Below are positions 1 to 64,000 of a stretch of DNA of 64,000 bases, one piece after another (position 1 is the stretch's first letter; each line of letters begins with the position of its first letter). This DNA comes from Pseudomonas sp. S35 (lineage in GTDB: Bacteria; Pseudomonadota; Gammaproteobacteria; Pseudomonadales; Pseudomonadaceae), in NCBI RefSeq assembly GCF_009866765.1, contig NZ_CP019431.1:2542001-2606000 (forward strand). Direction: 5' to 3'. Both the position numbers and the translations under genes were made by a program. The notes beneath the pieces are model-generated. The model worked only from the letters and a program-made list of their open reading frames with translations, was not told where the DNA came from and searched no databases.

Positions 1-431
1 GCCGGGTACCAGCGGTTCAGGTAGACCAGGATGCCAGGGAAGAAACCCGCCTCGGCCACTCCGAGCAAAAAGCGCAGTACGTAGAAACCCGTGGCGCCGT
101 CGACCATGAACATGCAGGTCGACAACGCGCCCCACACCACCATCAGCGTGGCGATCCAGCGCCTCGGACCGACGCGGTCCAGGGCCATGTTGCTCGGTAC
201 GCCGAACAACGCGTAAGCCACAAAGAACAGCCCGGCGCCGAACCCGTAGACCGTGTCGCTGAAATTCAGGTCGGCGCTCATCTGCATCTTGGCGAAGCCG
301 ATGTTGATGCGGTCGAGGTGGGCGAAGAGGTAGCAGATCAACAACAGCGGCATCAGCCGCCAGGTGATGGTGGCGTGGGTGCGGTCGCGGGCGACGCTGC
401 CGAGGGGCTCGGCGGTTTGGGCTGTGCTCAT
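1..431 (-). CDS. hpaX: MFS transporter, HpaX-like 4-hydroxyphenylacetate permease (partial)
   Basis: N-terminal 143 codons of an inner-membrane major facilitator; the rest lies beyond the left edge. The start at 431 gives MSTAQTAEPL, followed by a first hydrophobic helix containing LICYLFAHLDRINIGFA, the helix-1 pattern of the anion:cation symporter subfamily (aromatic acid and hydroxyphenylacetate permeases). The loop 2-3 motif appears as ALDRVGPRRW. It sits just downstream of hpaF in the same direction, so it is probably the uptake gene of the hpa operon. The HpaX assignment rests on context; another aromatic-acid transporter of the same subfamily is possible. Confidence 0.75.
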   Translation of the reverse strand, partial: MSTAQTAEPLGSVARDRTHATITWRLMPLLLICYLFAHLDRINIGFAKMQMSADLNFSDTVYGFGAGLFFVAYALFGVPSNMALDRVGPRRWIATLMVVWGALSTCMFMVDGATGFYVLRFLLGVAEAGFFPGILVYLNRWYP

Positions 432-530
432 GGTTTTATACTTTTTGTCTGAGAAGGCCGATGGGTTGAACGGGCGGTGCACGCTGCTTTTTGGCGCGGC
501 ACGCTCGTACCGGTAGTGGGCAGGGTCTGT

Positions 531-923
531 TTAGCCGGGCTGCGCCTTGAGGAAGGCGTGCACGTTGTTTTGCTTGAAGTTGAGCTGTTCGTGCAGTTCG
601 ACCATTTCGAACGACAGGGCCAGCAGGCGTTGGGCCTGGAGCTGGGCGAAGTGTTCGGTGATCACGTCGAAGAGCTGTTCGGCGATTTGCTGGCGGGTCA
701 CCAGGTCGCGGCCGTGGCCGACCTTGAGCGTCATGTGCACGAAGGCGTAGTCATGCTTGCCGTCGGCCATGCGCCAGGTGTCCAGGCGCACGCCACGGCT
801 GCGGATGCCGCCCAGCGGGAATACGCCGCTGTCGCCCAGGGTGGCGTGGACTTTTGCAAACAGGCCGGGCAGGTCTGCCTGCTGCTCGATGTTGTCGGTG
901 TACTCAGCGATGAAGTGGGGCAT
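531..923 (-). CDS. hpaF: 5-carboxymethyl-2-hydroxymuconate delta-isomerase
   Basis: 130-residue protein of the tautomerase superfamily that isomerises 5-carboxymethyl-2-hydroxymuconate in the homoprotocatechuate meta-cleavage pathway; cytoplasmic. It begins Met-Pro-His, so after Met removal Pro-1 is the expected catalytic base. Length and the internal FVHMTLKVGHGR segment fit the CHMI family. It is the last enzyme gene before hpaX and lies 45 bp downstream of hpaD in the same orientation. A divergent relative of this protein is encoded at 27393-27761 in the uronate region. Confidence 0.92.
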   Translation of the reverse strand: MPHFIAEYTDNIEQQADLPGLFAKVHATLGDSGVFPLGGIRSRGVRLDTWRMADGKHDYAFVHMTLKVGHGRDLVTRQQIAEQLFDVITEHFAQLQAQRLLALSFEMVELHEQLNFKQNNVHAFLKAQPG

Positions 924-968
924 GAACGGCTCCTTCAGACCGCACGGAGGGACCGTGCGGCCATAGGG

Positions 969-1826
969 TCAAACAGGGAAAATGGCGTTGATCTGCCCGG
1001 TGCCGGAGCTGCCGAACGGCGCGGTGATGATCTCGGCAGGCTTGTCGTAGTCCGGCCCGCCGAGCAGCCCAAGGAGCATCGCGGTGTCATGCATCTTGCC
1101 TTCGCCGAAACAGTGCTCGGCATAGTCCGGGAGCATGGCGCAGAACTCTTTCCAACGGCCCTGGCGCCACAGTTCCACCACATGCAGGTCGACTTGTTTG
1201 TCGAACTCACGTGTCCAGTTATGGATGTTGGCTTCGGCATTGCGGTCGTCGGAGAACCGGTGTGACAGCGAACCCGAGGCCAGCACCACGACTTTGCGGT
1301 CGCTCTTTTCGATGGCGCGGCGCACGGCGGCACCAAACGCGAAGCTGTCTTGCAGGCGATGCCAGGCGCACCAGGCAGCAATCGACACCACGTTGAGTTT
1401 TTGATCGTCCGGCACGCCCATGTGCATGTAGCGCATCGGCACCAATGTGCCGTATTCCAGCTCAAGGCTCGGGATGTTGTGGGCCAGGGTGCGTATGTCG
1501 GCCGCGTTGGCTTCGGCGGCGATCAGTTCGCCGAGCTCAGGGCAGCCGGGGTATTCGTAGTCCATGTTCTTGATGAAGTGCGGCAGCTCGTTGCTGGTGT
1601 AGGTGCCCTTGAAATGCTCGCCACTGTTGACGTGATAGGCGCTGTTGACCAGCCAGTGCACGTCGAACACCACGGCGGTGTCGGCGCCCAGTTCGCGGGC
1701 GCGGCGCCCGATCTCCTTGTGGCCGGCAATCGCCGCTTCACGGCAACCGTGGTGTTTGCCGGGCAGCTCCGACAAATACATCGAGGGTACGTGGCAGATT
1801 TTCGCTGCCAGGACGACTTCGCCCAT
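969..1826 (-). CDS. hpaD: 3,4-dihydroxyphenylacetate 2,3-dioxygenase
   Basis: 285-residue class III (LigB-fold) extradiol dioxygenase that opens the homoprotocatechuate ring to 5-carboxymethyl-2-hydroxymuconate semialdehyde using Fe(II). His12 (AKICHVPSMYL) and His57 (VVFDVHWLV) are positioned as the two metal-binding histidines, and the acidic ligand is expected in the C-terminal KPAEIITAPFG stretch. The ATG at 1826 has AGGAG seven bases upstream. It follows hpaE after about 50 bp; that gap holds a run of AAC repeats just before the ribosome site, a likely Crc/Hfq target. Confidence 0.95.
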   Translation of the reverse strand: MGEVVLAAKICHVPSMYLSELPGKHHGCREAAIAGHKEIGRRARELGADTAVVFDVHWLVNSAYHVNSGEHFKGTYTSNELPHFIKNMDYEYPGCPELGELIAAEANAADIRTLAHNIPSLELEYGTLVPMRYMHMGVPDDQKLNVVSIAAWCAWHRLQDSFAFGAAVRRAIEKSDRKVVVLASGSLSHRFSDDRNAEANIHNWTREFDKQVDLHVVELWRQGRWKEFCAMLPDYAEHCFGEGKMHDTAMLLGLLGGPDYDKPAEIITAPFGSSGTGQINAIFPV

Positions 1827-1842
1827 GATGATGCTCCTGAAA

Positions 1843-1855
1843 TTGTTGTTGTTGT
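1843..1855 (-). promoter_or_regulatory. Crc/Hfq CA motif before hpaD
   Basis: Read on the minus strand this is AACAACAACAA, which satisfies the AANAANAA catabolite-repression motif more than once. It lies directly upstream of the AGGAG ribosome site of hpaD. Translation of hpaD is inferred to be repressed by Hfq/Crc when preferred carbon sources are present. Confidence 0.6.
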
Positions 1856-1876
1856 CTTAGGGCGTTCTGGTGGTAT

Positions 1877-3337
1877 TCAGACGCCCCAGCGCGGAATGTG
1901 ATGACTGCCCATCGAGATACACACGTTCTTGATCTCGGCGAACACCTCGAAGCTGTACTGGCCGCCTTCACGGCCGGTGCCAGAGCCTTTCACCCCACCG
2001 AACGGCTGACGCAGGTCGCGCACGTTCTGGCTGTTGATGAACACCATGCCGGCTTCGATGCCATAGGCCAGACGATGCGCCTTGCCGATGTCCTGGGTCC
2101 AGATGTACGACGCCAGGCCATACTCGGTTTCGTTGGCCAGCTTGAGGGCTTGGGCTTCGTCCTTGAAGGGAATCAGGCACACCACCGGGCCGAAGATTTC
2201 TTCCTGGGCAATGCGCATGGTGTTGTTTACGTCGGCGAACACCGTCGGCTGGATGAACTGGCCTTTGCTCAAGTGCGCCGGCAAGTTGGCCGGACGCTCC
2301 AGGCCGCCGGCGAGGAGGGTGGCGCCTTCTTCGAGGCCGATCTTGATATAGCCGGTGACCTTGTCGTAGTGGGCCTGGGTGATCATCGAACCGACCTGGG
2401 TCTTCGGGTCTTGCGGGTCGCCGACGATCAAGCGTTTGGCGCGGGCGGCAAACTCGGCGACGAATTGCGGGTACACGCTTTCCTGGATAAAGATCCGGCT
2501 GCCGGCGGTGCAGCGTTCGCCGTTGAGGGAAAAAATCGTAAACAGCGCGGCGTCGAGGGCGCGTTCCAGGTCGGCGTCTTCGAAGATCAGCACCGGCGAC
2601 TTGCCGCCCAGTTCCATGGAGTATTTTTTCAGGCCGGCGGTCTGCATGATCTTCTTGCCGGTGGCGGTGCCGCCGGTGAAGGAAATCGCGCGCACGTCCG
2701 GGTGGCGTACCAACGCATCACCGGCCGTGGCGCCGTAGCCCTGGATCACGTTCAACACGCCGTTGGGGATGCCGGCTTCAACGGCCAGGCGCCCGAGTTC
2801 GTTGGCGGTCAGTGGCGACAATTCAGACATCTTCAACACGGCGGTGTTGCCCAGCGCCAGGCACGGCGCGGTCTTCCAGGTGGCCGTCATGAACGGTACG
2901 TTCCACGGCGACACCAGCGCGCACACCCCCACCGGTTGGTACAGGGTGTAGTTGAGCATCTGGTCATCGACCGGGTAGCTGTGGCCGTCCATGCGTGTGC
3001 AGACTTCGGCGAAGAAGTCGAAGTTGTGCGACGCCCGTGGAATCAACACGTTTTTCGTCTGGTGGATCGGCAGGCCGGTGTCGAGGGTTTCCAGTTCGGC
3101 CAGGTGGGGCACGTTCTGTTCGATCAGTTCGCCAAGTTTGCGCATCAAGCGCGCACGTTCTTTCGCGGGTGTGCCCGCCCATTTCGGAAAGGCTTCCTTG
3201 GCCGCTGCCACGGCCTGGGCCACTTCTTCGGCGCCGCCGGCGGCCACTTCACCAATGGCGTCGCCGGTGGCCGGGTTGTAGTTGACGAACACGTCTTTGC
3301 TTTCGACCTCACGGCCGTTGATCCAATGTTTGATCAT
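1877..3337 (-). CDS. hpaE: 5-carboxymethyl-2-hydroxymuconate semialdehyde dehydrogenase
   Basis: NAD-dependent aldehyde dehydrogenase of 486 residues oxidising the ring-cleavage semialdehyde to 5-carboxymethyl-2-hydroxymuconate. Catalytic residues are visible: Glu242 in YSMELGGKSP and Cys276 in NGERCTAGSR; the cofactor-binding SFTGGTATG is also present. The chosen ATG at 3337 lies 10 bases after AGAGG. An in-frame TTG at 3346 overlaps the hpaG2 stop and is too close to that ribosome site. The ATG start leaves five bases between the hpaG2 stop and hpaE, consistent with tight operon coupling. Confidence 0.93.
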   Translation of the reverse strand: MIKHWINGREVESKDVFVNYNPATGDAIGEVAAGGAEEVAQAVAAAKEAFPKWAGTPAKERARLMRKLGELIEQNVPHLAELETLDTGLPIHQTKNVLIPRASHNFDFFAEVCTRMDGHSYPVDDQMLNYTLYQPVGVCALVSPWNVPFMTATWKTAPCLALGNTAVLKMSELSPLTANELGRLAVEAGIPNGVLNVIQGYGATAGDALVRHPDVRAISFTGGTATGKKIMQTAGLKKYSMELGGKSPVLIFEDADLERALDAALFTIFSLNGERCTAGSRIFIQESVYPQFVAEFAARAKRLIVGDPQDPKTQVGSMITQAHYDKVTGYIKIGLEEGATLLAGGLERPANLPAHLSKGQFIQPTVFADVNNTMRIAQEEIFGPVVCLIPFKDEAQALKLANETEYGLASYIWTQDIGKAHRLAYGIEAGMVFINSQNVRDLRQPFGGVKGSGTGREGGQYSFEVFAEIKNVCISMGSHHIPRWGV

Positions 3338-3342
3338 GCTGC

Positions 3343-4113
3343 TCAAGCCTCTTTACGGGCGCTGAAGAACGCCGCTTCGCTGACAATTCGGTTGACCAGG
3401 CGGCCGACGCCTTCGACTTCCACGATTACTTCATCGCCCGGCACCACATCGGCCAGGCCCTCGGGCGTGCCGGTGGCGATCATGTCGCCGGGCTGCAAGG
3501 TCATGAAGCTGGACAGGTATTCGATCAGGTAGGGAATGTCGAAGATCATGTCGCGGGTGCTGCCTTCCTGGCGCAGTTCACCGTTGATCCAGGTGCGCAG
3601 GGTCAGGTTGCTCGGGTCCGGCACATCGGCCACATCGACGATCCAGGGACCGACAGGTGTGGTGGCGTCGCGGTTTTTCACGCGCAGGTTGGGGCGGTAG
3701 TAGTTTTCCAGGTAGTCGCGGATCGCGTAGTCGTTGCACACCGTGTAGCCGGCCACGTAGTCCAGGGCGTCTGCGCGCTTGACGTTGCGTGCCGGCTTGC
3801 CGATGACGGCCACCAGTTCGCACTCGTAGTGCATGTAGGCGACGTTGTCCGGCCGCCAGGTCACTTGGTTATGGCCGGTGTAGGTGCCTGGTGACTTGAT
3901 GAAGGCCAATGGCTCGGTGGGTGGCGTGAAGGCCAGCTCGGCGGCGTGATCGGCGTAGTTCAGGCCCAGGGCAAACATGCTGCCGGTGGCCGGTGGCAGC
4001 CACTGCACCTGGTCTTCTGCCAGCAGGCGGCCGTCAGCCAGGCGTACGGCGTTTTCAGCTTCGACCTGTACCGAATGGACTTCACCTTCAAAGCGAATAC
4101 GGGCGTGTTTCAT
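3343..4113 (-). CDS. hpaG2: Homoprotocatechuate isomerase/decarboxylase, C-terminal-half homologue
   Basis: 256-residue fumarylacetoacetate-hydrolase-fold protein corresponding to the C-terminal half of the fused enterobacterial HpaG, which decarboxylates and isomerises the 5-oxo-pent-3-ene-1,2,5-tricarboxylate intermediate. The FAH signature is visible as DMIATGTPEGLADVVPGD near residue 215, with a metal-site region around HYECELVAVIGKP. Its start overlaps the hpaG1 stop by four bases (ATGA), so the two halves are translationally coupled and probably pair as a heteromer. The split arrangement is usual in Pseudomonas. Confidence 0.9.
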   Translation of the reverse strand: MKHARIRFEGEVHSVQVEAENAVRLADGRLLAEDQVQWLPPATGSMFALGLNYADHAAELAFTPPTEPLAFIKSPGTYTGHNQVTWRPDNVAYMHYECELVAVIGKPARNVKRADALDYVAGYTVCNDYAIRDYLENYYRPNLRVKNRDATTPVGPWIVDVADVPDPSNLTLRTWINGELRQEGSTRDMIFDIPYLIEYLSSFMTLQPGDMIATGTPEGLADVVPGDEVIVEVEGVGRLVNRIVSEAAFFSARKEA

Positions 4114-4778
4114 GAGAGCTCCTGCGCCTTGATGTGATTGACCAGGCGGCCCAGGCCGCTGATTTCAACGTCTACGGTGTCGCCCGGCTGCACATCGACG
4201 CGACCTTCCGGGGTGCCGGTGATCAGCACATCGCCCGCGTGCAGGGTCATGAATTCGCTGATCTCGGCGATCAGCAGTGCAATGTTGCGCACGAAGTTGG
4301 CCGTGGTGTTTTGCTGGCGAATCTCGCCGTTGACGTACAGGGTGATCGCGAGATTGTGCGGGTTCGAGACCTGCGCCGTGGGTATCAGCTCGGGCCCGAT
4401 GGCGCAGAAACCATCGCGGCATTTGGCTTTGACGGCGGGGCGGTAGTAGCTGTCTTCCGGCAGGCTGAACTCATTGACGATGGTGTAGCCGGCCACGTAG
4501 TCGAGTGCGTTGGCCGCGCTGACACGACTGGCGCTCTTGCCCATCACTACCCCCAGGGCCGGGCCGGGTTGCAGGCGTTCGCCCTGGCCTGGGTGCACCA
4601 CCGCGGCGCCATGCTGGTTGCGGGTGTTGGGCGTCTTGATAAACAGCACCGGCTTGAGCGGCGGCTTCTGATACGGCGGCTGTTCGAACTCGGCGAGGCG
4701 CTGTGTCAGCAACCCCTGGTAGTTCAGTGCCACACCAAAAAGGGTGCCGGTGGCGACGTCATGCAACGCACGGCTCAT
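4110..4778 (-). CDS. hpaG1: Homoprotocatechuate isomerase/decarboxylase, N-terminal-half homologue
   Basis: 222-residue FAH-fold protein matching the N-terminal half of fused HpaG, with DVLITGTPEGRVDVQPGD near the C-terminus and VVMGKSASRVSAANALDYVAG in the middle. The start is set at 4778 (MSRALHDVATG) because AGGAG lies seven bases upstream; a longer frame from 4799 begins inside the ribosome-site region. It is the first gene of the leftward hpa operon, divergent from hpaA. The 179-bp region between them holds GTTAAC-type palindromes that may be HpaR sites. Confidence 0.9.
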   Translation of the reverse strand: MSRALHDVATGTLFGVALNYQGLLTQRLAEFEQPPYQKPPLKPVLFIKTPNTRNQHGAAVVHPGQGERLQPGPALGVVMGKSASRVSAANALDYVAGYTIVNEFSLPEDSYYRPAVKAKCRDGFCAIGPELIPTAQVSNPHNLAITLYVNGEIRQQNTTANFVRNIALLIAEISEFMTLHAGDVLITGTPEGRVDVQPGDTVDVEISGLGRLVNHIKAQELS

Positions 4779-4814
4779 GCTTTCTCCTGGCAGAGCCACG
4801 GGGCCCTGTATTTC

Positions 4815-4849
4815 GTTAATGTGTTAACAGTTATAATTAAGATGTTAAC
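4815..4849. promoter_or_regulatory. GTTAA/TTAAC palindromes in the hpaG1-hpaA divergent promoter
   Basis: 4815-4828 is a perfect inverted repeat GTTAA-TGTG-TTAAC, and a second GTTAAC hexamer sits at 4844-4849. They lie 37-71 bases upstream of hpaG1, in the AT-rich core of the divergent promoter region. The MarR-type repressor HpaR is encoded nearby and is the natural candidate to bind here; that assignment is inference. Confidence 0.5.
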
Positions 4850-4936
4850 TATCGTCAAGCGTGGCACACTCTCGATGCGGTGGTTGTGCTGCCCGATTCG
4901 GTGCAGGATGAACGTGGCTGTACCCCCGGCAACCAG

Positions 4937-4944
4937 AATAAAAA
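4937..4944 (+). promoter_or_regulatory. Crc/Hfq CA motif before hpaA
   Basis: AATAAAAA fits AANAANAA and sits 13 bases before the hpaA ATG, overlapping the expected ribosome-binding region. It suggests catabolite repression of the activator itself. Confidence 0.45.
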
Positions 4945-4957
4945 CGAGTAGCGTGCG

Positions 4958-5863
4958 ATGAGCGACCGACAACCCATCCCGAACATCAACATTGGCCAGG
5001 TGTATGACCAGCGCTACAGCGACGCGCAGGTCCATTACGACCGGTTGGCCAACCTGGCGGGTTTTTTCGGGCGCAATATGCCGGTGCACCGGCATGACCG
5101 GTTCTTCCAGGTTCACTACGTCAAAAGCGGCACGGTGCGGGTGTATCTGGACGACCTGCAGTACGTCGAGGGGGGGCCGATGTTCTTTCTCACGCCGCCC
5201 ACCGTGCCGCATTCCTTTGTGACCGAGGCCGACAGCGACGGGCATGTGTTGACGGTGCGCCAGCAACTGGTCTGGCAACTGATCGATGCCGACCCCAGCC
5301 TGGCGCCGGCCGGTGCGCAACTGCCGGCCGCGTGTGTCGCGCTGGCGCAGTTGGGGCCGCATGACGCGAGTGAAATCCGCCGTCTGGATTTTCTGTTCGA
5401 GGCCCTCAGCGAAGAGGTCGACGCCCAGCGCCCAGGGCACACTGCGGCGCTGGAGAGCCTGACGCGCTTGATCATGATCAGCCTGTTGCGGTTGTGCTCG
5501 CACTCGCTGAAGGCCACGCCTGCGCGGCACGAAGACTTGAGGATCTTCCACCGTTTCAACGAGCTGATTGAAGCGCACTACCAGCAGCACTGGCCGTTGT
5601 CCCGCTATGCGCAAGGCATCGGGGTGACCGAGGCGCGGCTCAACGATGTGTGCCGGCGCATCGCCGACCTGCCGTCCAAACGCCTGATCCTGGAGCGCTT
5701 GATGCAAGAGGCCAAGCGCCTGCTGATGTTCACCGGCAGCTCCGCCAACGAGATCTGCTACCAGCTCGGGTTCAAGGACCCGGCTTATTTCAGCCGGTTT
5801 TTCCAGCGCTACGCACAGCTCACTCCGGGGGAGTACCGCCAGCGACAACTGGGCTTGCGTTAA
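4958..5863 (+). CDS. hpaA: AraC-family activator of 4-hydroxyphenylacetate catabolism
   Basis: 301-residue AraC/XylS regulator. The N-terminal cupin sensor domain contains the histidine-rich MPVHRHDRFFQVHYVKSG stretch. The C-terminal double helix-turn-helix (about residues 200-295) includes the FKDPAYFSRFFQRY second recognition helix and a PGEYR tail. It is divergent from the hpa catabolic operon. In enterobacteria HpaA responds to 4-hydroxyphenylacetate and activates the monooxygenase genes hpaBC, which are not in this window. No clear stem terminator separates it from hpaR 171 bp downstream. Confidence 0.88.
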   Translation: MSDRQPIPNINIGQVYDQRYSDAQVHYDRLANLAGFFGRNMPVHRHDRFFQVHYVKSGTVRVYLDDLQYVEGGPMFFLTPPTVPHSFVTEADSDGHVLTVRQQLVWQLIDADPSLAPAGAQLPAACVALAQLGPHDASEIRRLDFLFEALSEEVDAQRPGHTAALESLTRLIMISLLRLCSHSLKATPARHEDLRIFHRFNELIEAHYQQHWPLSRYAQGIGVTEARLNDVCRRIADLPSKRLILERLMQEAKRLLMFTGSSANEICYQLGFKDPAYFSRFFQRYAQLTPGEYRQRQLGLR

Positions 5864-6034
5864 GCCAGGCATGGGCCGTGCGCCTTGGTCTTGTTGATCT
5901 TGTACGGATCAGCATGACCAGCGCAGCGCTGCGACAGAATGGCTTTTACGCAGAACCGATTGCACTTTTCACAGGCTTGCACCTGCAGGCACGCGACACT
6001 AAGCTGCCGACTCGCCCCTCCAACTGGTGCCGCT

Positions 6035-6457
6035 ATGGCCAACCCTCGACCTTCGCTGACCCTGACCTTGCTGCAAGCCCGTGAAGCCGCGATGGCTTTT
6101 TTCCGGCCCGCCCTGAACCAGCATGAGCTGACCGAACAGCAGTGGCGGGTGATTCGCATCCTGCGCCAGCAGGGTGAGCTCGAAAGCCATCAACTCGCCC
6201 AGCAGGCATGCATCCTCAAGCCGAGCATGACCGGGGTGTTGAGCCGCCTGGAACGCGATGGCCTGGTGCGTCGACACAAGTCCAGCCAGGATCAGCGGCG
6301 GGTCTTCGTCGCCCTTACCGAGCGTGGTCAACAGTGCTTTGTCTCCATGAGTGACGGCATGGAAAGCAACTACCAGAAAATCGAGGCGCAGTTTGGCGCC
6401 GAAAAAATGGAGCAACTGCTGGGCTTGCTCAACGAGCTGAAAAATATAAAACCTTGA
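6035..6457 (+). CDS. hpaR: MarR-family repressor of the homoprotocatechuate operon
   Basis: 140-residue winged-helix repressor. The start at 6035 (MANPRPSLTLTLLQAREAAM) matches the family N-terminus; the longer open frame from 5939 adds 32 uncharacteristic residues. The recognition region reads LKPSMTGVLSRLERDGLVRR with the beta-wing KSSQDQRRVFVALTE. These stretches agree closely with remembered enterobacterial HpaR. It is expected to repress the hpaG1-led operon until homoprotocatechuate is present; GTTAAC palindromes in the hpaG1-hpaA gap are candidate sites. Confidence 0.9.
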   Translation: MANPRPSLTLTLLQAREAAMAFFRPALNQHELTEQQWRVIRILRQQGELESHQLAQQACILKPSMTGVLSRLERDGLVRRHKSSQDQRRVFVALTERGQQCFVSMSDGMESNYQKIEAQFGAEKMEQLLGLLNELKNIKP

Positions 6458-6610
6458 AGGCTGTAATTTAATTAACAAGTAAACGTATTTGCCTCGGTTG
6501 GCGCCTCCCGCTATCCGTTTTCGGCACATATGCGCTGCACCACCTGAGTTCGGAATGGAACTTGCCTTGTATCTGACCGGTAAGCCTTGCAACTGAAAAA
6601 GGTTGGGTCA

Positions 6611-7603
6611 ATGAACAACAATAATGGGCTGATGCCCGAGGCTCCGGTGGTTGTCCACTCGGCGCCACCCCTCCAGCGTTTTCTGACCAGCGACATCGAT
6701 GAGCACGCCCGCAATATGCATGGCTGGCAGGTTCGCTACGATCAATTGTCTGCGGGGGCCTTTGAAGGGGAATTGGTGGCGTTCAGTTCGGACTGGATGC
6801 AACTGGCCCGCGACCGCTCTAACCAGGCCATGATAAAAAGTGGTATGGCCTGGAAAGGTGCAATCACCTTCAGCATTCCGTTGAGTGCCGATGGCCCGGT
6901 GTATTGCTCAGGGCATCCGATCCACGAGCCGAGCCTGTTGGTTGCCCACGGTGAAAATCTGCCCGAGTTGCACACGCCCCAGCATCTGGATCTGCTGAGC
7001 GTGGCCATTGAAGAGCACGCGCTGGAGCATGTGCTGGAGCGTCAGGGCAGTGAATTTCGAATTACCGATCTTCCCAAGTGTTACCGCTTGGGTAACTCGT
7101 CTGTGCAGCCTGAACTCGCGGCGTTGTTCGCAGAGCTGTCAGCCTGCGACCAGGCGCGGGATGCGCTGCTTGGGCACGACTCGATCCGGCGTGGCATACG
7201 GGATGCGGTGATGGTGCACGTGCTGGAGTTGATTGCACCGGACCAGGCACCCCCGCTCAACCCCACTGCCCGCAAACGAATGGTCGACCGCGCGCGGGAA
7301 TACGCGCTGAGTCATCTCGACGAGCCGTTGTCGATCCTTGATCTGTGCAACCACATCGGCGCCAGCCGGCGCAAACTCCAATACTGTTTCCAGGAAACCC
7401 TGGGGATCAACCCTGTGGCTTATTTACGTGCATTGCGCCTCAATGCAGTGCGCCGTGAACTGCGAATGAGCCACCCATCCCAGGGTGTACAGGATGTGGC
7501 CGCACGCTGGGGCTTCTGGCATTTGAGCCGGTTCTCCGGAGACTACCGGACCCTGTTTGGCGAAACCCCCTCGCAGACGCTGCGCCGCACGCAACTCTGC
7601 TGA
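6611..7603 (+). CDS. AraC-family transcriptional regulator
   Basis: 330-residue cytoplasmic regulator. The first ~220 residues form an effector domain I do not recognise. The C-terminal ~100 residues are an AraC helix-turn-helix pair (SILDLCNHIGASRRKLQYCF and VAARWGFWHLSRFSGDYRTLFGE, ending GETPSQTLRR). The domain layout resembles the EutR-like AraC group. The ATG at 6611 is preferred because AAAAGG lies about nine bases upstream; an alternative ATG at 6587 has no ribosome site. It points into the outer-membrane protein/MFS/amidase genes 68 bp downstream and probably activates them. Confidence 0.82.
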   Translation: MNNNNGLMPEAPVVVHSAPPLQRFLTSDIDEHARNMHGWQVRYDQLSAGAFEGELVAFSSDWMQLARDRSNQAMIKSGMAWKGAITFSIPLSADGPVYCSGHPIHEPSLLVAHGENLPELHTPQHLDLLSVAIEEHALEHVLERQGSEFRITDLPKCYRLGNSSVQPELAALFAELSACDQARDALLGHDSIRRGIRDAVMVHVLELIAPDQAPPLNPTARKRMVDRAREYALSHLDEPLSILDLCNHIGASRRKLQYCFQETLGINPVAYLRALRLNAVRRELRMSHPSQGVQDVAARWGFWHLSRFSGDYRTLFGETPSQTLRRTQLC

Positions 7604-7671
7604 AAACGGATAACCCGCCCACGGTGCTCCTGCCTAGGATGACCCACACCACTTGATGGGAGGGGCATTCG

Positions 7672-8604
7672 ATGATTCATAACAATAAAGCCGGCGCCGC
7701 ACGCACGACGCTGTTCACCCTGGGGCTGCTCGGTTGCTGCGCCAGCGTCCAGGCCACCGAAAACGGCGCGCCGACCACTGCCGTCGGTGTGTATGACTTC
7801 GGCGCAGGGATGATGCCACCGGCAACGCCATTCGGCACGGTGGGGCTGCGCACGGCCTTCTACTCGGCCAACGTGCAGAAGGATCGCAACGGCCGCTCGA
7901 TCGACAACCATTTCTCGCTGGATGTCTTGTCGATTGGCGTCGCCTACATGCGCATGACCGATCACACCGTACTGGGCGCCAACTATGGGTTTGGCGTGGT
8001 GGTGCCGTTTTTCAAGATGGACGCTTCCGTCAAGGTGCCGACGCCGGTCGGGCCGCTGAGCCTGGAGGCCGATCCGTTCAGGATGGCCGACATGCAATTT
8101 CTGCCGGTGATCCTGCAATGGAACCTCTCGCCGAACCTGTTCATCAACACGCAATTGCAGATCCAGGCGCCGACCGGTGACTACGACAAGAATCGTCTGA
8201 TTTCCCCTGGCCTCAATCACTGGACGTTCTCGCCGATCGTCAACGCCACCTACCTCTCCGACAGTGGCTTCGAGGTTTCCTCAAGCTTTGAAGTCGACGT
8301 CAACACCCGTAACCCCGCCACCGATTACAAAAACGGTGTGGAGTACCGGCATGAGTTTGCCGTGGGCCAGCACGTGGGGCCGTGGACGCTGGGCCTGGGC
8401 GGTTACTACTACCGACAGTTCAGCGATGACGATGCGCCAGGGTTGCAGTCGGGCAATCGGGCGCGGGTGCTGGCGGTGGGGCCTGCGGTGAGTTACTTCA
8501 AGCCCGGCTTGCCTCCGGTCTGGCTGCACGCCTACAAGGAAACCGATGCCCGCAACCGTGCTGAGGGTTACACCGTGGCGCTGCGTATTTCTCAAAGCTT
8601 TTAA
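7672..8604 (+). CDS. Outer-membrane MetA-pathway phenol degradation-like protein
   Basis: 310 residues with a Sec signal peptide ending near SVQATENG, followed by a beta-rich sequence with alternating polar and aromatic residues and a C-terminal Phe (RISQSF), as in outer-membrane barrels. It resembles the Phenol_MetA_deg family of putative hydrophobic-substrate channels found beside aromatic or amide catabolic genes. A strong ribosome site (GGGAGGGG) precedes the ATG. The MFS gene begins 10 bp after its stop, so they are one transcript. Substrate unknown. Confidence 0.8.
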   Translation: MIHNNKAGAARTTLFTLGLLGCCASVQATENGAPTTAVGVYDFGAGMMPPATPFGTVGLRTAFYSANVQKDRNGRSIDNHFSLDVLSIGVAYMRMTDHTVLGANYGFGVVVPFFKMDASVKVPTPVGPLSLEADPFRMADMQFLPVILQWNLSPNLFINTQLQIQAPTGDYDKNRLISPGLNHWTFSPIVNATYLSDSGFEVSSSFEVDVNTRNPATDYKNGVEYRHEFAVGQHVGPWTLGLGGYYYRQFSDDDAPGLQSGNRARVLAVGPAVSYFKPGLPPVWLHAYKETDARNRAEGYTVALRISQSF

Positions 8605-8614
8605 GGGGCTGGCC

Positions 8615-9847
8615 ATGAATCCATCACGTTCTGAATGCGCACCACCGCGGCAAGCCACCGGGCGCCGTGAAGGGTTGGTGCTGATGCTCGGCAGCAGCCT
8701 GACCATCATGGGCGCGGTCATGGTTGCGCCGATCCTGCCCAAGCTTGGTGCCACGTTTGGCCCGCTGGAGCCTCGCGCCGACTTGCTGGTGCCCCTGGCG
8801 GTTACTGGGCCGGCATTGGCGATTGCCCTGTGCGCGCCGTTGGCCGGATGGTTGGCCGACCGGGTGGGGCGCAAGGCGTTGCTGGTCATCGCGACCTTGC
8901 TGTATGCGGTGCTCGGCGCCTTGCCGGCACTGTTGGATAACTTGCAGTCCATCGTCGGTGTTCGCCTGTTGTTCGGCTGCGCCGAAGCCGCTGTGATGAC
9001 CTGCTGCGCCACGCTGATTGCCGACTATTGGCACGGTGAGGAACGCTTGCGCTACATCAATCGGCAGGTCGTCACCGTCGGCCTGGTGGGCTCGCTGTTC
9101 TTTGTAGTGGGCGGCGCGCTGGGCGAGCATTCCTGGCGTCTGCCGTTCCTGCTGTACCTGCTGCCATTGTTGCTGGTGCCACTGATGATGAAGGTGCTGT
9201 GGGAGCCGGATACCCGCCCGCAATCCCTCGACGAACCCGAGCAGGGCAGGGTAGCCGTGGTGCCGTTGGTGCTGGGTTACCTGCTGATCCTCAGCGGGAT
9301 GGTCCTGAGTTTTATCGTGCCGATCCAGGCACCGATTCTGCTGGTCGGCCTGGGCGTGACCTCCAGCACGTTGATCGGGCTGTCGGCGGGGTTGGGTTTG
9401 CTGGCGACCCTGGGCGGTTCGCTGGCCTGGCCATTGCTGCGTCGACGCATCGGTATCGTCGGTTGCAATGCGTTATTGCTGACCCTGCTCGGGTTGGGGC
9501 TGTGGTTGCTGATGCGCGGGCAAAGCTACAACGCGGTGCTGGTGGCGGTGCTGATTCACGGCCTGGGCGCCGGGCTGTTGGTGCCCAACGTGATGGCGCC
9601 GGTCATGAATGCCTTGAGTGCCCGGACACGTGGGCGCGGCCTGGGCGGGTTCACGTCTTGCCTGTATTTCGGCCAATTTGTCAGCCCGCTGGTGGTGGCG
9701 CTGCTGGGTGTCTACGCCGGTGACCTGCGCACCTCTATCCAGTGGCTGGCGCTGGCCAGCTTTGCCTCGGCAGCGATCTGGGCGCTGGCAGGCCTGTACG
9801 CCCGCCGCAAAACGGTTCCCGGTGCCTTCGGGTCAAGTCATTCGTAA
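8615..9847 (+). CDS. MFS transporter
   Basis: 410-residue, 12-helix major facilitator. The conserved loop 2-3 motif is GWLADRVGRKAL, and helix 1 follows GLVLMLGSSLTIMGAVMV. The start at 8615 was chosen because AAGGGG precedes it and the longer frame from 8546 runs back into the upstream gene. It lies between an outer-membrane protein gene and an amidase gene, with 10 and 16 bp spacings. Import of the amidase substrate is the simplest role; export cannot be excluded. Confidence 0.83.
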   Translation: MNPSRSECAPPRQATGRREGLVLMLGSSLTIMGAVMVAPILPKLGATFGPLEPRADLLVPLAVTGPALAIALCAPLAGWLADRVGRKALLVIATLLYAVLGALPALLDNLQSIVGVRLLFGCAEAAVMTCCATLIADYWHGEERLRYINRQVVTVGLVGSLFFVVGGALGEHSWRLPFLLYLLPLLLVPLMMKVLWEPDTRPQSLDEPEQGRVAVVPLVLGYLLILSGMVLSFIVPIQAPILLVGLGVTSSTLIGLSAGLGLLATLGGSLAWPLLRRRIGIVGCNALLLTLLGLGLWLLMRGQSYNAVLVAVLIHGLGAGLLVPNVMAPVMNALSARTRGRGLGGFTSCLYFGQFVSPLVVALLGVYAGDLRTSIQWLALASFASAAIWALAGLYARRKTVPGAFGSSHS

Positions 9848-9863
9848 TCAAGAGGAGAGGAAC

Positions 9864-11327
9864 ATGGACATCCAGAATTTGTTGGACCGCGAGGACGCTA
9901 CCGGGCTGGCCGAATGGGTCCGCCGTGGCGAAGTACACCCCGGCGAGTTGCTTGAAGCGGTGATTGATCGGATTGAACGGGTCGAGCCGCAGCTCAATGC
10001 GGTGGCCGAGCGTCTGTACGAGTCAGCCCGTGAAACTGCCCGCACATTGCCGCCCGGCCAAGGCGTGTTCGCTGGCGTACCGACTTTGATCAAGGACTTG
10101 TTTTCGCCGGTCAACGGCGCGGCAATGACCAACGGTTCCCAGGCGCTGGGAGGGTTTCGCGCAGATTTTGAAGCCGAACTGGTGACCCGCCTGCGCCGTG
10201 CCGGTTGCGTGATTGCAGGCACCAGCACCTCGCCCGAATTCGGCACGTCGTACTCCACCGAATCCACGCGTTTTGGCGCTACGCGCAACCCCTGGAGCAC
10301 CGGCCACAGTGCGGGCGGCTCCAGCGGCGGCGCGGCCGCCTTGGTGGCGGCGCGTGTCGTGCCGTTTGCCCACGGCAACGATGGCGGCGGCTCCTTGCGT
10401 GTGCCGGCGTCCTGCTGCGGGGTGTTTGGCCTCAAGCCGAGTCGCGGGTTGCTGCCATCCGGGCCGATGGTCGGCGAAGGCTGGGCCGGCATGGGCACGC
10501 CCCATGGGATCACCTTGTCGGTGCGTGACAGTGCCGCCTTGCTGGATGCTACGGCGGGTATCGACCTCGGCGCACCCTATGCCGCACCGATGCAGGCGCA
10601 GCCCTATGTTTCGGCGTTGCAGCGCGACCCACGACCGCTGCGTATCGCGCTGGTGGAGCAACTCGGACCGTGGCCGACCTCCAGCGAAGCGCTGGCGTCG
10701 GTGCAGGAGGCTGCCCGGTTGTGCCAATCCCTGGGCCATCGGGTTGAGCCGGTGAATCTGCCGGTGGCACTGCCGGCATTTCTCGACCAGGTCTTCACCA
10801 TCATTGGCGCCAGTACGCGTCACTATCTCGACGTGCTGGGCCAGATGCGCGGTTTTGCGGTACAGCCCGAAGAGCTCGAGGCGCGCACCCGGATTATTTT
10901 GCGCAGCAAGGGCCATGTCAGCGGGGCTCAGTATGCGGGCGCAGTGGAGTGGATTCACGGTTTGGGCCGGCAGTTGGCGGTGTTCATGCAGGATTACGAC
11001 CTGATCCTCACACCGACCCTGGCCCGTGAACCGGCACCGATTGGGGAGCTGGACTTGCAGGACGACCGCTTGAGCCTCGATGAGCTGATCGAGCGGTTCC
11101 ACAGCTACTCGCCGTTTACCGCCTTGTTCAACGCCAGCGGGCAACCGGCGATGTCAGTGCCCTTGCACTGGAGCGCAGCCGGCCTGCCGATGGGCGCCCA
11201 CTTCGCCGGTCGTTTTGGCGAGGAAAGCACGTTGCTCGCCCTGGCCGCGCAACTGGAGCGCGCCCAGCCCTGGCGTGGTCGCGTACCGCCGGTCAATGCC
11301 TGCCGGTTGTCCGCTCAGGGGCTGTAA
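9864..11327 (+). CDS. Amidase signature family amidase
   Basis: 487-residue cytoplasmic amidase that would hydrolyse a carboxamide to acid and ammonia. The Ser-cisSer-Lys triad is visible as Lys77 (PTLIKDLF), Ser153 (GGSSGG) and Ser177 (DGGGSLRVPASCCG). The start at 9864 follows AGGAGAGG with proper spacing; the open frame extends upstream into the MFS gene but has no ribosome site there. It is the last gene of the AraC-OM protein-MFS-amidase group. The substrate is not deducible; aryl-alkyl amides are an inference from the MetA-type neighbour. Confidence 0.87.
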   Translation: MDIQNLLDREDATGLAEWVRRGEVHPGELLEAVIDRIERVEPQLNAVAERLYESARETARTLPPGQGVFAGVPTLIKDLFSPVNGAAMTNGSQALGGFRADFEAELVTRLRRAGCVIAGTSTSPEFGTSYSTESTRFGATRNPWSTGHSAGGSSGGAAALVAARVVPFAHGNDGGGSLRVPASCCGVFGLKPSRGLLPSGPMVGEGWAGMGTPHGITLSVRDSAALLDATAGIDLGAPYAAPMQAQPYVSALQRDPRPLRIALVEQLGPWPTSSEALASVQEAARLCQSLGHRVEPVNLPVALPAFLDQVFTIIGASTRHYLDVLGQMRGFAVQPEELEARTRIILRSKGHVSGAQYAGAVEWIHGLGRQLAVFMQDYDLILTPTLAREPAPIGELDLQDDRLSLDELIERFHSYSPFTALFNASGQPAMSVPLHWSAAGLPMGAHFAGRFGEESTLLALAAQLERAQPWRGRVPPVNACRLSAQGL

Positions 11328-11442
11328 GGCGCATAGGCTGCAGAATGCCTAGCGTGCCTGGAGCGATTTGCCTCAACCGGTCCAGGCGCTGCTGACATCG
11401 AGGCCAGAGTTTTTTTAAGCGGTGTGGGCCAGGGTGCCGTTG

Positions 11443-12306
11443 TCACTCGGTTGCAAAGCGTTGCCTTTTTATCCGGTACATATCGTCGTCGGCATGGCTG
11501 AGCAGCATGTCGGCATCCTTGCCGTCTACCGGGTACAACGCCACGCCGACACTGCAGGACGGCATCTTCACCGCGCCAAACTCGGCACTCAGCGGCTCGG
11601 CCATGACTGCGAGGATCTGCGCCACCTTGGCGGCAATTGCTTCCTGGGATGGGATGTCCGTCAGCAGCACGGTGAATTCGTCACCGCCCATCCGGGCCAC
11701 CAGGTCGCTCTCGCGTACGCAACGCTCCAAACGCCGTGCGATCACACACAGCACACGATCGCCCATAGCATGGCCATACATGTCATTGATGCCCTTGAAG
11801 TCGTTGATGTCCAGAAACAGCAACGCCAGTCTCTGGTTGTGGACCTGTGCGGTTTGCAGGGCGCGGTCCAGCCGATCATTGAACAGCGACCGGTTGGTGA
11901 GGGCCGTCAGCGGATCATGATGGGCGAGGAAACGTAACTCTTCCTCGGCCTGGGTGAGGGCAGTCACGTCCCGTGCGACACCGATCCGTGCGCCCACCTC
12001 TTCGGACCAGAAGGCTGCCCATAAAATGTGCACGACGCTGCCGTCCTTGCGCAGATAACGGTTGCGAAAGTCCACATGGGGCTGGCCATTCATGACACGG
12101 ACAATGGAGGCCCGGGTGCGTGCGAGGTCTTCAGGGTGCATGTAGCGGGTGATCAAGGTGCCAATCAGTTCGTCGGCACGGTAGCCGAGCAGTGCCTGGC
12201 AGGCATCGCTGACAAAGACGATCTGGTTGTCACTGTCGACGACAAAGACCGTATCCAGCATCAGGTTGATCAGTTTGGGGTAGAGAGCTTGCAGGTCAAC
12301 GGGCAT
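11443..12306 (-). CDS. PAS-GGDEF diguanylate cyclase
   Basis: 287-residue cytoplasmic signalling protein with no membrane segments. A PAS domain covers about residues 10-115 and a GGDEF domain about 120-285. The active-site GGDEF is intact at 207-211. The product-inhibition I-site RxxD is present as RESD (198-201), exactly five residues before it, so it should make cyclic di-GMP and be feedback-inhibited. No EAL domain. It is transcribed alone, convergent with the amidase gene. Confidence 0.9.
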   Translation of the reverse strand: MPVDLQALYPKLINLMLDTVFVVDSDNQIVFVSDACQALLGYRADELIGTLITRYMHPEDLARTRASIVRVMNGQPHVDFRNRYLRKDGSVVHILWAAFWSEEVGARIGVARDVTALTQAEEELRFLAHHDPLTALTNRSLFNDRLDRALQTAQVHNQRLALLFLDINDFKGINDMYGHAMGDRVLCVIARRLERCVRESDLVARMGGDEFTVLLTDIPSQEAIAAKVAQILAVMAEPLSAEFGAVKMPSCSVGVALYPVDGKDADMLLSHADDDMYRIKRQRFATE

Positions 12307-12498
12307 GGGTCATCGGGCGTCCGGTTCATATCGGCCGATCATAGCCCGATCATGAACAGAGGCGATGGGCAATCCTGCAAATTGTTGTGCCTTCTGTCGC
12401 GGTCTAGGCCGGCTTCTGTTGCGGCGTGGCCATCAGTGAATCGGATCCAATCATGCGCTGGGCGCCGTGCGACCGAGCGGTATCGCATGGACGTCATC

Positions 12499-12528
12499 GT
12501 CGCAGGGACGCAACACCGTCCCTGCGAC
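12499..12528 (-). terminator. Strong hairpin after the TonB receptor gene
   Basis: A perfect 12-bp stem, GTCGCAGGGACG / CGTCCCTGCGAC, with a 6-base loop lies 11 bases beyond the stop of the receptor gene. There is no U-tract, so it may end transcription weakly or protect the mRNA 3' end. Confidence 0.5.
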
Positions 12529-12539
12529 TGCCCTCGCTA

Positions 12540-14609
12540 TCAGAAGTCCAGCGTCACCCCGGTATACAGCGCACGGCCATCGCCCGGCGAATGCAACGAG
12601 GCCCGGGCACCGTCCGGGTCATACCAGGCATACGCGTAGTAGCGGTTGGTGAGGTTTTTCAGTTGCAGGTCGACACTGACCGCCCGCGTCACCTGATACG
12701 TGGCGCCGAGGTTCATCAACACGTAGCCGCCGTAGGTGCCCTTGGTGTTTTCGCGTTCGAGGTAGTAGTTCGTCTGGCCGTTCAGCCAGGCGCTTAGTTG
12801 CAGGGCGGGGGTGGCTTTGTAGCTCACGCCGGCGTTGTAGAGGTGATGGGGGATATGGTCGATTTCCTGGCCTTTGCTATTGGGCAAGGTCGCACTGGGC
12901 TTGAGGATTTTCGAGTATTGCCAGGCGTAGGCCATCCAGATATCGGTGCGGTCATTGGGGCGCAGGTTGAGCTGCGCGTCGTAGCCCCAGCGCCGGGTTT
13001 CGCCGACGTTATCCGATTCGCCACTCGGGTCGTTGAGCCGGCGGCTGACTTCGCCACTGGCTTGCTGTTGCCAATAGGCCACGCGGCCATCGATCCAATC
13101 GGCGGGGGTGAACTTGATGCCGGTTTCCCAGCCTTCGTTGATCGACGGCGCCAGGTCGGTGTCCCGCGGTGGAATCTTGTAGGCCGCAGCACCCGTGCCC
13201 ACCTGGAATGTCCGGCCCCAGTTGGCGTAGACGCTGGCGACCGTCCAGGGCGAGTACACCACGCTGAGCTTGGGTTGTTTGATCAGCCCGTAGTCGTTGA
13301 TGTCGTAAGCCATGCCGGTCATCTCGTTGGTGAAGTCGCCCTGGATCTTGTCCACGCGGTACGCCGGGATGATTTTCAGTGATTCGAACGGTTTGATCTC
13401 GGCCTGGACGTAGGCGCCGTAGGTGTCGAAGTCAAATTGCTGGTCGCGGGTCTGTGCCAGGCGCGCGCGATTGTGTGTGCGGTAGCGCTCGCTTTTGTTC
13501 TGTTGCTGTTGAATGTCTGCGCCGCCTTCCAGGGCAAAGTCATACAACCCACTGACCTGCGGGCGCCAGGTCAGGCTGGTAAGGGCGCCGTACTGGGTTT
13601 CGTAGGCGTCGCGTTCCTGCTGGGCGCTGGTGCGCCAGTATTGGGTCCAGCGTCGGTCGTCAAAGGTATTGACGTAGGTTTTTGCCGACCAGGACAGGGT
13701 GTCGGCCAGTTCCGTGTCCAGGTGCAGGCTGAGCTGGTTCATCCGCCGGGTGCCTTTGTCGGTGGCGTTGTAACTGTTGGTCATGGTCGGGTGGTGGCGG
13801 GCGTCGTCTTCACTCAAGTAGCCGGGCTCTTGCGCCTCGGTTTCGTAGTGGCGGGCAATCAGGCCGATGCGGTAACGGTTGTCGTCCGGGGTGTAGAACC
13901 ATTTGCCGGACATCGAAAATTTATCTGCAACGCCATGATCGCGGTAGCCATCGGATTTCTGGTAGGCGAAGAAGTAGTTCTGCGTCCAATTGCTGCCTTC
14001 GATGCCTTTGGCCAGTTGCGTTTCCTGGGTGTTGTAGCTGCCATAACGCACCCGCGCCTTGGTGTACTCGCCACCGGTGCGGGTCAGCATGTTGACGTTG
14101 CCGGCGATATTGTTCAGGCCATAGCGCGGATCGCTGGTGCCACGTACCACCTCGATGCTGTCCAGTTCCAGGGGGAAAATCATGTCCATGAACGGCATGT
14201 TGCCGTCGTTGCTGTTGCTGGGGATGCCGTCGATCAACAGCTTCACCGCATTCACTTCACCTTCGCCGTTGAAGCCGCGAAAGGAGATCTTGCCGGAGGT
14301 GGTGCCTTGGTTGAACTGCGTGAGCATCACCCCCGGCGCACGGCTGAACAGCTCCCAGCTGTAGTTGACCGGCATCTTTTCCAGGATGTCGGCACCGAGG
14401 ATATCCACGGAACTGAGCACGCTGCTGGTGCTCAGCGGGCCACTGGCGTCGGAAGTGCCCTGGACGGACACGGTACCGAGGGTCAGGGCCGGGTTCTCGC
14501 TGGCGTGAAGCAACGGGTGGACTGCAAACAGGCCCGCCGAAAGCAGGGGTAACAATGAATAAGGCGCAGCGACGCGCTTTGCGCGAGGCAGAGTCAATGG
14601 AGCAGGCAT
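12540..14609 (-). CDS. TonB-dependent outer-membrane receptor
   Basis: 689 residues: signal peptide, plug domain (about 50-170, with FRGFNGEGEVNAVKLLIDGIP and SIEVVRGTSDPRYG) and a 22-strand-type barrel ending in Phe (TGVTLDF). There is no N-terminal STN signalling domain. The start at 14609 (MPAPLTLPR) has AGGAAG eight bases upstream. It lies 86 bp behind a DUF2946-like gene in the same orientation, a pairing often seen around metal-uptake receptors. A metal complex is the likely ligand; the sequence does not name it. Confidence 0.87.
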   Translation of the reverse strand: MPAPLTLPRAKRVAAPYSLLPLLSAGLFAVHPLLHASENPALTLGTVSVQGTSDASGPLSTSSVLSSVDILGADILEKMPVNYSWELFSRAPGVMLTQFNQGTTSGKISFRGFNGEGEVNAVKLLIDGIPSNSNDGNMPFMDMIFPLELDSIEVVRGTSDPRYGLNNIAGNVNMLTRTGGEYTKARVRYGSYNTQETQLAKGIEGSNWTQNYFFAYQKSDGYRDHGVADKFSMSGKWFYTPDDNRYRIGLIARHYETEAQEPGYLSEDDARHHPTMTNSYNATDKGTRRMNQLSLHLDTELADTLSWSAKTYVNTFDDRRWTQYWRTSAQQERDAYETQYGALTSLTWRPQVSGLYDFALEGGADIQQQQNKSERYRTHNRARLAQTRDQQFDFDTYGAYVQAEIKPFESLKIIPAYRVDKIQGDFTNEMTGMAYDINDYGLIKQPKLSVVYSPWTVASVYANWGRTFQVGTGAAAYKIPPRDTDLAPSINEGWETGIKFTPADWIDGRVAYWQQQASGEVSRRLNDPSGESDNVGETRRWGYDAQLNLRPNDRTDIWMAYAWQYSKILKPSATLPNSKGQEIDHIPHHLYNAGVSYKATPALQLSAWLNGQTNYYLERENTKGTYGGYVLMNLGATYQVTRAVSVDLQLKNLTNRYYAYAWYDPDGARASLHSPGDGRALYTGVTLDF

Positions 14610-14695
14610 AGGGCACGCTTCCTGATGAACAAAAAACTTCAAGGACGTTCAGCCACCCCCACGGGGCGGCGAAATACACAGGGTTTCTGGGACGA

Positions 14696-15085
14696 TCAGG
14701 CGACAGGGGAGGCGCGGGGGCTCAGGCTGGGCCAGCGCACCCTGGGGTGCAGCGTTGGCAACACAGGGTTGTCGAGGGCGGTGTCGGGGGCGTAGCGCGG
14801 CAGCAAATGCCGGTAATAGTCGCTCGGCAGCGCCGCCAGCCCGGCATGGCCACAGCAGCAATCGCCGTGCTTCATCGCGGGGGTCGAAGGGCCGGACTTG
14901 AGCGGGTCGAGCAGCTTATCGAAGCCGGGCGGCAGTGTTTGTGCCGTGCCCCCGGAGCAGAACCCGCCCCACAGCATCAAGCCGATATCCGGCGTCTGCA
15001 TGGCGCGACTGAGTGGCATTGCCAGCATGTTCAGCAACAGGGCCAGGCAGGCGACCCAAGGGCTGATGCGTTTGAACAGTGCCAT
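14696..15085 (-). CDS. DUF2946-like small membrane/periplasmic protein
   Basis: About 129 residues with one N-terminal hydrophobic segment (ISPWVACLALLLNMLAM) and a Cys/His cluster, KHGDCCCGHAG, that could bind a metal ion. This layout matches the DUF2946 proteins found beside TonB-dependent metal receptors. Start choice is uncertain: 15085 gives the typical N-terminus, but an in-frame ATG at 15148 adds 21 residues, and neither has a good ribosome site. It is the first gene of a two-gene unit with the downstream receptor. Confidence 0.65.
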   Translation of the reverse strand: MALFKRISPWVACLALLLNMLAMPLSRAMQTPDIGLMLWGGFCSGGTAQTLPPGFDKLLDPLKSGPSTPAMKHGDCCCGHAGLAALPSDYYRHLLPRYAPDTALDNPVLPTLHPRVRWPSLSPRASPVA

Positions 15086-15227
15086 GAATGACGCCGACGC
15101 AAAGGGGCGGATATTTAGCCGTAACTGGGGCGCGAAGTACAGGTCCATCCGTGCGTTATTACGCCGCAGTTCCTGCCCGTTGAGTCACCATCGTGTGAAA
15201 GGTGAAGGCATTCGTTTGAGTGTCTAC

Positions 15228-15240
15228 GTTGTCGTACAAC
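15228..15240. promoter_or_regulatory. Candidate GntR operator, site A
   Basis: GTTGT-CGT-ACAAC, a perfect palindrome around a 3-base centre, 50 bases before the GntR gene. It fits the FadR-subfamily operator pattern TNGTNNNACNA and the GTYRT-N3-AYRAC pattern shared with sites B-E, suggesting autoregulation. A separate 7-bp inverted repeat, GAATGCG/CGCATTC, follows at 15242-15263. Confidence 0.65.
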
Positions 15241-15290
15241 TGAATGCGCTATGATACGCATTCCCTTGCAAACCGAGATTTGTGTTCTTG

Positions 15291-16070
15291 ATGGACTACC
15301 CGAACGTCCAGCCCACCGTTCGCCGCCGGCACCGCAGCCTGGCCGAAGAACTGGTCACCGAGCTTTCCCGGCGCATTTGCACTGGGGAATTGGCGCGTGC
15401 CACCAAGCTGCCCACCGAATCCGAGGTGATGGCCGAGCACGGCGTCAGTCGCACGGTGGTGCGTGAGGCCATTTCGCGCCTGCAAGCCTCGGGCCTGGTG
15501 GAAACCCGGCACGGTGTCGGCACGTTTGTGAGGGATATTCCCAGCCCCAGCGGGTTTCGGATCGACCCCGACACCATCGTGACCTTGCAGGATGTGCTGG
15601 CGGTGCTGGAATTGCGCATCAGCCTGGAAGTAGAAGCTGCCGGCCTGGCCTGCCTGGGGCGCACCGACCAGCAATTGCAGGTGATGCGTGACTCGCTGGA
15701 TGCGCTCAACTCGCGGGCGGTGAGCGCCGATTATGCGGTGACGGCAGACTTTCAGTTTCACCAGCAGATCGCGCTGGCCACCGGCAATCGCTACTTCACC
15801 GACATCATGTTGCACCTGGGGGTCAACATCCTGCCGCGTACGCGCTTGCACTCAAAGCGCTTGGCCAACGCCAATAAAGAGCCTTACCTGGAGCGTTTGA
15901 GTCGCGAGCACGAGGACATCTACAAGGCCATTTTGCGCCGTGATGCCGACGCCGCACGGGCGGCGATGCGCCTGCACCTGTCTAACAGCCGCGAGCGTAT
16001 GCGCCGGGCCTATGAAGCGGCCGCCGCCGAATTGTCGAACGGCCCGGCTGCGGTGAACGCGCCGCCCTGA
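15291..16070 (+). CDS. GntR/FadR-family regulator of uronate catabolism
   Basis: 259-residue repressor. The N-terminal winged helix (about residues 10-75) contains LPTESEVMAEHGVSRTVVRE and HGVGTFV; the C-terminal FCD effector domain runs from about 95 to 240. The ATG at 15291 gives MDYPNVQPTV; an in-frame GTG at 15282 is possible. It is convergent with udh, and the two coding sequences overlap by 61 bp at their 3' ends. Sites resembling its own upstream palindrome lie before kdgM, the enolase gene and kdgD. Ligand (galacturonate, aldarate or keto-deoxy acid) unknown. Confidence 0.88.
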   Translation: MDYPNVQPTVRRRHRSLAEELVTELSRRICTGELARATKLPTESEVMAEHGVSRTVVREAISRLQASGLVETRHGVGTFVRDIPSPSGFRIDPDTIVTLQDVLAVLELRISLEVEAAGLACLGRTDQQLQVMRDSLDALNSRAVSADYAVTADFQFHQQIALATGNRYFTDIMLHLGVNILPRTRLHSKRLANANKEPYLERLSREHEDIYKAILRRDADAARAAMRLHLSNSRERMRRAYEAAAAELSNGPAAVNAPP

Positions 16071-16843
16071 AGCCGGCCACCGGGCTCATCCGCAGGCGGT
16101 TGCGGTTGCTGCTCGACCTTGGCGCGAAACTGCTCCGAGCTGTCCTGCGGTGCAAAGCCCAGGTGCTCGGCATGCCGATTGCTCCACCAGCGCTCCTTAT
16201 TGTCTGAAACGCCATACACCACACTGTGCCCCACGTCCTTGGCCAGCAGGGCGCGGGCCACCAGGTGGTCCAGGTCTGCGTAGCTCAGCCAGGTGTGCAG
16301 CATCCGCCGGTTGCGCGGTTCGGGGAACGACGAGCCGATGCGCAAGCTCACGGTTTCAATCCCATAGCGATGAAAATAGAACGCCGCGAGGTCTTCGCCG
16401 TAAGCCTTGGAGAGCGCGTAGTAACCATCCGGGCGGCGCTGTGCGTGCACATCCAGTTCCACGTCCTGGGGGTAAAAACCGGTGACGTGGTTGGAGCTGG
16501 CAAACACAATCCGCTTGACCCCTTGTTGCCGCGCCGCTTCGTAAATATGGAATGTGCCGCGAATATTGGCGTCGAGAATTTCCTCGAACGGCCGCTCCAC
16601 TGAAATCCCACCCAGGTGCACGATCGCGTCAACGCCGTCGACCAGCGCCGCCACGGCAGCCTTGTCGGCCAGGTTGCACTGGATCACTTCGTCGTGTGCA
16701 CCTGCGCTGGGCGCCATGGCGCTGATGTCCGAGGCACGCACGATGTCGGCATGGGCCTGCAAGGTTTCCCGCAGGATCTGCCCCAGGCCGCCGGCCGCGC
16801 CGGTGAGCAAAATGCGAGTGAAGGGTTTGGGCTGTGTGGTCAT
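16010..16843 (-). CDS. udh: Uronate dehydrogenase
   Basis: 277-residue short-chain dehydrogenase oxidising D-galacturonate or D-glucuronate with NAD+ to the aldaro-lactone. The Rossmann motif is TGAAGGLGQ near residue 13. The active-site YYALSKAYGE supplies Tyr and Lys, and SSFPEPRNRRMLHTWLS matches the characteristic substrate loop. The start at 16843 gives MTTQPKPFTRILLTGAAG; the upstream extension is not family-like. The last residues (after AAGPF, where known homologues stop) run into the 3' end of the GntR gene on the other strand. It follows the KdgM-type porin gene in the same direction. Confidence 0.92.
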   Translation of the reverse strand: MTTQPKPFTRILLTGAAGGLGQILRETLQAHADIVRASDISAMAPSAGAHDEVIQCNLADKAAVAALVDGVDAIVHLGGISVERPFEEILDANIRGTFHIYEAARQQGVKRIVFASSNHVTGFYPQDVELDVHAQRRPDGYYALSKAYGEDLAAFYFHRYGIETVSLRIGSSFPEPRNRRMLHTWLSYADLDHLVARALLAKDVGHSVVYGVSDNKERWWSNRHAEHLGFAPQDSSEQFRAKVEQQPQPPADEPGGRLQGGAFTAAGPFDNSAAAAS

Positions 16844-16930
16844 GGTCAGGTCTTCCATTGAGCGCTGGATGCAAAGGGTTTGCCTGGCGAGCGATGCGCG
16901 TTCGCCAGGCAAGTCGCAGGGAGGGGGGCG

Positions 16931-17656
16931 TTACATGAAGTTGTATTGGATGCCCAGGCGCCACCGCGCCTGACGGTCTTCTGTGGTGGAGTTGACCTTC
17001 ACATCACCAATCTCCATGAACGGGGCCCATTCCTTGGTGAGCTTGTATTTGACGATCAGGTTCTGTTCGTAGTCGCTCTTCTTGTTGTCGTAGCGGATGT
17101 AGTCGGTCTTGAAATAGATGAACTGATATTCGTACGCCCACTTACTGGCCGGCGTGTAGCCGAGCCAACCCTCGAAACGGTGGGTGGTCTGGTCATCCTT
17201 GATGTGGTCGGGCAAGTCCTCGTTGACCTGATCGCGGTCGAGCTTCTTGGTGTCCAGGCGATAGCGCGTGGCGGCGTAGAAGGCGTCGTTGATCTTGTAG
17301 TTGTACTTGAGGCCCAGCTTGTAGGTGGTCGAGTCTTTTGAACTGTCCATCTGGAACGCCGGGGTCAACGTCGATTGCGGGCTGAGCTTGTAGTTGTAGC
17401 TCACGGTGAACTCATGTCCGTTGTTGACCATGTTGTCGTAGGCCACGTCTTCACGGTCCCCGGCCGTGCGGTATTTCATTTCCGCTTCAAATCCCAGGCC
17501 ACTGTCCAGGCGGTAGTTGAGCTTGATTCGGTCAGCGTGGGCGCTGTCTTCCTCAGTGAACTGGTGGCGGTAGTTGATGCTGGCAGAGTCAGCGCTGACA
17601 TACAGCGGCAGGCCGAGGGTCAGGGCAGTAACGAGCGTGCGTAGGGTGGTGTTCAT
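16931..17656 (-). CDS. kdgM: KdgM-family oligogalacturonate porin
   Basis: 241 residues with a signal peptide cleaved near YVSADSASINY, then short amphipathic strands separated by charged turns and a C-terminal Phe-Met (IQYNFM). This is the pattern of the small 12-strand KdgM/NanC porins that admit acidic oligosaccharides. Arg and Lys are plentiful in strand segments, as expected for polygalacturonate fragments. The mRNA leader contains an A-rich run, and site B lies 94 bases upstream. Its place between uronate genes and opposite an ABC importer supports oligogalacturonide entry. Confidence 0.85.
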   Translation of the reverse strand: MNTTLRTLVTALTLGLPLYVSADSASINYRHQFTEEDSAHADRIKLNYRLDSGLGFEAEMKYRTAGDREDVAYDNMVNNGHEFTVSYNYKLSPQSTLTPAFQMDSSKDSTTYKLGLKYNYKINDAFYAATRYRLDTKKLDRDQVNEDLPDHIKDDQTTHRFEGWLGYTPASKWAYEYQFIYFKTDYIRYDNKKSDYEQNLIVKYKLTKEWAPFMEIGDVKVNSTTEDRQARWRLGIQYNFM

Positions 17657-17661
17657 ACGGT

Positions 17662-17682
17662 CTTCTTTTTTTTGTTTTTGTT
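17662..17682 (-). promoter_or_regulatory. Crc/Hfq CA-rich motif before kdgM
   Basis: On the minus strand this A-rich run contains AACAAAAA and AAAAAGAA, both fitting AANAANAA, immediately before the kdgM start codon. Hfq/Crc repression is inferred. Confidence 0.5.
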
Positions 17683-17750
17683 AGGGTCGTTTGACGGTTG
17701 CTACGGCGATGCGTTGTTGCGTGTGGCTCTCATCTAAGGTGCCGATATAC

Positions 17751-17763
17751 GTTATCGTACGAC
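17751..17763. promoter_or_regulatory. Candidate GntR operator, site B (kdgM)
   Basis: GTTAT-CGT-ACGAC fits GTYRT-N3-AYRAC. It lies 94 bases upstream of the kdgM start on the minus strand. Confidence 0.6.
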
Positions 17764-17941
17764 AAGATGACTCGTCTAGCGGTTATCGGTCGATTTGAAA
17801 CACTTTGAAACATATGTGCCATATGAATAGGGCTTTACAGCAATTGCTGTTATTCCTTGGTTGTCTTTAAAAATAAGGGTTTTACCGGGTTTGGCGGGAA
17901 ATGCATGGTGAAGCGGGGTGGGTTATTGGGTCTTTTCAAGT

Positions 17942-17954
17942 GTTGTACGATGAC
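17942..17954. promoter_or_regulatory. Candidate GntR operator, site C (enolase/ABC operon)
   Basis: GTTGT-ACG-ATGAC lies 63 bases upstream of the enolase-superfamily gene. The same 13 bases recur exactly at site D before kdgD, more than 8 kb away. Confidence 0.65.
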
Positions 17955-17995
17955 CTATGATCGGTCGCAACAGACGACATTCCTGTCTCAAATCC

Positions 17996-18003
17996 AATAA
18001 GAA
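17996..18003 (+). promoter_or_regulatory. Crc/Hfq CA motif before the enolase gene
   Basis: AATAAGAA fits AANAANAA and overlaps the AGAAGG ribosome site of the first gene of the uronate transport operon. Confidence 0.45.
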
Positions 18004-18017
18004 GGCTTAAGACGTCC

Positions 18018-19172
18018 ATGAGAATCACAGCAGTCAACGTCCAGGTGTTTTCCTACCCGACCCGCCGCGCAGTCGACAGCGCTGGCCATGCCCACCCCGG
18101 TGATGTCACCCAGGCGCAGATGGCTTTGCTGCGCATCCAGACTGAAGACGGCCAGGAGGGTTTCGCGTTCGGCGCCCCTGAATTGATCCGCCCGTATGTG
18201 TTGGATGGGTTCGTGCGCAAAGTGCTGGTGGGGCAGAACGCCTTTGATCGCGAAAAAATCTGGCAAGACCTCGCCCATTGGCAGCGTGGCAGTGCCAGCC
18301 AACTGACCGACCGTGCCTTGGCCCTGGTTGAGCAGGCGCTGTGGGATTGGGCGGGACGCAAACTCGGCGTGCCGGTGCACAAGTTGATCGGTGGTTTCCG
18401 CGACAAGGTGCCGGCCTACGGCTCGACCATGTGTGGCGACGAGCTGCCCGGCGGCCTCGCTACCCCCGAAGATTACGGGCGCTTCGCCGAGACCCTGGTG
18501 CAGCGCGGCTACAAGGCCATCAAGCTGCACACCTGGATGCCGCCGGTGTCGTTCGCCCCGAGCCCGCGCATCGACGTCAAAGCCTGCGCGGCCGTGCGTG
18601 AAGCGGTGGGGCCGGACATCGCACTGATGCTCGACGGTTACCACTGGTACAGCCGCACCGAGGCGCTGTACATCGGCCGCGAGCTGGAAAAACTCGACTT
18701 TGCCTGGTTTGAAGAGCCGATGATGGAAGAGTCCGCCGAGTCCTATGCCTGGCTCGCGGGGCAGCTGGATATTCCGGTGCTCGGCCCGGAAACCTTGTCC
18801 GGCAAACACCTGGCCCGCGCCAGTTGGGTCAAGCACGATGTGTGCGATATCTTGCGTGCCGGTGTCGCGGGCGTCGGCGGTATTGCGCCGTGCCTGAAAG
18901 TCGCCCACCTGGCCGAGTCGTTTGGCATGGATTGCGAAATCCACGGCAACGGCGCCGCCAACCTGGCGGTGGTCGGCGCGATCAAGAACTGCACGTGGTA
19001 TGAGCGCGGCCTGTTGCACCCGTACCTGGATTACGACGAAGTGCCGGCCTACCTCAACCGCCTGGTGGACCCGATGGACAACGATGGGTTTGTGCACCTG
19101 TCCGATTCGCCGGGCCTGGGCGAAGACATCAATTTCAATTACATCGAGACCAATACGCTTAAAAGCTTCTGA
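18018..19172 (+). CDS. Enolase-superfamily enzyme, candidate aldarolactone cycloisomerase or aldarate dehydratase
   Basis: 384 residues with an N-terminal capping domain and a (beta/alpha)7-beta barrel. Metal ligands are visible as Asp (LMLDGYHWY), Glu (WFEEPMM) and Glu (LGPETLSG). The second-strand Lys is in AIKLHTW, and a seventh-strand His is in CEIHGNGAAN. Where mandelate racemase relatives carry the dyad Asp after strand six, this protein reads RAGVAGVGGI, so that Asp appears to be Gly. It heads the operon with the ABC importer. Udh makes an aldarolactone and KdgD uses a keto-deoxy-aldarate; this enzyme is the only candidate in the window for the step between. The exact reaction is inferred. 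Confidence 0.75.
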   Translation: MRITAVNVQVFSYPTRRAVDSAGHAHPGDVTQAQMALLRIQTEDGQEGFAFGAPELIRPYVLDGFVRKVLVGQNAFDREKIWQDLAHWQRGSASQLTDRALALVEQALWDWAGRKLGVPVHKLIGGFRDKVPAYGSTMCGDELPGGLATPEDYGRFAETLVQRGYKAIKLHTWMPPVSFAPSPRIDVKACAAVREAVGPDIALMLDGYHWYSRTEALYIGRELEKLDFAWFEEPMMEESAESYAWLAGQLDIPVLGPETLSGKHLARASWVKHDVCDILRAGVAGVGGIAPCLKVAHLAESFGMDCEIHGNGAANLAVVGAIKNCTWYERGLLHPYLDYDEVPAYLNRLVDPMDNDGFVHLSDSPGLGEDINFNYIETNTLKSF

Positions 19173-19244
19173 CGTGTAAACGGTCAGCTCGGCATACGTT
19201 GAGCTGGCCGAGAGCCCTATAAATATAAAAAAGGCACTCTCGCT

Positions 19245-20855
19245 ATGAACATATTTCCTTCGCTGTGGGCGCGGGTATTCGTCGCCGCCCTGGCCGTCAC
19301 CGCCGTACCGGCAAGCTTTGCCAAAACCCCGGCCGATCAACTGATCGTCGGCATGAGCATGATCAACCTGCTGTCCCTCGACCCGGCGGCCGCCACCGGC
19401 CTGGACGTGTCGGAAATCAACGCCAACCTCTATGACATGTTGCTCGTGCAGGATGTCGCCCAGCCAGATCGCCTGGTACCTGCGCTGGCCGAGCGCTGGC
19501 AGGTCAGTGAGGACCGCAAGACCCTGACCTTCAACCTGCGCAGTGGGGTGAAGTTCCAGTCCGGCAATGACTTGAGCGCCGAAGACGTAGCCTGGTCGCT
19601 GCACCGGGTGCTCAAGCTCAACCTCGCGCTGGCCTCCACCTGGAAGGCCTACGGCTTCACTGCCGAAAACGTCGAGCGCTACATGCGCGCCACGGATGCC
19701 AACACGTTCGTGATCGAACTGCCACGGCCGACCGACCCGCTGTTGGTGCTCAACACCCTGGCGACCTCGCCGAGTGCGTTCATCCTCGACCGCAAAAAAG
19801 TCCTCGAACACCAGAAAGGCAGCGACATGGGCGCCGCCTGGCTGGTGACTCACGCGGCCGGCAGCGGCGCATTCGCGCTCAATGACTGGCGCGCCAACGA
19901 CGTGATCCTGATGACCCGTTTCGACGGTTACTGGGGTGGCCCGGCCAAACTCAAGCGCATCGTGATGCGCAACATGACCGAGTCGCAGTCGTTGCGCCTG
20001 ATGATCGAGCGCGGTGACCTGGATATCGCCAAAGGCATGTCCGCGCCGGACATCGAAGCCCTGCAGAAAAGCGACAAGGTGCGCACCCAGACCCTGCAAC
20101 GCGGCACCCTGTATTACGTGGCGCTGAGTGTGAAGCAACCGATGTTCGCCGATGCGCGGGTGCGCAAGGCCGTGCGGTCGCTGATCGATTACCAAGGCAT
20201 CAACCAGACGGTCATGCCCCATTACGGCGTGATCAACCAACGCCCGATGCCGTTGGGTCTGGCGGCGCGCCTGCCGGATCCGGGTTACACACTCAACGTC
20301 GAGCAAGCCAAGGTCTGGCTGGCTGAAGCGGGTTACCCGAATGGTTTCAAAACCACCATTCGTGTGCTGGCCGAACCGCCGTTCATCAACATTGCCTCCA
20401 ACCTGCAATCGACCCTGGCCCAGGCCGGCATCCAAGCCAGCATCATCACCGGCACCGGTAACCAGATCTACGGCGCGATGCGCGAGCGTACCTTCGACAT
20501 CATCGTCGGTCGCGGCGGTGGCGGGGCAGAGCGTCACCCCCATTCCAGCCTGCGCACCCTGGTGTACAACCCGGATAACCGCGACGAAGCCAAACTCACC
20601 AACTTCCAGGGCTGGCGCACCTCGTTCTACAGCCCTGAACTGAACCAGTTGATTGAGCATGCAGAAGTCGAACCGGATGCCGACAAACAACTGACGCAGT
20701 ACCGCGAGATCCAGGCGCAGGTCGATCAACAGGTCGGGGCTATTTTGCCGGTCTCGCAGATGACCGACACCGTGGTGGTGTACACCGACGTGGCCGACTT
20801 CCAGGGCCACACCGCTGCGACCACGCGCTACAAAGACGTCTACAAAAAGCGCTGA
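19245..20855 (+). CDS. ABC transporter periplasmic binding protein (family 5), copy 1
   Basis: 536 residues with a Sec signal peptide ending VPASFA-KTPADQL and no lipobox Cys, so it should be soluble in the periplasm. The body matches peptide/nickel-type family 5 binding proteins (GVKFQSGNDLSAEDVAWSLHR and MTRFDGYWGG). It is closely similar along its whole length to the second binding protein at 21960-23564. A hairpin-forming segment lies in the 72-bp gap after the enolase gene. Although the family is named for peptides, the setting points to galacturonate oligomers or related acids as ligand. Confidence 0.85.
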   Translation: MNIFPSLWARVFVAALAVTAVPASFAKTPADQLIVGMSMINLLSLDPAAATGLDVSEINANLYDMLLVQDVAQPDRLVPALAERWQVSEDRKTLTFNLRSGVKFQSGNDLSAEDVAWSLHRVLKLNLALASTWKAYGFTAENVERYMRATDANTFVIELPRPTDPLLVLNTLATSPSAFILDRKKVLEHQKGSDMGAAWLVTHAAGSGAFALNDWRANDVILMTRFDGYWGGPAKLKRIVMRNMTESQSLRLMIERGDLDIAKGMSAPDIEALQKSDKVRTQTLQRGTLYYVALSVKQPMFADARVRKAVRSLIDYQGINQTVMPHYGVINQRPMPLGLAARLPDPGYTLNVEQAKVWLAEAGYPNGFKTTIRVLAEPPFINIASNLQSTLAQAGIQASIITGTGNQIYGAMRERTFDIIVGRGGGGAERHPHSSLRTLVYNPDNRDEAKLTNFQGWRTSFYSPELNQLIEHAEVEPDADKQLTQYREIQAQVDQQVGAILPVSQMTDTVVVYTDVADFQGHTAATTRYKDVYKKR

Positions 20856-20876
20856 TCGATTTACCAGGAGCTCACT

Positions 20877-21914
20877 ATGTTTGTTATGACTGCCTCTGTC
20901 ATGGGCGCTCGCGCTTCCAATACCCTGCGGCGTGCCAGCACGGTGCTGGTGACGTTGCTCGGCCTGTTGGCGCTGACCTTTATCATCGGCCGGGTCATGC
21001 CGCTTGACCCCGTGCTGGCGGTAGTCGGGCCGGATGCCGACAGTTCCACCTACGACCAGGTGTACCGGTCGATGGGCCTGGACAAGCCGATCTGGACCCA
21101 ATTCGGCCTTTACCTCAACGACCTGCTCCACGGTGATTTCGGCAACGCGTTGCTGACCGGCCACCCGGTGCTCGATGACATCCTGCGGGTGTTCCCGGCG
21201 ACCATCGAGTTGGCGACGTTGGCGATCCTGTTCGGCGTGCTGATCGGTTTGCCGCTGGGCGTGTGTGCGGCCAGCAACCAAGGTCGGCTCGGCGACCACG
21301 TGGCACGGGTGATCACCCTGTTCGGCTACTCCACCCCGATTTTCTGGCTGGGCATGATGGGCCTGCTGGTGTTCTACGCCTGGCTCGGTTGGGCCGGTGG
21401 CGCGGGGCGCATCGACCTGGCCTACGACGGCATGGTGCCCGAGGTCACTGGCCTGTTGCTGATCGACACCTCGCTTGCCCGTGACTGGGACGCCTTCGCC
21501 AGCGCCCTGCGGCATATCGTGTTGCCGGCGCTGATCCTGGGCCTGAACTCGGTGGCGTACATCAGCCGCATGACCCGCAGCTTCATGCTGGAGCAGCTGT
21601 CCCAGGAATACATCATCACGGCGCGGGTCAAGGGTTTGTCCCGGCGCCAAGTGGTGTGGGGGCATGCGTTTCGCAACATCCTCGTGCAGTTGCTCACCGT
21701 GGTTGCGCTGGCCTACGGCTCGCTGCTCGAAGGTGCGGTGCTGATCGAAACCGTGTTCGCCTGGCCGGGGTTCGGCCAATACCTCACCAGCAGCCTGATG
21801 CTCGGTGACATGAATGCGGTGATGGGCTGCGTGCTGGTGATCGGCCTGATTTTCGTTGCGCTCAACCTGATCAGCGATGCCTTGTACAAGGTGTTCGATC
21901 CGCGCACCCGTTAA
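20877..21914 (+). CDS. ABC transporter permease, DppB type
   Basis: 345-residue inner-membrane protein with about six helices. The DppB-family signature appears as VRVKGLSRRQVVWGHAFRN-type coupling-loop residues (ITARVKGLSRRQVVWGHAFR), and the N-terminal helix reads TLLGLLALTFIIGRVMPLDP. It sits between the two paralogous binding-protein genes, 21 bp after the first. It pairs with the DppC-type permease at 23597-24514. The start at 20877 follows AGGAG; a second in-frame ATG three codons on is possible. Confidence 0.88.
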   Translation: MFVMTASVMGARASNTLRRASTVLVTLLGLLALTFIIGRVMPLDPVLAVVGPDADSSTYDQVYRSMGLDKPIWTQFGLYLNDLLHGDFGNALLTGHPVLDDILRVFPATIELATLAILFGVLIGLPLGVCAASNQGRLGDHVARVITLFGYSTPIFWLGMMGLLVFYAWLGWAGGAGRIDLAYDGMVPEVTGLLLIDTSLARDWDAFASALRHIVLPALILGLNSVAYISRMTRSFMLEQLSQEYIITARVKGLSRRQVVWGHAFRNILVQLLTVVALAYGSLLEGAVLIETVFAWPGFGQYLTSSLMLGDMNAVMGCVLVIGLIFVALNLISDALYKVFDPRTR

Positions 21915-21941
21915 TGCGCAGCGCAGTACCGATAAAACTAT

Positions 21942-21949
21942 AAGAAGAA
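21942..21949 (+). promoter_or_regulatory. Crc/Hfq CA motif before the second binding-protein gene
   Basis: AAGAAGAA fits AANAANAA exactly and overlaps the GAAGGA ribosome site, 10 bases before the start codon. Confidence 0.5.
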
Positions 21950-21959
21950 GGAATTTTTC

Positions 21960-23564
21960 ATGACATTTTCGAAACTGCACCTTGGCCTGCTGAGCGCTGT
22001 TCTCGCCCTCGGCCCGATGACCCTGGCCAACGCCAAGACCCCGGCTGATCAACTGATCGTCGGCATGAGCATGGTCAACCTGTTCTCCATAGACCCGGCC
22101 AATGCGCCCGGCCTGGATGCGTCCGGTGTCAACGCCAACCTTTACGACACCCTGATCAAGCGTGACCAGGGCAACCCGGAAAAACACCTGCCGCAACTGG
22201 CCGAACGCTGGGACATCAGCGAGGACGGCAAGCAGGTGACGTTCCATCTGCGCCAGGACGTGAAATTCCATTCGGGCAACCCGCTGACCGCCGAGGACGT
22301 GGCGTGGTCGCTGTACCGCGTGATGAAACTCAACTTCGGCCTGGCCACCACCTGGAAGGCTTATGGCTACAGCGTCGACAACATCCAGGCGCTGATCCGC
22401 GCCACCGACGCCCACACTTTGGTGGTCGATCTGCCGCAGACGATGGATCCCTTGCTGTTGGTGGACTCCCTGGCCATCTCGCCCAGCGCCGTGATCGTGG
22501 ACCGCAAGACCGCCTTGTCCCATGAAAAAAACGGCGACCTTGGCGCCGGTTGGCTGGTGACGAACGAGGCGGGCAGTGGCCCCTTCGTGCTGACCAAATG
22601 GAGTGCCAACGATTCACTGCTGCTGACCCGTTTCGACGGCTACTGGGGCGGCGCGGCCAAGCTCAAGCGCGTGGTGGTGCGGCACATGACCGAATCCCAG
22701 TCCCTGCGCCTGATGCTCGAACGCGGCGACCTCGACCTGGCCTACGGCATGGCCGCGCCGGACATTCGTGCCATCGACGGCTCGGACAAGATCCAGGTGC
22801 AGTCGCTGCCACGCGGCACCATGTACTACGTGGCCATGAGCATGAAGCAGCCGGAATTTGCCAAGCCCAAGGTGCGTGAAGCGGTGCGCAACCTGATCGA
22901 CTACAAAGGCCTGGACCAACAAGTGATGCCGTATTACGGCAAGCTCAACCAGCAGCCGATGCAGTTGGGCCTGGAGGCGCGCCTGCCGGATCCGGGCTAT
23001 CACATGGACGTGGCCAAGGCGAAAGCCCTGCTGGCGCAGGCGGGTTACCCCGAGGGGTTCAACACCACCATCCGCACGCTGTCGGAGCCGCCGTTCATTG
23101 ATATCGCCGCACGCCTGCAAGCGACCCTGGCCGAAGGCGGGATCAAGGCCAGCATTGTCACCGGCACCGGCAACCAGGTGTACGGCGCGATGCGTGCGCG
23201 CAATTTCGAGATCATCGTGGCCCGGGGCGCCGAGCGTTACCCGCACCCGTATTTCAGCCTGCGCACGTTCGCCTACAACCCCAACAACAGCGACGACGCC
23301 GGCCTGCCGAACTTCCAGGGCTGGCGCGCTTCGTTCTTCAGCCCACAGATCAACAGCCTGATCGACCAGGCCGGCGTGACGCGTGATTCGGCGCAGCGGG
23401 TCAGCCTGTACCACCAGGCACAGAACCTCTACGACCAGCAAGTGGGGCCGATCCTGATGATTTCGCAGATGACCGACACCGTGGTCAGCGCTGCCGATGT
23501 CAAGGGCTTCAGCGGTGACGATGCCGAGGCCACCCGTTACCTGGGTGTCTACAAGCAGCGTTGA
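21960..23564 (+). CDS. ABC transporter periplasmic binding protein (family 5), copy 2
   Basis: 534 residues, signal peptide ending LANAKTPADQ, no lipobox. It is a clear paralogue of the protein at 19245-20855: both share TPADQLIVGMSM, ADRWD/AERWQ-type segments and the LARLPDPGY-like region, and both end in a Lys/Gln-Arg tail after TRYxxVYK. Two binding proteins around one permease pair suggest ligands of different length or identity. It lies between the two permease genes, so duplication happened within the operon. Confidence 0.85.
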   Translation: MTFSKLHLGLLSAVLALGPMTLANAKTPADQLIVGMSMVNLFSIDPANAPGLDASGVNANLYDTLIKRDQGNPEKHLPQLAERWDISEDGKQVTFHLRQDVKFHSGNPLTAEDVAWSLYRVMKLNFGLATTWKAYGYSVDNIQALIRATDAHTLVVDLPQTMDPLLLVDSLAISPSAVIVDRKTALSHEKNGDLGAGWLVTNEAGSGPFVLTKWSANDSLLLTRFDGYWGGAAKLKRVVVRHMTESQSLRLMLERGDLDLAYGMAAPDIRAIDGSDKIQVQSLPRGTMYYVAMSMKQPEFAKPKVREAVRNLIDYKGLDQQVMPYYGKLNQQPMQLGLEARLPDPGYHMDVAKAKALLAQAGYPEGFNTTIRTLSEPPFIDIAARLQATLAEGGIKASIVTGTGNQVYGAMRARNFEIIVARGAERYPHPYFSLRTFAYNPNNSDDAGLPNFQGWRASFFSPQINSLIDQAGVTRDSAQRVSLYHQAQNLYDQQVGPILMISQMTDTVVSAADVKGFSGDDAEATRYLGVYKQR

Positions 23565-23596
23565 GTGCTTCCAGAATTCACACAGAGAAGATGCTT

Positions 23597-24514
23597 ATGA
23601 ATGCCAATCTGTCTTCCATCGAATCGGCGGCGAAACGCCCGGTGGATCGCTCGCCAGGCTCCAGCTTCGATGCTTTTTGCAAGAGTGGCCTGCGGGTGCT
23701 GCGCCACTTGCTGCGCAACCCCATGACCCTGGCAGGCCTGCTGGTGGCAATGCTGTTGGTGGTAGTCGCGGCCTTTGCGCCGTGGATCGCCACCCACGAC
23801 CCGGTCGCGCAGAACCTCGCCAACGCCTTGCAGGCGCCGGGCTCGGCGCATTGGTTCGGCACCGATGAATATGGCCGGGATATTTTCAGCCGGTTGGTCT
23901 ACGGCTCGCGAATCACGCTGTACATCATTGGCCTGGTGACGGTGATCGTGGGGCCTATCGGCCTGTTTATCGGCACCGTGTCGGGCTACTTCGGTGGTGC
24001 GGTCGACACCGTGTTCATGCGCTTGACCGATATCTTCATCTCCTTTCCCAGCCTGGTCCTCGCGCTGGCGTTTATCGCGGCCCTCGGCCCTGGCCTGGAG
24101 CACGCGGTGGTGGCGATTGCCTTGACCTCCTGGCCGCCGATTGCGCGGCTGGCGCGGGCTGAAACCCTGTCCTTGCGCAACGCCGATTTTGTCGTCGCGG
24201 TGGAGCTGCAAGGCGCGTCGCCCGCGCGGATTATCCTGCGCCATATCGTGCCGATGTGCCTGTCCTCGGTGATCATCCGCCTGACCATGAACATGGCGGG
24301 GATCATCCTGACCGCGGCGGCCCTGGGCTTTCTCGGCCTGGGCGCCCAGGCGCCGCTGCCGGAGTGGGGCGCGATGATTTCGACCGGTCGCCGCTACATG
24401 CTCGAATGCTGGTGGCTGGTGGCGGTTCCAGGGGCGGCGATCATGCTGGTCAGCCTGGCCTTCAACCTGCTGGGCGATGGCCTGCGGGATATTCTTGATC
24501 CGCGCAGCGAATAA
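23597..24514 (+). CDS. ABC transporter permease, DppC type
   Basis: 305-residue inner-membrane permease. A cytoplasmic N-terminus is followed by the first helix (NPMTLAGLLVAMLLVVVAAF) and the DppC hallmark HWFGTDEYGRDIFSRLVYG. The coupling loop reads VELQGASPARIILRHIVPM. The ATG at 23597 was chosen because AGAGAAG lies six bases upstream; the open frame back to 23561 overlaps the preceding gene. Partner of the DppB-type permease in the same operon. Confidence 0.88.
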   Translation: MNANLSSIESAAKRPVDRSPGSSFDAFCKSGLRVLRHLLRNPMTLAGLLVAMLLVVVAAFAPWIATHDPVAQNLANALQAPGSAHWFGTDEYGRDIFSRLVYGSRITLYIIGLVTVIVGPIGLFIGTVSGYFGGAVDTVFMRLTDIFISFPSLVLALAFIAALGPGLEHAVVAIALTSWPPIARLARAETLSLRNADFVVAVELQGASPARIILRHIVPMCLSSVIIRLTMNMAGIILTAAALGFLGLGAQAPLPEWGAMISTGRRYMLECWWLVAVPGAAIMLVSLAFNLLGDGLRDILDPRSE

Positions 24515-24528
24515 TCGGAGAACACCTT

Positions 24529-25368
24529 ATGTCCGCCATCAAACTGAATGTCGAAGGGCTTAACGTGCGCTTCGTCAGTGGCCAGAAAGAAACCCACGCC
24601 GTGCGCGACGTGTCCTTTACCTTGGGCCGGGAGAAGCTGGCGATCGTCGGTGAGTCCGGCTCCGGCAAATCCACCGTGGGCCGCAGCTTGCTAAAGCTGC
24701 ATCCGCCCAGCGCGAAAATCACCGCAAAGGCTATGGCGTTTGGTGAAGTCGACCTGTTGTCGGCCAGCGAAAAGGCCATGCAGAAGATTCGCGGCCAGCG
24801 CATCTCGATGATCATGCAAGACCCCAAATACTCGCTGAACCCGGTGGTCAAGGTCGGCGACCAGATCGCCGAAGCCTACCTGGCCCACCACAAGGCCAGC
24901 CGCAGCGATGCCCGCGAGCGCGTGTTGCAGATGCTGGAGCAGGTGCACATCCGCGACCCGCAGCGCGTCTACAACCTGTACCCCCATGAAGTCTCCGGCG
25001 GCATGGGGCAGCGCATCATGATCGCGATGATGGTGATCACCCGCCCTGAAGTGATCATCGCCGACGAGCCCACCTCGGCGCTGGATGTCTCGGTGCGCCA
25101 GCAAGTGCTCAACGTGCTGGAAGAGTTGGTGGACCAGCAGCAGATGGGGCTGATCTTTGTCAGTCACGACCTCAACCTGGTGCGCAACTACTGCGACCGC
25201 GTGCTGGTGATGTACGCCGGGCGTGTTGTCGAATCCCTGGCCGCCTGTGACCTGCACTACGCCGAGCACCCCTATACCCGTGGCCTGCTGGCCGCGTTGC
25301 CGAGCATGGATAACCGCCGTGCGCACCTGCCGGTGCTCAAGCGCGACCCCCTCTGGCTGACCCAATAA
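24529..25368 (+). CDS. ABC transporter ATPase, DppD type
   Basis: 279-residue ATP-binding subunit. Walker A is GESGSGKST near residue 40, the signature is VSGGMGQR (atypical Met in place of the usual Gln), Walker B is VIIADEPTSALD and the switch His is in VSHDLNL. It is shorter than usual DppD/OppD proteins (about 320-330), ending soon after LLAALPSMDNRRAHLP, so the usual C-terminal Cys-containing extension is absent. It is 14 bp from the permease gene and 11 bp from the next ATPase gene. Confidence 0.88.
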   Translation: MSAIKLNVEGLNVRFVSGQKETHAVRDVSFTLGREKLAIVGESGSGKSTVGRSLLKLHPPSAKITAKAMAFGEVDLLSASEKAMQKIRGQRISMIMQDPKYSLNPVVKVGDQIAEAYLAHHKASRSDARERVLQMLEQVHIRDPQRVYNLYPHEVSGGMGQRIMIAMMVITRPEVIIADEPTSALDVSVRQQVLNVLEELVDQQQMGLIFVSHDLNLVRNYCDRVLVMYAGRVVESLAACDLHYAEHPYTRGLLAALPSMDNRRAHLPVLKRDPLWLTQ

Positions 25369-25379
25369 GGAACCTGACC

Positions 25380-26156
25380 ATGCCCATGATCCAAGCGCAC
25401 GCCTTGAACCTGAGCTTCGGCACCGGTGCTGCCATCAACCAAGTGCTGCACGATGTGAGCCTGAGTGTCGCCGACGGCGAATCGTTCGGCCTGGTGGGGG
25501 AGTCCGGCTCGGGCAAGACCACCGTGCTGCGCTGCCTGGCCGGGCAATACCGGCATTGGAATGGCGAACTGAGCATTGCCGGCGCGCCGTTGCAGCACAA
25601 GATTCCCAAGGAACACTTTCGCAAGGTGCAGATGGTGTTCCAGGACCCCTACGGTTCCTTGCACCCTCGGCACACCATTGACACCGCCCTGCGCGAGCCG
25701 CTGATTATCCACGGGGTAGGGGACAAGGACGACCGTATTAACGAGATCCTGCTCAAGGTCGGCCTGAACGACAGTTTTCGCTTTCGCTACCCACACCAGT
25801 TGTCCGGCGGCCAGCGTCAGCGAGTGGCGATTGCGCGCGCCTTGATCCTGGAACCACGGGTGCTGCTGCTGGATGAGCCGACGTCGGCGCTGGATGTCTC
25901 GGTCCAGGCCGAGATCCTCAACCTGCTGGCGGACCTGCGTCAGCGCGAGAAACTCACCTACCTGCTGGTTACCCATGACCTGGGTGTGGTGACTCACTTG
26001 TGCGACCGGGTGGCGGTGATGCAGCACGGCAAGATCGTTGAGTTGCTTGACTGTCATGCCCTGAGCCAGGACCAGGCGGCGCACGACTACACGCGCATGT
26101 TGGTGCAGGCCAGCCGTGACTTCAGTCAGGAGTCTGAGCGGCGCCGTGTTGGCTAA
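25380..26156 (+). CDS. ABC transporter ATPase, DppF type
   Basis: 258-residue ATP-binding subunit. Walker A is GESGSGKTT, the Q-loop is MVFQDPYGSLHP, the signature is LSGGQRQRVAIARAL, Walker B is VLLLDEPTSALD and the H-loop is VTHDLG. Like its partner it lacks the long C-terminal extension of typical OppF proteins. It is the last gene of the operon, followed at once by a strong hairpin with U-tract. Confidence 0.88.
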   Translation: MPMIQAHALNLSFGTGAAINQVLHDVSLSVADGESFGLVGESGSGKTTVLRCLAGQYRHWNGELSIAGAPLQHKIPKEHFRKVQMVFQDPYGSLHPRHTIDTALREPLIIHGVGDKDDRINEILLKVGLNDSFRFRYPHQLSGGQRQRVAIARALILEPRVLLLDEPTSALDVSVQAEILNLLADLRQREKLTYLLVTHDLGVVTHLCDRVAVMQHGKIVELLDCHALSQDQAAHDYTRMLVQASRDFSQESERRRVG

Positions 26157-26157
26157 A

Positions 26158-26186
26158 AAAACATAGTCATCGTATGACTATGTTTT
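26158..26186 (+). terminator. Rho-independent terminator of the ABC operon, containing operator-like site E
   Basis: Perfect 13-bp stem AAAACATAGTCAT / ATGACTATGTTTT with a CGT loop, starting two bases after the last ATPase codon and ending in T residues. It can work in both directions. Its centre, 26166-26178, reads GTCAT-CGT-ATGAC and fits the same GTYRT-N3-AYRAC pattern as the four promoter sites. Confidence 0.75.
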
Positions 26187-26286
26187 GATTTATTTATTGT
26201 TTGTTGTGATAAAGCGCCTATTTCATTGGGTTTATATCCATTTTCACCATGAAGGGCGTTTAGAGGTTGGCATTAATATTTTTATA

Positions 26287-26299
26287 GTTGTACGATGAC
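26287..26299. promoter_or_regulatory. Candidate GntR operator, site D (kdgD)
   Basis: GTTGT-ACG-ATGAC, identical to site C, lies 48 bases upstream of kdgD. Confidence 0.65.
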
Positions 26300-26347
26300 G
26301 TACCTCTTAAGGTATTCCATTCATTTTTCGATTTGAGGTTTGCGAAC

Positions 26348-27259
26348 ATGACGCCACAAGAACTAAAAACAGTCCTGTCTTCCGGCTTGCTCTCGTTTCC
26401 GGTCACCGACTTTGATGCCGCCGGCGACTTCCGCGCCGACACCTACGCACGCCGCCTCGAATGGCTGGCGCCTTATGGCGCCAGTGCGTTGTTCGCAGCG
26501 GGCGGCACGGGGGAGTTCTTCTCCCTGGAGTCCAAGGAGTACACGCAGATCATCAAGACTGCCGTGGACACCTGCAAAGGCCAGGTGCCGATCCTCGCCG
26601 GTGCCGGTGGCCCAACACGCCAAGCTATTGCGTATGCCCAAGAAGCCGAGCGCCTGGGCGCTGCGGGTATTTTGCTGATGCCCCATTACCTCACCGAAGC
26701 CAGCCAGAAGGGCTTGGTGGCGCACGTTGAGCAAGTGTGCAACTCGGTGGATTTCGGCGTGGTGGTGTACAACCGCAACCTCTGCCGCCTCAACGCCGAC
26801 AGCCTGGAACAGCTGGCCGAGCGCTGCCCGAACCTGATCGGCTTCAAAGACGGCATTGGTGAGGTCGAATCCATGGTCAGCATCCGCCGTCGCCTGGGCG
26901 ACCGCCTGACTTACCTCGGCGGCCTGCCGACTGCCGAAGTCTATGCCGCCGCCTACAAGGCCCTTGGCGTGCCGGTGTACTCCTCGGCGGTGTTCAACTT
27001 CATCCCGAAAACCGCGATGGACTTCTACCGCGCCGTGGCTGCCGACGATCACGCGACGGTGGGCCGTTTGATCGACGATTTCTTCCTGCCGTACCTGGCG
27101 ATTCGTAACCGTTGTGAAGGTTATGGCGTGAGCATCGTCAAAGCCGGCGCACGCCTGGTGGGCCATGACGCAGGCCCGGTACGTGCACCACTGACCGATC
27201 TGTTGCCCGATGAAGTGGAGCAACTGGCGGTGCTGATCAAGTCCCTCGGCGCTCAATAA
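26348..27259 (+). CDS. kdgD: 5-dehydro-4-deoxyglucarate dehydratase
   Basis: 303-residue dihydrodipicolinate-synthase-fold enzyme that dehydrates and decarboxylates 5-keto-4-deoxy-glucarate to 2-oxoglutarate semialdehyde. The Schiff-base Lys is in [10 protein letters not shown], the conserved Tyr in GVVVYNRN and the substrate loop in [11 protein letters not shown]. The start at 26348 ([10 protein letters not shown]) has GAGG upstream; the frame open from 26288 would begin inside operator site D. It completes the oxidative uronate route. The semialdehyde dehydrogenase for the last step is not in this cluster. Confidence 0.93.
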
Positions 27260-27264
27260 GCCCC

Positions 27265-27364
27265 TGTAGGAGCGAACTTGCTCGCAAAAAAGCCCAGACG
27301 GCCCGGGCCACTGGGTGGCGCTGCGTTTTCGTTGACGATTTTCGCGGGCAAGCCCGCTCCTGCA
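27265..27364. repeat. REP palindrome pair (REPIN-like)
   Basis: Two inverted REP-type palindromes about 55 bp apart: TGTAGGAGCGAACTTGCTCGC at 27265-27285 (forward) and the opposed TTCGCGGGCAAGCCCGCTCC at 27341-27360. They fill most of the gap between kdgD and the tautomerase gene, as REPINs do in fluorescent pseudomonads, and may separate or stabilise the transcripts. Confidence 0.75.
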
Positions 27365-27392
27365 ACAAGCCTTATTAACCGGAGTATCCGCA

Positions 27393-27761
27393 ATGCCCCA
27401 TTGCATCATCGACTGCCCCGCAACCCTGGCCCAGCGCATCGGCGAACAACGTCTGCTGGCCACCGTGCACGACACCCTCGACGGGTTCGGCGTGTTCAAG
27501 CCCGGCGACATCAAGGTGCGCCTCAACGGCTTCAGCCATTACCGCTGCGGCTCCACTGAAGACGACTTCGTGCATGTCGCGCTGTACCTGTTCGCCGGGC
27601 GCACGGTCGAACAACGTCGCAGCTTGGCTTCGGCAACACTGGCGGCCCTGATCGAGTTGCTGCCGCAGGTCGAGGCACTGTCTATGGACGTGCGCGAAAT
27701 GCCCCGCGAAACCTTCATCAATCGCAGCCAATACCTCGAAGAAACCGGGCGGCCGATGTAG
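27393..27761 (+). CDS. HpaF-like (CHMI family) tautomerase in the uronate region
   Basis: 122 residues beginning Met-Pro-His, so Pro-1 is available as catalytic base after Met removal. It aligns by eye over most of its length with HpaF at 531-923 (compare FVHVALYLFAGRTVEQRR with FVHMTLKVGHGRDLVTRQ), though overall identity is low. It lies between kdgD and the polygalacturonase gene in the same direction, far from the hpa genes. A keto-enol tautomerase acting on a uronate-derived keto acid is the natural guess. No published role is known to me. Confidence 0.75.
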   Translation: MPHCIIDCPATLAQRIGEQRLLATVHDTLDGFGVFKPGDIKVRLNGFSHYRCGSTEDDFVHVALYLFAGRTVEQRRSLASATLAALIELLPQVEALSMDVREMPRETFINRSQYLEETGRPM

Positions 27762-27781
27762 CCCTCAATGTGAATACCGGC

Positions 27782-27789
27782 AAAAACAA
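27782..27789 (+). promoter_or_regulatory. Crc/Hfq CA motif before the polygalacturonase gene
   Basis: AAAAACAA fits AANAANAA and overlaps the AAGGAG ribosome site, 10 bases before the start codon. Confidence 0.45.
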
Positions 27790-27799
27790 GGAGAACAAC

Positions 27800-29599
27800 A
27801 TGCCGTATCAACCCTCGCAAAAAACCTCAGCGCGTTGCGCACTCGCCCTTATCGCCCTCGGCTGCAGCCCTCTGTCCTGGGCGCTGCAAGCACCCTCGAA
27901 ACTGCAAGTACCGACCCTGGCTTATGACGATCAGCAAATCATCCTGGTCTGGGACAAGCCTGCCGATCATGGCGCCATCCAGGATTACCGGGTGTACGCC
28001 AACGGCGTGTTGATGGGCAGCGCCAACGCCAACAACGATCAGGTCTCACCGGCCAAGCCCTATATCGACCAGTTCTACCGGCAGGACACCGCCAACTTCC
28101 ACCATCGCATCGGCATTCACAGCTACACCGCCCAAGGCCTGAAGCCCGACACGGCCTACCGATTCACCGTGCGTGCAGTGGACGGCAACGGCAAGGAATC
28201 GGCAGACAGCGCCCCCGTACAGCAACGCACCACTAAGGTCGCGGCGCTGTTCGACGTGAAAAAATACGGCGCCAAAGGCGACGGCAGCCACCTCGATACC
28301 CTGGCGATTCAGAACGCCATCGATGCCTGCACCCCAGGCTGCAAAGTCCTGCTGCCCAAGGGCACCTACAAGAGCGGCGCGCTGTACCTCAAGAGCAACA
28401 TGACCCTGGAGATCGCCGAAGGCGCGACCCTGCTTGGCTCCGAGCGCGCCGAAGATTACCCATTGGCCGGTTACATCCAATACCCGTATTCCACCACCGT
28501 GCGCCCGGCCTCGCTGATCAACGCGTTGCCCCGCGATCCGCGCCAGCATCAGTCATTCGAAAACATCCGCATCGTCGGCAAGGGCACCCTCGACGGCAAC
28601 GGCTGGAAGCGCAACGCCGACGTCGTTGATGAGCGCGGCCAGCCGCTGCCGTTCTACCTGCCCAGCGACAACACCCGCTATGCCCAGGACGGCATCCTCG
28701 CCAAGGCCCAGGTGGAACAAGCCGTGGCGCGGGGCATGAACGTCAAGGATGCCTATGGGCAAATGCGTTCTTCGCTGATCACCCTGCGCAACGTCAAGAA
28801 CGTGTTCTACGGCGGCTTCACCGTGCTCAACCCGGCGTTCCACGGGATCATGAACCTGGAGACCGAAAACGTGGTGCTGGCCAACACCACCCACAAGACC
28901 TACGACGCCAACAACGGCGACGGCATCGAATTCGCCAACAGCAAAGGCGCGATGGTCTTCAACAACTTCTTTGACACCGGCGACGACTGCGTCAACTTCG
29001 CCGCCGGCACCGGTGCGAATGCCGTGCACCAGCCGCCTCAGGAAGACGCGTGGATTTTCAACAACTACTTCCGCAAAGGCCACGGCATGGTGGTGGCGGG
29101 CAGTCATACCGGCGCGTGGATCCAGAACATCCTCGCTGAAGACAACGTCTCCGACGGCACCGACGCGGGCCTGCGCATGAAAAGCACCAACTTCATGGGC
29201 GGTGGCGCGCGCAACGTGACGTTCCGCGATTCGGCGATTCGCAACACGGTCAAGCAGGCGTTTATCTTCACCCTCGACTACAACGACCCCAACGCCAAAC
29301 TGGACTACCAACGCTCCACGATTGCCGGGCAGTTCAAGGACATCCGCGTGAGTGACGTCAGCGTAGAAAACGCCCAGGGCGCGGCCATCGAGGTCAAGGG
29401 CGATGCCGTGCACAACGCCTACCATCAGGGATTGGTGTTCGAACGCGTGCGCTTTAGCGGCGCGGCCAAGGCGCGTATCGATGGGTTGAAAGACTCACGC
29501 TTCGAACACGTGGTGTTCAGTCAGACCGGCGGCGCCAATCCGTGGCAAGTGAGCGGTAGCCAAGGGCTGGTCTTCAAGGACGTGCAACCGACACCTTGA
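27800..29599 (+). CDS. pehX: Exported exo-polygalacturonase, GH28 with N-terminal FN3 domain
   Basis: 599-residue secreted enzyme cutting polygalacturonate. Signal peptide ends near LSWALQA; an FN3-like module covers about residues 33-145 (PSKLQVPTLAYDDQQIILVW to YRFTVRAVDGNG) and the GH28 beta-helix about 150-590. Active-site motifs are present: NGDGIEF (about 371), DTGDDCVN (about 392), KGHGMVVAGSHTG (about 427) and RMKS. Size and FN3+GH28 layout match the exo-acting PehX/YeGH28 type. The start at 27800 follows AAGGAG. It would feed the KdgM-type porin and ABC importer. Confidence 0.9.
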   Translation: MPYQPSQKTSARCALALIALGCSPLSWALQAPSKLQVPTLAYDDQQIILVWDKPADHGAIQDYRVYANGVLMGSANANNDQVSPAKPYIDQFYRQDTANFHHRIGIHSYTAQGLKPDTAYRFTVRAVDGNGKESADSAPVQQRTTKVAALFDVKKYGAKGDGSHLDTLAIQNAIDACTPGCKVLLPKGTYKSGALYLKSNMTLEIAEGATLLGSERAEDYPLAGYIQYPYSTTVRPASLINALPRDPRQHQSFENIRIVGKGTLDGNGWKRNADVVDERGQPLPFYLPSDNTRYAQDGILAKAQVEQAVARGMNVKDAYGQMRSSLITLRNVKNVFYGGFTVLNPAFHGIMNLETENVVLANTTHKTYDANNGDGIEFANSKGAMVFNNFFDTGDDCVNFAAGTGANAVHQPPQEDAWIFNNYFRKGHGMVVAGSHTGAWIQNILAEDNVSDGTDAGLRMKSTNFMGGGARNVTFRDSAIRNTVKQAFIFTLDYNDPNAKLDYQRSTIAGQFKDIRVSDVSVENAQGAAIEVKGDAVHNAYHQGLVFERVRFSGAAKARIDGLKDSRFEHVVFSQTGGANPWQVSGSQGLVFKDVQPTP

Positions 29600-29616
29600 A
29601 CGCAAAGAACTCACCA

Positions 29617-31079
29617 CAGGGTTAGGTGTCGGCCTCCACCCGTGCCTTGGGGGTGTGTCAGCGAATCATCTGTAACTGAACCACCACATTCTTGTGGTGA
29701 GCGGGCTTGCCCCGCGCTGGGCTGCGTAGCAGCCCCAATAAGGTCGCCGCGGAGTGCCAGAATTAATCGAGGTGGTGGTTTTGGGGCCGCTTCGCGGCCC
29801 AGCGCGGGGCAAGCCCGCTCACTACAGGGTTAGGTGTTGGCCTCCATCCGTGCCTTGGGGGCTTGTCAGCGAATCATCTGTAACTGAACCACCACATTCT
29901 TGTGGTGAGCGGGCTTGCCCCGCGCTGGGCTGCGTAGCAGCCCCAATAAGGTCGCCGCGGAGTGCCAGAATTAATCGAGGTGGTGGTTTTGGGGCCGCTT
30001 CGCGGCCCAGCGCGGGGCAAGCCCGCTCACTACAGGGTTAGGTGTCGGCCTTCACCCGTGCCTTGGGGGTGTGTCAGCGAATCATCTGTAACTGAACCAC
30101 CACATTCTTGTGGTGAGCGGGCTTGCCCCGCGCTGGGCTGCGCAGCAGCCCTAATAAGGTCGCCGCGGAGTGCCAGAATCAATCGAGGTGGTGGTTTTGG
30201 GGCCGCTTCGCGGCCCAGCGCGGGGCAAGCCCGCTCACTACAGGGTTAGGTGTTGGCCTCCATACGTGCCTTGGGGGTGTGTCAGCGAATCATCTGTAAC
30301 TGAACCACCACATTCTTGTGGTGAGCGGGCTTGCCCCGCGCTGGGCTGCGCAGCAGCCCCAATAAGGTCGCCGCGGAGTGCCAGAATTAATCGAGGTGGT
30401 GGTTTTGGGGCCGCTTCGCGGCCCAGCGCGGGGCAAGCCCGCTCACTACAGGGTTAGGTGTTGGCCTTCACCTGTGCCTCATGGGCTTGTCAGCGAATCA
30501 TCTGTAACTGAACCACCACATTCTTGTGGTGAGCGGGCTTGCCCCGCGCTGGGCTGCGCAGCAGCCCCAATAAGGTCGCCGCGGAGTGCCAGAATTAATC
30601 GAGGTGGTGGTTTTGGGGCCGCTTTGCGGCCCAGCGCGGGGCAAGCCCGCTCACTACAGGGTTAGGTGTTGGCCTTCACCTGTTCCTCATGGGCTTGTCA
30701 GCGGATCATCTGTAACTGAACCACCACATTCTTGTGGTGAGCGGGCTTGCCCCGCGCTGGGCTGCGTAGCAGCCCTAATAAGGTCGCCGCGGAGTGCCAG
30801 AGTTAATCGAGGTGGTGGTTTTGGGGCCGCTTTGCGGCCCAGCGCGGGGCAAGCCCGCTCACTACAGGGTTAGGTGTCGGCCTTCACCTGTGCCTCATGG
30901 GCTTGTCAGCGGATCATCTGTAACTGAGCCACCACATTCTTGTGGTGAGCGGGCTTGCCCCGCGCTGGGCTGCGCAGCAGCCCCAATAAGGTCGCCGCGG
31001 AGTGCCAGAATTAATCGAGGTGGTGGTTTTGGGGCCGCTTCGCGGCCCAGCGCGGGGCAAGCTCGCTCACTACAGGGTT
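29617..31079. repeat. Tandem array of seven 208-bp units, each with a REP palindrome pair
   Basis: Units start at 29617, 29825, 30033, 30241, 30449, 30657 and 30865, and the leading CAGGGTTAG motif of an eighth begins at 31073, so the period is exactly 208 with no indel. Each unit contains GTGAGCGGGCTTGCCCCGCG and its reverse complement, a 26-bp perfect inverted repeat with CTGGGC. Inside are three short hairpins: CACCACA/TGTGGTG, GGGCTGC/GCAGCCC and GGGCCGC/GCGGCCC. Differences between units fall mainly in loops (GTA/GCA, TTC/TTT) and in the linker. No RAYT transposase gene is nearby. Not a CRISPR array and not coding. Confidence 0.95.
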
Positions 31080-31155
31080 GTGGGTCGGCAACATATTGGG
31101 CAGCAGTTATGTATAGGGGGTGATAGCATTAGGCCACTTGTCTTGAGTGTTGCTT

Positions 31156-31488
31156 ATGTTTCCTGGCCTTATCCGCGTACTTGTCCTGGGCCTCATTTTG
31201 ACGCTGTCGAGCCTGTCCGCGCTGGCGGCCAATACGCCTTGCTCCGGCCGCAAGGGGGGCATTGCCGGTTGTGACGGTGATGTATTCCTGTGCAACGACG
31301 GCTCTATCAGCGCCTCGAAAAAAAGTTGCACCGCCTACACCGGCAACCGCTTGGCACGCCCGGCCGTGCAGCCGCTGCAAGGTCGCTCGCAGAGTTGCAG
31401 TTGTGGCAGCGGTGCGTACTGCACCGGTCCACGGGGCGGGGTCTTCTGCCTCACGCCTTCCGGGCAGAAAAGTTACCGGCGCCACTGA
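31156..31488 (+). CDS. Small exported Cys-rich protein, function unknown
   Basis: 110 residues. A signal peptide ([20 protein letters not shown], cut near ALA-ANT) precedes a short mature domain with eight cysteines ([34 protein letters not shown]), likely disulfide-bonded in the periplasm or outside. I do not recognise a functional family; similar small proteins occur in other Pseudomonas. The ATG at 31156 is chosen; a GTG at 31147 is in frame. It sits alone between the 208-bp array and the pst promoter. Confidence 0.7.
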
Positions 31489-31534
31489 CATCAAAATGTG
31501 CGGCTGTGGCAGAAAGAAGGGACAAAATAGCGGT

Positions 31535-31552
31535 TTGCCATTCAATTTTCAT
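31535..31552 (+). promoter_or_regulatory. Pho box upstream of pstS
   Basis: TTGCCAT-TCAA-TTTTCAT: two 7-base repeats each matching CTGTCAT at five positions with a 4-base spacer, the layout of a PhoB site. It lies 60 bases before the pstS start, with a TAACAAT -10-like element following. Confidence 0.6.
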
Positions 31553-31612
31553 AAAAGCGTAACAATGCTGATGCAGAGTTCCGGGAGCCCGTAATCACAA
31601 GGATTTCCCTGA

Positions 31613-32641
31613 ATGAAACGTCTGATGAAGTCAGCTGCACTCGCCGTTGCGGTTTCTCTTAGTGCCACCTCGGTATTTGCTGCCGAGAACGTCCGTCTGA
31701 CAGGTTCTGGCGCCAGTTTCCCCGCGCCGATCTACCTCACCTGGTTCAAGGATTTCAGCAAGAAGACCGAGGGCGTCACGGTTGACTACCAATCCAAAGG
31801 CAGTGGCGCGGGTGTCCAGGACTTCCTGAACAAAACCGTGGACTTCGCCGCCAGTGACTCGGCCATGAAGGATGAAGACATCGCCAAGGTCGCCGAAGGC
31901 GTGCAGTTGCTGCCGATGACTGCGGGCGAAATCGTGCTGGCGTTCAACCTGCCGGGCAATCCCAAAGAGCTGAAGTTGCCACGCGATGTGTACTCCAACA
32001 TCTTCCTGGGCAAGATCACCAAGTGGAACGATCCGCAGATCGTCGCCGCCAACCCTGGCCTGAAACTGCCGGATATGCCGATCACCGTGGTCGTGCGTGC
32101 AGACTCCAGCGGTACCACTGCCGTCTTCACCAAGCACTTGGCGGCCATCAACCCACAGTTCCAGAAAGACTTGGGTGAAGGCAACACCGTCAACTGGCCT
32201 GCCAGCGACAAATTCATCAAATCGCCGAAGAACGACGGCGTGACCGCCACCGTACGCCAGACCCCAGGTGCGATTGGCTACATCGAATACGGCTTCGCCA
32301 AGCTGGCCAAGGTTGACTTCGCCCAACTGCAGAACAAGGCCGGCAAGTACGTGGTGCCTAACGCCGAAAGCGGTGCCGAAGCGCTGGCTGCGGTGAAGAT
32401 GCCGGAAAGCCTGGTGGCCTGGCTGCCGGACCCGGACGGCGCCAAGTCCTACCCGATCACCTCCTACACCTGGATGATCTTCCGCAAGGACAACGGCAAC
32501 CCGGCCAAGGCCAAGGCCATGCGTGAAATGGTCGAATACAGCCTGACCGAAGGGCAGAAAATCGCTGACTCGATGGGCTATATCCCGCTGCCGCAATCGG
32601 TGGTTGATCAGGTTCGCAAAGCGTCCGCCAACATTCAGTAA
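31613..32641 (+). CDS. pstS: Phosphate ABC transporter binding protein
   Basis: 342 residues, signal peptide ending SVFAAENV. The phosphate-binding motifs are intact: TGSGASFPAPIY at the N-terminus, DFAASDSAM, and VVRADSSGTTAVFTKHL. Length and sequence match the enterobacterial-type PstS. It is the first gene of a pstSCAB unit behind a Pho box, so it is probably induced by phosphate starvation. No phoU, phoB or phoR is present in the window, which hints that this is an additional Pst system. Confidence 0.93.
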   Translation: MKRLMKSAALAVAVSLSATSVFAAENVRLTGSGASFPAPIYLTWFKDFSKKTEGVTVDYQSKGSGAGVQDFLNKTVDFAASDSAMKDEDIAKVAEGVQLLPMTAGEIVLAFNLPGNPKELKLPRDVYSNIFLGKITKWNDPQIVAANPGLKLPDMPITVVVRADSSGTTAVFTKHLAAINPQFQKDLGEGNTVNWPASDKFIKSPKNDGVTATVRQTPGAIGYIEYGFAKLAKVDFAQLQNKAGKYVVPNAESGAEALAAVKMPESLVAWLPDPDGAKSYPITSYTWMIFRKDNGNPAKAKAMREMVEYSLTEGQKIADSMGYIPLPQSVVDQVRKASANIQ

Positions 32642-32715
32642 CGCTCGTGCGGCCTCTCTCGGCGGGCGCTGTCAGCCCAGCCGGGAGAGTTACCCCCTTG
32701 TTCCGGAATCAGCCA

Positions 32716-33681
32716 ATGAACACACCGTTTGTCGTACCGGGTAACCCGGACTCTGCCTGCCAGCCACCTTCTACGAAGGATTTCCTGGTTGATCGCACCT
32801 TCCGTGCGCTTGCGCGGATTGGCGTGGTCCTGGTGCTGGCGTTGGTGTTTGCCCTGGTGTTCGAAGTCGGACGCAAGGCCCTTCCAGGCATGGAGAAGCA
32901 CGGCTTTGACGTGCTGTTCGGCAGCGTCTGGGATGTCAACCAAGGCAAGTACGGCATTTTGCCGGCCATTTGGGGCACGCTGTACAGTGCCTTTATCGCG
33001 TTGCTGATCGCCGGTGTTTTTGGCGTCAGCATGGCGATTTTCCTCACTCAGGATTTTTTGCCGGCGAAGCTGGCGGCGGTGTTTCGTACCATCGTCGAAC
33101 TGCTCGCGGCTATCCCCAGCGTCGTTTATGGCCTGTGGGGCATTTACGTGGTTATCCCAGCGATTCGGCCGTTGACCGCATGGTTGAACACCGAACTCGG
33201 CTGGATCCCTTTTTTCGGCACGTCCTTGAGCGGTCCGGGTTTGCTCCCGGCAGCGCTGGTGTTGGCCATCATGATTTTGCCGACCATCGCCGCCGTGTCC
33301 CAGGACGCCCTCACCGCCGTGCCGATGAAAACCAAGCAGGCCGCCTACGGCATGGGCACTACTCACTGGGAAGCGATTCTCAAGGTGATGGTGCCCTCGG
33401 CGTCTACCGGCATCTTCGGTTCGCTGGTGCTGGGCCTGGGCCGCGCACTCGGTGAAACCATGGCCCTGGCCATGCTGGTGGGCAATGCCAACAACATCTC
33501 GCTTTCGCTGTTCGCACCGGCCAACACCCTGGCGGCGTTGCTGGCGCTGAACTTCCCCGAAGCCGGGCCGAACGAGATCGAGGTGCTGATGTACGCCGCA
33601 CTGGTGCTGATGTTGATCACGCTGATCGTCAACATCTTCGGCTCCATGATCATGATGTACGCCCAACGGGGTAATAAGTGA
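32716..33681 (+). CDS. pstC: Phosphate ABC transporter permease PstC
   Basis: 321-residue inner-membrane protein with about six helices and the family stretch ELLAAIPSVVYGLWGIYVV. The loop GLGRALGETMALAMLVGN is also typical. The ATG at 32716 (MNTPFVVPG) is preferred; the open frame back to 32647 begins just after pstS and lacks family sequence. Its stop overlaps the pstA start by one base. Confidence 0.93.
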   Translation: MNTPFVVPGNPDSACQPPSTKDFLVDRTFRALARIGVVLVLALVFALVFEVGRKALPGMEKHGFDVLFGSVWDVNQGKYGILPAIWGTLYSAFIALLIAGVFGVSMAIFLTQDFLPAKLAAVFRTIVELLAAIPSVVYGLWGIYVVIPAIRPLTAWLNTELGWIPFFGTSLSGPGLLPAALVLAIMILPTIAAVSQDALTAVPMKTKQAAYGMGTTHWEAILKVMVPSASTGIFGSLVLGLGRALGETMALAMLVGNANNISLSLFAPANTLAALLALNFPEAGPNEIEVLMYAALVLMLITLIVNIFGSMIMMYAQRGNK

Positions 33682-34592
33682 TGACTGATCTTTCTGCTGC
33701 AACCGACCTGACGTCCCCCGCCGGCGCACTGCCCAGCCTGCAACGCCGGTTCGAAGGCCGTGCCCTGCGCAGCCTGGTGCTGACCACCCTGGTGTGGACG
33801 GGCGCGTTGCTGGCCAGCGTGCCGCTGATTTCCGTGCTCTACATGCTGATCATGCGCGGCGGGGCACGCCTGAGCCTTGAAGTGTTCACCGAGCTGCCGC
33901 CCACCGGTTTTGAGACCGGTGGCGGTTTTGGCAACGCGATGGCCGGTACCTTCGTGATGGTCGGCATCGCCGCAGCCATTGCGGTGCCGGTTGGCATCAT
34001 GGCGGCGATCTTCCTCGCCGAACTGGGCCCTGAGAGCAAACTGGCGAACGCCGCGCGCTTTGCCGCGAAGATGCTCACCGGCCTGCCGTCCATCCTGGCC
34101 GGTGTGTTTGCCTACGCGTTGGTAGTGATGACCACCGGCACCTACTCGGCCCCGGCCGGTGGCGTGGCGCTGGCGGTGCTGATGCTGCCCATCGTGGTGT
34201 TGACCGCCGAAGAGTCGATGCGCATGGTGCCCAAGATCATGAAGGACGCCGCCTACGGCATGGGCTGCACCCGCTCCCAGGTGATCTGGAAAATCGTCCT
34301 GCCCACCGGCCTGCCGGCCATTCTCACCGGCGTGATGCTCGCCGTGGCCCGCGCCGCCGGCGAAACCGCGCCGCTGTTGTTTACCGCGCTGTTCAGCAAC
34401 TACTGGATCTACCACGACGGCAGCCTGGCGGTGATGAACCCGACAGCCTCGCTGGCCGTGCTGATCTACAACTTCTCCGGCATGCCCTTCGACAACCAGC
34501 TTGAACTCGCCTGGGCGGCGTCGCTGGTACTGGTAATGATCGTGCTGGTCGTGAATATCGTGAGCCGTATTTTCGGCAAGCCAAAGTATTGA
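33681..34592 (+). CDS. pstA: Phosphate ABC transporter permease PstA
   Basis: 303-residue permease with MLTGLPSILAGVFAYALVV, the YGMGCTRSQVIWKIVLP coupling loop and VARAAGETAPLLFTA, all typical of PstA. The start shares its A with the pstC TGA stop (TGATG), indicating translational coupling; an in-frame GTG lies one codon earlier. Confidence 0.93.
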   Translation: MTDLSAATDLTSPAGALPSLQRRFEGRALRSLVLTTLVWTGALLASVPLISVLYMLIMRGGARLSLEVFTELPPTGFETGGGFGNAMAGTFVMVGIAAAIAVPVGIMAAIFLAELGPESKLANAARFAAKMLTGLPSILAGVFAYALVVMTTGTYSAPAGGVALAVLMLPIVVLTAEESMRMVPKIMKDAAYGMGCTRSQVIWKIVLPTGLPAILTGVMLAVARAAGETAPLLFTALFSNYWIYHDGSLAVMNPTASLAVLIYNFSGMPFDNQLELAWAASLVLVMIVLVVNIVSRIFGKPKY

Positions 34593-34611
34593 AAACGGGA
34601 GCACCTGAATC

Positions 34612-35430
34612 TTGAACGTATCAACTGCGCAAATAGCCGCTCCGTTTGTCACCCAGGCGCCTGTGGTCATGGACTGCAAGCTGGACAAGATCTTCTACGG
34701 CAACTTCATGGCCGTGCGTGACAGCCATGTGCCGATCGAAAAGAACAAGATCACCGGCTTCATCGGGCCTTCCGGCTGCGGTAAAAGTACCGTGTTGCGT
34801 AGCCTCAACCGCATGAACGACCTGGTCAAAGGTTTCCGCTTCGAGGGCCATGTGCATTTCCTCGGGCAGGACGTCTACGGCAAGGGTGTGGACCCGGTGG
34901 TCGTGCGCCGTTATATCGGCATGGTGTTCCAGCAGCCGAACCCGTTCTCCATGAGCATCTTCGACAACGTGGCCTTCGGCCTGCGCCTGAACCGCTACAA
35001 AGGCGACCTGGGCGACCGCGTCAAGCACGCCCTGCAAGGCGCGGCGCTGTGGGATGAGGTCAAGGACAAACTCAAGGTCAGCGGCCTGTCGCTGTCCGGG
35101 GGCCAGCAGCAACGCCTGTGCATCGCCCGCGCCATCGCCACCGAGCCGGAAGTGCTGTTGCTCGACGAACCCTGCTCGGCGCTTGACCCGATCGCCACGC
35201 GCCGGGTCGAGGAGTTGATGGTGGAGCTCAAGAAGGACTACACCATCGCCCTGGTGACTCACAACATGCAGCAGGCCATCCGTGTGGCCGACACCACGGC
35301 GTTTTTCTCGGTGGACATTTCCCAGGGCACGCGCACTGGCTATCTGGTGGAGATGGGCCCAACGGCGCAGATTTTCGAGAACCCGCGCGAGCAAATGACC
35401 GGGGACTACATCACCGGCAAGTTCAGCTGA
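34612..35430 (+). CDS. pstB: Phosphate ABC transporter ATPase PstB
   Basis: 272-residue ATPase: Walker [25 protein letters not shown], Walker [14 protein letters not shown] with the Cys typical of PstB, and VTHNMQQA. The start is a TTG at 34612 with GGGAG about 11 bases upstream; no good ATG is in frame nearby. In the main Pseudomonas pst operon phoU comes next; here two unrelated genes follow. Confidence 0.92.
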
Positions 35431-35471
35431 ATCCTGCGCGGGCACGGACGCTCGCGCATGCCTACCTGTTT

Positions 35472-36182
35472 ATGGGAATGCCAATGCCTGCAACACAACG
35501 CCTTGATTTGCCTGCGATCGAACGTGCCCTGCGTGAGGTGCAGCAGCGCTTTGCCGAGCTCAGCCAGGGCTTCACCGAGCCACGTGACCCACTGACTGAC
35601 GAAGTGCTGCACAACGTGCTTGAAGGCTACGCGCTGATTGACGACTATGTCGCGCGGGGCGTCGACCTGTTTGACCTTCAGCAGTTGAACCTGATGCTGG
35701 AGATCAACGCCACCGTACTCTGTGGCCGCGACCCGGCGCGCCGCCTGGAATATGCGCAGCACCTGGCGGCGACCGAAGAGCACTTCTTCAACAACGTCGA
35801 GGGCGGCATCAAGGACTTGTACAACTGGTACTGCGCGTACCGCAGTGAGTCAGTCTGGAAGCGTGCCGCCGGGGTGTATGTGCGCATCCTCAGCAAGCCG
35901 CAGTTGTTCATTGAAGGCAACAACCGCAGCGGTTCGCTGATCGTCAGCTATTTGCTGATGCGTGCGGGGTTGCCGCCGTTCGTGCTGTCGCTGGAGAACG
36001 CCGAGGGCTACTTCAACCCTTCGTCGGTCATCCGCAACTCAGCCAAACATGGCGTCAAGGCGTTGTACGAATTGCCCAAGATCAAGAAAAAATACGCCGC
36101 TTTCCTGGAAGAACAGGCGCCGGACCCGATGAAATTTTTTCTCAACGATAGGCCAGTGCCCGTCTATCAAGGGGGCCATTGA
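35472..36182 (+). CDS. Fic-like protein with degenerate active-site motif
   Basis: 236 residues, cytoplasmic. Residues 143-165 read PQLFIEGNNRSGSLIVSYLL, which lines up with the Fic motif HPFxxGNGRxxR and its following helix. The catalytic His is replaced by Gln and the second Arg by Ser, while EGN and the first Arg remain. AMP transfer by the usual mechanism is therefore unlikely; a binding or altered-chemistry role is possible. Three ATGs (35472, 35478, 35484) are candidates for the start. Gap to pstB is 41 bp, and its stop overlaps the HAD gene by one base. Confidence 0.65.
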   Translation: MGMPMPATQRLDLPAIERALREVQQRFAELSQGFTEPRDPLTDEVLHNVLEGYALIDDYVARGVDLFDLQQLNLMLEINATVLCGRDPARRLEYAQHLAATEEHFFNNVEGGIKDLYNWYCAYRSESVWKRAAGVYVRILSKPQLFIEGNNRSGSLIVSYLLMRAGLPPFVLSLENAEGYFNPSSVIRNSAKHGVKALYELPKIKKKYAAFLEEQAPDPMKFFLNDRPVPVYQGGH

Positions 36183-36805
36183 TGAGCGGTTCTCGCCTGT
36201 TCGCCAGGGCAGGGCAGGCCGTGCAGCGCCTGCTGCCGACGCAACTGCTCAAGCCTGCGCGTATCCGCATTTCGTTCGATATCGACGACACCCTGGCCTG
36301 CCAGCTCCACCATTGTGACGTCGAGCCGAGCCGGCTGCCGGCCTGCGTGCACCGTTGGCTGGGTGAGCCGCTGCGCATCGGTACCCGCTCCCTGACCCGC
36401 GAACTGCGCCGCCAGGGTTGCAGCATCTGGGTCTATACCTCGTCCGGGCGTACGCCGTCCTATATCCGGCGCTGGCTGATGCTGTACGGCATCCGCGTCG
36501 ACGGCGTGGTCAACAGCGTGCTGCATAACCACGCCCTCACGGCGCACGGGCTGTCCAATGCGCCTTCGAAATTCCCACCGGCGTTCGACATCGACCTGCA
36601 CGTGGATGACTCCGAAGGTGTGCGCAGTGAAGGCCAGGACCACGGTTTTCGCGTGGTGGTGGTAGACCCCCAGGACGAGCACTGGGCGCAGCGGGTGTTG
36701 GACGCCGTCGCGCAGCTTCAGGCCCAGCTTGCCCGTCAGCAACCGCTCCGGCACACACCCACGCCGCAGAGCGCCCGCAGGCTTTTTCTGCCTGAGGCGC
36801 TCTGA
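36182..36805 (+). CDS. HAD-superfamily phosphatase-like protein
   Basis: 207 residues. Motif I is FDIDDTLA (nucleophile and acid Asp, about residue 33), motif II is WVYTSSGR, and an acidic motif IV is LHVDDSEG, so catalytic residues are complete. The substrate is unknown. Its ATG shares a base with the stop of the Fic-like gene, so the two are co-translated. Placement behind pstB suggests a role in phosphate limitation, such as scavenging or turnover of a phosphorylated or nucleotidylated partner. Confidence 0.75.
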   Translation: MSGSRLFARAGQAVQRLLPTQLLKPARIRISFDIDDTLACQLHHCDVEPSRLPACVHRWLGEPLRIGTRSLTRELRRQGCSIWVYTSSGRTPSYIRRWLMLYGIRVDGVVNSVLHNHALTAHGLSNAPSKFPPAFDIDLHVDDSEGVRSEGQDHGFRVVVVDPQDEHWAQRVLDAVAQLQAQLARQQPLRHTPTPQSARRLFLPEAL

Positions 36806-36879
36806 AAGCCCATTCTTCGGTACAGGCCTTGGTCAATCCACCGATCTGGATGTCGGGGAAAGGGCCACAAGAGCAACCC

Positions 36880-38220
36880 TCAACGCATATGCAAAATAAT
36901 CGGACTGCTGCTCGCCGGGTCCGTGTGCCCGCGCAGTTTGCCTACTGCCTTGGCGTCCACCGCACCTCCTTGATTGCCCCAGGTACTGCGTACAAACGTC
37001 AGCACGTCAGCGATTTCCTGGTCGGACAACTGCTCGCGAAACGCTGGCATGCGGTAGGCATCCGGTACGCCAGCGGCGACCACGCGTTGTGCGCCATTGA
37101 GGGTGATGTTGATCGCTGACGCCGTTTCCTTGACCAAGGCCGAAGTGGCGCCCGCCAGAGGTGGCATCCACTCGGGCTGGCCTTTGCCGTCAGCCCCATG
37201 GCACGAGGCGCAGCGGGTGGCGTAGGTGTGGGCGCCGGGGGCGTCCGGACGTACTTCAGCGCTCACGTACTGCCAGGGTGTGCCGTCGCGCTGTGGGTCG
37301 CCGGGCAGCGACTTGAGGTAGCGGGCGATGGCCGCCAGGTCGTCGTCGGCCATGAACTGCGTGGAGTTGTTGAACGCTTCGGTCATCGAGCCGTAGACCA
37401 CCGCGTGTTGGTTGCGGCCGGTCTTGAGGAACTGCACGATCTCTGGCTCGCTCCAGCGGCCCAAACCGCTGTTGGGGTCCTGGCGCAGGCTCGGTGCGTA
37501 CCAGCCATCGAGCAGGGCGCCGGCGAGGAAGGGCTTGCCGGAATCATCCAGGGCCTTTTCGTTGAAGGCCAGGCCCCGTGGTGTGTGACAACTGCCGCAG
37601 TGGCCAGGGCCTTGGACGATATACGCGCCGCGATTCCACAGCGCGTCCTGGTTGGGGTTGGCGGCGTAGCTGACTGTCGGAGCGAACACGCCGTTCCACA
37701 GGGCGATGGGCCAACGCAGATTCAGCGGCCAGGGAATATCGCTGGGGATATTCGGCTGGTTGGCCGGTTGCACGCCGTTCATGAAAAACGCGTACAGCGC
37801 CTGTATGTCGTCGTCGCTGAGCTTGGCATACGAGGGGTAGGGCATGGCCGGGTACAACCGTCGGCCGCCTGGGGCCACGCCGTGGCGTACCGCTCGATCG
37901 AAGTCGGCGAGGCTGTAAGTGCCGATCCCGTGGGTGCGGTCCGGGGTGATGTTGGTGGCGTGAATCGCCCCCAGCGGCGTGGCCATTTCCAGGCCGCCGG
38001 CAAACGGTGCCTTGCCGGGCAGGCTGTGGCAGGCCACGCAGTCGCTGAGGCGGGCGACGTACTCGCCGCGACTGACCAGGGTCGGGTCGGCACTGGCTGC
38101 CGGTGGCGCTTCAAACGGTGTCGCGGGTTGACGGGTGACGTACCAGGCCAGCAGGCCGGCGGCGACGACGCAGGGCAGCGCGAGCCAGCCTACGGTTCTT
38201 GCGAATCGACGGTTGTTCAT
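36880..38220 (-). CDS. Tri-haem cytochrome c subunit of a molybdenum hydroxylase
   Basis: 446 residues with an N-terminal membrane anchor (VGWLALPCVVAAGLLAWYV) and three c-type haem motifs: CVACH (61-65), CGSCH (208-212) and CASCH (337-341). Such tri-haem proteins accept electrons from periplasmic dehydrogenases. The molybdopterin-subunit gene ends 16 bp upstream in the same orientation, so it is the electron-transfer subunit of that enzyme. It is convergent with the HAD gene. Confidence 0.9.
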   Translation of the reverse strand: MNNRRFARTVGWLALPCVVAAGLLAWYVTRQPATPFEAPPAASADPTLVSRGEYVARLSDCVACHSLPGKAPFAGGLEMATPLGAIHATNITPDRTHGIGTYSLADFDRAVRHGVAPGGRRLYPAMPYPSYAKLSDDDIQALYAFFMNGVQPANQPNIPSDIPWPLNLRWPIALWNGVFAPTVSYAANPNQDALWNRGAYIVQGPGHCGSCHTPRGLAFNEKALDDSGKPFLAGALLDGWYAPSLRQDPNSGLGRWSEPEIVQFLKTGRNQHAVVYGSMTEAFNNSTQFMADDDLAAIARYLKSLPGDPQRDGTPWQYVSAEVRPDAPGAHTYATRCASCHGADGKGQPEWMPPLAGATSALVKETASAINITLNGAQRVVAAGVPDAYRMPAFREQLSDQEIADVLTFVRSTWGNQGGAVDAKAVGKLRGHTDPASSSPIILHMR

Positions 38221-38236
38221 GGGCGGTCTCGCTCGC

Positions 38237-40462
38237 TTAGCTGAAGGTGTGTCGGCTTAATGGCAGGCTGCGCACGCGCTGGCCAGTCAATTGCGCCACC
38301 GCGTTGACCACGGCCGGCGCCACAGCGGGGAGCGGAGGCTCACCGATGCCGCCCATCTTTTCACCACTCTCGACGATCTTTACATGCACCTGGGCCATGC
38401 GGGACGGCGGCAGGATCGGGTAAAGGTCGTAGTTGCGCGCCCGTGGCTTGCCGTCCACGTACACCGCTTCCTCCAGCAAGGTTTGCGACAGTCCCAGGGC
38501 GACCGCCCCGTTGACCTGCGCTTCGACAATCGCCGGGTTGACGATGCTGCCGGGGTCGATGGCTTCCCAGATGTGGTGCACCTTCACCTGGCCGTGTTCA
38601 ATCGACACCTCGGCGATCACCGCCGCGTGGGAACCGAACGGCGAGGCCATCGCCACGCCGCGCGCCCGTCGTGTGCCGTCTTCGGCGATGTAGGGACCAC
38701 GCTTCCACCCACCGGACAATTCGCCCACGGCCTTGAGCAAGGTTGTCAGCCGTGGGTTGTCACGCAGCAAATGCAGGCGCAACTCATAGGGGTCGCGTTT
38801 GCCTTGGTCCGCCAGCTCGTCGAGGAACGCTTCGTAGAAGAAGTCGTTGAGCGAATTGCCCACCGAACGCCAGTAACCAAGCATGGCCGGGCCTTTGACG
38901 TAGATCTGCGCGATGCGTTTGTTGGGGATGGCGTAGCTCTTGCCCGTCAGGCCCTCGAGGGCCGTGGGGTCGAGTTTTTCGCCCTGTTTGCCGGCGATGG
39001 CTTCGCTGGGACCCTCGGTGGCGCTGACCGCTTCGATGGCGACGGGCAGGCCGTCGGCGTCCAGCGCGGCGCGAAACTTGACCACCGCCACCGGGCGCAG
39101 CACATCGCGCAGGAACTCTTCTTCGCGGCTCCAGATCAGCTTGACCGGGCGGCCCACCGCCTTGGCCAGCGCAATGGCCTGGGGGTAAGGGCTGGCCGAG
39201 TCATACAGGAAGTGCCGGCCGAAAAACCCGCCCAGCAATGGCGAGTGCAGGTTGATCTGCTCGGGCGCCAGGCCGGTGCGCTTGGCGATGTCGGCACGGA
39301 ACATGTCCGGCGCCTGGTTGGGCAGCCAGATATCCAGGGAGCCGTCAGGATTGAACCGCGCCAGGGCCGAAGGCGGCTCCAGCTGGGCGTGGTTGACGTA
39401 CTGGTTGTGGTACGTGGCTTCGACCTGGGCCTTGGCGTTTTTCAATGCGCCGGCCACATCACCTTCATTCTCATCGTCACGGGCCGGGCCTTGCTGGGCG
39501 GCGAGAAAGTCGCGAAAGCCGTCGCTGGAGAAATCTGCGGGCATGGCGCGGACTTTGGAGTCGGCAGTCGGTTCCAGCCAGTCGACCTGGATGGCTTCCA
39601 CTGCGCGCTTGGCGTGCCACCAGCGTTCGGCGACGACCGCCACTGCGCCCGGCAGTTGATGCACCGAGTGCACGCCCGGCATGGTTTCGACCTGCGCCTG
39701 GTTGCGCAGGCTGCCCACGGTCATGCCCAGGCGCGGCGCGTGCTGCACGGCGGCGTGGAGCATGTCGTCGACTGTCAGGTCGATGCTGTACAGCGCCTTG
39801 CCGGTGGACTTGTCGTAGGCGTCCACGCGTTTGACCGGTTTGCCGATCCAGCGGAACTGGCTCGGGTCACGCAGGGTGATGCTCGCGGCATCGGGTACCG
39901 GCATGTCCAGGGCGCGACCGGCCAACTCGCCGTAGCCCAGGGAACGGCCGGACGCAGCGTGAACCACGCGGCCCGGTTGGGTGGTCAGCTCACCCACTGG
40001 CACACCGAGCTGCTCGGCACCGGCCTGCAGCAACATGGCGCGGGCGAGAGCGCCCAGGCGGCGCATGGTCGGGTAGCTCATGCGCACTGACATGCTGCCA
40101 CCGGTGATGCGCATGCCGTTGTCCATCACGACATATGCGTCGCCGGGCGGGGCGGCTTCGACGATGAACGTGGCCGGGTCAGCGTCGAGTTCTTCACCGA
40201 CAATCTGCGCCATAGCGGTGTGGGTGCCTTGGCCGCCTTCCATAAAGGGGCTGAGCAGGCGCACCGTACCGTCCGGGCGGATCTCCAGGAATGCCGGCAC
40301 CTGGGTGCCTCGTTCGGCTGCGGCGCCGGTAGCCGCTTGCACCCGGCCCGAGCCGAGCGGAAGGCCGAAACCGATGACCAGCGCACCTACAGCCGTACTG
40401 GCCAGGAAGCGCCGACGCGACAGGTTGATGGGCTCGCCCGGAATGAATGCTGGCGTATTCAT
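38237..40462 (-). CDS. Molybdopterin-binding hydroxylase large subunit (isoquinoline oxidoreductase/aldehyde dehydrogenase type)
   Basis: 741 residues with a twin-arginine signal (LSRRRFLAST, residues 14-23), so it is exported folded to the periplasm. The xanthine-oxidase-family body includes GGFFGRHF-type substrate-channel sequence and the catalytic Glu in GGIGEPPLPAVAPA near the C-terminus. With the 2Fe-2S and tri-haem subunits it forms a three-part hydroxylase that oxidises an aldehyde or N-heteroaromatic. The substrate cannot be named from sequence. Its start overlaps the stop of the 2Fe-2S subunit by one base. Confidence 0.9.
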   Translation of the reverse strand: MNTPAFIPGEPINLSRRRFLASTAVGALVIGFGLPLGSGRVQAATGAAAERGTQVPAFLEIRPDGTVRLLSPFMEGGQGTHTAMAQIVGEELDADPATFIVEAAPPGDAYVVMDNGMRITGGSMSVRMSYPTMRRLGALARAMLLQAGAEQLGVPVGELTTQPGRVVHAASGRSLGYGELAGRALDMPVPDAASITLRDPSQFRWIGKPVKRVDAYDKSTGKALYSIDLTVDDMLHAAVQHAPRLGMTVGSLRNQAQVETMPGVHSVHQLPGAVAVVAERWWHAKRAVEAIQVDWLEPTADSKVRAMPADFSSDGFRDFLAAQQGPARDDENEGDVAGALKNAKAQVEATYHNQYVNHAQLEPPSALARFNPDGSLDIWLPNQAPDMFRADIAKRTGLAPEQINLHSPLLGGFFGRHFLYDSASPYPQAIALAKAVGRPVKLIWSREEEFLRDVLRPVAVVKFRAALDADGLPVAIEAVSATEGPSEAIAGKQGEKLDPTALEGLTGKSYAIPNKRIAQIYVKGPAMLGYWRSVGNSLNDFFYEAFLDELADQGKRDPYELRLHLLRDNPRLTTLLKAVGELSGGWKRGPYIAEDGTRRARGVAMASPFGSHAAVIAEVSIEHGQVKVHHIWEAIDPGSIVNPAIVEAQVNGAVALGLSQTLLEEAVYVDGKPRARNYDLYPILPPSRMAQVHVKIVESGEKMGGIGEPPLPAVAPAVVNAVAQLTGQRVRSLPLSRHTFS

Positions 40463-40920
40463 CAGGCAGTCTCCTTCCCGGCGGCCAGGTCATACATGGC
40501 GGTATGGATGGCGTTGTAGGTGCCGCAGCGGCACAGGTTGACCATCGCTGCGTCGATCTGCTCCTTGGTGGGCGCAGGCGTGTGCTTGAGCAGCGCGGTG
40601 GCCGCCATCACTTGCCCGGACTGGCAATAACCGCATTGCGCCACTTGATGCTCGACCCAGGCACTGACCACGCGCTTGCCCACGTCATCGGCTTCGATGG
40701 CCTCGATGGTAGTGATCTCGCGACCCACCACCCCGGCCACCGGCGTGACGCACGAACGCACCACATTACCGTCCACCAGCACCGAACAGGCGCCGCACTG
40801 GGCCAGGCCGCAGCCGTATTTGGTGCCGGTCAGGCCCAGATTGTCGCGGATCACCCACAGCAAGGGCGTGTCGGCTTCGGCGTCGACCTGATAGGCCTTT
40901 TGGTTAATACGTAATTCCAT
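40462..40920 (-). CDS. 2Fe-2S subunit of the molybdenum hydroxylase
   Basis: 152 residues with two 2Fe-2S clusters: a ferredoxin-type set at Cys37, 42, 45 and 57, and a helical set at Cys96, 99, 130 and 132 (CGYCQSG, CRCGTY). It matches the small subunit of isoquinoline 1-oxidoreductase/NicA-type enzymes. It has no signal of its own and would be co-exported with the Tat-bearing large subunit. First gene of the three-gene unit. Confidence 0.92.
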   Translation of the reverse strand: MELRINQKAYQVDAEADTPLLWVIRDNLGLTGTKYGCGLAQCGACSVLVDGNVVRSCVTPVAGVVGREITTIEAIEADDVGKRVVSAWVEHQVAQCGYCQSGQVMAATALLKHTPAPTKEQIDAAMVNLCRCGTYNAIHTAMYDLAAGKETA

Positions 40921-41020
40921 GGAGGCTCACCTGCTGATCATCGGTTGGTGGTGCTGATTTCTTATAGGCGTGGTGCGACCAGAAGTCGCCCATCGTCGAA
41001 CTCTAGACCACGATGCAAGG

Positions 41021-41037
41021 GGTATCTATCCGATACC
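41021..41037. promoter_or_regulatory. Inverted repeat upstream of the molybdenum hydroxylase operon
   Basis: GGTATC-TATCC-GATACC, arms of six bases, about 100 bases before the 2Fe-2S subunit gene in a 222-bp gene-free gap. It has the form of an operator, but no regulator gene is adjacent to identify it. Confidence 0.35.
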
Positions 41038-41142
41038 GGTGATGTTCAGAGGATCAGGCAAGGATTCAACAGGATTGGGTGGCTGACAGCGGTGAAACCC
41101 AACGGCGACACACCCTCACCGTGGGCCACCGAGCTTTTTTAT

Positions 41143-41898
41143 TCACACAATGCCATCGATCAAAATATGCGGCTGCCCGCGGCTGCAACGCTCGATACGC
41201 GCCTCAACCTGGTACACCGCCCGCAGCATCCCTTCATTGATCACTGCATGGCTCGGCCCGCTGCCCTGCGCGGTGCCGTCGGCGATCACCAGCACTTGAT
41301 CGGCAAAGCGTAGCGCCTGGTTGAGGTCGTGCAGGGCGATAAACACAATGACCTCGCGCTGGCGGGCCAGGCTGCGCATGAAGTTCAGCACCTGCACCTG
41401 GCGATGCATGTCGAGGGCGCTGGTGGGTTCGTCCATCAGCAGCACATCGGGTTCGCGCACCAATGTCTGGGCGATGGACACCAATTGTTGTTGCCCGCCG
41501 CTGAGTTCACCGAGGTTGCGAAAGGCCAGGGCGGTGATGCCGAGGGCGTCGAGCATGTCATCGACTAACTTGAGTTCGGCATCGTGCACCGCCCAACCTG
41601 GTGACAGTTGCTTGCGCGCCAGCAGCACCGATTCGTAAACCGTCAACCGTGCGCTGCCGTTCAGGCCTTGGGGCATGTAGCTGATGGCCTGGGCGCCTTT
41701 TTCCGAACCGTGCAAAACCACTTGGCCCGGCCCGTCGATCAGCCCGGCGATGCGTTTGAACAGGGTGGATTTGCCCGCCGCGTTAGGGCCGACCACTGCG
41801 ACCACCTGGCCACCGGTAAAGGCGGCCGTGGTCACGCCGCTGATGATGGTGCGCTGGCCGTAACGAGCGCCCAGGTTTTCCAGTTGCAGGGTCACCAT
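41143..41898 (-). CDS. Iron-siderophore ABC transporter ATPase (FecE-like)
   Basis: 251-residue ATPase: Walker A GPNAAGKST, LSGGQQQLVSIAQTL, Walker B VLLMDEPTSALD and IALHDLNQAL. The LHDLN form is typical of the iron/B12 importer class. Its start overlaps the end of the permease gene. Last gene of the leftward iron operon. Confidence 0.88.
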   Translation of the reverse strand: MVTLQLENLGARYGQRTIISGVTTAAFTGGQVVAVVGPNAAGKSTLFKRIAGLIDGPGQVVLHGSEKGAQAISYMPQGLNGSARLTVYESVLLARKQLSPGWAVHDAELKLVDDMLDALGITALAFRNLGELSGGQQQLVSIAQTLVREPDVLLMDEPTSALDMHRQVQVLNFMRSLARQREVIVFIALHDLNQALRFADQVLVIADGTAQGSGPSHAVINEGMLRAVYQVEARIERCSRGQPHILIDGIV

Positions 41899-42926
41899 GA
41901 GTTTTTCTTCCCGCTCAGGATCAGGGAGATGAAGAACGGCACGCCAATCAATGACGTGACCACACCGATGGGAAAAATCGCCCCCGGAATCAGGGTTTTG
42001 CTGACCACCGAACTGGCCGACAAAATCAATGCGCCGGTGAGCAGCGAGGCGGGCAGGAAGAAGCGCTGGTCTTCACCAATCAACATCCGCGCAATGTGCG
42101 GGCCCACCAGCCCGATAAAACCGATGGTGCCGACAAACGCTACCGGGAACGCGGCGAGCAGGCTGACCATGATCAACGTCTGGAAACGCAGGCGGCGCAC
42201 GTTGATGCCGAAGCTCGCTGCCTTGTCATCGCCCAGGCGCAGGGCGGTCATGGCCCAGGCGCGGCGGGCGAAAATCGGCGCGGTGATCAGGATGATCAGG
42301 CAGATCACCCCCAGTTTGGGCCAGGTGGCTTTGGTCAGGCTGCCCATGGTCCAGAACACCACTGCCGCCACGGCTTGCTCGGTGGCAAAGAACTGCACCA
42401 GCGCCAGCAGCGCGTTGAAGGTGAACACCAGGGCGATGCCGAGCAGCACGATGGTTTCGGCGGTGACGCCCCGGCGCAGGCTCAGGAAGTGAATCAGCAG
42501 CGCCGAGAGCATGGCCATGATGAACGCGTTGACCGGCACCATGTACTGCGCTGCCAACGGAAACAACGCCACGCCAAATGCCAGGCCCATAGCCGCGCCG
42601 AAACTGGCAGCGGCGGAAATACCCAGGGTGAAGGGGCTGGCCAGCGGGTTGTTGAGGATGGTCTGCATTTGCGCGCCGGCCAGGGAGAGCGCCGCGCCGA
42701 CGGCAACCGCCATCAGCGCCACGGGCAGGCGGATGTCCCACATCACCACGCGCACTTGCGGCGCGGCGCTGTCCGGCGAAAACAAGGCGCCGAGCACTTC
42801 GCTGAGGCTGTAGCGCGCCGGGCCCAGGGCCAGGTCGAGCAGCACGCTGCACAGCAACAGCATGGCCAGGGCGCTGAGGACCAGGCGCTTGCGTGCCACC
42901 AGGCTGCGGTAGGTGAGGAGGCTCAT
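41892..42926 (-). CDS. Iron-siderophore ABC permease (FecCD family)
   Basis: 344 residues with about ten helices. Family stretches include GAALSLAGAQMQTILNNPLASPFTLG and GFIGLVGPHIARMLIGEDQRF. Only one permease gene is present, so the importer should use a homodimer. It overlaps the binding-protein gene by four bases and the ATPase gene by seven. Confidence 0.9.
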   Translation of the reverse strand: MSLLTYRSLVARKRLVLSALAMLLLCSVLLDLALGPARYSLSEVLGALFSPDSAAPQVRVVMWDIRLPVALMAVAVGAALSLAGAQMQTILNNPLASPFTLGISAAASFGAAMGLAFGVALFPLAAQYMVPVNAFIMAMLSALLIHFLSLRRGVTAETIVLLGIALVFTFNALLALVQFFATEQAVAAVVFWTMGSLTKATWPKLGVICLIILITAPIFARRAWAMTALRLGDDKAASFGINVRRLRFQTLIMVSLLAAFPVAFVGTIGFIGLVGPHIARMLIGEDQRFFLPASLLTGALILSASSVVSKTLIPGAIFPIGVVTSLIGVPFFISLILSGKKNSW

Positions 42927-44062
42927 GGCTTCAGGCTCACGAAGTAACCCGGTTCATAGGGCACCGGTAAAAACCGCTCATGCAGTTCACGAAACCCGGC
43001 CTCTGGGTCCAGGTCGGCAAACAGGCTGGGGTGAAACCACTTGGCCAATTGCTGGATCGCCACGAACTGATACGGGCTGTTGTAGAACTGGTGCCAGATG
43101 GCGTGAAAAGCCTGAGTCTCTTGGGCTTTGATCCCCGCATAGGCCGGGCGCTGGGTGTACCACGCGAGCTTGTGCCGGGCTTGCGCCATGTCGGCACCGG
43201 GGCCGACACCGACCCAATGCCCGCCTGGGGCGAAAGCCTCCCAGTTGGCGCTGGTGACGACGACCTGGTCGGGGTTGGCCACGATCACCTGTTCGGGGTT
43301 CAACTGGCCGAAGGTCGTGGGGATGACGCCCTTGGCAATGTTGTTGCCGCCGGCCATCTCCACGAACAGACCGAAGTTTTCATTGCCGAAACTCAGGCAG
43401 CAATCGTCGGTATAGCCGCCGATCCGCTCGATGAACACGGCCGGACGCGCCGGTTGTTGCGCTGCAATCACGTCAGTCACACGACGGATCTGCTGGTTGC
43501 GAAACGCAATGAAATCCTCGGCGCGTTGCTCCTTGCCGAACAACTGGCCGAACAGGCGCATGGTCGGCTCGGTGTGGGTCATCGGCTGGTTGCGAAAGTC
43601 CACGTACACCACCGGGATGCCCAGGGCGTCGAGCTTCTCGATATAGCGTGCATCCTCTGTGGCGTGTTGCGCCTCGATGTTGAGGATGATCACGTCGGGG
43701 CGCTGGGAGATGGCTTGCTCGATGTCGAAGGTGCCGTCTTCGAAGCCGCCGAAGGTGGGGATGTTGGCAATGGCGGGGAATTGGCGCAGGTAGGCGTTGT
43801 AGGTGTCCGGGTCGGACTGGATCAGGTCCTTGCGCCAACCGACGATGCGTTCGATAGGGTTTTGCGTGTCCAGTGCGGCCAGCAGGTACAACTGGCGGCC
43901 TTCGCCGAGAATCACCCGCTGCACCGGCAGGTTCACCTGGACCTGGCGCCCGAGCAGATCGGTGACGGTGGTGAGTGCCGCCCATGCCGGCAGGCACACC
44001 CCCAGCCAGCCGGTGAACAGCAGCGCTGCCAGGACGTGACCGCGTCGAATAATCGAAACCAT
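42923..44062 (-). CDS. Iron-siderophore periplasmic binding protein
   Basis: 379 residues, signal peptide ending LPAWAALTT, then the cluster A-II binding-protein fold (ALTTVTDLLGRQVQVNLPVQRVIL, RPDVIILN, GVPKV-type C-lobe helices). There is no lipobox Cys. Position between receptor and permease genes marks it as carrier for the chelate brought in by the TonB receptor. The siderophore is not identifiable from sequence. Confidence 0.87.
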   Translation of the reverse strand: MVSIIRRGHVLAALLFTGWLGVCLPAWAALTTVTDLLGRQVQVNLPVQRVILGEGRQLYLLAALDTQNPIERIVGWRKDLIQSDPDTYNAYLRQFPAIANIPTFGGFEDGTFDIEQAISQRPDVIILNIEAQHATEDARYIEKLDALGIPVVYVDFRNQPMTHTEPTMRLFGQLFGKEQRAEDFIAFRNQQIRRVTDVIAAQQPARPAVFIERIGGYTDDCCLSFGNENFGLFVEMAGGNNIAKGVIPTTFGQLNPEQVIVANPDQVVVTSANWEAFAPGGHWVGVGPGADMAQARHKLAWYTQRPAYAGIKAQETQAFHAIWHQFYNSPYQFVAIQQLAKWFHPSLFADLDPEAGFRELHERFLPVPYEPGYFVSLKP

Positions 44063-44082
44063 GAGTTAAGCCCTTGCAGGTG

Positions 44083-46446
44083 TCAGAAATCGACCGTGGC
44101 CGAGAGGAGGAGGGTGCGCGGTGAACCTTGGGAAAACGCGCCGTAGGAGGCGACGCCCGACCAGTATTCGCGGTCGAACAGGTTCTGCACCGTGGCGCGC
44201 AATGTGGTCGGCCGCTCGGCGATGCGCGTACTGTAGCGGGCGCCGATGTCGAAGCGGATCCAGGGATCGAGCTGCTGGGTGTTGGCCTGGTTGACGTATT
44301 GGCTGGCGGTATAGATCGCGCCGCTGGTCAGCGTCAGGCCTTCAACCCACGGGGTGTCCCATTCGGCCCAGAGGTTGGCTTGCACCTTGGGCACGCCCAC
44401 TGGGGTATTGCCCTGGTTGGCGGCAATGGCGGTCTTGGTCAGCGCCGCCTCCAGCAGGGTCACGCCACCGAGCAGGCGCGTGCCCTGGGCGACTTCGCCA
44501 AACACACTCAGCTCCAGGCCACGGTTGCGTTGTTCGCCTTGTACGGAGAACGTGCCTGAGGCCAGTTCGCCGCTCGGCTTCTGGATCTGGAACAGCGCGA
44601 GGGTCGCCATGAAGGTGCCGTAGTCGAGCTTGACTCCGACCTCGTGCTGTTTTGAAACGTAGGGCGCAAACACCTCGCCAGCGTTAGCGGCATTGGACGG
44701 CGCCACGTCTCCCTTGCTCAGGCCTTCGAGGTAGTTGTAGTAGAGCGCCACATGCTCCCATGGCTTGAGCACCGCGCCGAACAGCGGGGTGCTCTGGGTG
44801 TCGTCGTAGGCCGTGGTCACGGCACCGGCGCGGTTGTAGTTGTTGGACCGGATGCGCTGTTGGCGCAGGCCCACGGTGACCTGGACGCGCTCGTCGAGCA
44901 CCGACAGGGTGTCGGCGATGGCCACGCCGGACAATTCGCTGGCCGATACTTTGGGGGCGGCGGGCTTGGCAATCGACGGCTTGGGGCGATCGACGGGGTG
45001 GTCGATGTTCGACAACACAGCAGCGCCGGAAATGATCCCGCGTGACAATTCATCGCGATACCGCGAGACCTGCACGGCGCTGCTGTGGCTGATCGGCCCG
45101 GTGTCAAAGCGCAGCCGCGCACCGGCGTCGACCGTGTAGCGCTGCACGTTGAAGCGGTAATAACCGGGGACCGACGAGGTATCGCCGGCGCTGTTGACGA
45201 TGGTCGGGGTCTGGTCGGACAGACGTGCCACGGCCGACTTGCCGCCGCCGGCGTGGGCGAACACGGTGAGTGAATCGCTGAGGTCGTACTCGCCACTGAG
45301 CAGCGCGGATTTATCCCGCGTCCGGGACCAGCCCCAGGCCTGGCTCACGTTGGTACGGCCGTTGGCGGCAGACGCAATGGCCACGCCGGAGGCGATCAGG
45401 AACGGCCGTGACGCGGCGTCAAATGCCTCTTGCTGGGCAATCAGGTCCAGGCTGCTGCGCAGGCGCTCGCCCTGATAGTCCAGGGACAGGGCGCCCAGGC
45501 TGACCTCGCGGGACTGCGCGTCGATGACCGTGTCGCCGCCCTGTACGCTGCCATTGAGGCGTACCCCGAAGCGCCGCTCTTCGCCAAACCGCCGGCTGAT
45601 GTCCAGGTGATTGCCGAAGTGGGCATCCTGGGCATAGCTGACGGTGTAGCGGGTCAAGTCTTCGTCCAGGGAACGCTTGGGCACCACGTTGATCACCCCG
45701 CCCACGGCACTGTTGGGTGACATGCCGTAGAGCAGCGCGCCGGGGCCCTTGACCACTTCGATACGCTCGGCGTACTCGGTGAACACGCGGTAGTTGGACG
45801 CCACGCCGTACACCCCGTCGAACGCCAGTTCGCCAAGGTTGCCTTCGCCGACCGGAAACCCACGGATGAAAAACGAGTCGACAATGCCGCCGGTCTGCCC
45901 GGTGGAGCGCACCGAGGAGTCGCGCTCCAACACATCGCCGACGGTGGTCGCCTGTTGGTCCTTGATCAGCGCTGCGCTGTAGGTGCTGACACTGAACGGC
46001 GCATCCATCACGTCGGTGTTGCCCAGCATCCCCAGGCGCCCGCCCGTGGCCACCTGGCCGCCGGAGTACAGCGGCGGCAGGCTGCTGGCGGGTTGCTCGG
46101 CGGCACTGACCGTGGTGTCCGACAGCGTGACCCGACGCAGCACCAGGGTGTAGCTGCCATCGTTGCGCAGCACCATCTCCAGGCCACTGCCGGCCAACAG
46201 GCGCGTAACCGCCTCCTGGGTCGAATACGTGCCGGACAGGCCTGGAGTGGTCAGGCCTGCGGTAAGGGCCGGGAGGAATGACAGGGCAATGTCGGCTTCC
46301 ACGGCAAAACTCGACAGCGTGGCGCCGAGTGGGCCGGGTGCAATGTGGTAGGCGCGCACTGCCAGCGTATCCAGTTGCGCTGGCTCGGCCGCGAGGGCGG
46401 CACTGGCCATTGCCAGGCTGAACAGCGCGCTGCGAATCACAAGCAT
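44083..46446 (-). CDS. TonB-dependent siderophore receptor with STN signalling domain
   Basis: 787 residues: signal peptide, STN domain (about 35-100, including LGATLSSFAVEADIALSF and STQEAVTRLLAGSGLEM), plug with DPSV/DSSVRSTGQTGGIVDSFF and GPGALLYGMSPNS, and a barrel ending ATVDF. The STN domain shows it signals to the adjacent FecR/FecI pair. It is closely related along plug and barrel to the STN-less receptor at 49353-51518. Its promoter region shares a block with that paralogue's. Confidence 0.92.
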   Translation of the reverse strand: MLVIRSALFSLAMASAALAAEPAQLDTLAVRAYHIAPGPLGATLSSFAVEADIALSFLPALTAGLTTPGLSGTYSTQEAVTRLLAGSGLEMVLRNDGSYTLVLRRVTLSDTTVSAAEQPASSLPPLYSGGQVATGGRLGMLGNTDVMDAPFSVSTYSAALIKDQQATTVGDVLERDSSVRSTGQTGGIVDSFFIRGFPVGEGNLGELAFDGVYGVASNYRVFTEYAERIEVVKGPGALLYGMSPNSAVGGVINVVPKRSLDEDLTRYTVSYAQDAHFGNHLDISRRFGEERRFGVRLNGSVQGGDTVIDAQSREVSLGALSLDYQGERLRSSLDLIAQQEAFDAASRPFLIASGVAIASAANGRTNVSQAWGWSRTRDKSALLSGEYDLSDSLTVFAHAGGGKSAVARLSDQTPTIVNSAGDTSSVPGYYRFNVQRYTVDAGARLRFDTGPISHSSAVQVSRYRDELSRGIISGAAVLSNIDHPVDRPKPSIAKPAAPKVSASELSGVAIADTLSVLDERVQVTVGLRQQRIRSNNYNRAGAVTTAYDDTQSTPLFGAVLKPWEHVALYYNYLEGLSKGDVAPSNAANAGEVFAPYVSKQHEVGVKLDYGTFMATLALFQIQKPSGELASGTFSVQGEQRNRGLELSVFGEVAQGTRLLGGVTLLEAALTKTAIAANQGNTPVGVPKVQANLWAEWDTPWVEGLTLTSGAIYTASQYVNQANTQQLDPWIRFDIGARYSTRIAERPTTLRATVQNLFDREYWSGVASYGAFSQGSPRTLLLSATVDF

Positions 46447-46490
46447 GGAGGGCGGCCCTATGGACGGGAGGTAAAAGGGGTTCTGTGTGT

Positions 46491-46528
46491 TTGCCAGCCG
46501 AGATCGGAAAAAGTATCAGCCGCCGCGC
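46491..46528 (-). promoter_or_regulatory. Conserved promoter/leader block before the STN receptor
   Basis: On the minus strand: GCGCGGCGG, then TGATACTTTTT, six bases, then TCGGCTGGCA, ending 45 bases before the start codon. The same order, the same six-base gap and the same distance to the start occur at 49269-49307 before the divergent paralogue. Probable binding region for the FecI-type sigma factor. Confidence 0.5.
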
Positions 46529-46548
46529 AGTTTATTTTTCGCGCCTGC

Positions 46549-47517
46549 TCAGGCCGGCGAGAGGGTGACCCAATACCCGTTCAAATGAGCGCTGGCGAGC
46601 ACTGGGTAGGTCTGCACCAGCATGTTCAAGGTGCGCTGGGTGTCGCTGATGGGAAACGCGCCGGAAATGCGCAGGTTGGCAATGGCCGGGTCGTAGCGCA
46701 CAAAACCGTGGCGATAGCGCGTGAGCTCGGCGACGAAATCCGCCAGGCGCATGTTATCGGCCATCAGCATGCCTTGGGCCCAGGCGCCGACGTTGCGGTC
46801 AGCGGGGTTCAGTGCGCCAAAGTGCTGCGCGGAGAAGTCCGTGCGTTGCCCGGCATTGACGATCAGCGGCGCGTTCTGGCGGTTGTCGGCCAGCACCACT
46901 TGGACGGCGCCGTCGAGCACGGCCAGGTGGGTGCGCGAGCTCAGTTCGCGCACGGTAAAGCGTGTGCCCAGGGCCTGCATGCGGCCCTGGCGCGTGCTGA
47001 CCAGGAACGGGCGGGACGCGTCCTGCGCCGTCTGCACCAGGATTTCGCCCTCGCGCAGGTGCACCAGGCGTTGCTGGCTGTCGAACAGCACGTCGATGGC
47101 GGTGTCGGTGTTGAGGGTGATGCGTGAGCCATCGGCCAGGGTCAGCTCGCGGCGCTCGCCTACGCGGGTGCGCAAGTCGGCGGTCCATTGCTGGGTTTGC
47201 GCCAGTTTCCAGCTGCCCCAGCCCACCGGCATCAACGCCAGCAACAGCGCGAGCTTGCCCAGGGCGGCGCGGCGTTCCGGGTGGCTGGGGCGATCCAGTG
47301 CCGACATCGCCAGGGACGGCGGCAGGCCACCGAGCTTGCTTTGCAGCAATTGCGCCCGTGCCCAGGCGCGATCACGCTCGGGGCTGCTGACTTTCCAGCG
47401 TTCCCACTCGGCGCGCTCGCTGTCGCTCAGTTCGCTCTCGCTCAGGCGCATCAGCCACTCGGCGGCTTCTTCGAGAACCTCCGTGGGCAGCGGCGGGGCT
47501 GTGCGCAGGCCGGGCAT
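46549..47517 (-). CDS. fecR: FecR-family anti-sigma regulator
   Basis: 322 residues: cytoplasmic N-terminal domain (EEAAEWLMRLSESELSDSER and WARAQ), one membrane segment near residue 95 (LALLLALMPVGWGSWKL), and a periplasmic FecR domain (RRELTLADGSRITLNTDTAI). The C-terminal part contacts the receptor's STN domain. It starts directly after the sigma-factor stop, with no gap. Confidence 0.92.
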   Translation of the reverse strand: MPGLRTAPPLPTEVLEEAAEWLMRLSESELSDSERAEWERWKVSSPERDRAWARAQLLQSKLGGLPPSLAMSALDRPSHPERRAALGKLALLLALMPVGWGSWKLAQTQQWTADLRTRVGERRELTLADGSRITLNTDTAIDVLFDSQQRLVHLREGEILVQTAQDASRPFLVSTRQGRMQALGTRFTVRELSSRTHLAVLDGAVQVVLADNRQNAPLIVNAGQRTDFSAQHFGALNPADRNVGAWAQGMLMADNMRLADFVAELTRYRHGFVRYDPAIANLRISGAFPISDTQRTLNMLVQTYPVLASAHLNGYWVTLSPA

Positions 47518-48033
47518 CTATTCGACCAGCAGCAGGCACTGCACGAACGCCTGTTTCATGTAGCGTTTGACGGTGATCAGCGACACGCCCAATTGCTCGG
47601 CGATGTCCTGGTACTTGAGGCCGTTGAGCTGCGACAGCAGGAACGCCCGCTTCACCAGCGGCGGCAGCGCGTCGAGCATCGCGTCGATTTCGTGCAGGGT
47701 CTCCAACACCATGAAGTGCGCCTCTGGCGACGGCACCTCGTGAAGCGGTACGTTGGCGAGGGCGTCGAGGTATGCACGCTCCAGGGCCTTGCGCTGGTAC
47801 CAATTGACCAGGATGCCCTTGGCCACGCAGCTCAGGTAGGCGCGTGGCTGGTCGATCACCGTGACCTGGGAGGCCAGGATCCGGGTGAAGGTGTCCTGGG
47901 CCAGATCCGCTGCATCCATAGCGTTGCCGAGTTTGCGTTTGAGCGTGGCGTACAGCCAGCCGTGATGGCCGTTGTATAGGGCTTCGATCGCGCGCAGGTG
48001 GTGAGTGTTATCGGCGGGGAGGCTTTCGCTCAT
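47518..48033 (-). CDS. fecI: FecI-type ECF sigma factor
   Basis: 171 residues with region 2 (ADLAQDTFTRILASQ) and region 4 (LPPLVKRAFLLSQLNGLKYQDIAEQLGVSLITVKRYM). It directs transcription of the receptor operon when the receptor-FecR pathway is triggered. The ATG at 48033 is used; a TTG nine bases earlier is in frame. A Fur-box-like sequence lies just upstream. Confidence 0.92.
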   Translation of the reverse strand: MSESLPADNTHHLRAIEALYNGHHGWLYATLKRKLGNAMDAADLAQDTFTRILASQVTVIDQPRAYLSCVAKGILVNWYQRKALERAYLDALANVPLHEVPSPEAHFMVLETLHEIDAMLDALPPLVKRAFLLSQLNGLKYQDIAEQLGVSLITVKRYMKQAFVQCLLLVE

Positions 48034-48049
48034 GGCGCGCAACCGTGCA

Positions 48050-48068
48050 ATTGAGAAGTATTCCCAAT
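48050..48068. promoter_or_regulatory. Fur-box-like site before fecI
   Basis: ATTGAGAAGTATTCCCAAT: arms of eight with one mismatch around GTA, close to the GAGAATNATTCTC form of Pseudomonas Fur sites. It sits 17 bases upstream of the fecI start, so iron repression of the sigma factor is likely. Confidence 0.55.
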
Positions 48069-48069
48069 G

Positions 48070-49242
48070 CTAAGGGGAAACCCTGCGGTAGCGCAACGCG
48101 AGAATCGCAATCAGCGCGGCGGCGTAGGCCATGCACACAAACAGGTAGGTGTACGCCAAGCCATACACCTGGCTGAGCAGGCCGCCGGCCGAGATGCCGG
48201 CGATCGAGGCAAATTGCGCGGTGCCCTGGGCGATGCCCAGTACGTGACCCTGTTGCGCACTGTCGGCCGTTTTCGAGATCAAGGCCATCAGCACCGGCGT
48301 GGTCGCGCCCAGCAGCACGCCCCACAGGAAATAGGTGAGTACGAACACCAGTGGGTTACGGGTGAGCCCTGCTACGGCGGTCAGCGCGATGCAACCGAGT
48401 ATCACCCAGGTGAGGCGGCGCAAGGTGTCGGTTGGGGTGCGACCTTCGAAGTGGCGTGCCCATGCGGTCGCCGACAGGATAAAGCCCAGGGCCAGCAGGC
48501 CGTAGCACAGACCGACCAAGGCGTTGCTGGCGCAGAACGTTGCGCTCACATACAGCGCGAATGAGGTCTGCGGCAGCAACCGCGCCAACAGCAGAATGCC
48601 CATCACGAACAACAGTGGCAGCAGGGCAGACACCTGCCAGGCGCCGCCTTGTGCTGCGGTCGCGGTTTTTTTCACCGGCGGTACATCGGGCAGGGTTATC
48701 GCCGCGACCAGCGTGCACACCGCGCACAGCACAGCGGCGCTGAGGTTGATCCAGAAAAACGTCGCGTGGTCGAGGATCAAGCCGCCGACCACCGCGCCCA
48801 ACAGCGAGCCCACATTGGTGGAGATCTGCAGGATCGCAAACAGCCGCGCCCGCCGCGCCGGTACCTCGATGCTCACGCCATAGGCCTGGGCCGGGGCGAT
48901 ATAGCCGGCAAATGCACCCTGCAAAAAGCGCAGGGCCAGGATTGCCCAGAGGTCGCTGAACAGCGCCAATCCCAACTGGGTCAGGGTCAGTCCTGCCAGT
49001 GCACGGATCATCATCAGCTTGTGGCCATAACGATCGCCGATGCGGCCCCAGAATGCGCTGGTCAGCAGGATGCCAAGCATCGGGCCCACGTACACCGCAA
49101 CGCTGGCGAAGCTGAACAGGCCGTCGGAGGTGGTCAACCCGCGCAGGTGGACGGGCCAAAACGGGCCGCTCATTTCCATCGCGCCCATGGACACAAGCTG
49201 GATCGCGAACAGCAGGGCAATCAGGACGCGGGTCGGTGGCAT
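48070..49242 (-). CDS. MFS transporter of the iron island
   Basis: 390-residue, 12-helix major facilitator with the loop motif GRIGDRYGHKLMM and a second-half motif around SATAWARHFEGR. It ends 37 bp before fecI in the same direction and is divergent from the STN-less receptor gene. Export of a siderophore or import of a chelate across the inner membrane are both possible; no biosynthetic genes are present, which slightly favours handling of foreign siderophores. Confidence 0.8.
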   Translation of the reverse strand: MPPTRVLIALLFAIQLVSMGAMEMSGPFWPVHLRGLTTSDGLFSFASVAVYVGPMLGILLTSAFWGRIGDRYGHKLMMIRALAGLTLTQLGLALFSDLWAILALRFLQGAFAGYIAPAQAYGVSIEVPARRARLFAILQISTNVGSLLGAVVGGLILDHATFFWINLSAAVLCAVCTLVAAITLPDVPPVKKTATAAQGGAWQVSALLPLLFVMGILLLARLLPQTSFALYVSATFCASNALVGLCYGLLALGFILSATAWARHFEGRTPTDTLRRLTWVILGCIALTAVAGLTRNPLVFVLTYFLWGVLLGATTPVLMALISKTADSAQQGHVLGIAQGTAQFASIAGISAGGLLSQVYGLAYTYLFVCMAYAAALIAILALRYRRVSP

Positions 49243-49268
49243 GCTTCAATCTCAGTGTTCAAAAAAAT

Positions 49269-49307
49269 GCGCGGTGGGGTTGATACTTTTTTGCGCGTCG
49301 GCTGGCA
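49269..49307 (+). promoter_or_regulatory. Conserved promoter/leader block before the STN-less receptor
   Basis: GCGCGGTGG, TGATACTTTTT, six bases, TCGGCTGGCA, ending 45 bases before the start codon at 49353. It matches the block before the STN-bearing paralogue (46491-46528), implying the same sigma factor drives both. Confidence 0.5.
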
Positions 49308-49352
49308 TCAGGAGTAATTCCCCAGCTCTCTCGATGAAAGGACCCTGACGCC

Positions 49353-51518
49353 ATGCTTGTTGCCAGCCGGTTAACCCTCGCCATCCGTACTGCCTTGATT
49401 GTCGCTGCTGCCAGCGGCAACGCTTGGGCCGCCAGCGCCGAGTCGAGCGACGACAGCGCGCAAAGCCTGACCCTTGATGCGACCAACGTCAACGCCCGCT
49501 ACAGCGGCCCCACCGACTTGCCCGCGGTGCTCGCCGGTGGCCAGGTGGCGCGGGGTGCGCGCCTGGGCATGTTGGGCAACAAGGACGTGATGGACACGCC
49601 GTTCAGCGTCACCAGCTACACCGCCAAGACCCTCGCCGACCTGCAAACCGTGACCGTGGCCGATGCCTTGGAACGCGACCCATCGGTGCGCTCGACCGGG
49701 CAAACCGGCGGGATTGTCGACTCGTTTTTCGTGCGCGGCTTTGCCATTGGCGAGGGCAATCTGGGCGAGCTGGCCTATGACGGCGTGTATGGCGTGGCGC
49801 CCAACTACCGGGCGTTTACCGAGTACGCCGAACGCGTCGAAGTGCTCAAGGGGCCGGGTGCGTTGATGTACGGCATCTCGCCCAACAGCGGCGTCGGCGG
49901 GGTGATCAACATCGTGCCCAAGCGCCCGCTGGATCAAGACCTGACGCGCTTTACCGGCAGCTACGCCTCCGACACCCAAGTGGGCGGCCACCTCGATATC
50001 AGCCGGCGTTTCGGTGAGGAAAATCAGTTTGGCGTGCGCTTCAACGGCAGCCTTCAAGGTGGCGACACGGCCGTCGACGACCAGCACCGCGACGTTGGCA
50101 TCGGCGCTATTGCCCTGGATTATCGCGGCGAGCGGCTGCGTCTGAACCTCGACTACATCAGCCAGAAAGAAAGCTGGGAGGGCGCTTCGCGGCCGTTCAC
50201 CATCGAGCCGGGTGTGGACGTGCCCTCCGCACCGAACGGTCGCACCAGCCTGCCGCAGAAGTGGGGCTGGTCAGACACCAAGGAGCAGTCGGTGTTACTC
50301 GGCGGCGAATATGACCTGAACGACTCGCTCACCGTGTTCGCCCATGCCGGTGGTGGCCGGTCGGATGTGAAGCGCATGTCCGACCAGGTGCCGCGTATCG
50401 TCAACGACGCCGGTGACACCGAAAACACCCCGGGCTATTACAAGTTCAATGTCGACCGCTCCACGGCCGATGTGGGCCTGCGCGCACTGTTCGCCACCGG
50501 CCCGGTGACCCACACCACCACGTTGATGGCGACCCGTTACCAGGACGAGCTGTCCAGGGGCATCAACAACGGCACGATCATTCGCTCCAATATCTACCAC
50601 CCGGTGGACCGCCCCGAGCAAACCATCAATACGCCTAAGGTGCTGCGCATTTCCGAATCGCAGCTGTCTGGCGTAGCCCTGACCGACACCCTGGGCGTTC
50701 TGGATGACCGTATCCAACTGACCCTGGGCGTGCGACGCCAAGCCATTGAGTCGCGCAACTACAACGCCACCGGCGCGGTCACTTCCCGCTACAAAGACAA
50801 CGCCACCACGCCGTTGGTGGGTGTGGTGGTCAAGCCGTGGGATGACGTGTCGCTCTATTACAACTATGTCGAGGGCCTGAGCAAGGGCGATATCGCGCCC
50901 GGCACGGCGAGCAACGCCGGCGAAACCTTTGCGCCGTATGAATCCAAGCAACACGAACTGGGCGTGAAGTACGAACACGGCACCTTCATGACCACCGTGG
51001 CGTTGTTCCAGATCGAAAAGCCCAGCGGTGAGTTGGCGGCCAACGGTGTGTATTCGGTGCAGGCCGAACAGCGCAACCGTGGCGTCGAGCTGAGTGTTTA
51101 CGGCGAAGTGGCGCCGGGTACCCGCCTGATGGGCGGCGTGACCTTTCTCGATGGCGAGTTGACAAAGTCCGCCACGGCCGCCAACCGGGGCAACAAACCC
51201 GTGGGCGTGCCGGATATCCAGGCCAACCTGTGGGCCGAGTACGACACCCCGTGGCTGCAAGGCTTTACCCTCACCGGCGGGGCGATCTATACCGACAGCC
51301 AATACGTCAACCAGGCCAATACCCAGGCACTGGATTCCTGGACGCGCATTGATGCAGGCGCGCGTTATGCAACGAAGATAGAAGGGCGGCCGACCACGTT
51401 CCGCGCCACGCTGCAGAACGTGTTTGATCGTGAGTATTGGTCGGGCGTGGCCTCGTATGGCGCGTTTTCGCCGGGTTATCCGCGTACGTTGCAGTTGTCG
51501 GCCACGGTGGATTTCTAA
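49353..51518 (+). CDS. TonB-dependent siderophore receptor, paralogue without STN domain
   Basis: 721 residues: signal peptide ending GNAWAASA, plug (DPSVRSTGQTGGIVDSFFVRGF, GPGALMYGISPNSGVGGVIN) and a barrel ending ATVDF. It resembles the receptor at 44083-46446 nearly throughout but lacks the STN domain, so it should transport without signalling. It is divergent from the MFS gene. The pair probably arose by duplication and take up related chelates. Confidence 0.92.
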   Translation: MLVASRLTLAIRTALIVAAASGNAWAASAESSDDSAQSLTLDATNVNARYSGPTDLPAVLAGGQVARGARLGMLGNKDVMDTPFSVTSYTAKTLADLQTVTVADALERDPSVRSTGQTGGIVDSFFVRGFAIGEGNLGELAYDGVYGVAPNYRAFTEYAERVEVLKGPGALMYGISPNSGVGGVINIVPKRPLDQDLTRFTGSYASDTQVGGHLDISRRFGEENQFGVRFNGSLQGGDTAVDDQHRDVGIGAIALDYRGERLRLNLDYISQKESWEGASRPFTIEPGVDVPSAPNGRTSLPQKWGWSDTKEQSVLLGGEYDLNDSLTVFAHAGGGRSDVKRMSDQVPRIVNDAGDTENTPGYYKFNVDRSTADVGLRALFATGPVTHTTTLMATRYQDELSRGINNGTIIRSNIYHPVDRPEQTINTPKVLRISESQLSGVALTDTLGVLDDRIQLTLGVRRQAIESRNYNATGAVTSRYKDNATTPLVGVVVKPWDDVSLYYNYVEGLSKGDIAPGTASNAGETFAPYESKQHELGVKYEHGTFMTTVALFQIEKPSGELAANGVYSVQAEQRNRGVELSVYGEVAPGTRLMGGVTFLDGELTKSATAANRGNKPVGVPDIQANLWAEYDTPWLQGFTLTGGAIYTDSQYVNQANTQALDSWTRIDAGARYATKIEGRPTTFRATLQNVFDREYWSGVASYGAFSPGYPRTLQLSATVDF

Positions 51519-51539
51519 GGTCGGCGCAAAGGGCGTTGG

Positions 51540-51561
51540 GGCCGCCTTTTAGCGGGCGGCC
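51540..51561 (+). terminator. Hairpin after the STN-less receptor gene
   Basis: GGCCGCC-TTTTAGCG-GGCGGCC, a 7-bp GC-only stem 22 bases past the stop, without a clear U-tract. Weak terminator candidate. Confidence 0.4.
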
Positions 51562-51611
51562 AGCGTTACGCTAATGTATTCAAGCTGATACGTGAATGCG
51601 TAGCTGTCTCA

Positions 51612-51630
51612 AATGAGATCGCTTATCAAT
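51612..51630. promoter_or_regulatory. Possible Fur-box-like site before the third TonB receptor
   Basis: AATGAGATCGCTTATCAAT agrees with a Fur-type 19-mer at about two-thirds of positions and lies about 107 bases before the receptor start. Weak. Confidence 0.35.
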
Positions 51631-51736
51631 TATGTTCACTTTGGATTTTTTATCCCTTAGACTCCGCCCCGCTGGCGTTTGGCTGCCTTCAGCCCGCCGC
51701 AAAAAACAATAATGATGGGTGGCAGGGGAGCAGGGC

Positions 51737-53791
51737 GTGAATTTCAAAAAGCACACAATTGCGTTGGCGGTCGGGTCGGTATGCCTGGCTTCAGGGGCAT
51801 GGGCTGCCGAGCCCGACACGATGGAAATCGCGCCGATCACGGTCAGCGGCGAAAAAATCAACCGCTCCCTTGAGCAGACCCAATCGAGCGTCGTGGTCGT
51901 GACCGAGCAACAATTGCGGGACAAAGCCGATCACAGCCTGGTCGATGTGTTCGCGCGTACGCCGGGTGTGTATAGCCAGGCCGGCAACGAGAACTGGGGC
52001 ATTCGCGGCGTGCCGGTGTCGGGTTTCGATGACCAGGGCCCGGCCACCCTCAACGGCGCCGTTTCAGTGTATGTCGATGGCGCGGTGCAGCCCAACCGCA
52101 CCCTGACCCTGAGCCCCACCGGCTTGTGGGATGTGGAACAGGTCGAAGTCTTCCTCGGCCCGCAATCCACCACTCAGGGGCGCAACTCCCTGGCTGGCGC
52201 GGTGGTGATCCAGACTCGTAACCCGACGTTCCAGCCGACTTTTTCGGCGCAAACCAACGTGGGCAACTACGGTGAAAAAGGCGCAGCGGTGGCCGGCGGC
52301 GGCAGCCTTGTCGATGACAAGATCGCAGGGCGTATCGCCTTGGACTATCAAGATGGCGATGGTTACATAGACAACATCGCCCTCGGCAAGGATGCCAACC
52401 CGCACCGCACGAGCAACGCCCGCGGCAAGCTGTTGATCCTGCCCAACGACGACCTTGACGTGTTGCTGACCTACGCCCACAGCGAGCACCGCCAGGGTGA
52501 CAACTCGGTCATCCGCACGCCGGACAAAGTCCGCTACTACAAGGTGTCCTCCGATACCCAGGCATTCGACAACCTCAACCAGGACACCGTCAGCGCCAAG
52601 CTCGACTACCGCCTCGATGACCAATGGTCGCTGACCAGCCTGACCACCAACACCCGGTCCAATTACACCAACCGCCTGGACTTCGACCAGACCGCCGACG
52701 CCAATGAAGTCATCCGGCGCCAACAGGATGGCAACCTGTTCGGCCAGGAGCTGCGCCTGAACTACAGCTCGGACACCGTGAAAAGTTTCGTCGGCGCCTA
52801 CTACGGCCACAACACCAACAATTTCCACGACCGACTGCTGTTCGATAACGTACTGGCGGTCACGGTCAAAGGCGACACGGTCATCGAAAACAAGGCGCTG
52901 TTCGGTGAGGTCGACTGGACCTTTGCCCCGCGCTGGACCCTGGTTACCGGCCTGCGCTACGACCACGAAACCAACGACACCGACATCAAGCAGGACGACC
53001 TGTCCGATGCTGCCAAGGTCAAAAAGTCGTTCGCGGCCGTGCTGCCAAAACTGGGCATCAACTACGAACTCGCCACCGGCCAGTACCTGGGCTTCATGGT
53101 GCAGAAAGGTTATCGCGGCGGTGGCGTGAACGTGCGCTCCGGCAGCGGTCACGAGTCGTATGACCCGGAATACACCACCAACTATGAGCTGTCGTACCGC
53201 GGTTCATTTCTTGAAGACACCCTGCGCGCCCGAGCGAACCTGTATTACACCGACTGGAAAGACCAGCAGGTCAGCGTGCGGCAAGCCAACAGCAACGTCA
53301 TCAACGTGTACAACGCCGGTCGCAGTGATATCAAGGGCCTGGAAGTGTTCATCGAGAAAGACCTCAGCGAGCAACTGACGCTGACGCTCGGTGGCGCGAT
53401 CACCGATGGCAAGTACAAGGACTTCACCGTCGGCAACGGCCAGGACCGCAGCGGCGAAGCATTCTACTACTCGCCCAAGTACAAGGCCTCGGTGGGCGGC
53501 ATCTATCGCTTCAACGAACGCCTGACCTTCAACACTGACGTGACATACCAGAGCAGTGCGCCTTCCGCGTACGAATTCGATGCGGCGGGCAAGGTCAGCG
53601 GCGAGCGTAGGAGCGACAACTACGTGCTGGCTAACTTCAGCAGCGAATTCAAAGTCACCAAGAACGTGGCTGTGTCGGGTTTCGTGAAAAACGCCTTCGA
53701 CAAGCGCTACGTCACCAACAACCGCGATGACGAAATCATCGATGCCGGCGCGCCGCGCACCTTTGGCATGGCGTTGCGTTACGACCTGTAA
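51737..53791 (+). CDS. TonB-dependent outer-membrane receptor
   Basis: 684 residues with signal peptide (KKHTIALAVGSVCLASGAWA), plug (DVFARTPGVYSQAGNENWGIRGVP, VEVFLGPQSTTQGRNSLAGAV) and a barrel ending MALRYDL. There is no STN domain. The start is a GTG at 51737 with AGGGGAG six bases upstream. It is not closely similar to the two receptors to its left. It stands alone; the ligand is probably an iron chelate but is unproven. Confidence 0.88.
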   Translation: MNFKKHTIALAVGSVCLASGAWAAEPDTMEIAPITVSGEKINRSLEQTQSSVVVVTEQQLRDKADHSLVDVFARTPGVYSQAGNENWGIRGVPVSGFDDQGPATLNGAVSVYVDGAVQPNRTLTLSPTGLWDVEQVEVFLGPQSTTQGRNSLAGAVVIQTRNPTFQPTFSAQTNVGNYGEKGAAVAGGGSLVDDKIAGRIALDYQDGDGYIDNIALGKDANPHRTSNARGKLLILPNDDLDVLLTYAHSEHRQGDNSVIRTPDKVRYYKVSSDTQAFDNLNQDTVSAKLDYRLDDQWSLTSLTTNTRSNYTNRLDFDQTADANEVIRRQQDGNLFGQELRLNYSSDTVKSFVGAYYGHNTNNFHDRLLFDNVLAVTVKGDTVIENKALFGEVDWTFAPRWTLVTGLRYDHETNDTDIKQDDLSDAAKVKKSFAAVLPKLGINYELATGQYLGFMVQKGYRGGGVNVRSGSGHESYDPEYTTNYELSYRGSFLEDTLRARANLYYTDWKDQQVSVRQANSNVINVYNAGRSDIKGLEVFIEKDLSEQLTLTLGGAITDGKYKDFTVGNGQDRSGEAFYYSPKYKASVGGIYRFNERLTFNTDVTYQSSAPSAYEFDAAGKVSGERRSDNYVLANFSSEFKVTKNVAVSGFVKNAFDKRYVTNNRDDEIIDAGAPRTFGMALRYDL

Positions 53792-54034
53792 GCGGCACCG
53801 CGTTCACTGCTTGCGCGTGACCGGTTTTGCGCGGTCGCAAAGCAGCTTGGCGGCACTGCCCGAATGATGGGGCAGTTGTCCGCTAAGGTCCAAGTGCGGC
53901 ATTTCTGTAGGTGACTCCTTCCTGCAATGTAGGCAACTTCCCAAATGTAATTCAGACCCCCTGTGCTTGTGTCCGGGGAGCATTCGCTTGCTTATATTTC
54001 GACGCCATCTTCATTGCATCCAGGGATGTAGGGC

Positions 54035-55024
54035 ATGGCGCAGGGCTACATCAACGACCGCACGACGGACTATCACAGCCTGAAATCCCGCTTGATGGGC
54101 GGCGGCATTAGCCGGGAACGTTCGGCCCATTTCGACGTGTTGAATCATCATCTGCGCCATGGGCTGGTGACGCCTGGGCAGTTGGTCGTTATTCCCGATG
54201 CTTACAGCGTCACCTGTTCGATGGAGGAAGCCTGGTTGGTGCGTCAGGCTGAGGCGATTCGCCGGGAACTGGAGAGTGCTGCCGGAACCCGGGTGGTCAA
54301 TGACTATGACTTGCTGCAGAGCCTTCTGGGTTACAGCTCGTTGGGGATAGGCAGCGCCACATCGGCGTGGTCGCGGCATCTGGACGAAGTGGTGCATACC
54401 CTAGAGGAGATCGAGCGATTGCATCAGCGTTTGCGGGACGGCGGCCTGGACCGGCAAGTGTTTTTTCGCCAGCGCCAGGTGCTGTTTGGGCTGCTGGAAA
54501 CGCAGTTGCAGGGCGCTGCACGATTTGGCACGGGGTTGCGGGGCAATCAGGCGTTGAAGACGGTGCTCGGGATTTCAACCAAAAGCTATTTGCGCAAGGG
54601 CGAGATCGCCGGGTATGCGCAGCGGATGCGGGCGATTGCGCAGACGTCGAAGTGGTTGGGGAAGGGGACGTATGTGGGGTTGGCGCTGGATGTGGGCGTT
54701 GCAGGTTTGGAGATCAAGGAGGCGTGTGTGGACGGGCGGGAGATGCAGTGTCGGCGGGCGAAATATGTGGAGTCGGGGAAATTGGTGGGCGGCGTGGCGG
54801 GCGCTTATTGGGGTGGGAAGTTCGGTTCACATTTAGCCCGTCGCGCTTGTACGCTCCTTTTGGGTGTTGCCGCTAAAGGAAACGGTGAGCTGGCTTGTGC
54901 TGTTATTGGCGGTGCTGCGGGAGGGTATGTAGGGGGCGATGTAGCTGGCGCTCGCGGTTCGTTTCTTGGCGGCCAAATCCTAGAGATCGACGGTGATTTG
55001 ATCTTTCAACCAGAAGGCGCCTAA
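54035..55024 (+). CDS. Putative toxin-like protein with glycine-zipper C-terminus
   Basis: 329 residues, no signal peptide. The N-terminal part contains a LysM-end-like phrase, HGLVTPGQLVVIPDAYS; the middle is helical (residues 90-170). The C-terminal third has glycine-rich hydrophobic segments (GKLVGGVAGAYWGGKFGS and ACAVIGGAAGGYVGGDVAG) like membrane-inserting glycine zippers. Only two bases separate it from a small two-helix membrane protein gene. That order (soluble protein with pore-type end, then small membrane protein) resembles type VI effector/immunity pairs. No secretion genes are nearby and I do not recognise a named family. Confidence 0.55.
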   Translation: MAQGYINDRTTDYHSLKSRLMGGGISRERSAHFDVLNHHLRHGLVTPGQLVVIPDAYSVTCSMEEAWLVRQAEAIRRELESAAGTRVVNDYDLLQSLLGYSSLGIGSATSAWSRHLDEVVHTLEEIERLHQRLRDGGLDRQVFFRQRQVLFGLLETQLQGAARFGTGLRGNQALKTVLGISTKSYLRKGEIAGYAQRMRAIAQTSKWLGKGTYVGLALDVGVAGLEIKEACVDGREMQCRRAKYVESGKLVGGVAGAYWGGKFGSHLARRACTLLLGVAAKGNGELACAVIGGAAGGYVGGDVAGARGSFLGGQILEIDGDLIFQPEGA

Positions 55025-55026
55025 TC

Positions 55027-55386
55027 ATGGATTTTTATCTCGTCTTTACGATCTTTATATTTGCAGGGGCGCTGATTGGTTCGGGACTGTCTTTCTACGT
55101 CGAATACACAAAGCTCGAAGCGTTGGAAAGCTACTTCAGCGAGAACAAAGTGGTCTGCGATAACAAGCGGTTTTGGGGCCGAAATACGCATATCGACCGG
55201 TTTTATCGCATGCTCTTGATCAGTCAATTGTTGGCAATGCCCAAGACCCATATCAAGCGAGGGGATGTGACCGAAGCCGAACTGGCCGCCATCCCCTTAT
55301 CCCTCAAGCGCTGGGCGTTGTGGCCGATCAATTTCGGCTTCATATGGTTTGCCAGCATAATTATCTGGAACGTCTGGTACCGCTGA
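55027..55386 (+). CDS. Small two-helix membrane protein, possible immunity protein
   Basis: 119 residues with hydrophobic helices at both ends (FYLVFTIFIFAGALIGSGLS and FGFIWFASIIIWNVWY) and a charged ~70-residue middle. It starts two bases after the preceding gene's stop, so the two are co-translated. A protective inner-membrane partner of the glycine-zipper protein is inferred. Its third positions are visibly less GC-rich than neighbouring genes, which fits recent acquisition. Confidence 0.55.
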   Translation: MDFYLVFTIFIFAGALIGSGLSFYVEYTKLEALESYFSENKVVCDNKRFWGRNTHIDRFYRMLLISQLLAMPKTHIKRGDVTEAELAAIPLSLKRWALWPINFGFIWFASIIIWNVWYR

Positions 55387-55412
55387 CAGCCCGCTCAATA
55401 CCGGGTATCGGC

Positions 55413-57095
55413 TCAGGAAAAATCCTCCTCGAAATGCTCCTGTTCACCCCGCGTCTCCCCTTGGCGACGCAGCACTTCCATCTGCCGCAATTCCACCCGG
55501 CGAATCTTGCCGGAAATGGTCTTGGGCAGTTCACTGACAAACTCGATGCGCCGCACGCGCTTGTACGGCGCCAGGTGTTCGCGGGCGAAGGCCAGGATAT
55601 GCCTGGCCAACTCGGCACTGCCGGGGGCGTCGTGGGCCAGGATCAGGAAGGCTTTGGGCACCGCCAGGCGCAGCGGGTCGGGGCTGGGCACTACGGCGAC
55701 TTCCATCACGGCCGGGTGTTCGATCAGCGCACTTTCCAGTTCGAACGGGCTGATGCGGTAGTCGGAGGCCTTGAACACATCATCGGCGCGGCCGACGAAG
55801 GTGATGTAGCCGTCGCTGTCGATCTGCGCGGTATCGCCGGTGCGGTAGTAACCGTCGCGCATCACTTCGGCGGTTTTTTCCGGGCTGTCTTCGTAGCCCA
55901 TCATTAAACCGAGTGGGCGAATATCCAGGGGCAGCGCGACTTCGCCCTCGGTGGCAGGCACGCCGTCGGGGTCGAGCAGCGCGACGCGATAGCCCGGTAG
56001 CGGGCGGCCCATAGAGCCCGGCTTGAGCAACTGGCCAGGGGTGTTGCCGACCAGGGCTGTGGTCTCCGATTGACCGAAGCCATCACGCAGCGGCAAGCCC
56101 CAGGCCTGCTGGATCTGCTCGATGATCTCCGGGTTCAGCGGTTCGCCCGCGCCGACCAATTCACGCAGGTTCAGGCGCGTCTTGTGACTGGCCAAGTCTT
56201 CCTGGATCAGCATGCGCCACACCGTGGGCGGCGCGCACAGGCTGGTCACGCGGTATTGCTCCAGCGCCGTCAGCAAGGCCGGTGCGCTGAACCGCGCGAC
56301 GTTGTGGATAAAGATGCACGCGCCGGCATTCCACGGCGCGAACAGGCAGCTCCAGGCGTGCTTGGCCCAGCCTGGAGACGAGATGTTCAGGTGCAGATCG
56401 CCCGGTTGCAGGCCGATCCAGTACATCGTCGACAGGTGCCCGACCGGGTAGCTCTGGTGGCTGTGCAGCACCATCTTGGGTTTGGAAGTGGTGCCAGAAG
56501 TGAAATACAGCAGCATCGGGTCGGTGGCCAGGGTGCGGCCCGCGGCGTCGAACTGCTCGGGGTATTCAAGCGCGGCATTGTGCGCGACCCAGCCAGCGGG
56601 CGCCGTGCCCACGCAGATGCGAGTGCAGCCATCGCCCAAGCCGTCGAACTTGCCGACATGCGCCTCACCGACCACCAGATGACGCACCTGGCCGCGCTCG
56701 ATGCGGTCGCGCAGATCATCGGCGTTCAGCAGGGCGGTGGCCGGGATCACCACCGCGCCAAGCTTGAATGCGGCCAGCATGGTTTCCCACAGCGCCACAT
56801 CGTTGCCGAGCATAAGCAACACCCGTTCGCCACGCCGTACACCAAGGGCACGCAGATGGTTGGCCACCTGGTTGGAGCGCTCAGCCAACTGCTGGAAGCT
56901 GTAGCGCTGCTCGCTGCCGTCTTCTTCGACGATCCACAGCGCGTTGGCCGAATTGCCCTCGGCCATCACATCGAAGTAGTCCAGGGCCCAGTTGAACGCA
57001 TCCAACTGCGGCCAGCGGAAGTCGCGGGCGGCGGTGGCGTAGTCGGTGCGATGGGCGAGCAGGAAATCCCGGGCGGCCAGGAAGGGGTGCGTCAT
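55413..57095 (-). CDS. Acyl-CoA synthetase (AMP-forming)
   Basis: 560-residue adenylate-forming enzyme. ATP-binding motif YFTSGTTSKPK near residue 195, DGFGQSETT, YRTGD near 430, and the C-terminal PKTISGKIRR with the catalytic Lys are all present. It activates a carboxylic acid to its CoA thioester, most like the medium-chain/ACSM group; the exact acid is unknown. It is divergent from the amino-acid binding-protein pseudogene. Confidence 0.88.
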   Translation of the reverse strand: MTHPFLAARDFLLAHRTDYATAARDFRWPQLDAFNWALDYFDVMAEGNSANALWIVEEDGSEQRYSFQQLAERSNQVANHLRALGVRRGERVLLMLGNDVALWETMLAAFKLGAVVIPATALLNADDLRDRIERGQVRHLVVGEAHVGKFDGLGDGCTRICVGTAPAGWVAHNAALEYPEQFDAAGRTLATDPMLLYFTSGTTSKPKMVLHSHQSYPVGHLSTMYWIGLQPGDLHLNISSPGWAKHAWSCLFAPWNAGACIFIHNVARFSAPALLTALEQYRVTSLCAPPTVWRMLIQEDLASHKTRLNLRELVGAGEPLNPEIIEQIQQAWGLPLRDGFGQSETTALVGNTPGQLLKPGSMGRPLPGYRVALLDPDGVPATEGEVALPLDIRPLGLMMGYEDSPEKTAEVMRDGYYRTGDTAQIDSDGYITFVGRADDVFKASDYRISPFELESALIEHPAVMEVAVVPSPDPLRLAVPKAFLILAHDAPGSAELARHILAFAREHLAPYKRVRRIEFVSELPKTISGKIRRVELRQMEVLRRQGETRGEQEHFEEDFS

Positions 57096-57260
57096 GGTCG
57101 GTGTCCTTGATTATTGTTGTAGGGACGGCCTGCGGCTGAACCGGCAGGCTGGACCGAGTATAGGCACGCATAAATCTGGAGATGAACGCCCAAAAACACC
57201 GGTGCGTTGTGCAAAAAAGTCATGGGTGGTCGAGGGTGGATTGACGATCAATACACAAAA

Positions 57261-57273
57261 GTCCAGTATGGAA
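57261..57273. promoter_or_regulatory. DauR-type operator candidate before the binding-protein gene
   Basis: GTCCAGTATGGAA matches the perfect palindrome GTCCATTATGGAC before dauB (60903-60915) at 11 of 13 positions, 72 bases before the start codon. Similarity continues for about ten bases on the right. Confidence 0.5.
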
Positions 57274-57322
57274 TTATAAGTACAAAAGTTCCCGCTGCAT
57301 TTTTCTTCTCTCTTGCCAAACC

Positions 57323-57330
57323 AACAACAA
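57323..57330 (+). promoter_or_regulatory. Crc/Hfq CA motif before the binding-protein gene
   Basis: AACAACAA fits AANAANAA and lies 15 bases before the start codon. Confidence 0.45.
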
Positions 57331-57345
57331 CTTGCGAGATCACCC

Positions 57346-58116
57346 ATGAAGAAACGCTTGCTTATCACCGCCCTGGCCCTGATCGCTTCCGGCCATGCGC
57401 TGGCCGCCGAGAAAACCCTGCGCATCGGCATCGAGGCGGCCTACCCACCGTTCGCGTCCAAGACCCAGGAAGGCACGATCGTCGGCTTCGACTACGACAT
57501 CGGTAATGCGTTGTGCGCGCAGATGAAGGTCAAGTGCGTGTGGGTCGAAGGTGAGTTCGACGGGCTGATTCCTTCCCTCAAGGTGAAGAAAATCGACATG
57601 GCCCTGTCGTCCATGACTATCAACGAAGACCGCAAGAAATCAGTGGATTTCACCCACAAGTATTATTTCACCTCCTCGCGCCTGGTGATGAAGGACGGCG
57701 CGGTGGTTGACGACCAGTACGCCAGCCTCAAGGGCAAGAGCATTGGCGTGCAGCGCGCCACCACCACCGATCGCTAAGCCACCGAGGTGTTTGAACCCAA
57801 GGGCATCAACGTCAAGCGCTACAGCAATAACGAAGAAATCTACATGGACCTGGCGGCCGGGCGCCTGGACGCGATCTTTGCCGACACCATTCCCTTGAAC
57901 GACTTCCTGCAGATGCCACGGGGCAAGGGCTACGCCTTTGTCGGGCCGGAGCTCAAAGACCCCAAATACGTGGGCGAGGGCGCGGGGATTGCGGTGCGCA
58001 AGGGCAACGAGGCGCTGGTCAGCGAGTTGAATACGGCCATTGACGGCATCCGCGCCAGTGGCGAATACCAGAAGATTTCGCAGCAATACTTCAAGGCCGA
58101 TATCTACGGCGATTGA
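57346..58116 (+). pseudogene. argT: Basic amino-acid ABC binding protein interrupted by an in-frame stop
   Basis: 256-codon frame for a Lys/Arg/Orn-type periplasmic binding protein: signal peptide ending GHALAAEKT, then [26 protein letters not shown] and [17 protein letters not shown] at 57775-57777 stops translation after QRATTTDR. The same frame then reads ATEVFEPKGINVKRY, continuing the family sequence to residue 256 with no frameshift. The stop replaces a residue that is normally aromatic (Tyr), a one-base change. The product would lose the second lobe closure and should be non-functional. The related P. aeruginosa gene lies next to dauBAR. Confidence 0.85.
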
Positions 58117-58134
58117 TGCGACGCAGCTGCTGTT

Positions 58135-58164
58135 GTGGCGAGCGGGGCAAGCCCCGCTCGCCAC
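58135..58164. repeat. Single perfect REP palindrome between two convergent genes
   Basis: GTGGCGAGCGGGGC-AA-GCCCCGCTCGCCAC, a 14-bp perfect stem with a 2-base loop, between the binding-protein pseudogene and dauR, which converge here. Probably acts as a bidirectional terminator. Confidence 0.85.
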
Positions 58165-58187
58165 TAAACCCAACCCTGACTGAGGGT

Positions 58188-60876
<2,689 letters not shown>

Positions 60877-60902
60877 GGAAATCTCCGCGACTGAACTATT
60901 TT

Positions 60903-60924
60903 GTCCATTATGGACTTTTAGTCC
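60903..60924. promoter_or_regulatory. Overlapping palindromes before dauB
   Basis: GTCCATTATGGAC (60903-60915) is a perfect palindrome around one base; GGACTTTTAGTCC (60912-60924) overlaps it. They lie 26-48 bases upstream of dauB. A close relative occurs before the amino-acid binding-protein gene, so DauR is the likely ligand. Confidence 0.6.
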
Positions 60925-60944
60925 TGCCGATCAAGCGATAAACC

Positions 60945-61883
60945 TCAACCCGCGAAGCGAAACCCATCCGACAGCTTCTCTTTCAAATAGCTGACCAACG
61001 CATTCACCGACTTCGGCACATGGGGCGAGTACGGCCGAATCAGGTAGATCTCATTGGCAAACGCGCCCTTGAGCGTCCAGTCCTTCAGCACCTGCACCAG
61101 CTTGCCACTGGCCAGCGCGGCATGGGCGCTGAAGTCGGGGAGGAGGGCGATGCCCAGGTGATTAAGCGCCGAATCGCGCAACGCCTCGCTGTTATTGGTG
61201 GCGAAGCTGCCGGCGATGGGCACGGTCAGGCGTTCGATGCTTTTACTGCCGCGCTCGAAGGTCCAGGCGGGCTGGTCGGTGCCCCGTGGGTAGAACAGGC
61301 AGTTGTGCGTGGACAGATCGCCGGGTTCGTGGGGTTCGCCGTGGCGCTGCAGGTAATCCTGGGTGGCGACCAGTACCGAGCCGGTGTCGCAGAGTTTCCA
61401 GGCGACGTGGGTTTCCGGCACCTGGAAGCCGTGGCGCACGGCCAGGTCGTAACCCTCGGCGGCCAGGGAGCTCAGCGCATCGGACACATCCAGCTGGATA
61501 CGTACCTGCGGGTACCGCTGCAAAAATTCCGACAGATGCGGCACCAACTGCTGTCGGGCAAATGCCACGGGAGCGGTAAGGCGCACCAGCCCGCGAATCT
61601 CCCCGACAGAGTCGCGCACTGATGAGAAGCTGCGGGCGATCTGCGCGTAGGCGCTGCGCACTTCGCGTGTCAGTGACAGCCCCGCATCGGTCAGCCGCAC
61701 ACTGCGCGTGGTACGTGTGACCAATTGCGTGCCGGTGGCCTTCTCCAGGTCGCAGATGCGCTGGCTCACTGCCGATTTGCTCACCCCCAAGCGCGCAGCC
61801 GCCGCGGTGTAGGTGCCTTGTTCTTCCAGCACTGAGAGCCAGTGGATATGGGTCCACAGCCCTTCGATCTCGGATTTTTCCAT
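60945..61883 (-). CDS. LysR-family transcriptional regulator
   Basis: 312-residue regulator: N-terminal winged helix (EEQGTYTAAAARLGVSKSAVSQRICDLEKATG) and a LysR substrate domain from about residue 90. The ATG at 61883 (MEKSEIEGLW) is preferred; the open frame extends much further upstream, into mmsA on the other strand, without family sequence. It is divergent from mmsA across 108 bp that contain ATTGT-N12-ACAAT (61890-61911), so mmsA is the likely target. Effector unknown. Confidence 0.87.
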   Translation of the reverse strand: MEKSEIEGLWTHIHWLSVLEEQGTYTAAAARLGVSKSAVSQRICDLEKATGTQLVTRTTRSVRLTDAGLSLTREVRSAYAQIARSFSSVRDSVGEIRGLVRLTAPVAFARQQLVPHLSEFLQRYPQVRIQLDVSDALSSLAAEGYDLAVRHGFQVPETHVAWKLCDTGSVLVATQDYLQRHGEPHEPGDLSTHNCLFYPRGTDQPAWTFERGSKSIERLTVPIAGSFATNNSEALRDSALNHLGIALLPDFSAHAALASGKLVQVLKDWTLKGAFANEIYLIRPYSPHVPKSVNALVSYLKEKLSDGFRFAG

Positions 61884-61889
61884 AGGTGT

Positions 61890-61911
61890 ATTGTTCGTGT
61901 GTGTGGACAAT
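61890..61911. promoter_or_regulatory. LysR-type inverted repeat in the mmsA divergent promoter
   Basis: ATTGT-N12-ACAAT, arms of five bases, close to the LysR gene start in the 108-bp divergent region. It has the general form of a LysR activation or repression site. Confidence 0.4.
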
Positions 61912-61991
61912 AAGTTCAGGATTCTGCTCTGGTTTGGAACAAAGCGAAAGCCTATCGTGTGTTGCAACGCTACCCACCTGGATCGACTGCC

Positions 61992-63491
61992 ATGACAACT
62001 ACAATCGAGCACTACATCAACGACCAGCGCGTAAGCCGCGATGATCGCTATCAGGACGTCTACAACCCGGCCACCGGCGAAAAAACCGGGCGTGTTGCGC
62101 TGGCCAGCCGCCAGACCGTGTCCGAAGCCGTTGCCGCTGCCCAAGCCGCCTTCGACGGCTGGGCCGACACCCCGCCGATCCGCCGCGCCCGCGTGCTGTT
62201 CCAGTACCTGCACCTGCTGCGTGAGCGCAAGGACGACCTGGCACGCATCATCGTCGCTGAGCACGGCAAGGTCTTCACCGACGCGCAGGGCGAAGTGGAC
62301 CGTGGTATCGATATTCTTGAGTTCGCGTGCGGCATCCCCAACCTGCTCAAGGGCGAACACTCCGACCAGGTCTCCCGAGGCATGGACAACTGGACCCTGC
62401 GCCAACCGTTGGGCGTCGTGGCCGGCGTCACCCCGTTCAACTTCCCGGTGATGGTGCCGATGTGGATGTACCCGATCGCCATCGCGGCGGGTAACACCTT
62501 CATCCTTAAGCCAAGCCCTACCGACCCAAGCGCCTCGCTGTTCATGGCCGAGTTGCTGCGTGAAGCCGGCCTGCCCAAAGGCGTGTTCAACGTGGTGCAG
62601 GGCGACAAGGAGTCAGTGGACGCGCTGATCGAACACCCGGACGTCAAGGCTGTGAGCTTCGTCGGCTCCACGCCGATTGCCCAATACATCTACGAAACCG
62701 GTGCGCGCCACGGCAAGCGTGTGCAGGGCCTGGGCGGCGCGAAAAACCACATGGTGGTGATGCCTGACGCTGACATCGAGAAAACCGTCGACGCGCTGAT
62801 GGGGGCTGCCTACGGCAGTGCTGGCGAGCGCTGCATGGCGATCTCGGTTGCTGTGCTGGTTGGCGATGCGGGTGACAAAGTCATCGCAGCCTTGACCGAA
62901 CGTGCCAAGCAACTGCGCATCACCGACGGCCGTGACCTCAAGGCCGAGATGGGCCCGATTGTGTCCCGCGCCGCGCTGGAGCGCATCAGCGGCTACATCG
63001 AACAAGGCGTACAGTCCGGCGCGCAACTGCTGCTGGACGGGCGTGACTATGTGCCCACCGAAGCGGGTCTGGAAAATGGCTTCTGGCTCGGCGCGACGCT
63101 GTTCGACCATGTGACCCAAGACATGAGCATCTACCGCGAAGAAATCTTCGGCCCGGTCCTGGCCTGTGTGCGGGTGAACGACTTTGGCGAGGCGATCAAG
63201 CTGGTCAACGACCACGAGTTCGGCAACGGCGTCAGCTGCTTCACCCGCGACGGCAACATCGCCCGCGAATTTGCACGGCGCATCCAAGTGGGCATGGTCG
63301 GCATCAACGTACCGATCCCGGTGCCGATGGCGTGGCACGGGTTTGGTGGCTGGAAAAAGAGCCTGTTTGGCGACATGCATGCGTATGGCACTGAGGGTGT
63401 GCGCTTTTACACCAAGCAGAAGTCGATCATGCAGCGCTGGTCGGAGAGCATCGAGCAGGGCGCTGAGTTTGCGATGCCGGTGTCCAAGTAA
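61992..63491 (+). CDS. mmsA: Methylmalonate-semialdehyde dehydrogenase (CoA-acylating)
   Basis: 499-residue ALDH-fold enzyme that converts methylmalonate or malonate semialdehyde to propionyl- or acetyl-CoA. The N-terminal [10 protein letters not shown] and the [21 protein letters not shown] stretch are characteristic. The catalytic Cys is in [13 protein letters not shown], and the usual ALDH Glu position reads [10 protein letters not shown] (Asn) as expected for this family. The ATG at 61992 gives MTTTIEHY. Role is in valine, beta-alanine or inositol breakdown; partners are not in the window. Confidence 0.92.
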
Positions 63492-63516
63492 CGGATAAAC
63501 GAACACAGCAGAACCT

Positions 63517-63555
63517 ATGTGGGACGGGGCTTGCCCCCTCCCACATTTTTTTTGT
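63517..63555 (+). terminator. REP-like terminator after mmsA
   Basis: ATGTGGGA ... TCCCACAT stem with an inner GGGGC/GCCCC pairing, followed by a run of T residues, 25 bases past the mmsA stop. The core GGGGCTTGCCCC is of the local REP type. Confidence 0.8.
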
Positions 63556-63589
63556 CCGCATAAGGGTTGACGGTTAGGTGAATGACGAA

Positions 63590-63609
63590 TACTGTATATA
63601 AACACAGTG
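63590..63609. promoter_or_regulatory. LexA (SOS) box upstream of the pectin lyase gene
   Basis: CTGT at 63592-63595, eight AT-rich bases, ACAG at 63604-63607: a full match to the CTGT-N8-ACAG LexA consensus, with the flanking TA on the left. The next gene is the pectin lyase, 122 bp downstream, and there is no other gene between. Confidence 0.65.
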
Positions 63610-63664
63610 TTTAAGCGCTGACCAACCCAGGATGGCCACATCAGCCACGCCCAACACTGTGTGC

Positions 63665-63682
63665 AAGTTAACGGATTAACTT
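63665..63682. promoter_or_regulatory. Inverted repeat in the pectin lyase leader
   Basis: AAGTTAA-CGGA-TTAACTT, perfect 7-bp arms, flanked by GTGC and TGCAC that extend the symmetry. Operator or leader-RNA hairpin; the binding protein is unknown. Confidence 0.45.
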
Positions 63683-63690
63683 AATGCACA

Positions 63691-63715
63691 GGCTCGTCAA
63701 ACCGAGCCGTTTTTA
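63691..63715 (+). terminator. Terminator-like hairpin just before the pectin lyase start codon
   Basis: GGCTCG-TCAAAC-CGAGCC followed by GTTTTT, ending 17 bases before the ATG. The position suggests either attenuation of the pectin lyase mRNA or the end of a short upstream transcript. Confidence 0.5.
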
Positions 63716-63731
63716 TCGAGAGAGGGAACTC

Positions 63732-64000
63732 ATGTCTTATCCAGAAAGCAAACTCGCCGGCCTGACCGGTTTCGCCCTTGCGGCAAAAGTCACCGGCGGC
63801 TGGTCTGGCCAAGTGGTCAGTATCACCACGCTGGATCAACTCAAGGCCAACATTGGCGACACCACTCCACGGGTGTTGGTGATCAACAGCAATATCTCGG
63901 CGTCGAGCTTGACCAAAGTCAACATGGGTGCCAACAAGACCCTGATTGGTTCATTCCAGAACCGTACTTTGGAGAATATTCACCTGCGTGCAACCGCGCA
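63732..64000 (+). CDS. pnlA: Pectin lyase, PnlA-like (partial, runs off the right edge)
   Basis: First 89 residues of a polysaccharide lyase family 1 enzyme that cleaves methyl-esterified pectin by elimination. From memory, the start MSYPESKLAGLTGFALAAKV, the NKTLIGSF motif and LENIHLRA correspond closely to the N-terminus of Erwinia carotovora PnlA. As in that protein there is no Sec signal peptide: AGAGGG lies correctly before this ATG and no longer start is available. PnlA-type enzymes are induced by DNA damage and released by lysis; the LexA box upstream fits. Pectate lyase of the same family is the alternative. Confidence 0.8.
   Translation, partial: MSYPESKLAGLTGFALAAKVTGGWSGQVVSITTLDQLKANIGDTTPRVLVINSNISASSLTKVNMGANKTLIGSFQNRTLENIHLRATA

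What the first reader, a model, noticed from the sequence alone, without database searches (positions are those of the whole stretch)
15228..26299. Five-site palindrome GTYRT-N3-AYRAC defines a uronate/pectin regulon
Seen: 13-bp sites at 15228 (GTTGT CGT ACAAC), 17751 (GTTAT CGT ACGAC), 17942 and 26287 (both GTTGT ACG ATGAC) and 26166 (GTCAT CGT ATGAC). Four lie 48-94 bases before the GntR gene, kdgM, the enolase/ABC operon and kdgD. Known: FadR-type GntR proteins bind TNGTNNNACNA-like palindromes. Inference: the GntR protein at 15291 controls itself and all three transport/catabolic units.
Basis: partly seen in the sequence, partly recalled or inferred. Interest (0 to 1): 0.7.

Follow-up and report, generated by a model that had tools for sequence, protein, structure and literature searches.

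The report
GguR-type operator network for pectin use
The repeated 13-base palindrome is a real control site, of an already described kind, by which this Pseudomonas probably switches on its genes for breaking down pectin and using the uronic acids it releases; two sister regulators, not one, probably share the site.

Summary
In detail: all five sites are at the stated places, four of them 48-94 bp before gguR, kdgM, the enolase/ABC operon and kdgD, against 0.58 expected in the window. As written the pattern is too loose: 69 sites in the 6.61 Mb genome, about chance. All five have an ACG/CGT centre; GTYRTACGAYRAC gives 16 sites, 15 of 16 intergenic, against 2 of 14 loose-only sites checked. Nine of the eleven outside the window front kdgD2, pectate lyase, an OprD-udh2-lactonase-TRAP locus, a propeller lactonase, two permeases and a DUF4440 gene. 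Relatives keep the sites. Of 40 genus members, the motif is absent from exactly the 5 lacking a relative of the regulator. The half-sites match the published Polaromonas GguR site, so the operator kind is known. The inference needs correcting: a 68% paralog (B) is genus-wide and accompanies the motif in 6 genomes where it is the only relative found, so the window's protein (A) is probably not the sole regulator, and the regulon exceeds three units. I found no held paper linking GguR to pectate lyase; the defining paper was not readable.

The parts
15228..15240 (.). operator 1, GTTGTCGTACAAC, 50 bp before gguR-A
   Evidence: in an alignment of 34 sequences 12 of 13 positions are invariant and the one change (T to C in L074) stays within the consensus; a -10-like TATGAT or near variant follows after 9 bp in most rows
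15291..16070 (+). gguR-A: GntR/FadR-type regulator with FCD domain
   Evidence: below the NCBIfam cut-offs of ExuR, UxuR, LldR, NanR, PdhR
16010..16843 (-). udh: uronate dehydrogenase-like SDR, downstream of kdgM; its 3' end overlaps the 3' end of gguR (convergent)
   Evidence: family only (PF01370), the name uronate dehydrogenase rests on context and recall
16931..17656 (-). kdgM: oligogalacturonate porin
   Evidence: PF06178 2.8e-47
17751..17763 (.). operator 2, GTTATCGTACGAC, 94 bp before kdgM
   Evidence: 30 of 30 loci with kdgM
17942..17954 (.). operator 3, GTTGTACGATGAC, 63 bp before the enolase; between the hexamers of a promoter-like match (17933-17961)
18018..19172 (+). enolase-superfamily enzyme, probably an acid-sugar dehydratase, nearest to 1rvk/4hcd/4mmw (612 bits), far from 4ggb (111 bits)
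   Evidence: that these are Agrobacterium proteins and 4ggb is Gci is recalled
19245..26156 (+). dipeptide-type ABC importer: two solute-binding proteins (19245, 21960; 61% identical), two permeases (20877, about 23591), two ATPases (24529, 25380)
   Evidence: second permease and second ATPase read from the ORF list only
26166..26178 (.). operator 4, GTCATCGTATGAC, 9 bp after the stop of the last ABC gene, 121 bp (start to start) before operator 5; centre of a perfect inverted repeat with 13-bp arms, 26158-26186
   Evidence: kept in 11 of 11 sequences while the longer hairpin is not
26287..26299 (.). operator 5, GTTGTACGATGAC, 48 bp before kdgD
   Evidence: 11 of 11 sequences
26301..26314 (.). 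second palindrome TACCTCTTAAGGTA next to operator 5; the only TACCT-N4-AGGTA in the genome
   Evidence: function unknown
26348..27259 (+). kdgD: 5-dehydro-4-deoxyglucarate dehydratase
   Evidence: TIGR03249 441.7 bits over cut-off 373.95

Best explanation
The sites are operators of GguR-type regulators (GntR superfamily, FadR/FCD group), consensus GTYRT-ACG-AYRAC read on either strand. A dimer binds each palindrome next to or over the promoter and probably blocks transcription until a uronate- or aldarate-derived acid occupies the FCD pocket; the cell then makes the exoenzyme, porins, uptake systems and oxidative pathway (uronate -> aldarolactone -> aldarate -> keto-deoxy-aldarate -> 2-ketoglutarate semialdehyde -> 2-ketoglutarate) together. 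In this genome two close paralogs, A (15291, tied to the pectin cluster) and B (1.12 Mb, genus-wide), probably read the same operator. Shown here: site positions, conservation, genome distribution, match to a published GguR site. Inferred: that A and B bind, repression, the inducer, sharing between A and B.
For: Five sites, 0.58 expected. 16 strict sites in the genome: 15 of 16 intergenic, against 2 of the 14 loose-only sites examined (of 53 loose-only in the genome). Site upstream of gguR in 33 of 33 gammaproteobacterial loci amid diverged flanks. Distal targets keep it within 200 bp (own genome counted): pel 14 of 14 rows (13 genomes, since L139 and L065 are the same genome), MFS permease 5 of 5, DUF4440 19 of 21 exact (the other 2 with two mismatches), propeller lactonase 4 of 12 exact plus 4 with one mismatch. 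The motif is absent from the 5 of 40 genomes without a regulator relative and present in all 35 others. The GguR site of Polaromonas JS666 printed in PMC8376909 contains GTCAT-CAG-ACAAC, which fits GTYRT-N3-AYRAC. The stretch SRTVVREAxSxLQA, which I take as the recognition helix, is the same in A, B and C apart from two positions; positions fixed differently in A and B (85% or more each) are 3 in the winged-helix stretch and 12 in FCD, none in that helix.
Against: No binding, expression or inducer data. Repressor rather than activator is only inferred from operator/promoter overlap, and promoter-like matches in the region (6) hardly exceed shuffles (3.8). The backwards control of the strict pattern gives 10 hits in this genome. 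The 40 genomes are related, so the 35/5 split is fewer than 40 independent events. Two of 16 strict sites have no sensible target: L036 (intergenic, beside two genes with no uronate link) and L039 (inside an ORF). Betaproteobacterial relatives (L081-L091) carry the strict motif in only 1 of 11 loci, and their loose matches are not enriched over altered patterns. Four of 12 lactonase orthologs have no site within one mismatch.
Confidence: 0.85

Rival explanations
1. The operators in the window are read mainly by paralog B (1.12 Mb), and A is itself a target with another role (for example another inducer or other sites).
For: B-type (61-71% to the window protein) is in 35 of 40 genomes, A-type (87% or more) in 3; 6 genomes with a B-type as the only match at E<=1e-40 (G002, G012, G013, G015, G027, G030) have 2-5 strict sites each. 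Two of these (G013, G027) have one site about 50 bp upstream of B and one just downstream of B (coordinates; the downstream gene was not checked there).
Against: A travels with the pectin cluster and its sites, and the DNA-reading residues of A and B are the same, so A should bind too.
Confidence: 0.25
2. Site 26166 is not an operator but part of a terminator hairpin of the ABC operon (AAAACATAGTCAT-CGT-ATGACTATGTTTT followed by a T-rich tail).
For: 13 perfect pairs, reported as terminator-like; RNA fold z = -2.5.
Against: In 10 relatives the operator consensus is kept 10 of 10, while the perfect arm falls to 1 pair in four of them and to 5-9 pairs in the other six. A perfect operator forms a short hairpin anyway, and only 3 of the 13 pairs are G-C.
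Confidence: 0.12
3. The sites belong to another FadR-type regulator (lactate, pyruvate or glycolate type) whose loosely similar motif turns up here.
For: FadR-type operators share a GT-N-AC core (recalled).
Against: Targets with a readable function are mostly uronate/pectin genes, and presence tracks the GguR relatives across 40 genomes.
Confidence: 0.03

Closest known systems
GguR regulons of Proteobacteria (Bouvier et al. 2019, J Bacteriol, not readable here; site printed in PMC8376909, Halomonas case in PMC5507952, passages seen)
   Same: GntR-family regulator; half-sites GTYRT/AYRAC; uronate dehydrogenase and uronate/aldarate catabolic and uptake genes nearby
   Different: Centre ACG/CGT instead of CAG; pectate lyase, KdgM porin, a dipeptide-type ABC importer, a DUF4440 gene and, in two relatives, type II secretion genes carry the site; two close paralogs in one genome. 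Whether the 2019 paper already lists any of these for Pseudomonas I could not see.
KdgR regulon of soft-rot enterobacteria (recalled; Dickeya, Pectobacterium)
   Same: One regulator coordinates pectate lyase, porin KdgM, uptake, catabolism and, there, secretion
   Different: KdgR is of the IclR family with another operator (recalled); the protein here is GntR+FCD
ExuR/UxuR of E. coli
   Same: GntR-type regulators of hexuronate genes
   Different: The window protein scores 80.9 against 396 (ExuR) and 70.6 against 442 (UxuR) required; here the genes suit the oxidative pathway, not the isomerase one

Membership tests
GguR regulators | GntR winged helix plus FCD effector domain | tested here: met
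   PF00392 8.1e-20 and PF07729 1.3e-24
GguR regulators | Operator like the published Polaromonas GguR site | tested here: met
   the printed site contains GTCAT-CAG-ACAAC, fits GTYRT-N3-AYRAC; the centre differs
GguR regulators | Own gene and uronate/aldarate genes carry the operator | tested here: met
GguR regulators | Sequence orthology to the characterised Polaromonas protein | tested here: inconclusive
   that protein was not at hand; eleven betaproteobacterial relatives are 52-54% identical and the six placed in the tree fall outside the A+B group (midpoint root)
GguR regulators | Binding in vitro and release by a sugar-acid ligand | not testable with these tools
   needs purified protein
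KdgR (IclR family) | IclR domains | tested here: not met
   only GntR and FCD domains found
ExuR / UxuR | NCBIfam equivalog score above cut-off | tested here: not met
   80.9 of 396 and 70.6 of 442
LldR | NCBIfam equivalog score above cut-off | tested here: not met
   103.8 of 311

The most novel reading that the evidence does not exclude
In pectin-degrading pseudomonads a GguR duplication (A, linked to the pectin cluster, beside the genus-wide B) has taken over the job that KdgR does in soft-rot enterobacteria: one shared operator, read by two sister regulators probably tuned to different acids, ties pectate lyase, in some species the type II secretion genes, porins, chemoreceptors and a secreted NTF2-fold (DUF4440) protein of unknown function to uronate catabolism.
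Probability: 0.5. Interest if true: 0.5.

Novelty: new member of a known kind. Interest (0 to 1): 0.38.

Why it matters
It gives a precise, testable operator for pectin and uronate use in plant-associated Pseudomonas, extends it to unlinked genes including a pectate lyase, and points to a widespread gene of unknown function (DUF4440, 21 of 40 genomes) as a likely part of sugar-acid metabolism. The two-paralog, one-operator arrangement makes it possible to ask how a duplicated regulator divides inducers without dividing sites.

Tried and rejected
Loose pattern as the definition: rejected, it is at chance genome-wide and 12 of 14 loose-only sites examined lie inside ORFs.

Terminator reading of 26166: tested with relatives and judged secondary.

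Type II secretion genes as members in this genome: the gspG/gspI intergenic region of the window's genome has no site within two mismatches, although G011 and G019 have an exact one there.

Relaxed motif in betaproteobacterial loci: 4 matches against 2, 7 and 3 for three altered patterns, no enrichment.

First regulator tree with distant outgroups was poorly resolved; repeated without them (A and B each one side of a branch, supports 90/57 and 75/73, modest).

Mismatch counts are wrong by a coding slip (degenerate bases counted as mismatches, an offset of 4; lists empty for the same reason); one search replaces them.

Not independent rows: G011 is the genome of L065 (20 of 20 chunks of L139 found in L065), so the pel count of 14 rows stands for 13 genomes, and the A set holds that genome twice.

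The paper that defines GguR (10.1128/JB.00431-18, PMC6304669) is not held; I know it only from citations in PMC8376909, PMC6353982 and PMC9007349 (passages). PMC5507952: passages only. All other papers: search listings only. That no held paper links GguR to pectate lyase rests (of its 14 papers with GguR, UxuF, UxuL or PSPTO_1052, by title and known passages only PMC5507952 and PMC8376909 concern the regulator) and on a term search in those two, 'pectate' 0 times in each, besides. The library lacks most subscription journals, so this is weak. GguR with type II secretion or DUF4440 was not searched as such.
Full report
What is there. The window belongs to a 6,611,402-base single-contig genome of a Pseudomonas: loci with 95-99% regulator identity carry titles such as P. 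cyclaminis, P. sivasensis, P. grimontii and P. marginalis. The pattern GTYRTNNNAYRAC occurs five times in the window, at the five given places, against 0.58 expected. Reading the sequence gives 50, 94, 63 and 48 bp between sites and the ATG codons of gguR, kdgM, the enolase and kdgD. The gene reading is: GntR+FCD regulator, SDR (read as uronate dehydrogenase), KdgM porin, enolase-superfamily enzyme, a dipeptide-type ABC importer with two binding proteins (61% identical to each other), kdgD, a small CHMI-like protein and a GH28 protein with an fn3 domain.

The pattern is too loose as written. The genome holds 69 matches, about what scaling the window's expectation gives (60). All five window sites have ACG or CGT in the centre. 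With that centre there are 16 in the genome, five in the window; the tool's backwards control gives 10, so the number alone proves little. Fifteen of the 16 strict sites are intergenic; of the 14 loose-only sites that I had as loci (of 53), 2 are (Fisher p about 2e-5; ORFs by my own codon-score caller, first used).

The other eleven strict sites. Gene calls and families give: kdgD2 (77% to kdgD) with an aldehyde dehydrogenase and an MFS sugar-acid permease (site 1123089, 65 bp before kdgD2); pectate lyase (3389043, 134 bp); an EamA permease and an MFS (3478829); an MFS permease (3517047); a DUF4440 protein with a signal-like N-terminus (3539564); two sites before an OprD porin and one before a second udh (68% to the first), followed by an SMP-30 lactonase and a TRAP importer (4135184, 4135242, 4136762); and a seven-bladed lactonase (4456993). 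Two are doubtful: 3848345, intergenic beside two genes without a uronate link, and 5419517, inside an ORF.

Conservation. Of 47 loci from named genomes, 33 (L049-L080 and L092; 30 titled Pseudomonas, 2 Stutzerimonas, 1 'gamma proteobacterium L18') have a regulator at 68% identity or more, and all 33 have a strict site upstream of it; 30 of 30 with kdgM have the kdgM and enolase sites. One of 11 betaproteobacterial loci (Massilia terrae) has strict sites, before the regulator and before kdgD. In an alignment of 34 upstream regions the operator and a -10-like hexamer 9 bp downstream stand out from diverged flanks. In 11 ATP2-kdgD intergenic regions both operators match the consensus 11 of 11. 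In ten loci (L057-L066) the pectate lyase gene lies divergent from gguR and shares its site. For distal targets within 200 bp, own genome included: pel 14 of 14 rows (13 genomes), MFS permease 5 of 5, DUF4440 19 of 21 exact and 2 with two mismatches, lactonase 4 of 12 exact, 4 with one, 3 with two and 1 with four. Control chunks of 200 bp from the same loci mostly need 3-5 mismatches; the 20 exact matches among the pel control chunks fit the kdgM and enolase operators of the ten gguR loci.

Presence of regulator and motif. In 40 genus members 35 have a relative of the window protein at E <= 1e-40, and exactly the other five (G003, G007, G014, G032, G037; about 25.7 Mb) have no strict site, while all 35 have at least one. 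The genomes are not independent, so the combinatorial figure of 1.5e-6 overstates the strength.

Two regulators, one operator. The genome has relatives at 68% (B, 1120586, near kdgD2) and 51% (C, 4461531, divergent from an MFS-like gene and an enolase-family gene that I read as gudD). Proteins at 61-71% (B type by identity; 14 of them also placed by tree) are in 35 of 40 genomes, the window type (87% or more) in 3. Six genomes with only one match, of B type, have 2-5 strict sites. B's own upstream region here has a one-mismatch site, GTGATCGTACAAC, 49 bp before its start. Of positions fixed differently in 34 A and 28 B sequences, 3 lie in the winged-helix stretch and 12 in FCD, none in what I take as the recognition helix, so I expect a shared operator and perhaps different ligands. 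A and B are separate groups with modest support.

Wider regulon in relatives. I fetched 60 stretches holding 70 distinct strict sites in 12 genomes and classed the nearest genes. I did not tally every class. Recurrent targets besides those above: chemoreceptors (6 sites in 5 promoter regions of 4 genomes; L212, L215, L216 and L227 confirmed by Pfam, L228 by its N-terminus only; at L215 an MFS gene is nearer), an AraC-type regulator (3 sites in 3 genomes; L175 and L224 confirmed by Pfam, L191 by its N-terminus), the EamA permease (3 genomes), and the divergent gspG/gspI pseudopilin genes of a type II secretion cluster in G011 and G019 (Pfam T2SSG and T2SSI, tested on G019); in G019 the order is gsp genes - pel - gguR. 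That secretion site is absent from the window's genome. Some sites face genes with no clear link, for example a malate:quinone oxidoreductase in G023, and one site in G023 lies inside an ORF (L189).

What it is. The site printed for GguR of Polaromonas JS666 contains GTCAT-CAG-ACAAC (PMC8376909, passage), the same half-sites. PMC5507952 describes GguR with Udh and aldarate genes in Halomonas (passages). The lactonases UxuL and UxuF are credited to the same Bouvier et al. paper in PMC6353982 (passage). So this is the operator of a known regulator group, with another centre.

Mechanism. Operator 1 ends 9 bp before a conserved -10-like hexamer and thus covers the -35 place; operator 3 lies between the hexamers of a promoter-like match; operator 5 overlaps promoter-like matches (such matches are hardly above shuffles, 6 against 3.8). 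Overlap of this sort suits repression, released when a uronate-derived acid binds FCD. This is inference (about three in four); the ligand is unknown.

Verdict. The regulon idea is right in kind, too narrow in extent, and too sure that the neighbour is the sole regulator.

Noticed in passing
window 16010-16070: udh and gguR converge and overlap by 61 bp at their 3' ends; in many relatives (L057-L065, L069, L075-L078, L092) an SMP-30 lactonase gene stands between them, so it may have been lost here.
   Followed up: partly
window 26301-26314: A second palindrome, TACCTCTTAAGGTA, beside operator 5: its TACCT-N4-AGGTA form is kept in 11 of 11 sequences and occurs once in the genome; role unknown.
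   Followed up: partly
window 26158-26186: Operator 4 is the centre of a perfect inverted repeat with 13-bp arms, in this strain only among 11 compared.
   Followed up: yes
window 19245-20855 and 21960-23564: Two solute-binding protein genes in one ABC operon, on either side of the first permease gene, 61% identical.
   Followed up: partly
L229 and L230: Type II secretion gene cluster next to pel in both genomes; in G019 it is joined to the gguR cluster and carries the operator, here it lies about 0.8 Mb from the window without it.
   Followed up: partly
L035:4056-4481: DUF4440 (NTF2-like) protein with a signal-like N-terminus, in 21 of 40 genomes, 19 of 21 with an exact operator; nearest solved chain 3fsd, E 3.6e-4.
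   Followed up: partly
window 18018-19172: The enolase-superfamily enzyme is close to 1rvk/4hcd/4mmw and far from 4ggb (Gci, recalled), so the pathway may pass through free galactarate rather than the cycloisomerase short cut.
   Followed up: partly
L096:3236-3646: Intergenic region of paralog C has only weak similarity to the operator (CTTGTATGACAAC, two mismatches); C may read a shifted motif.
   Followed up: no
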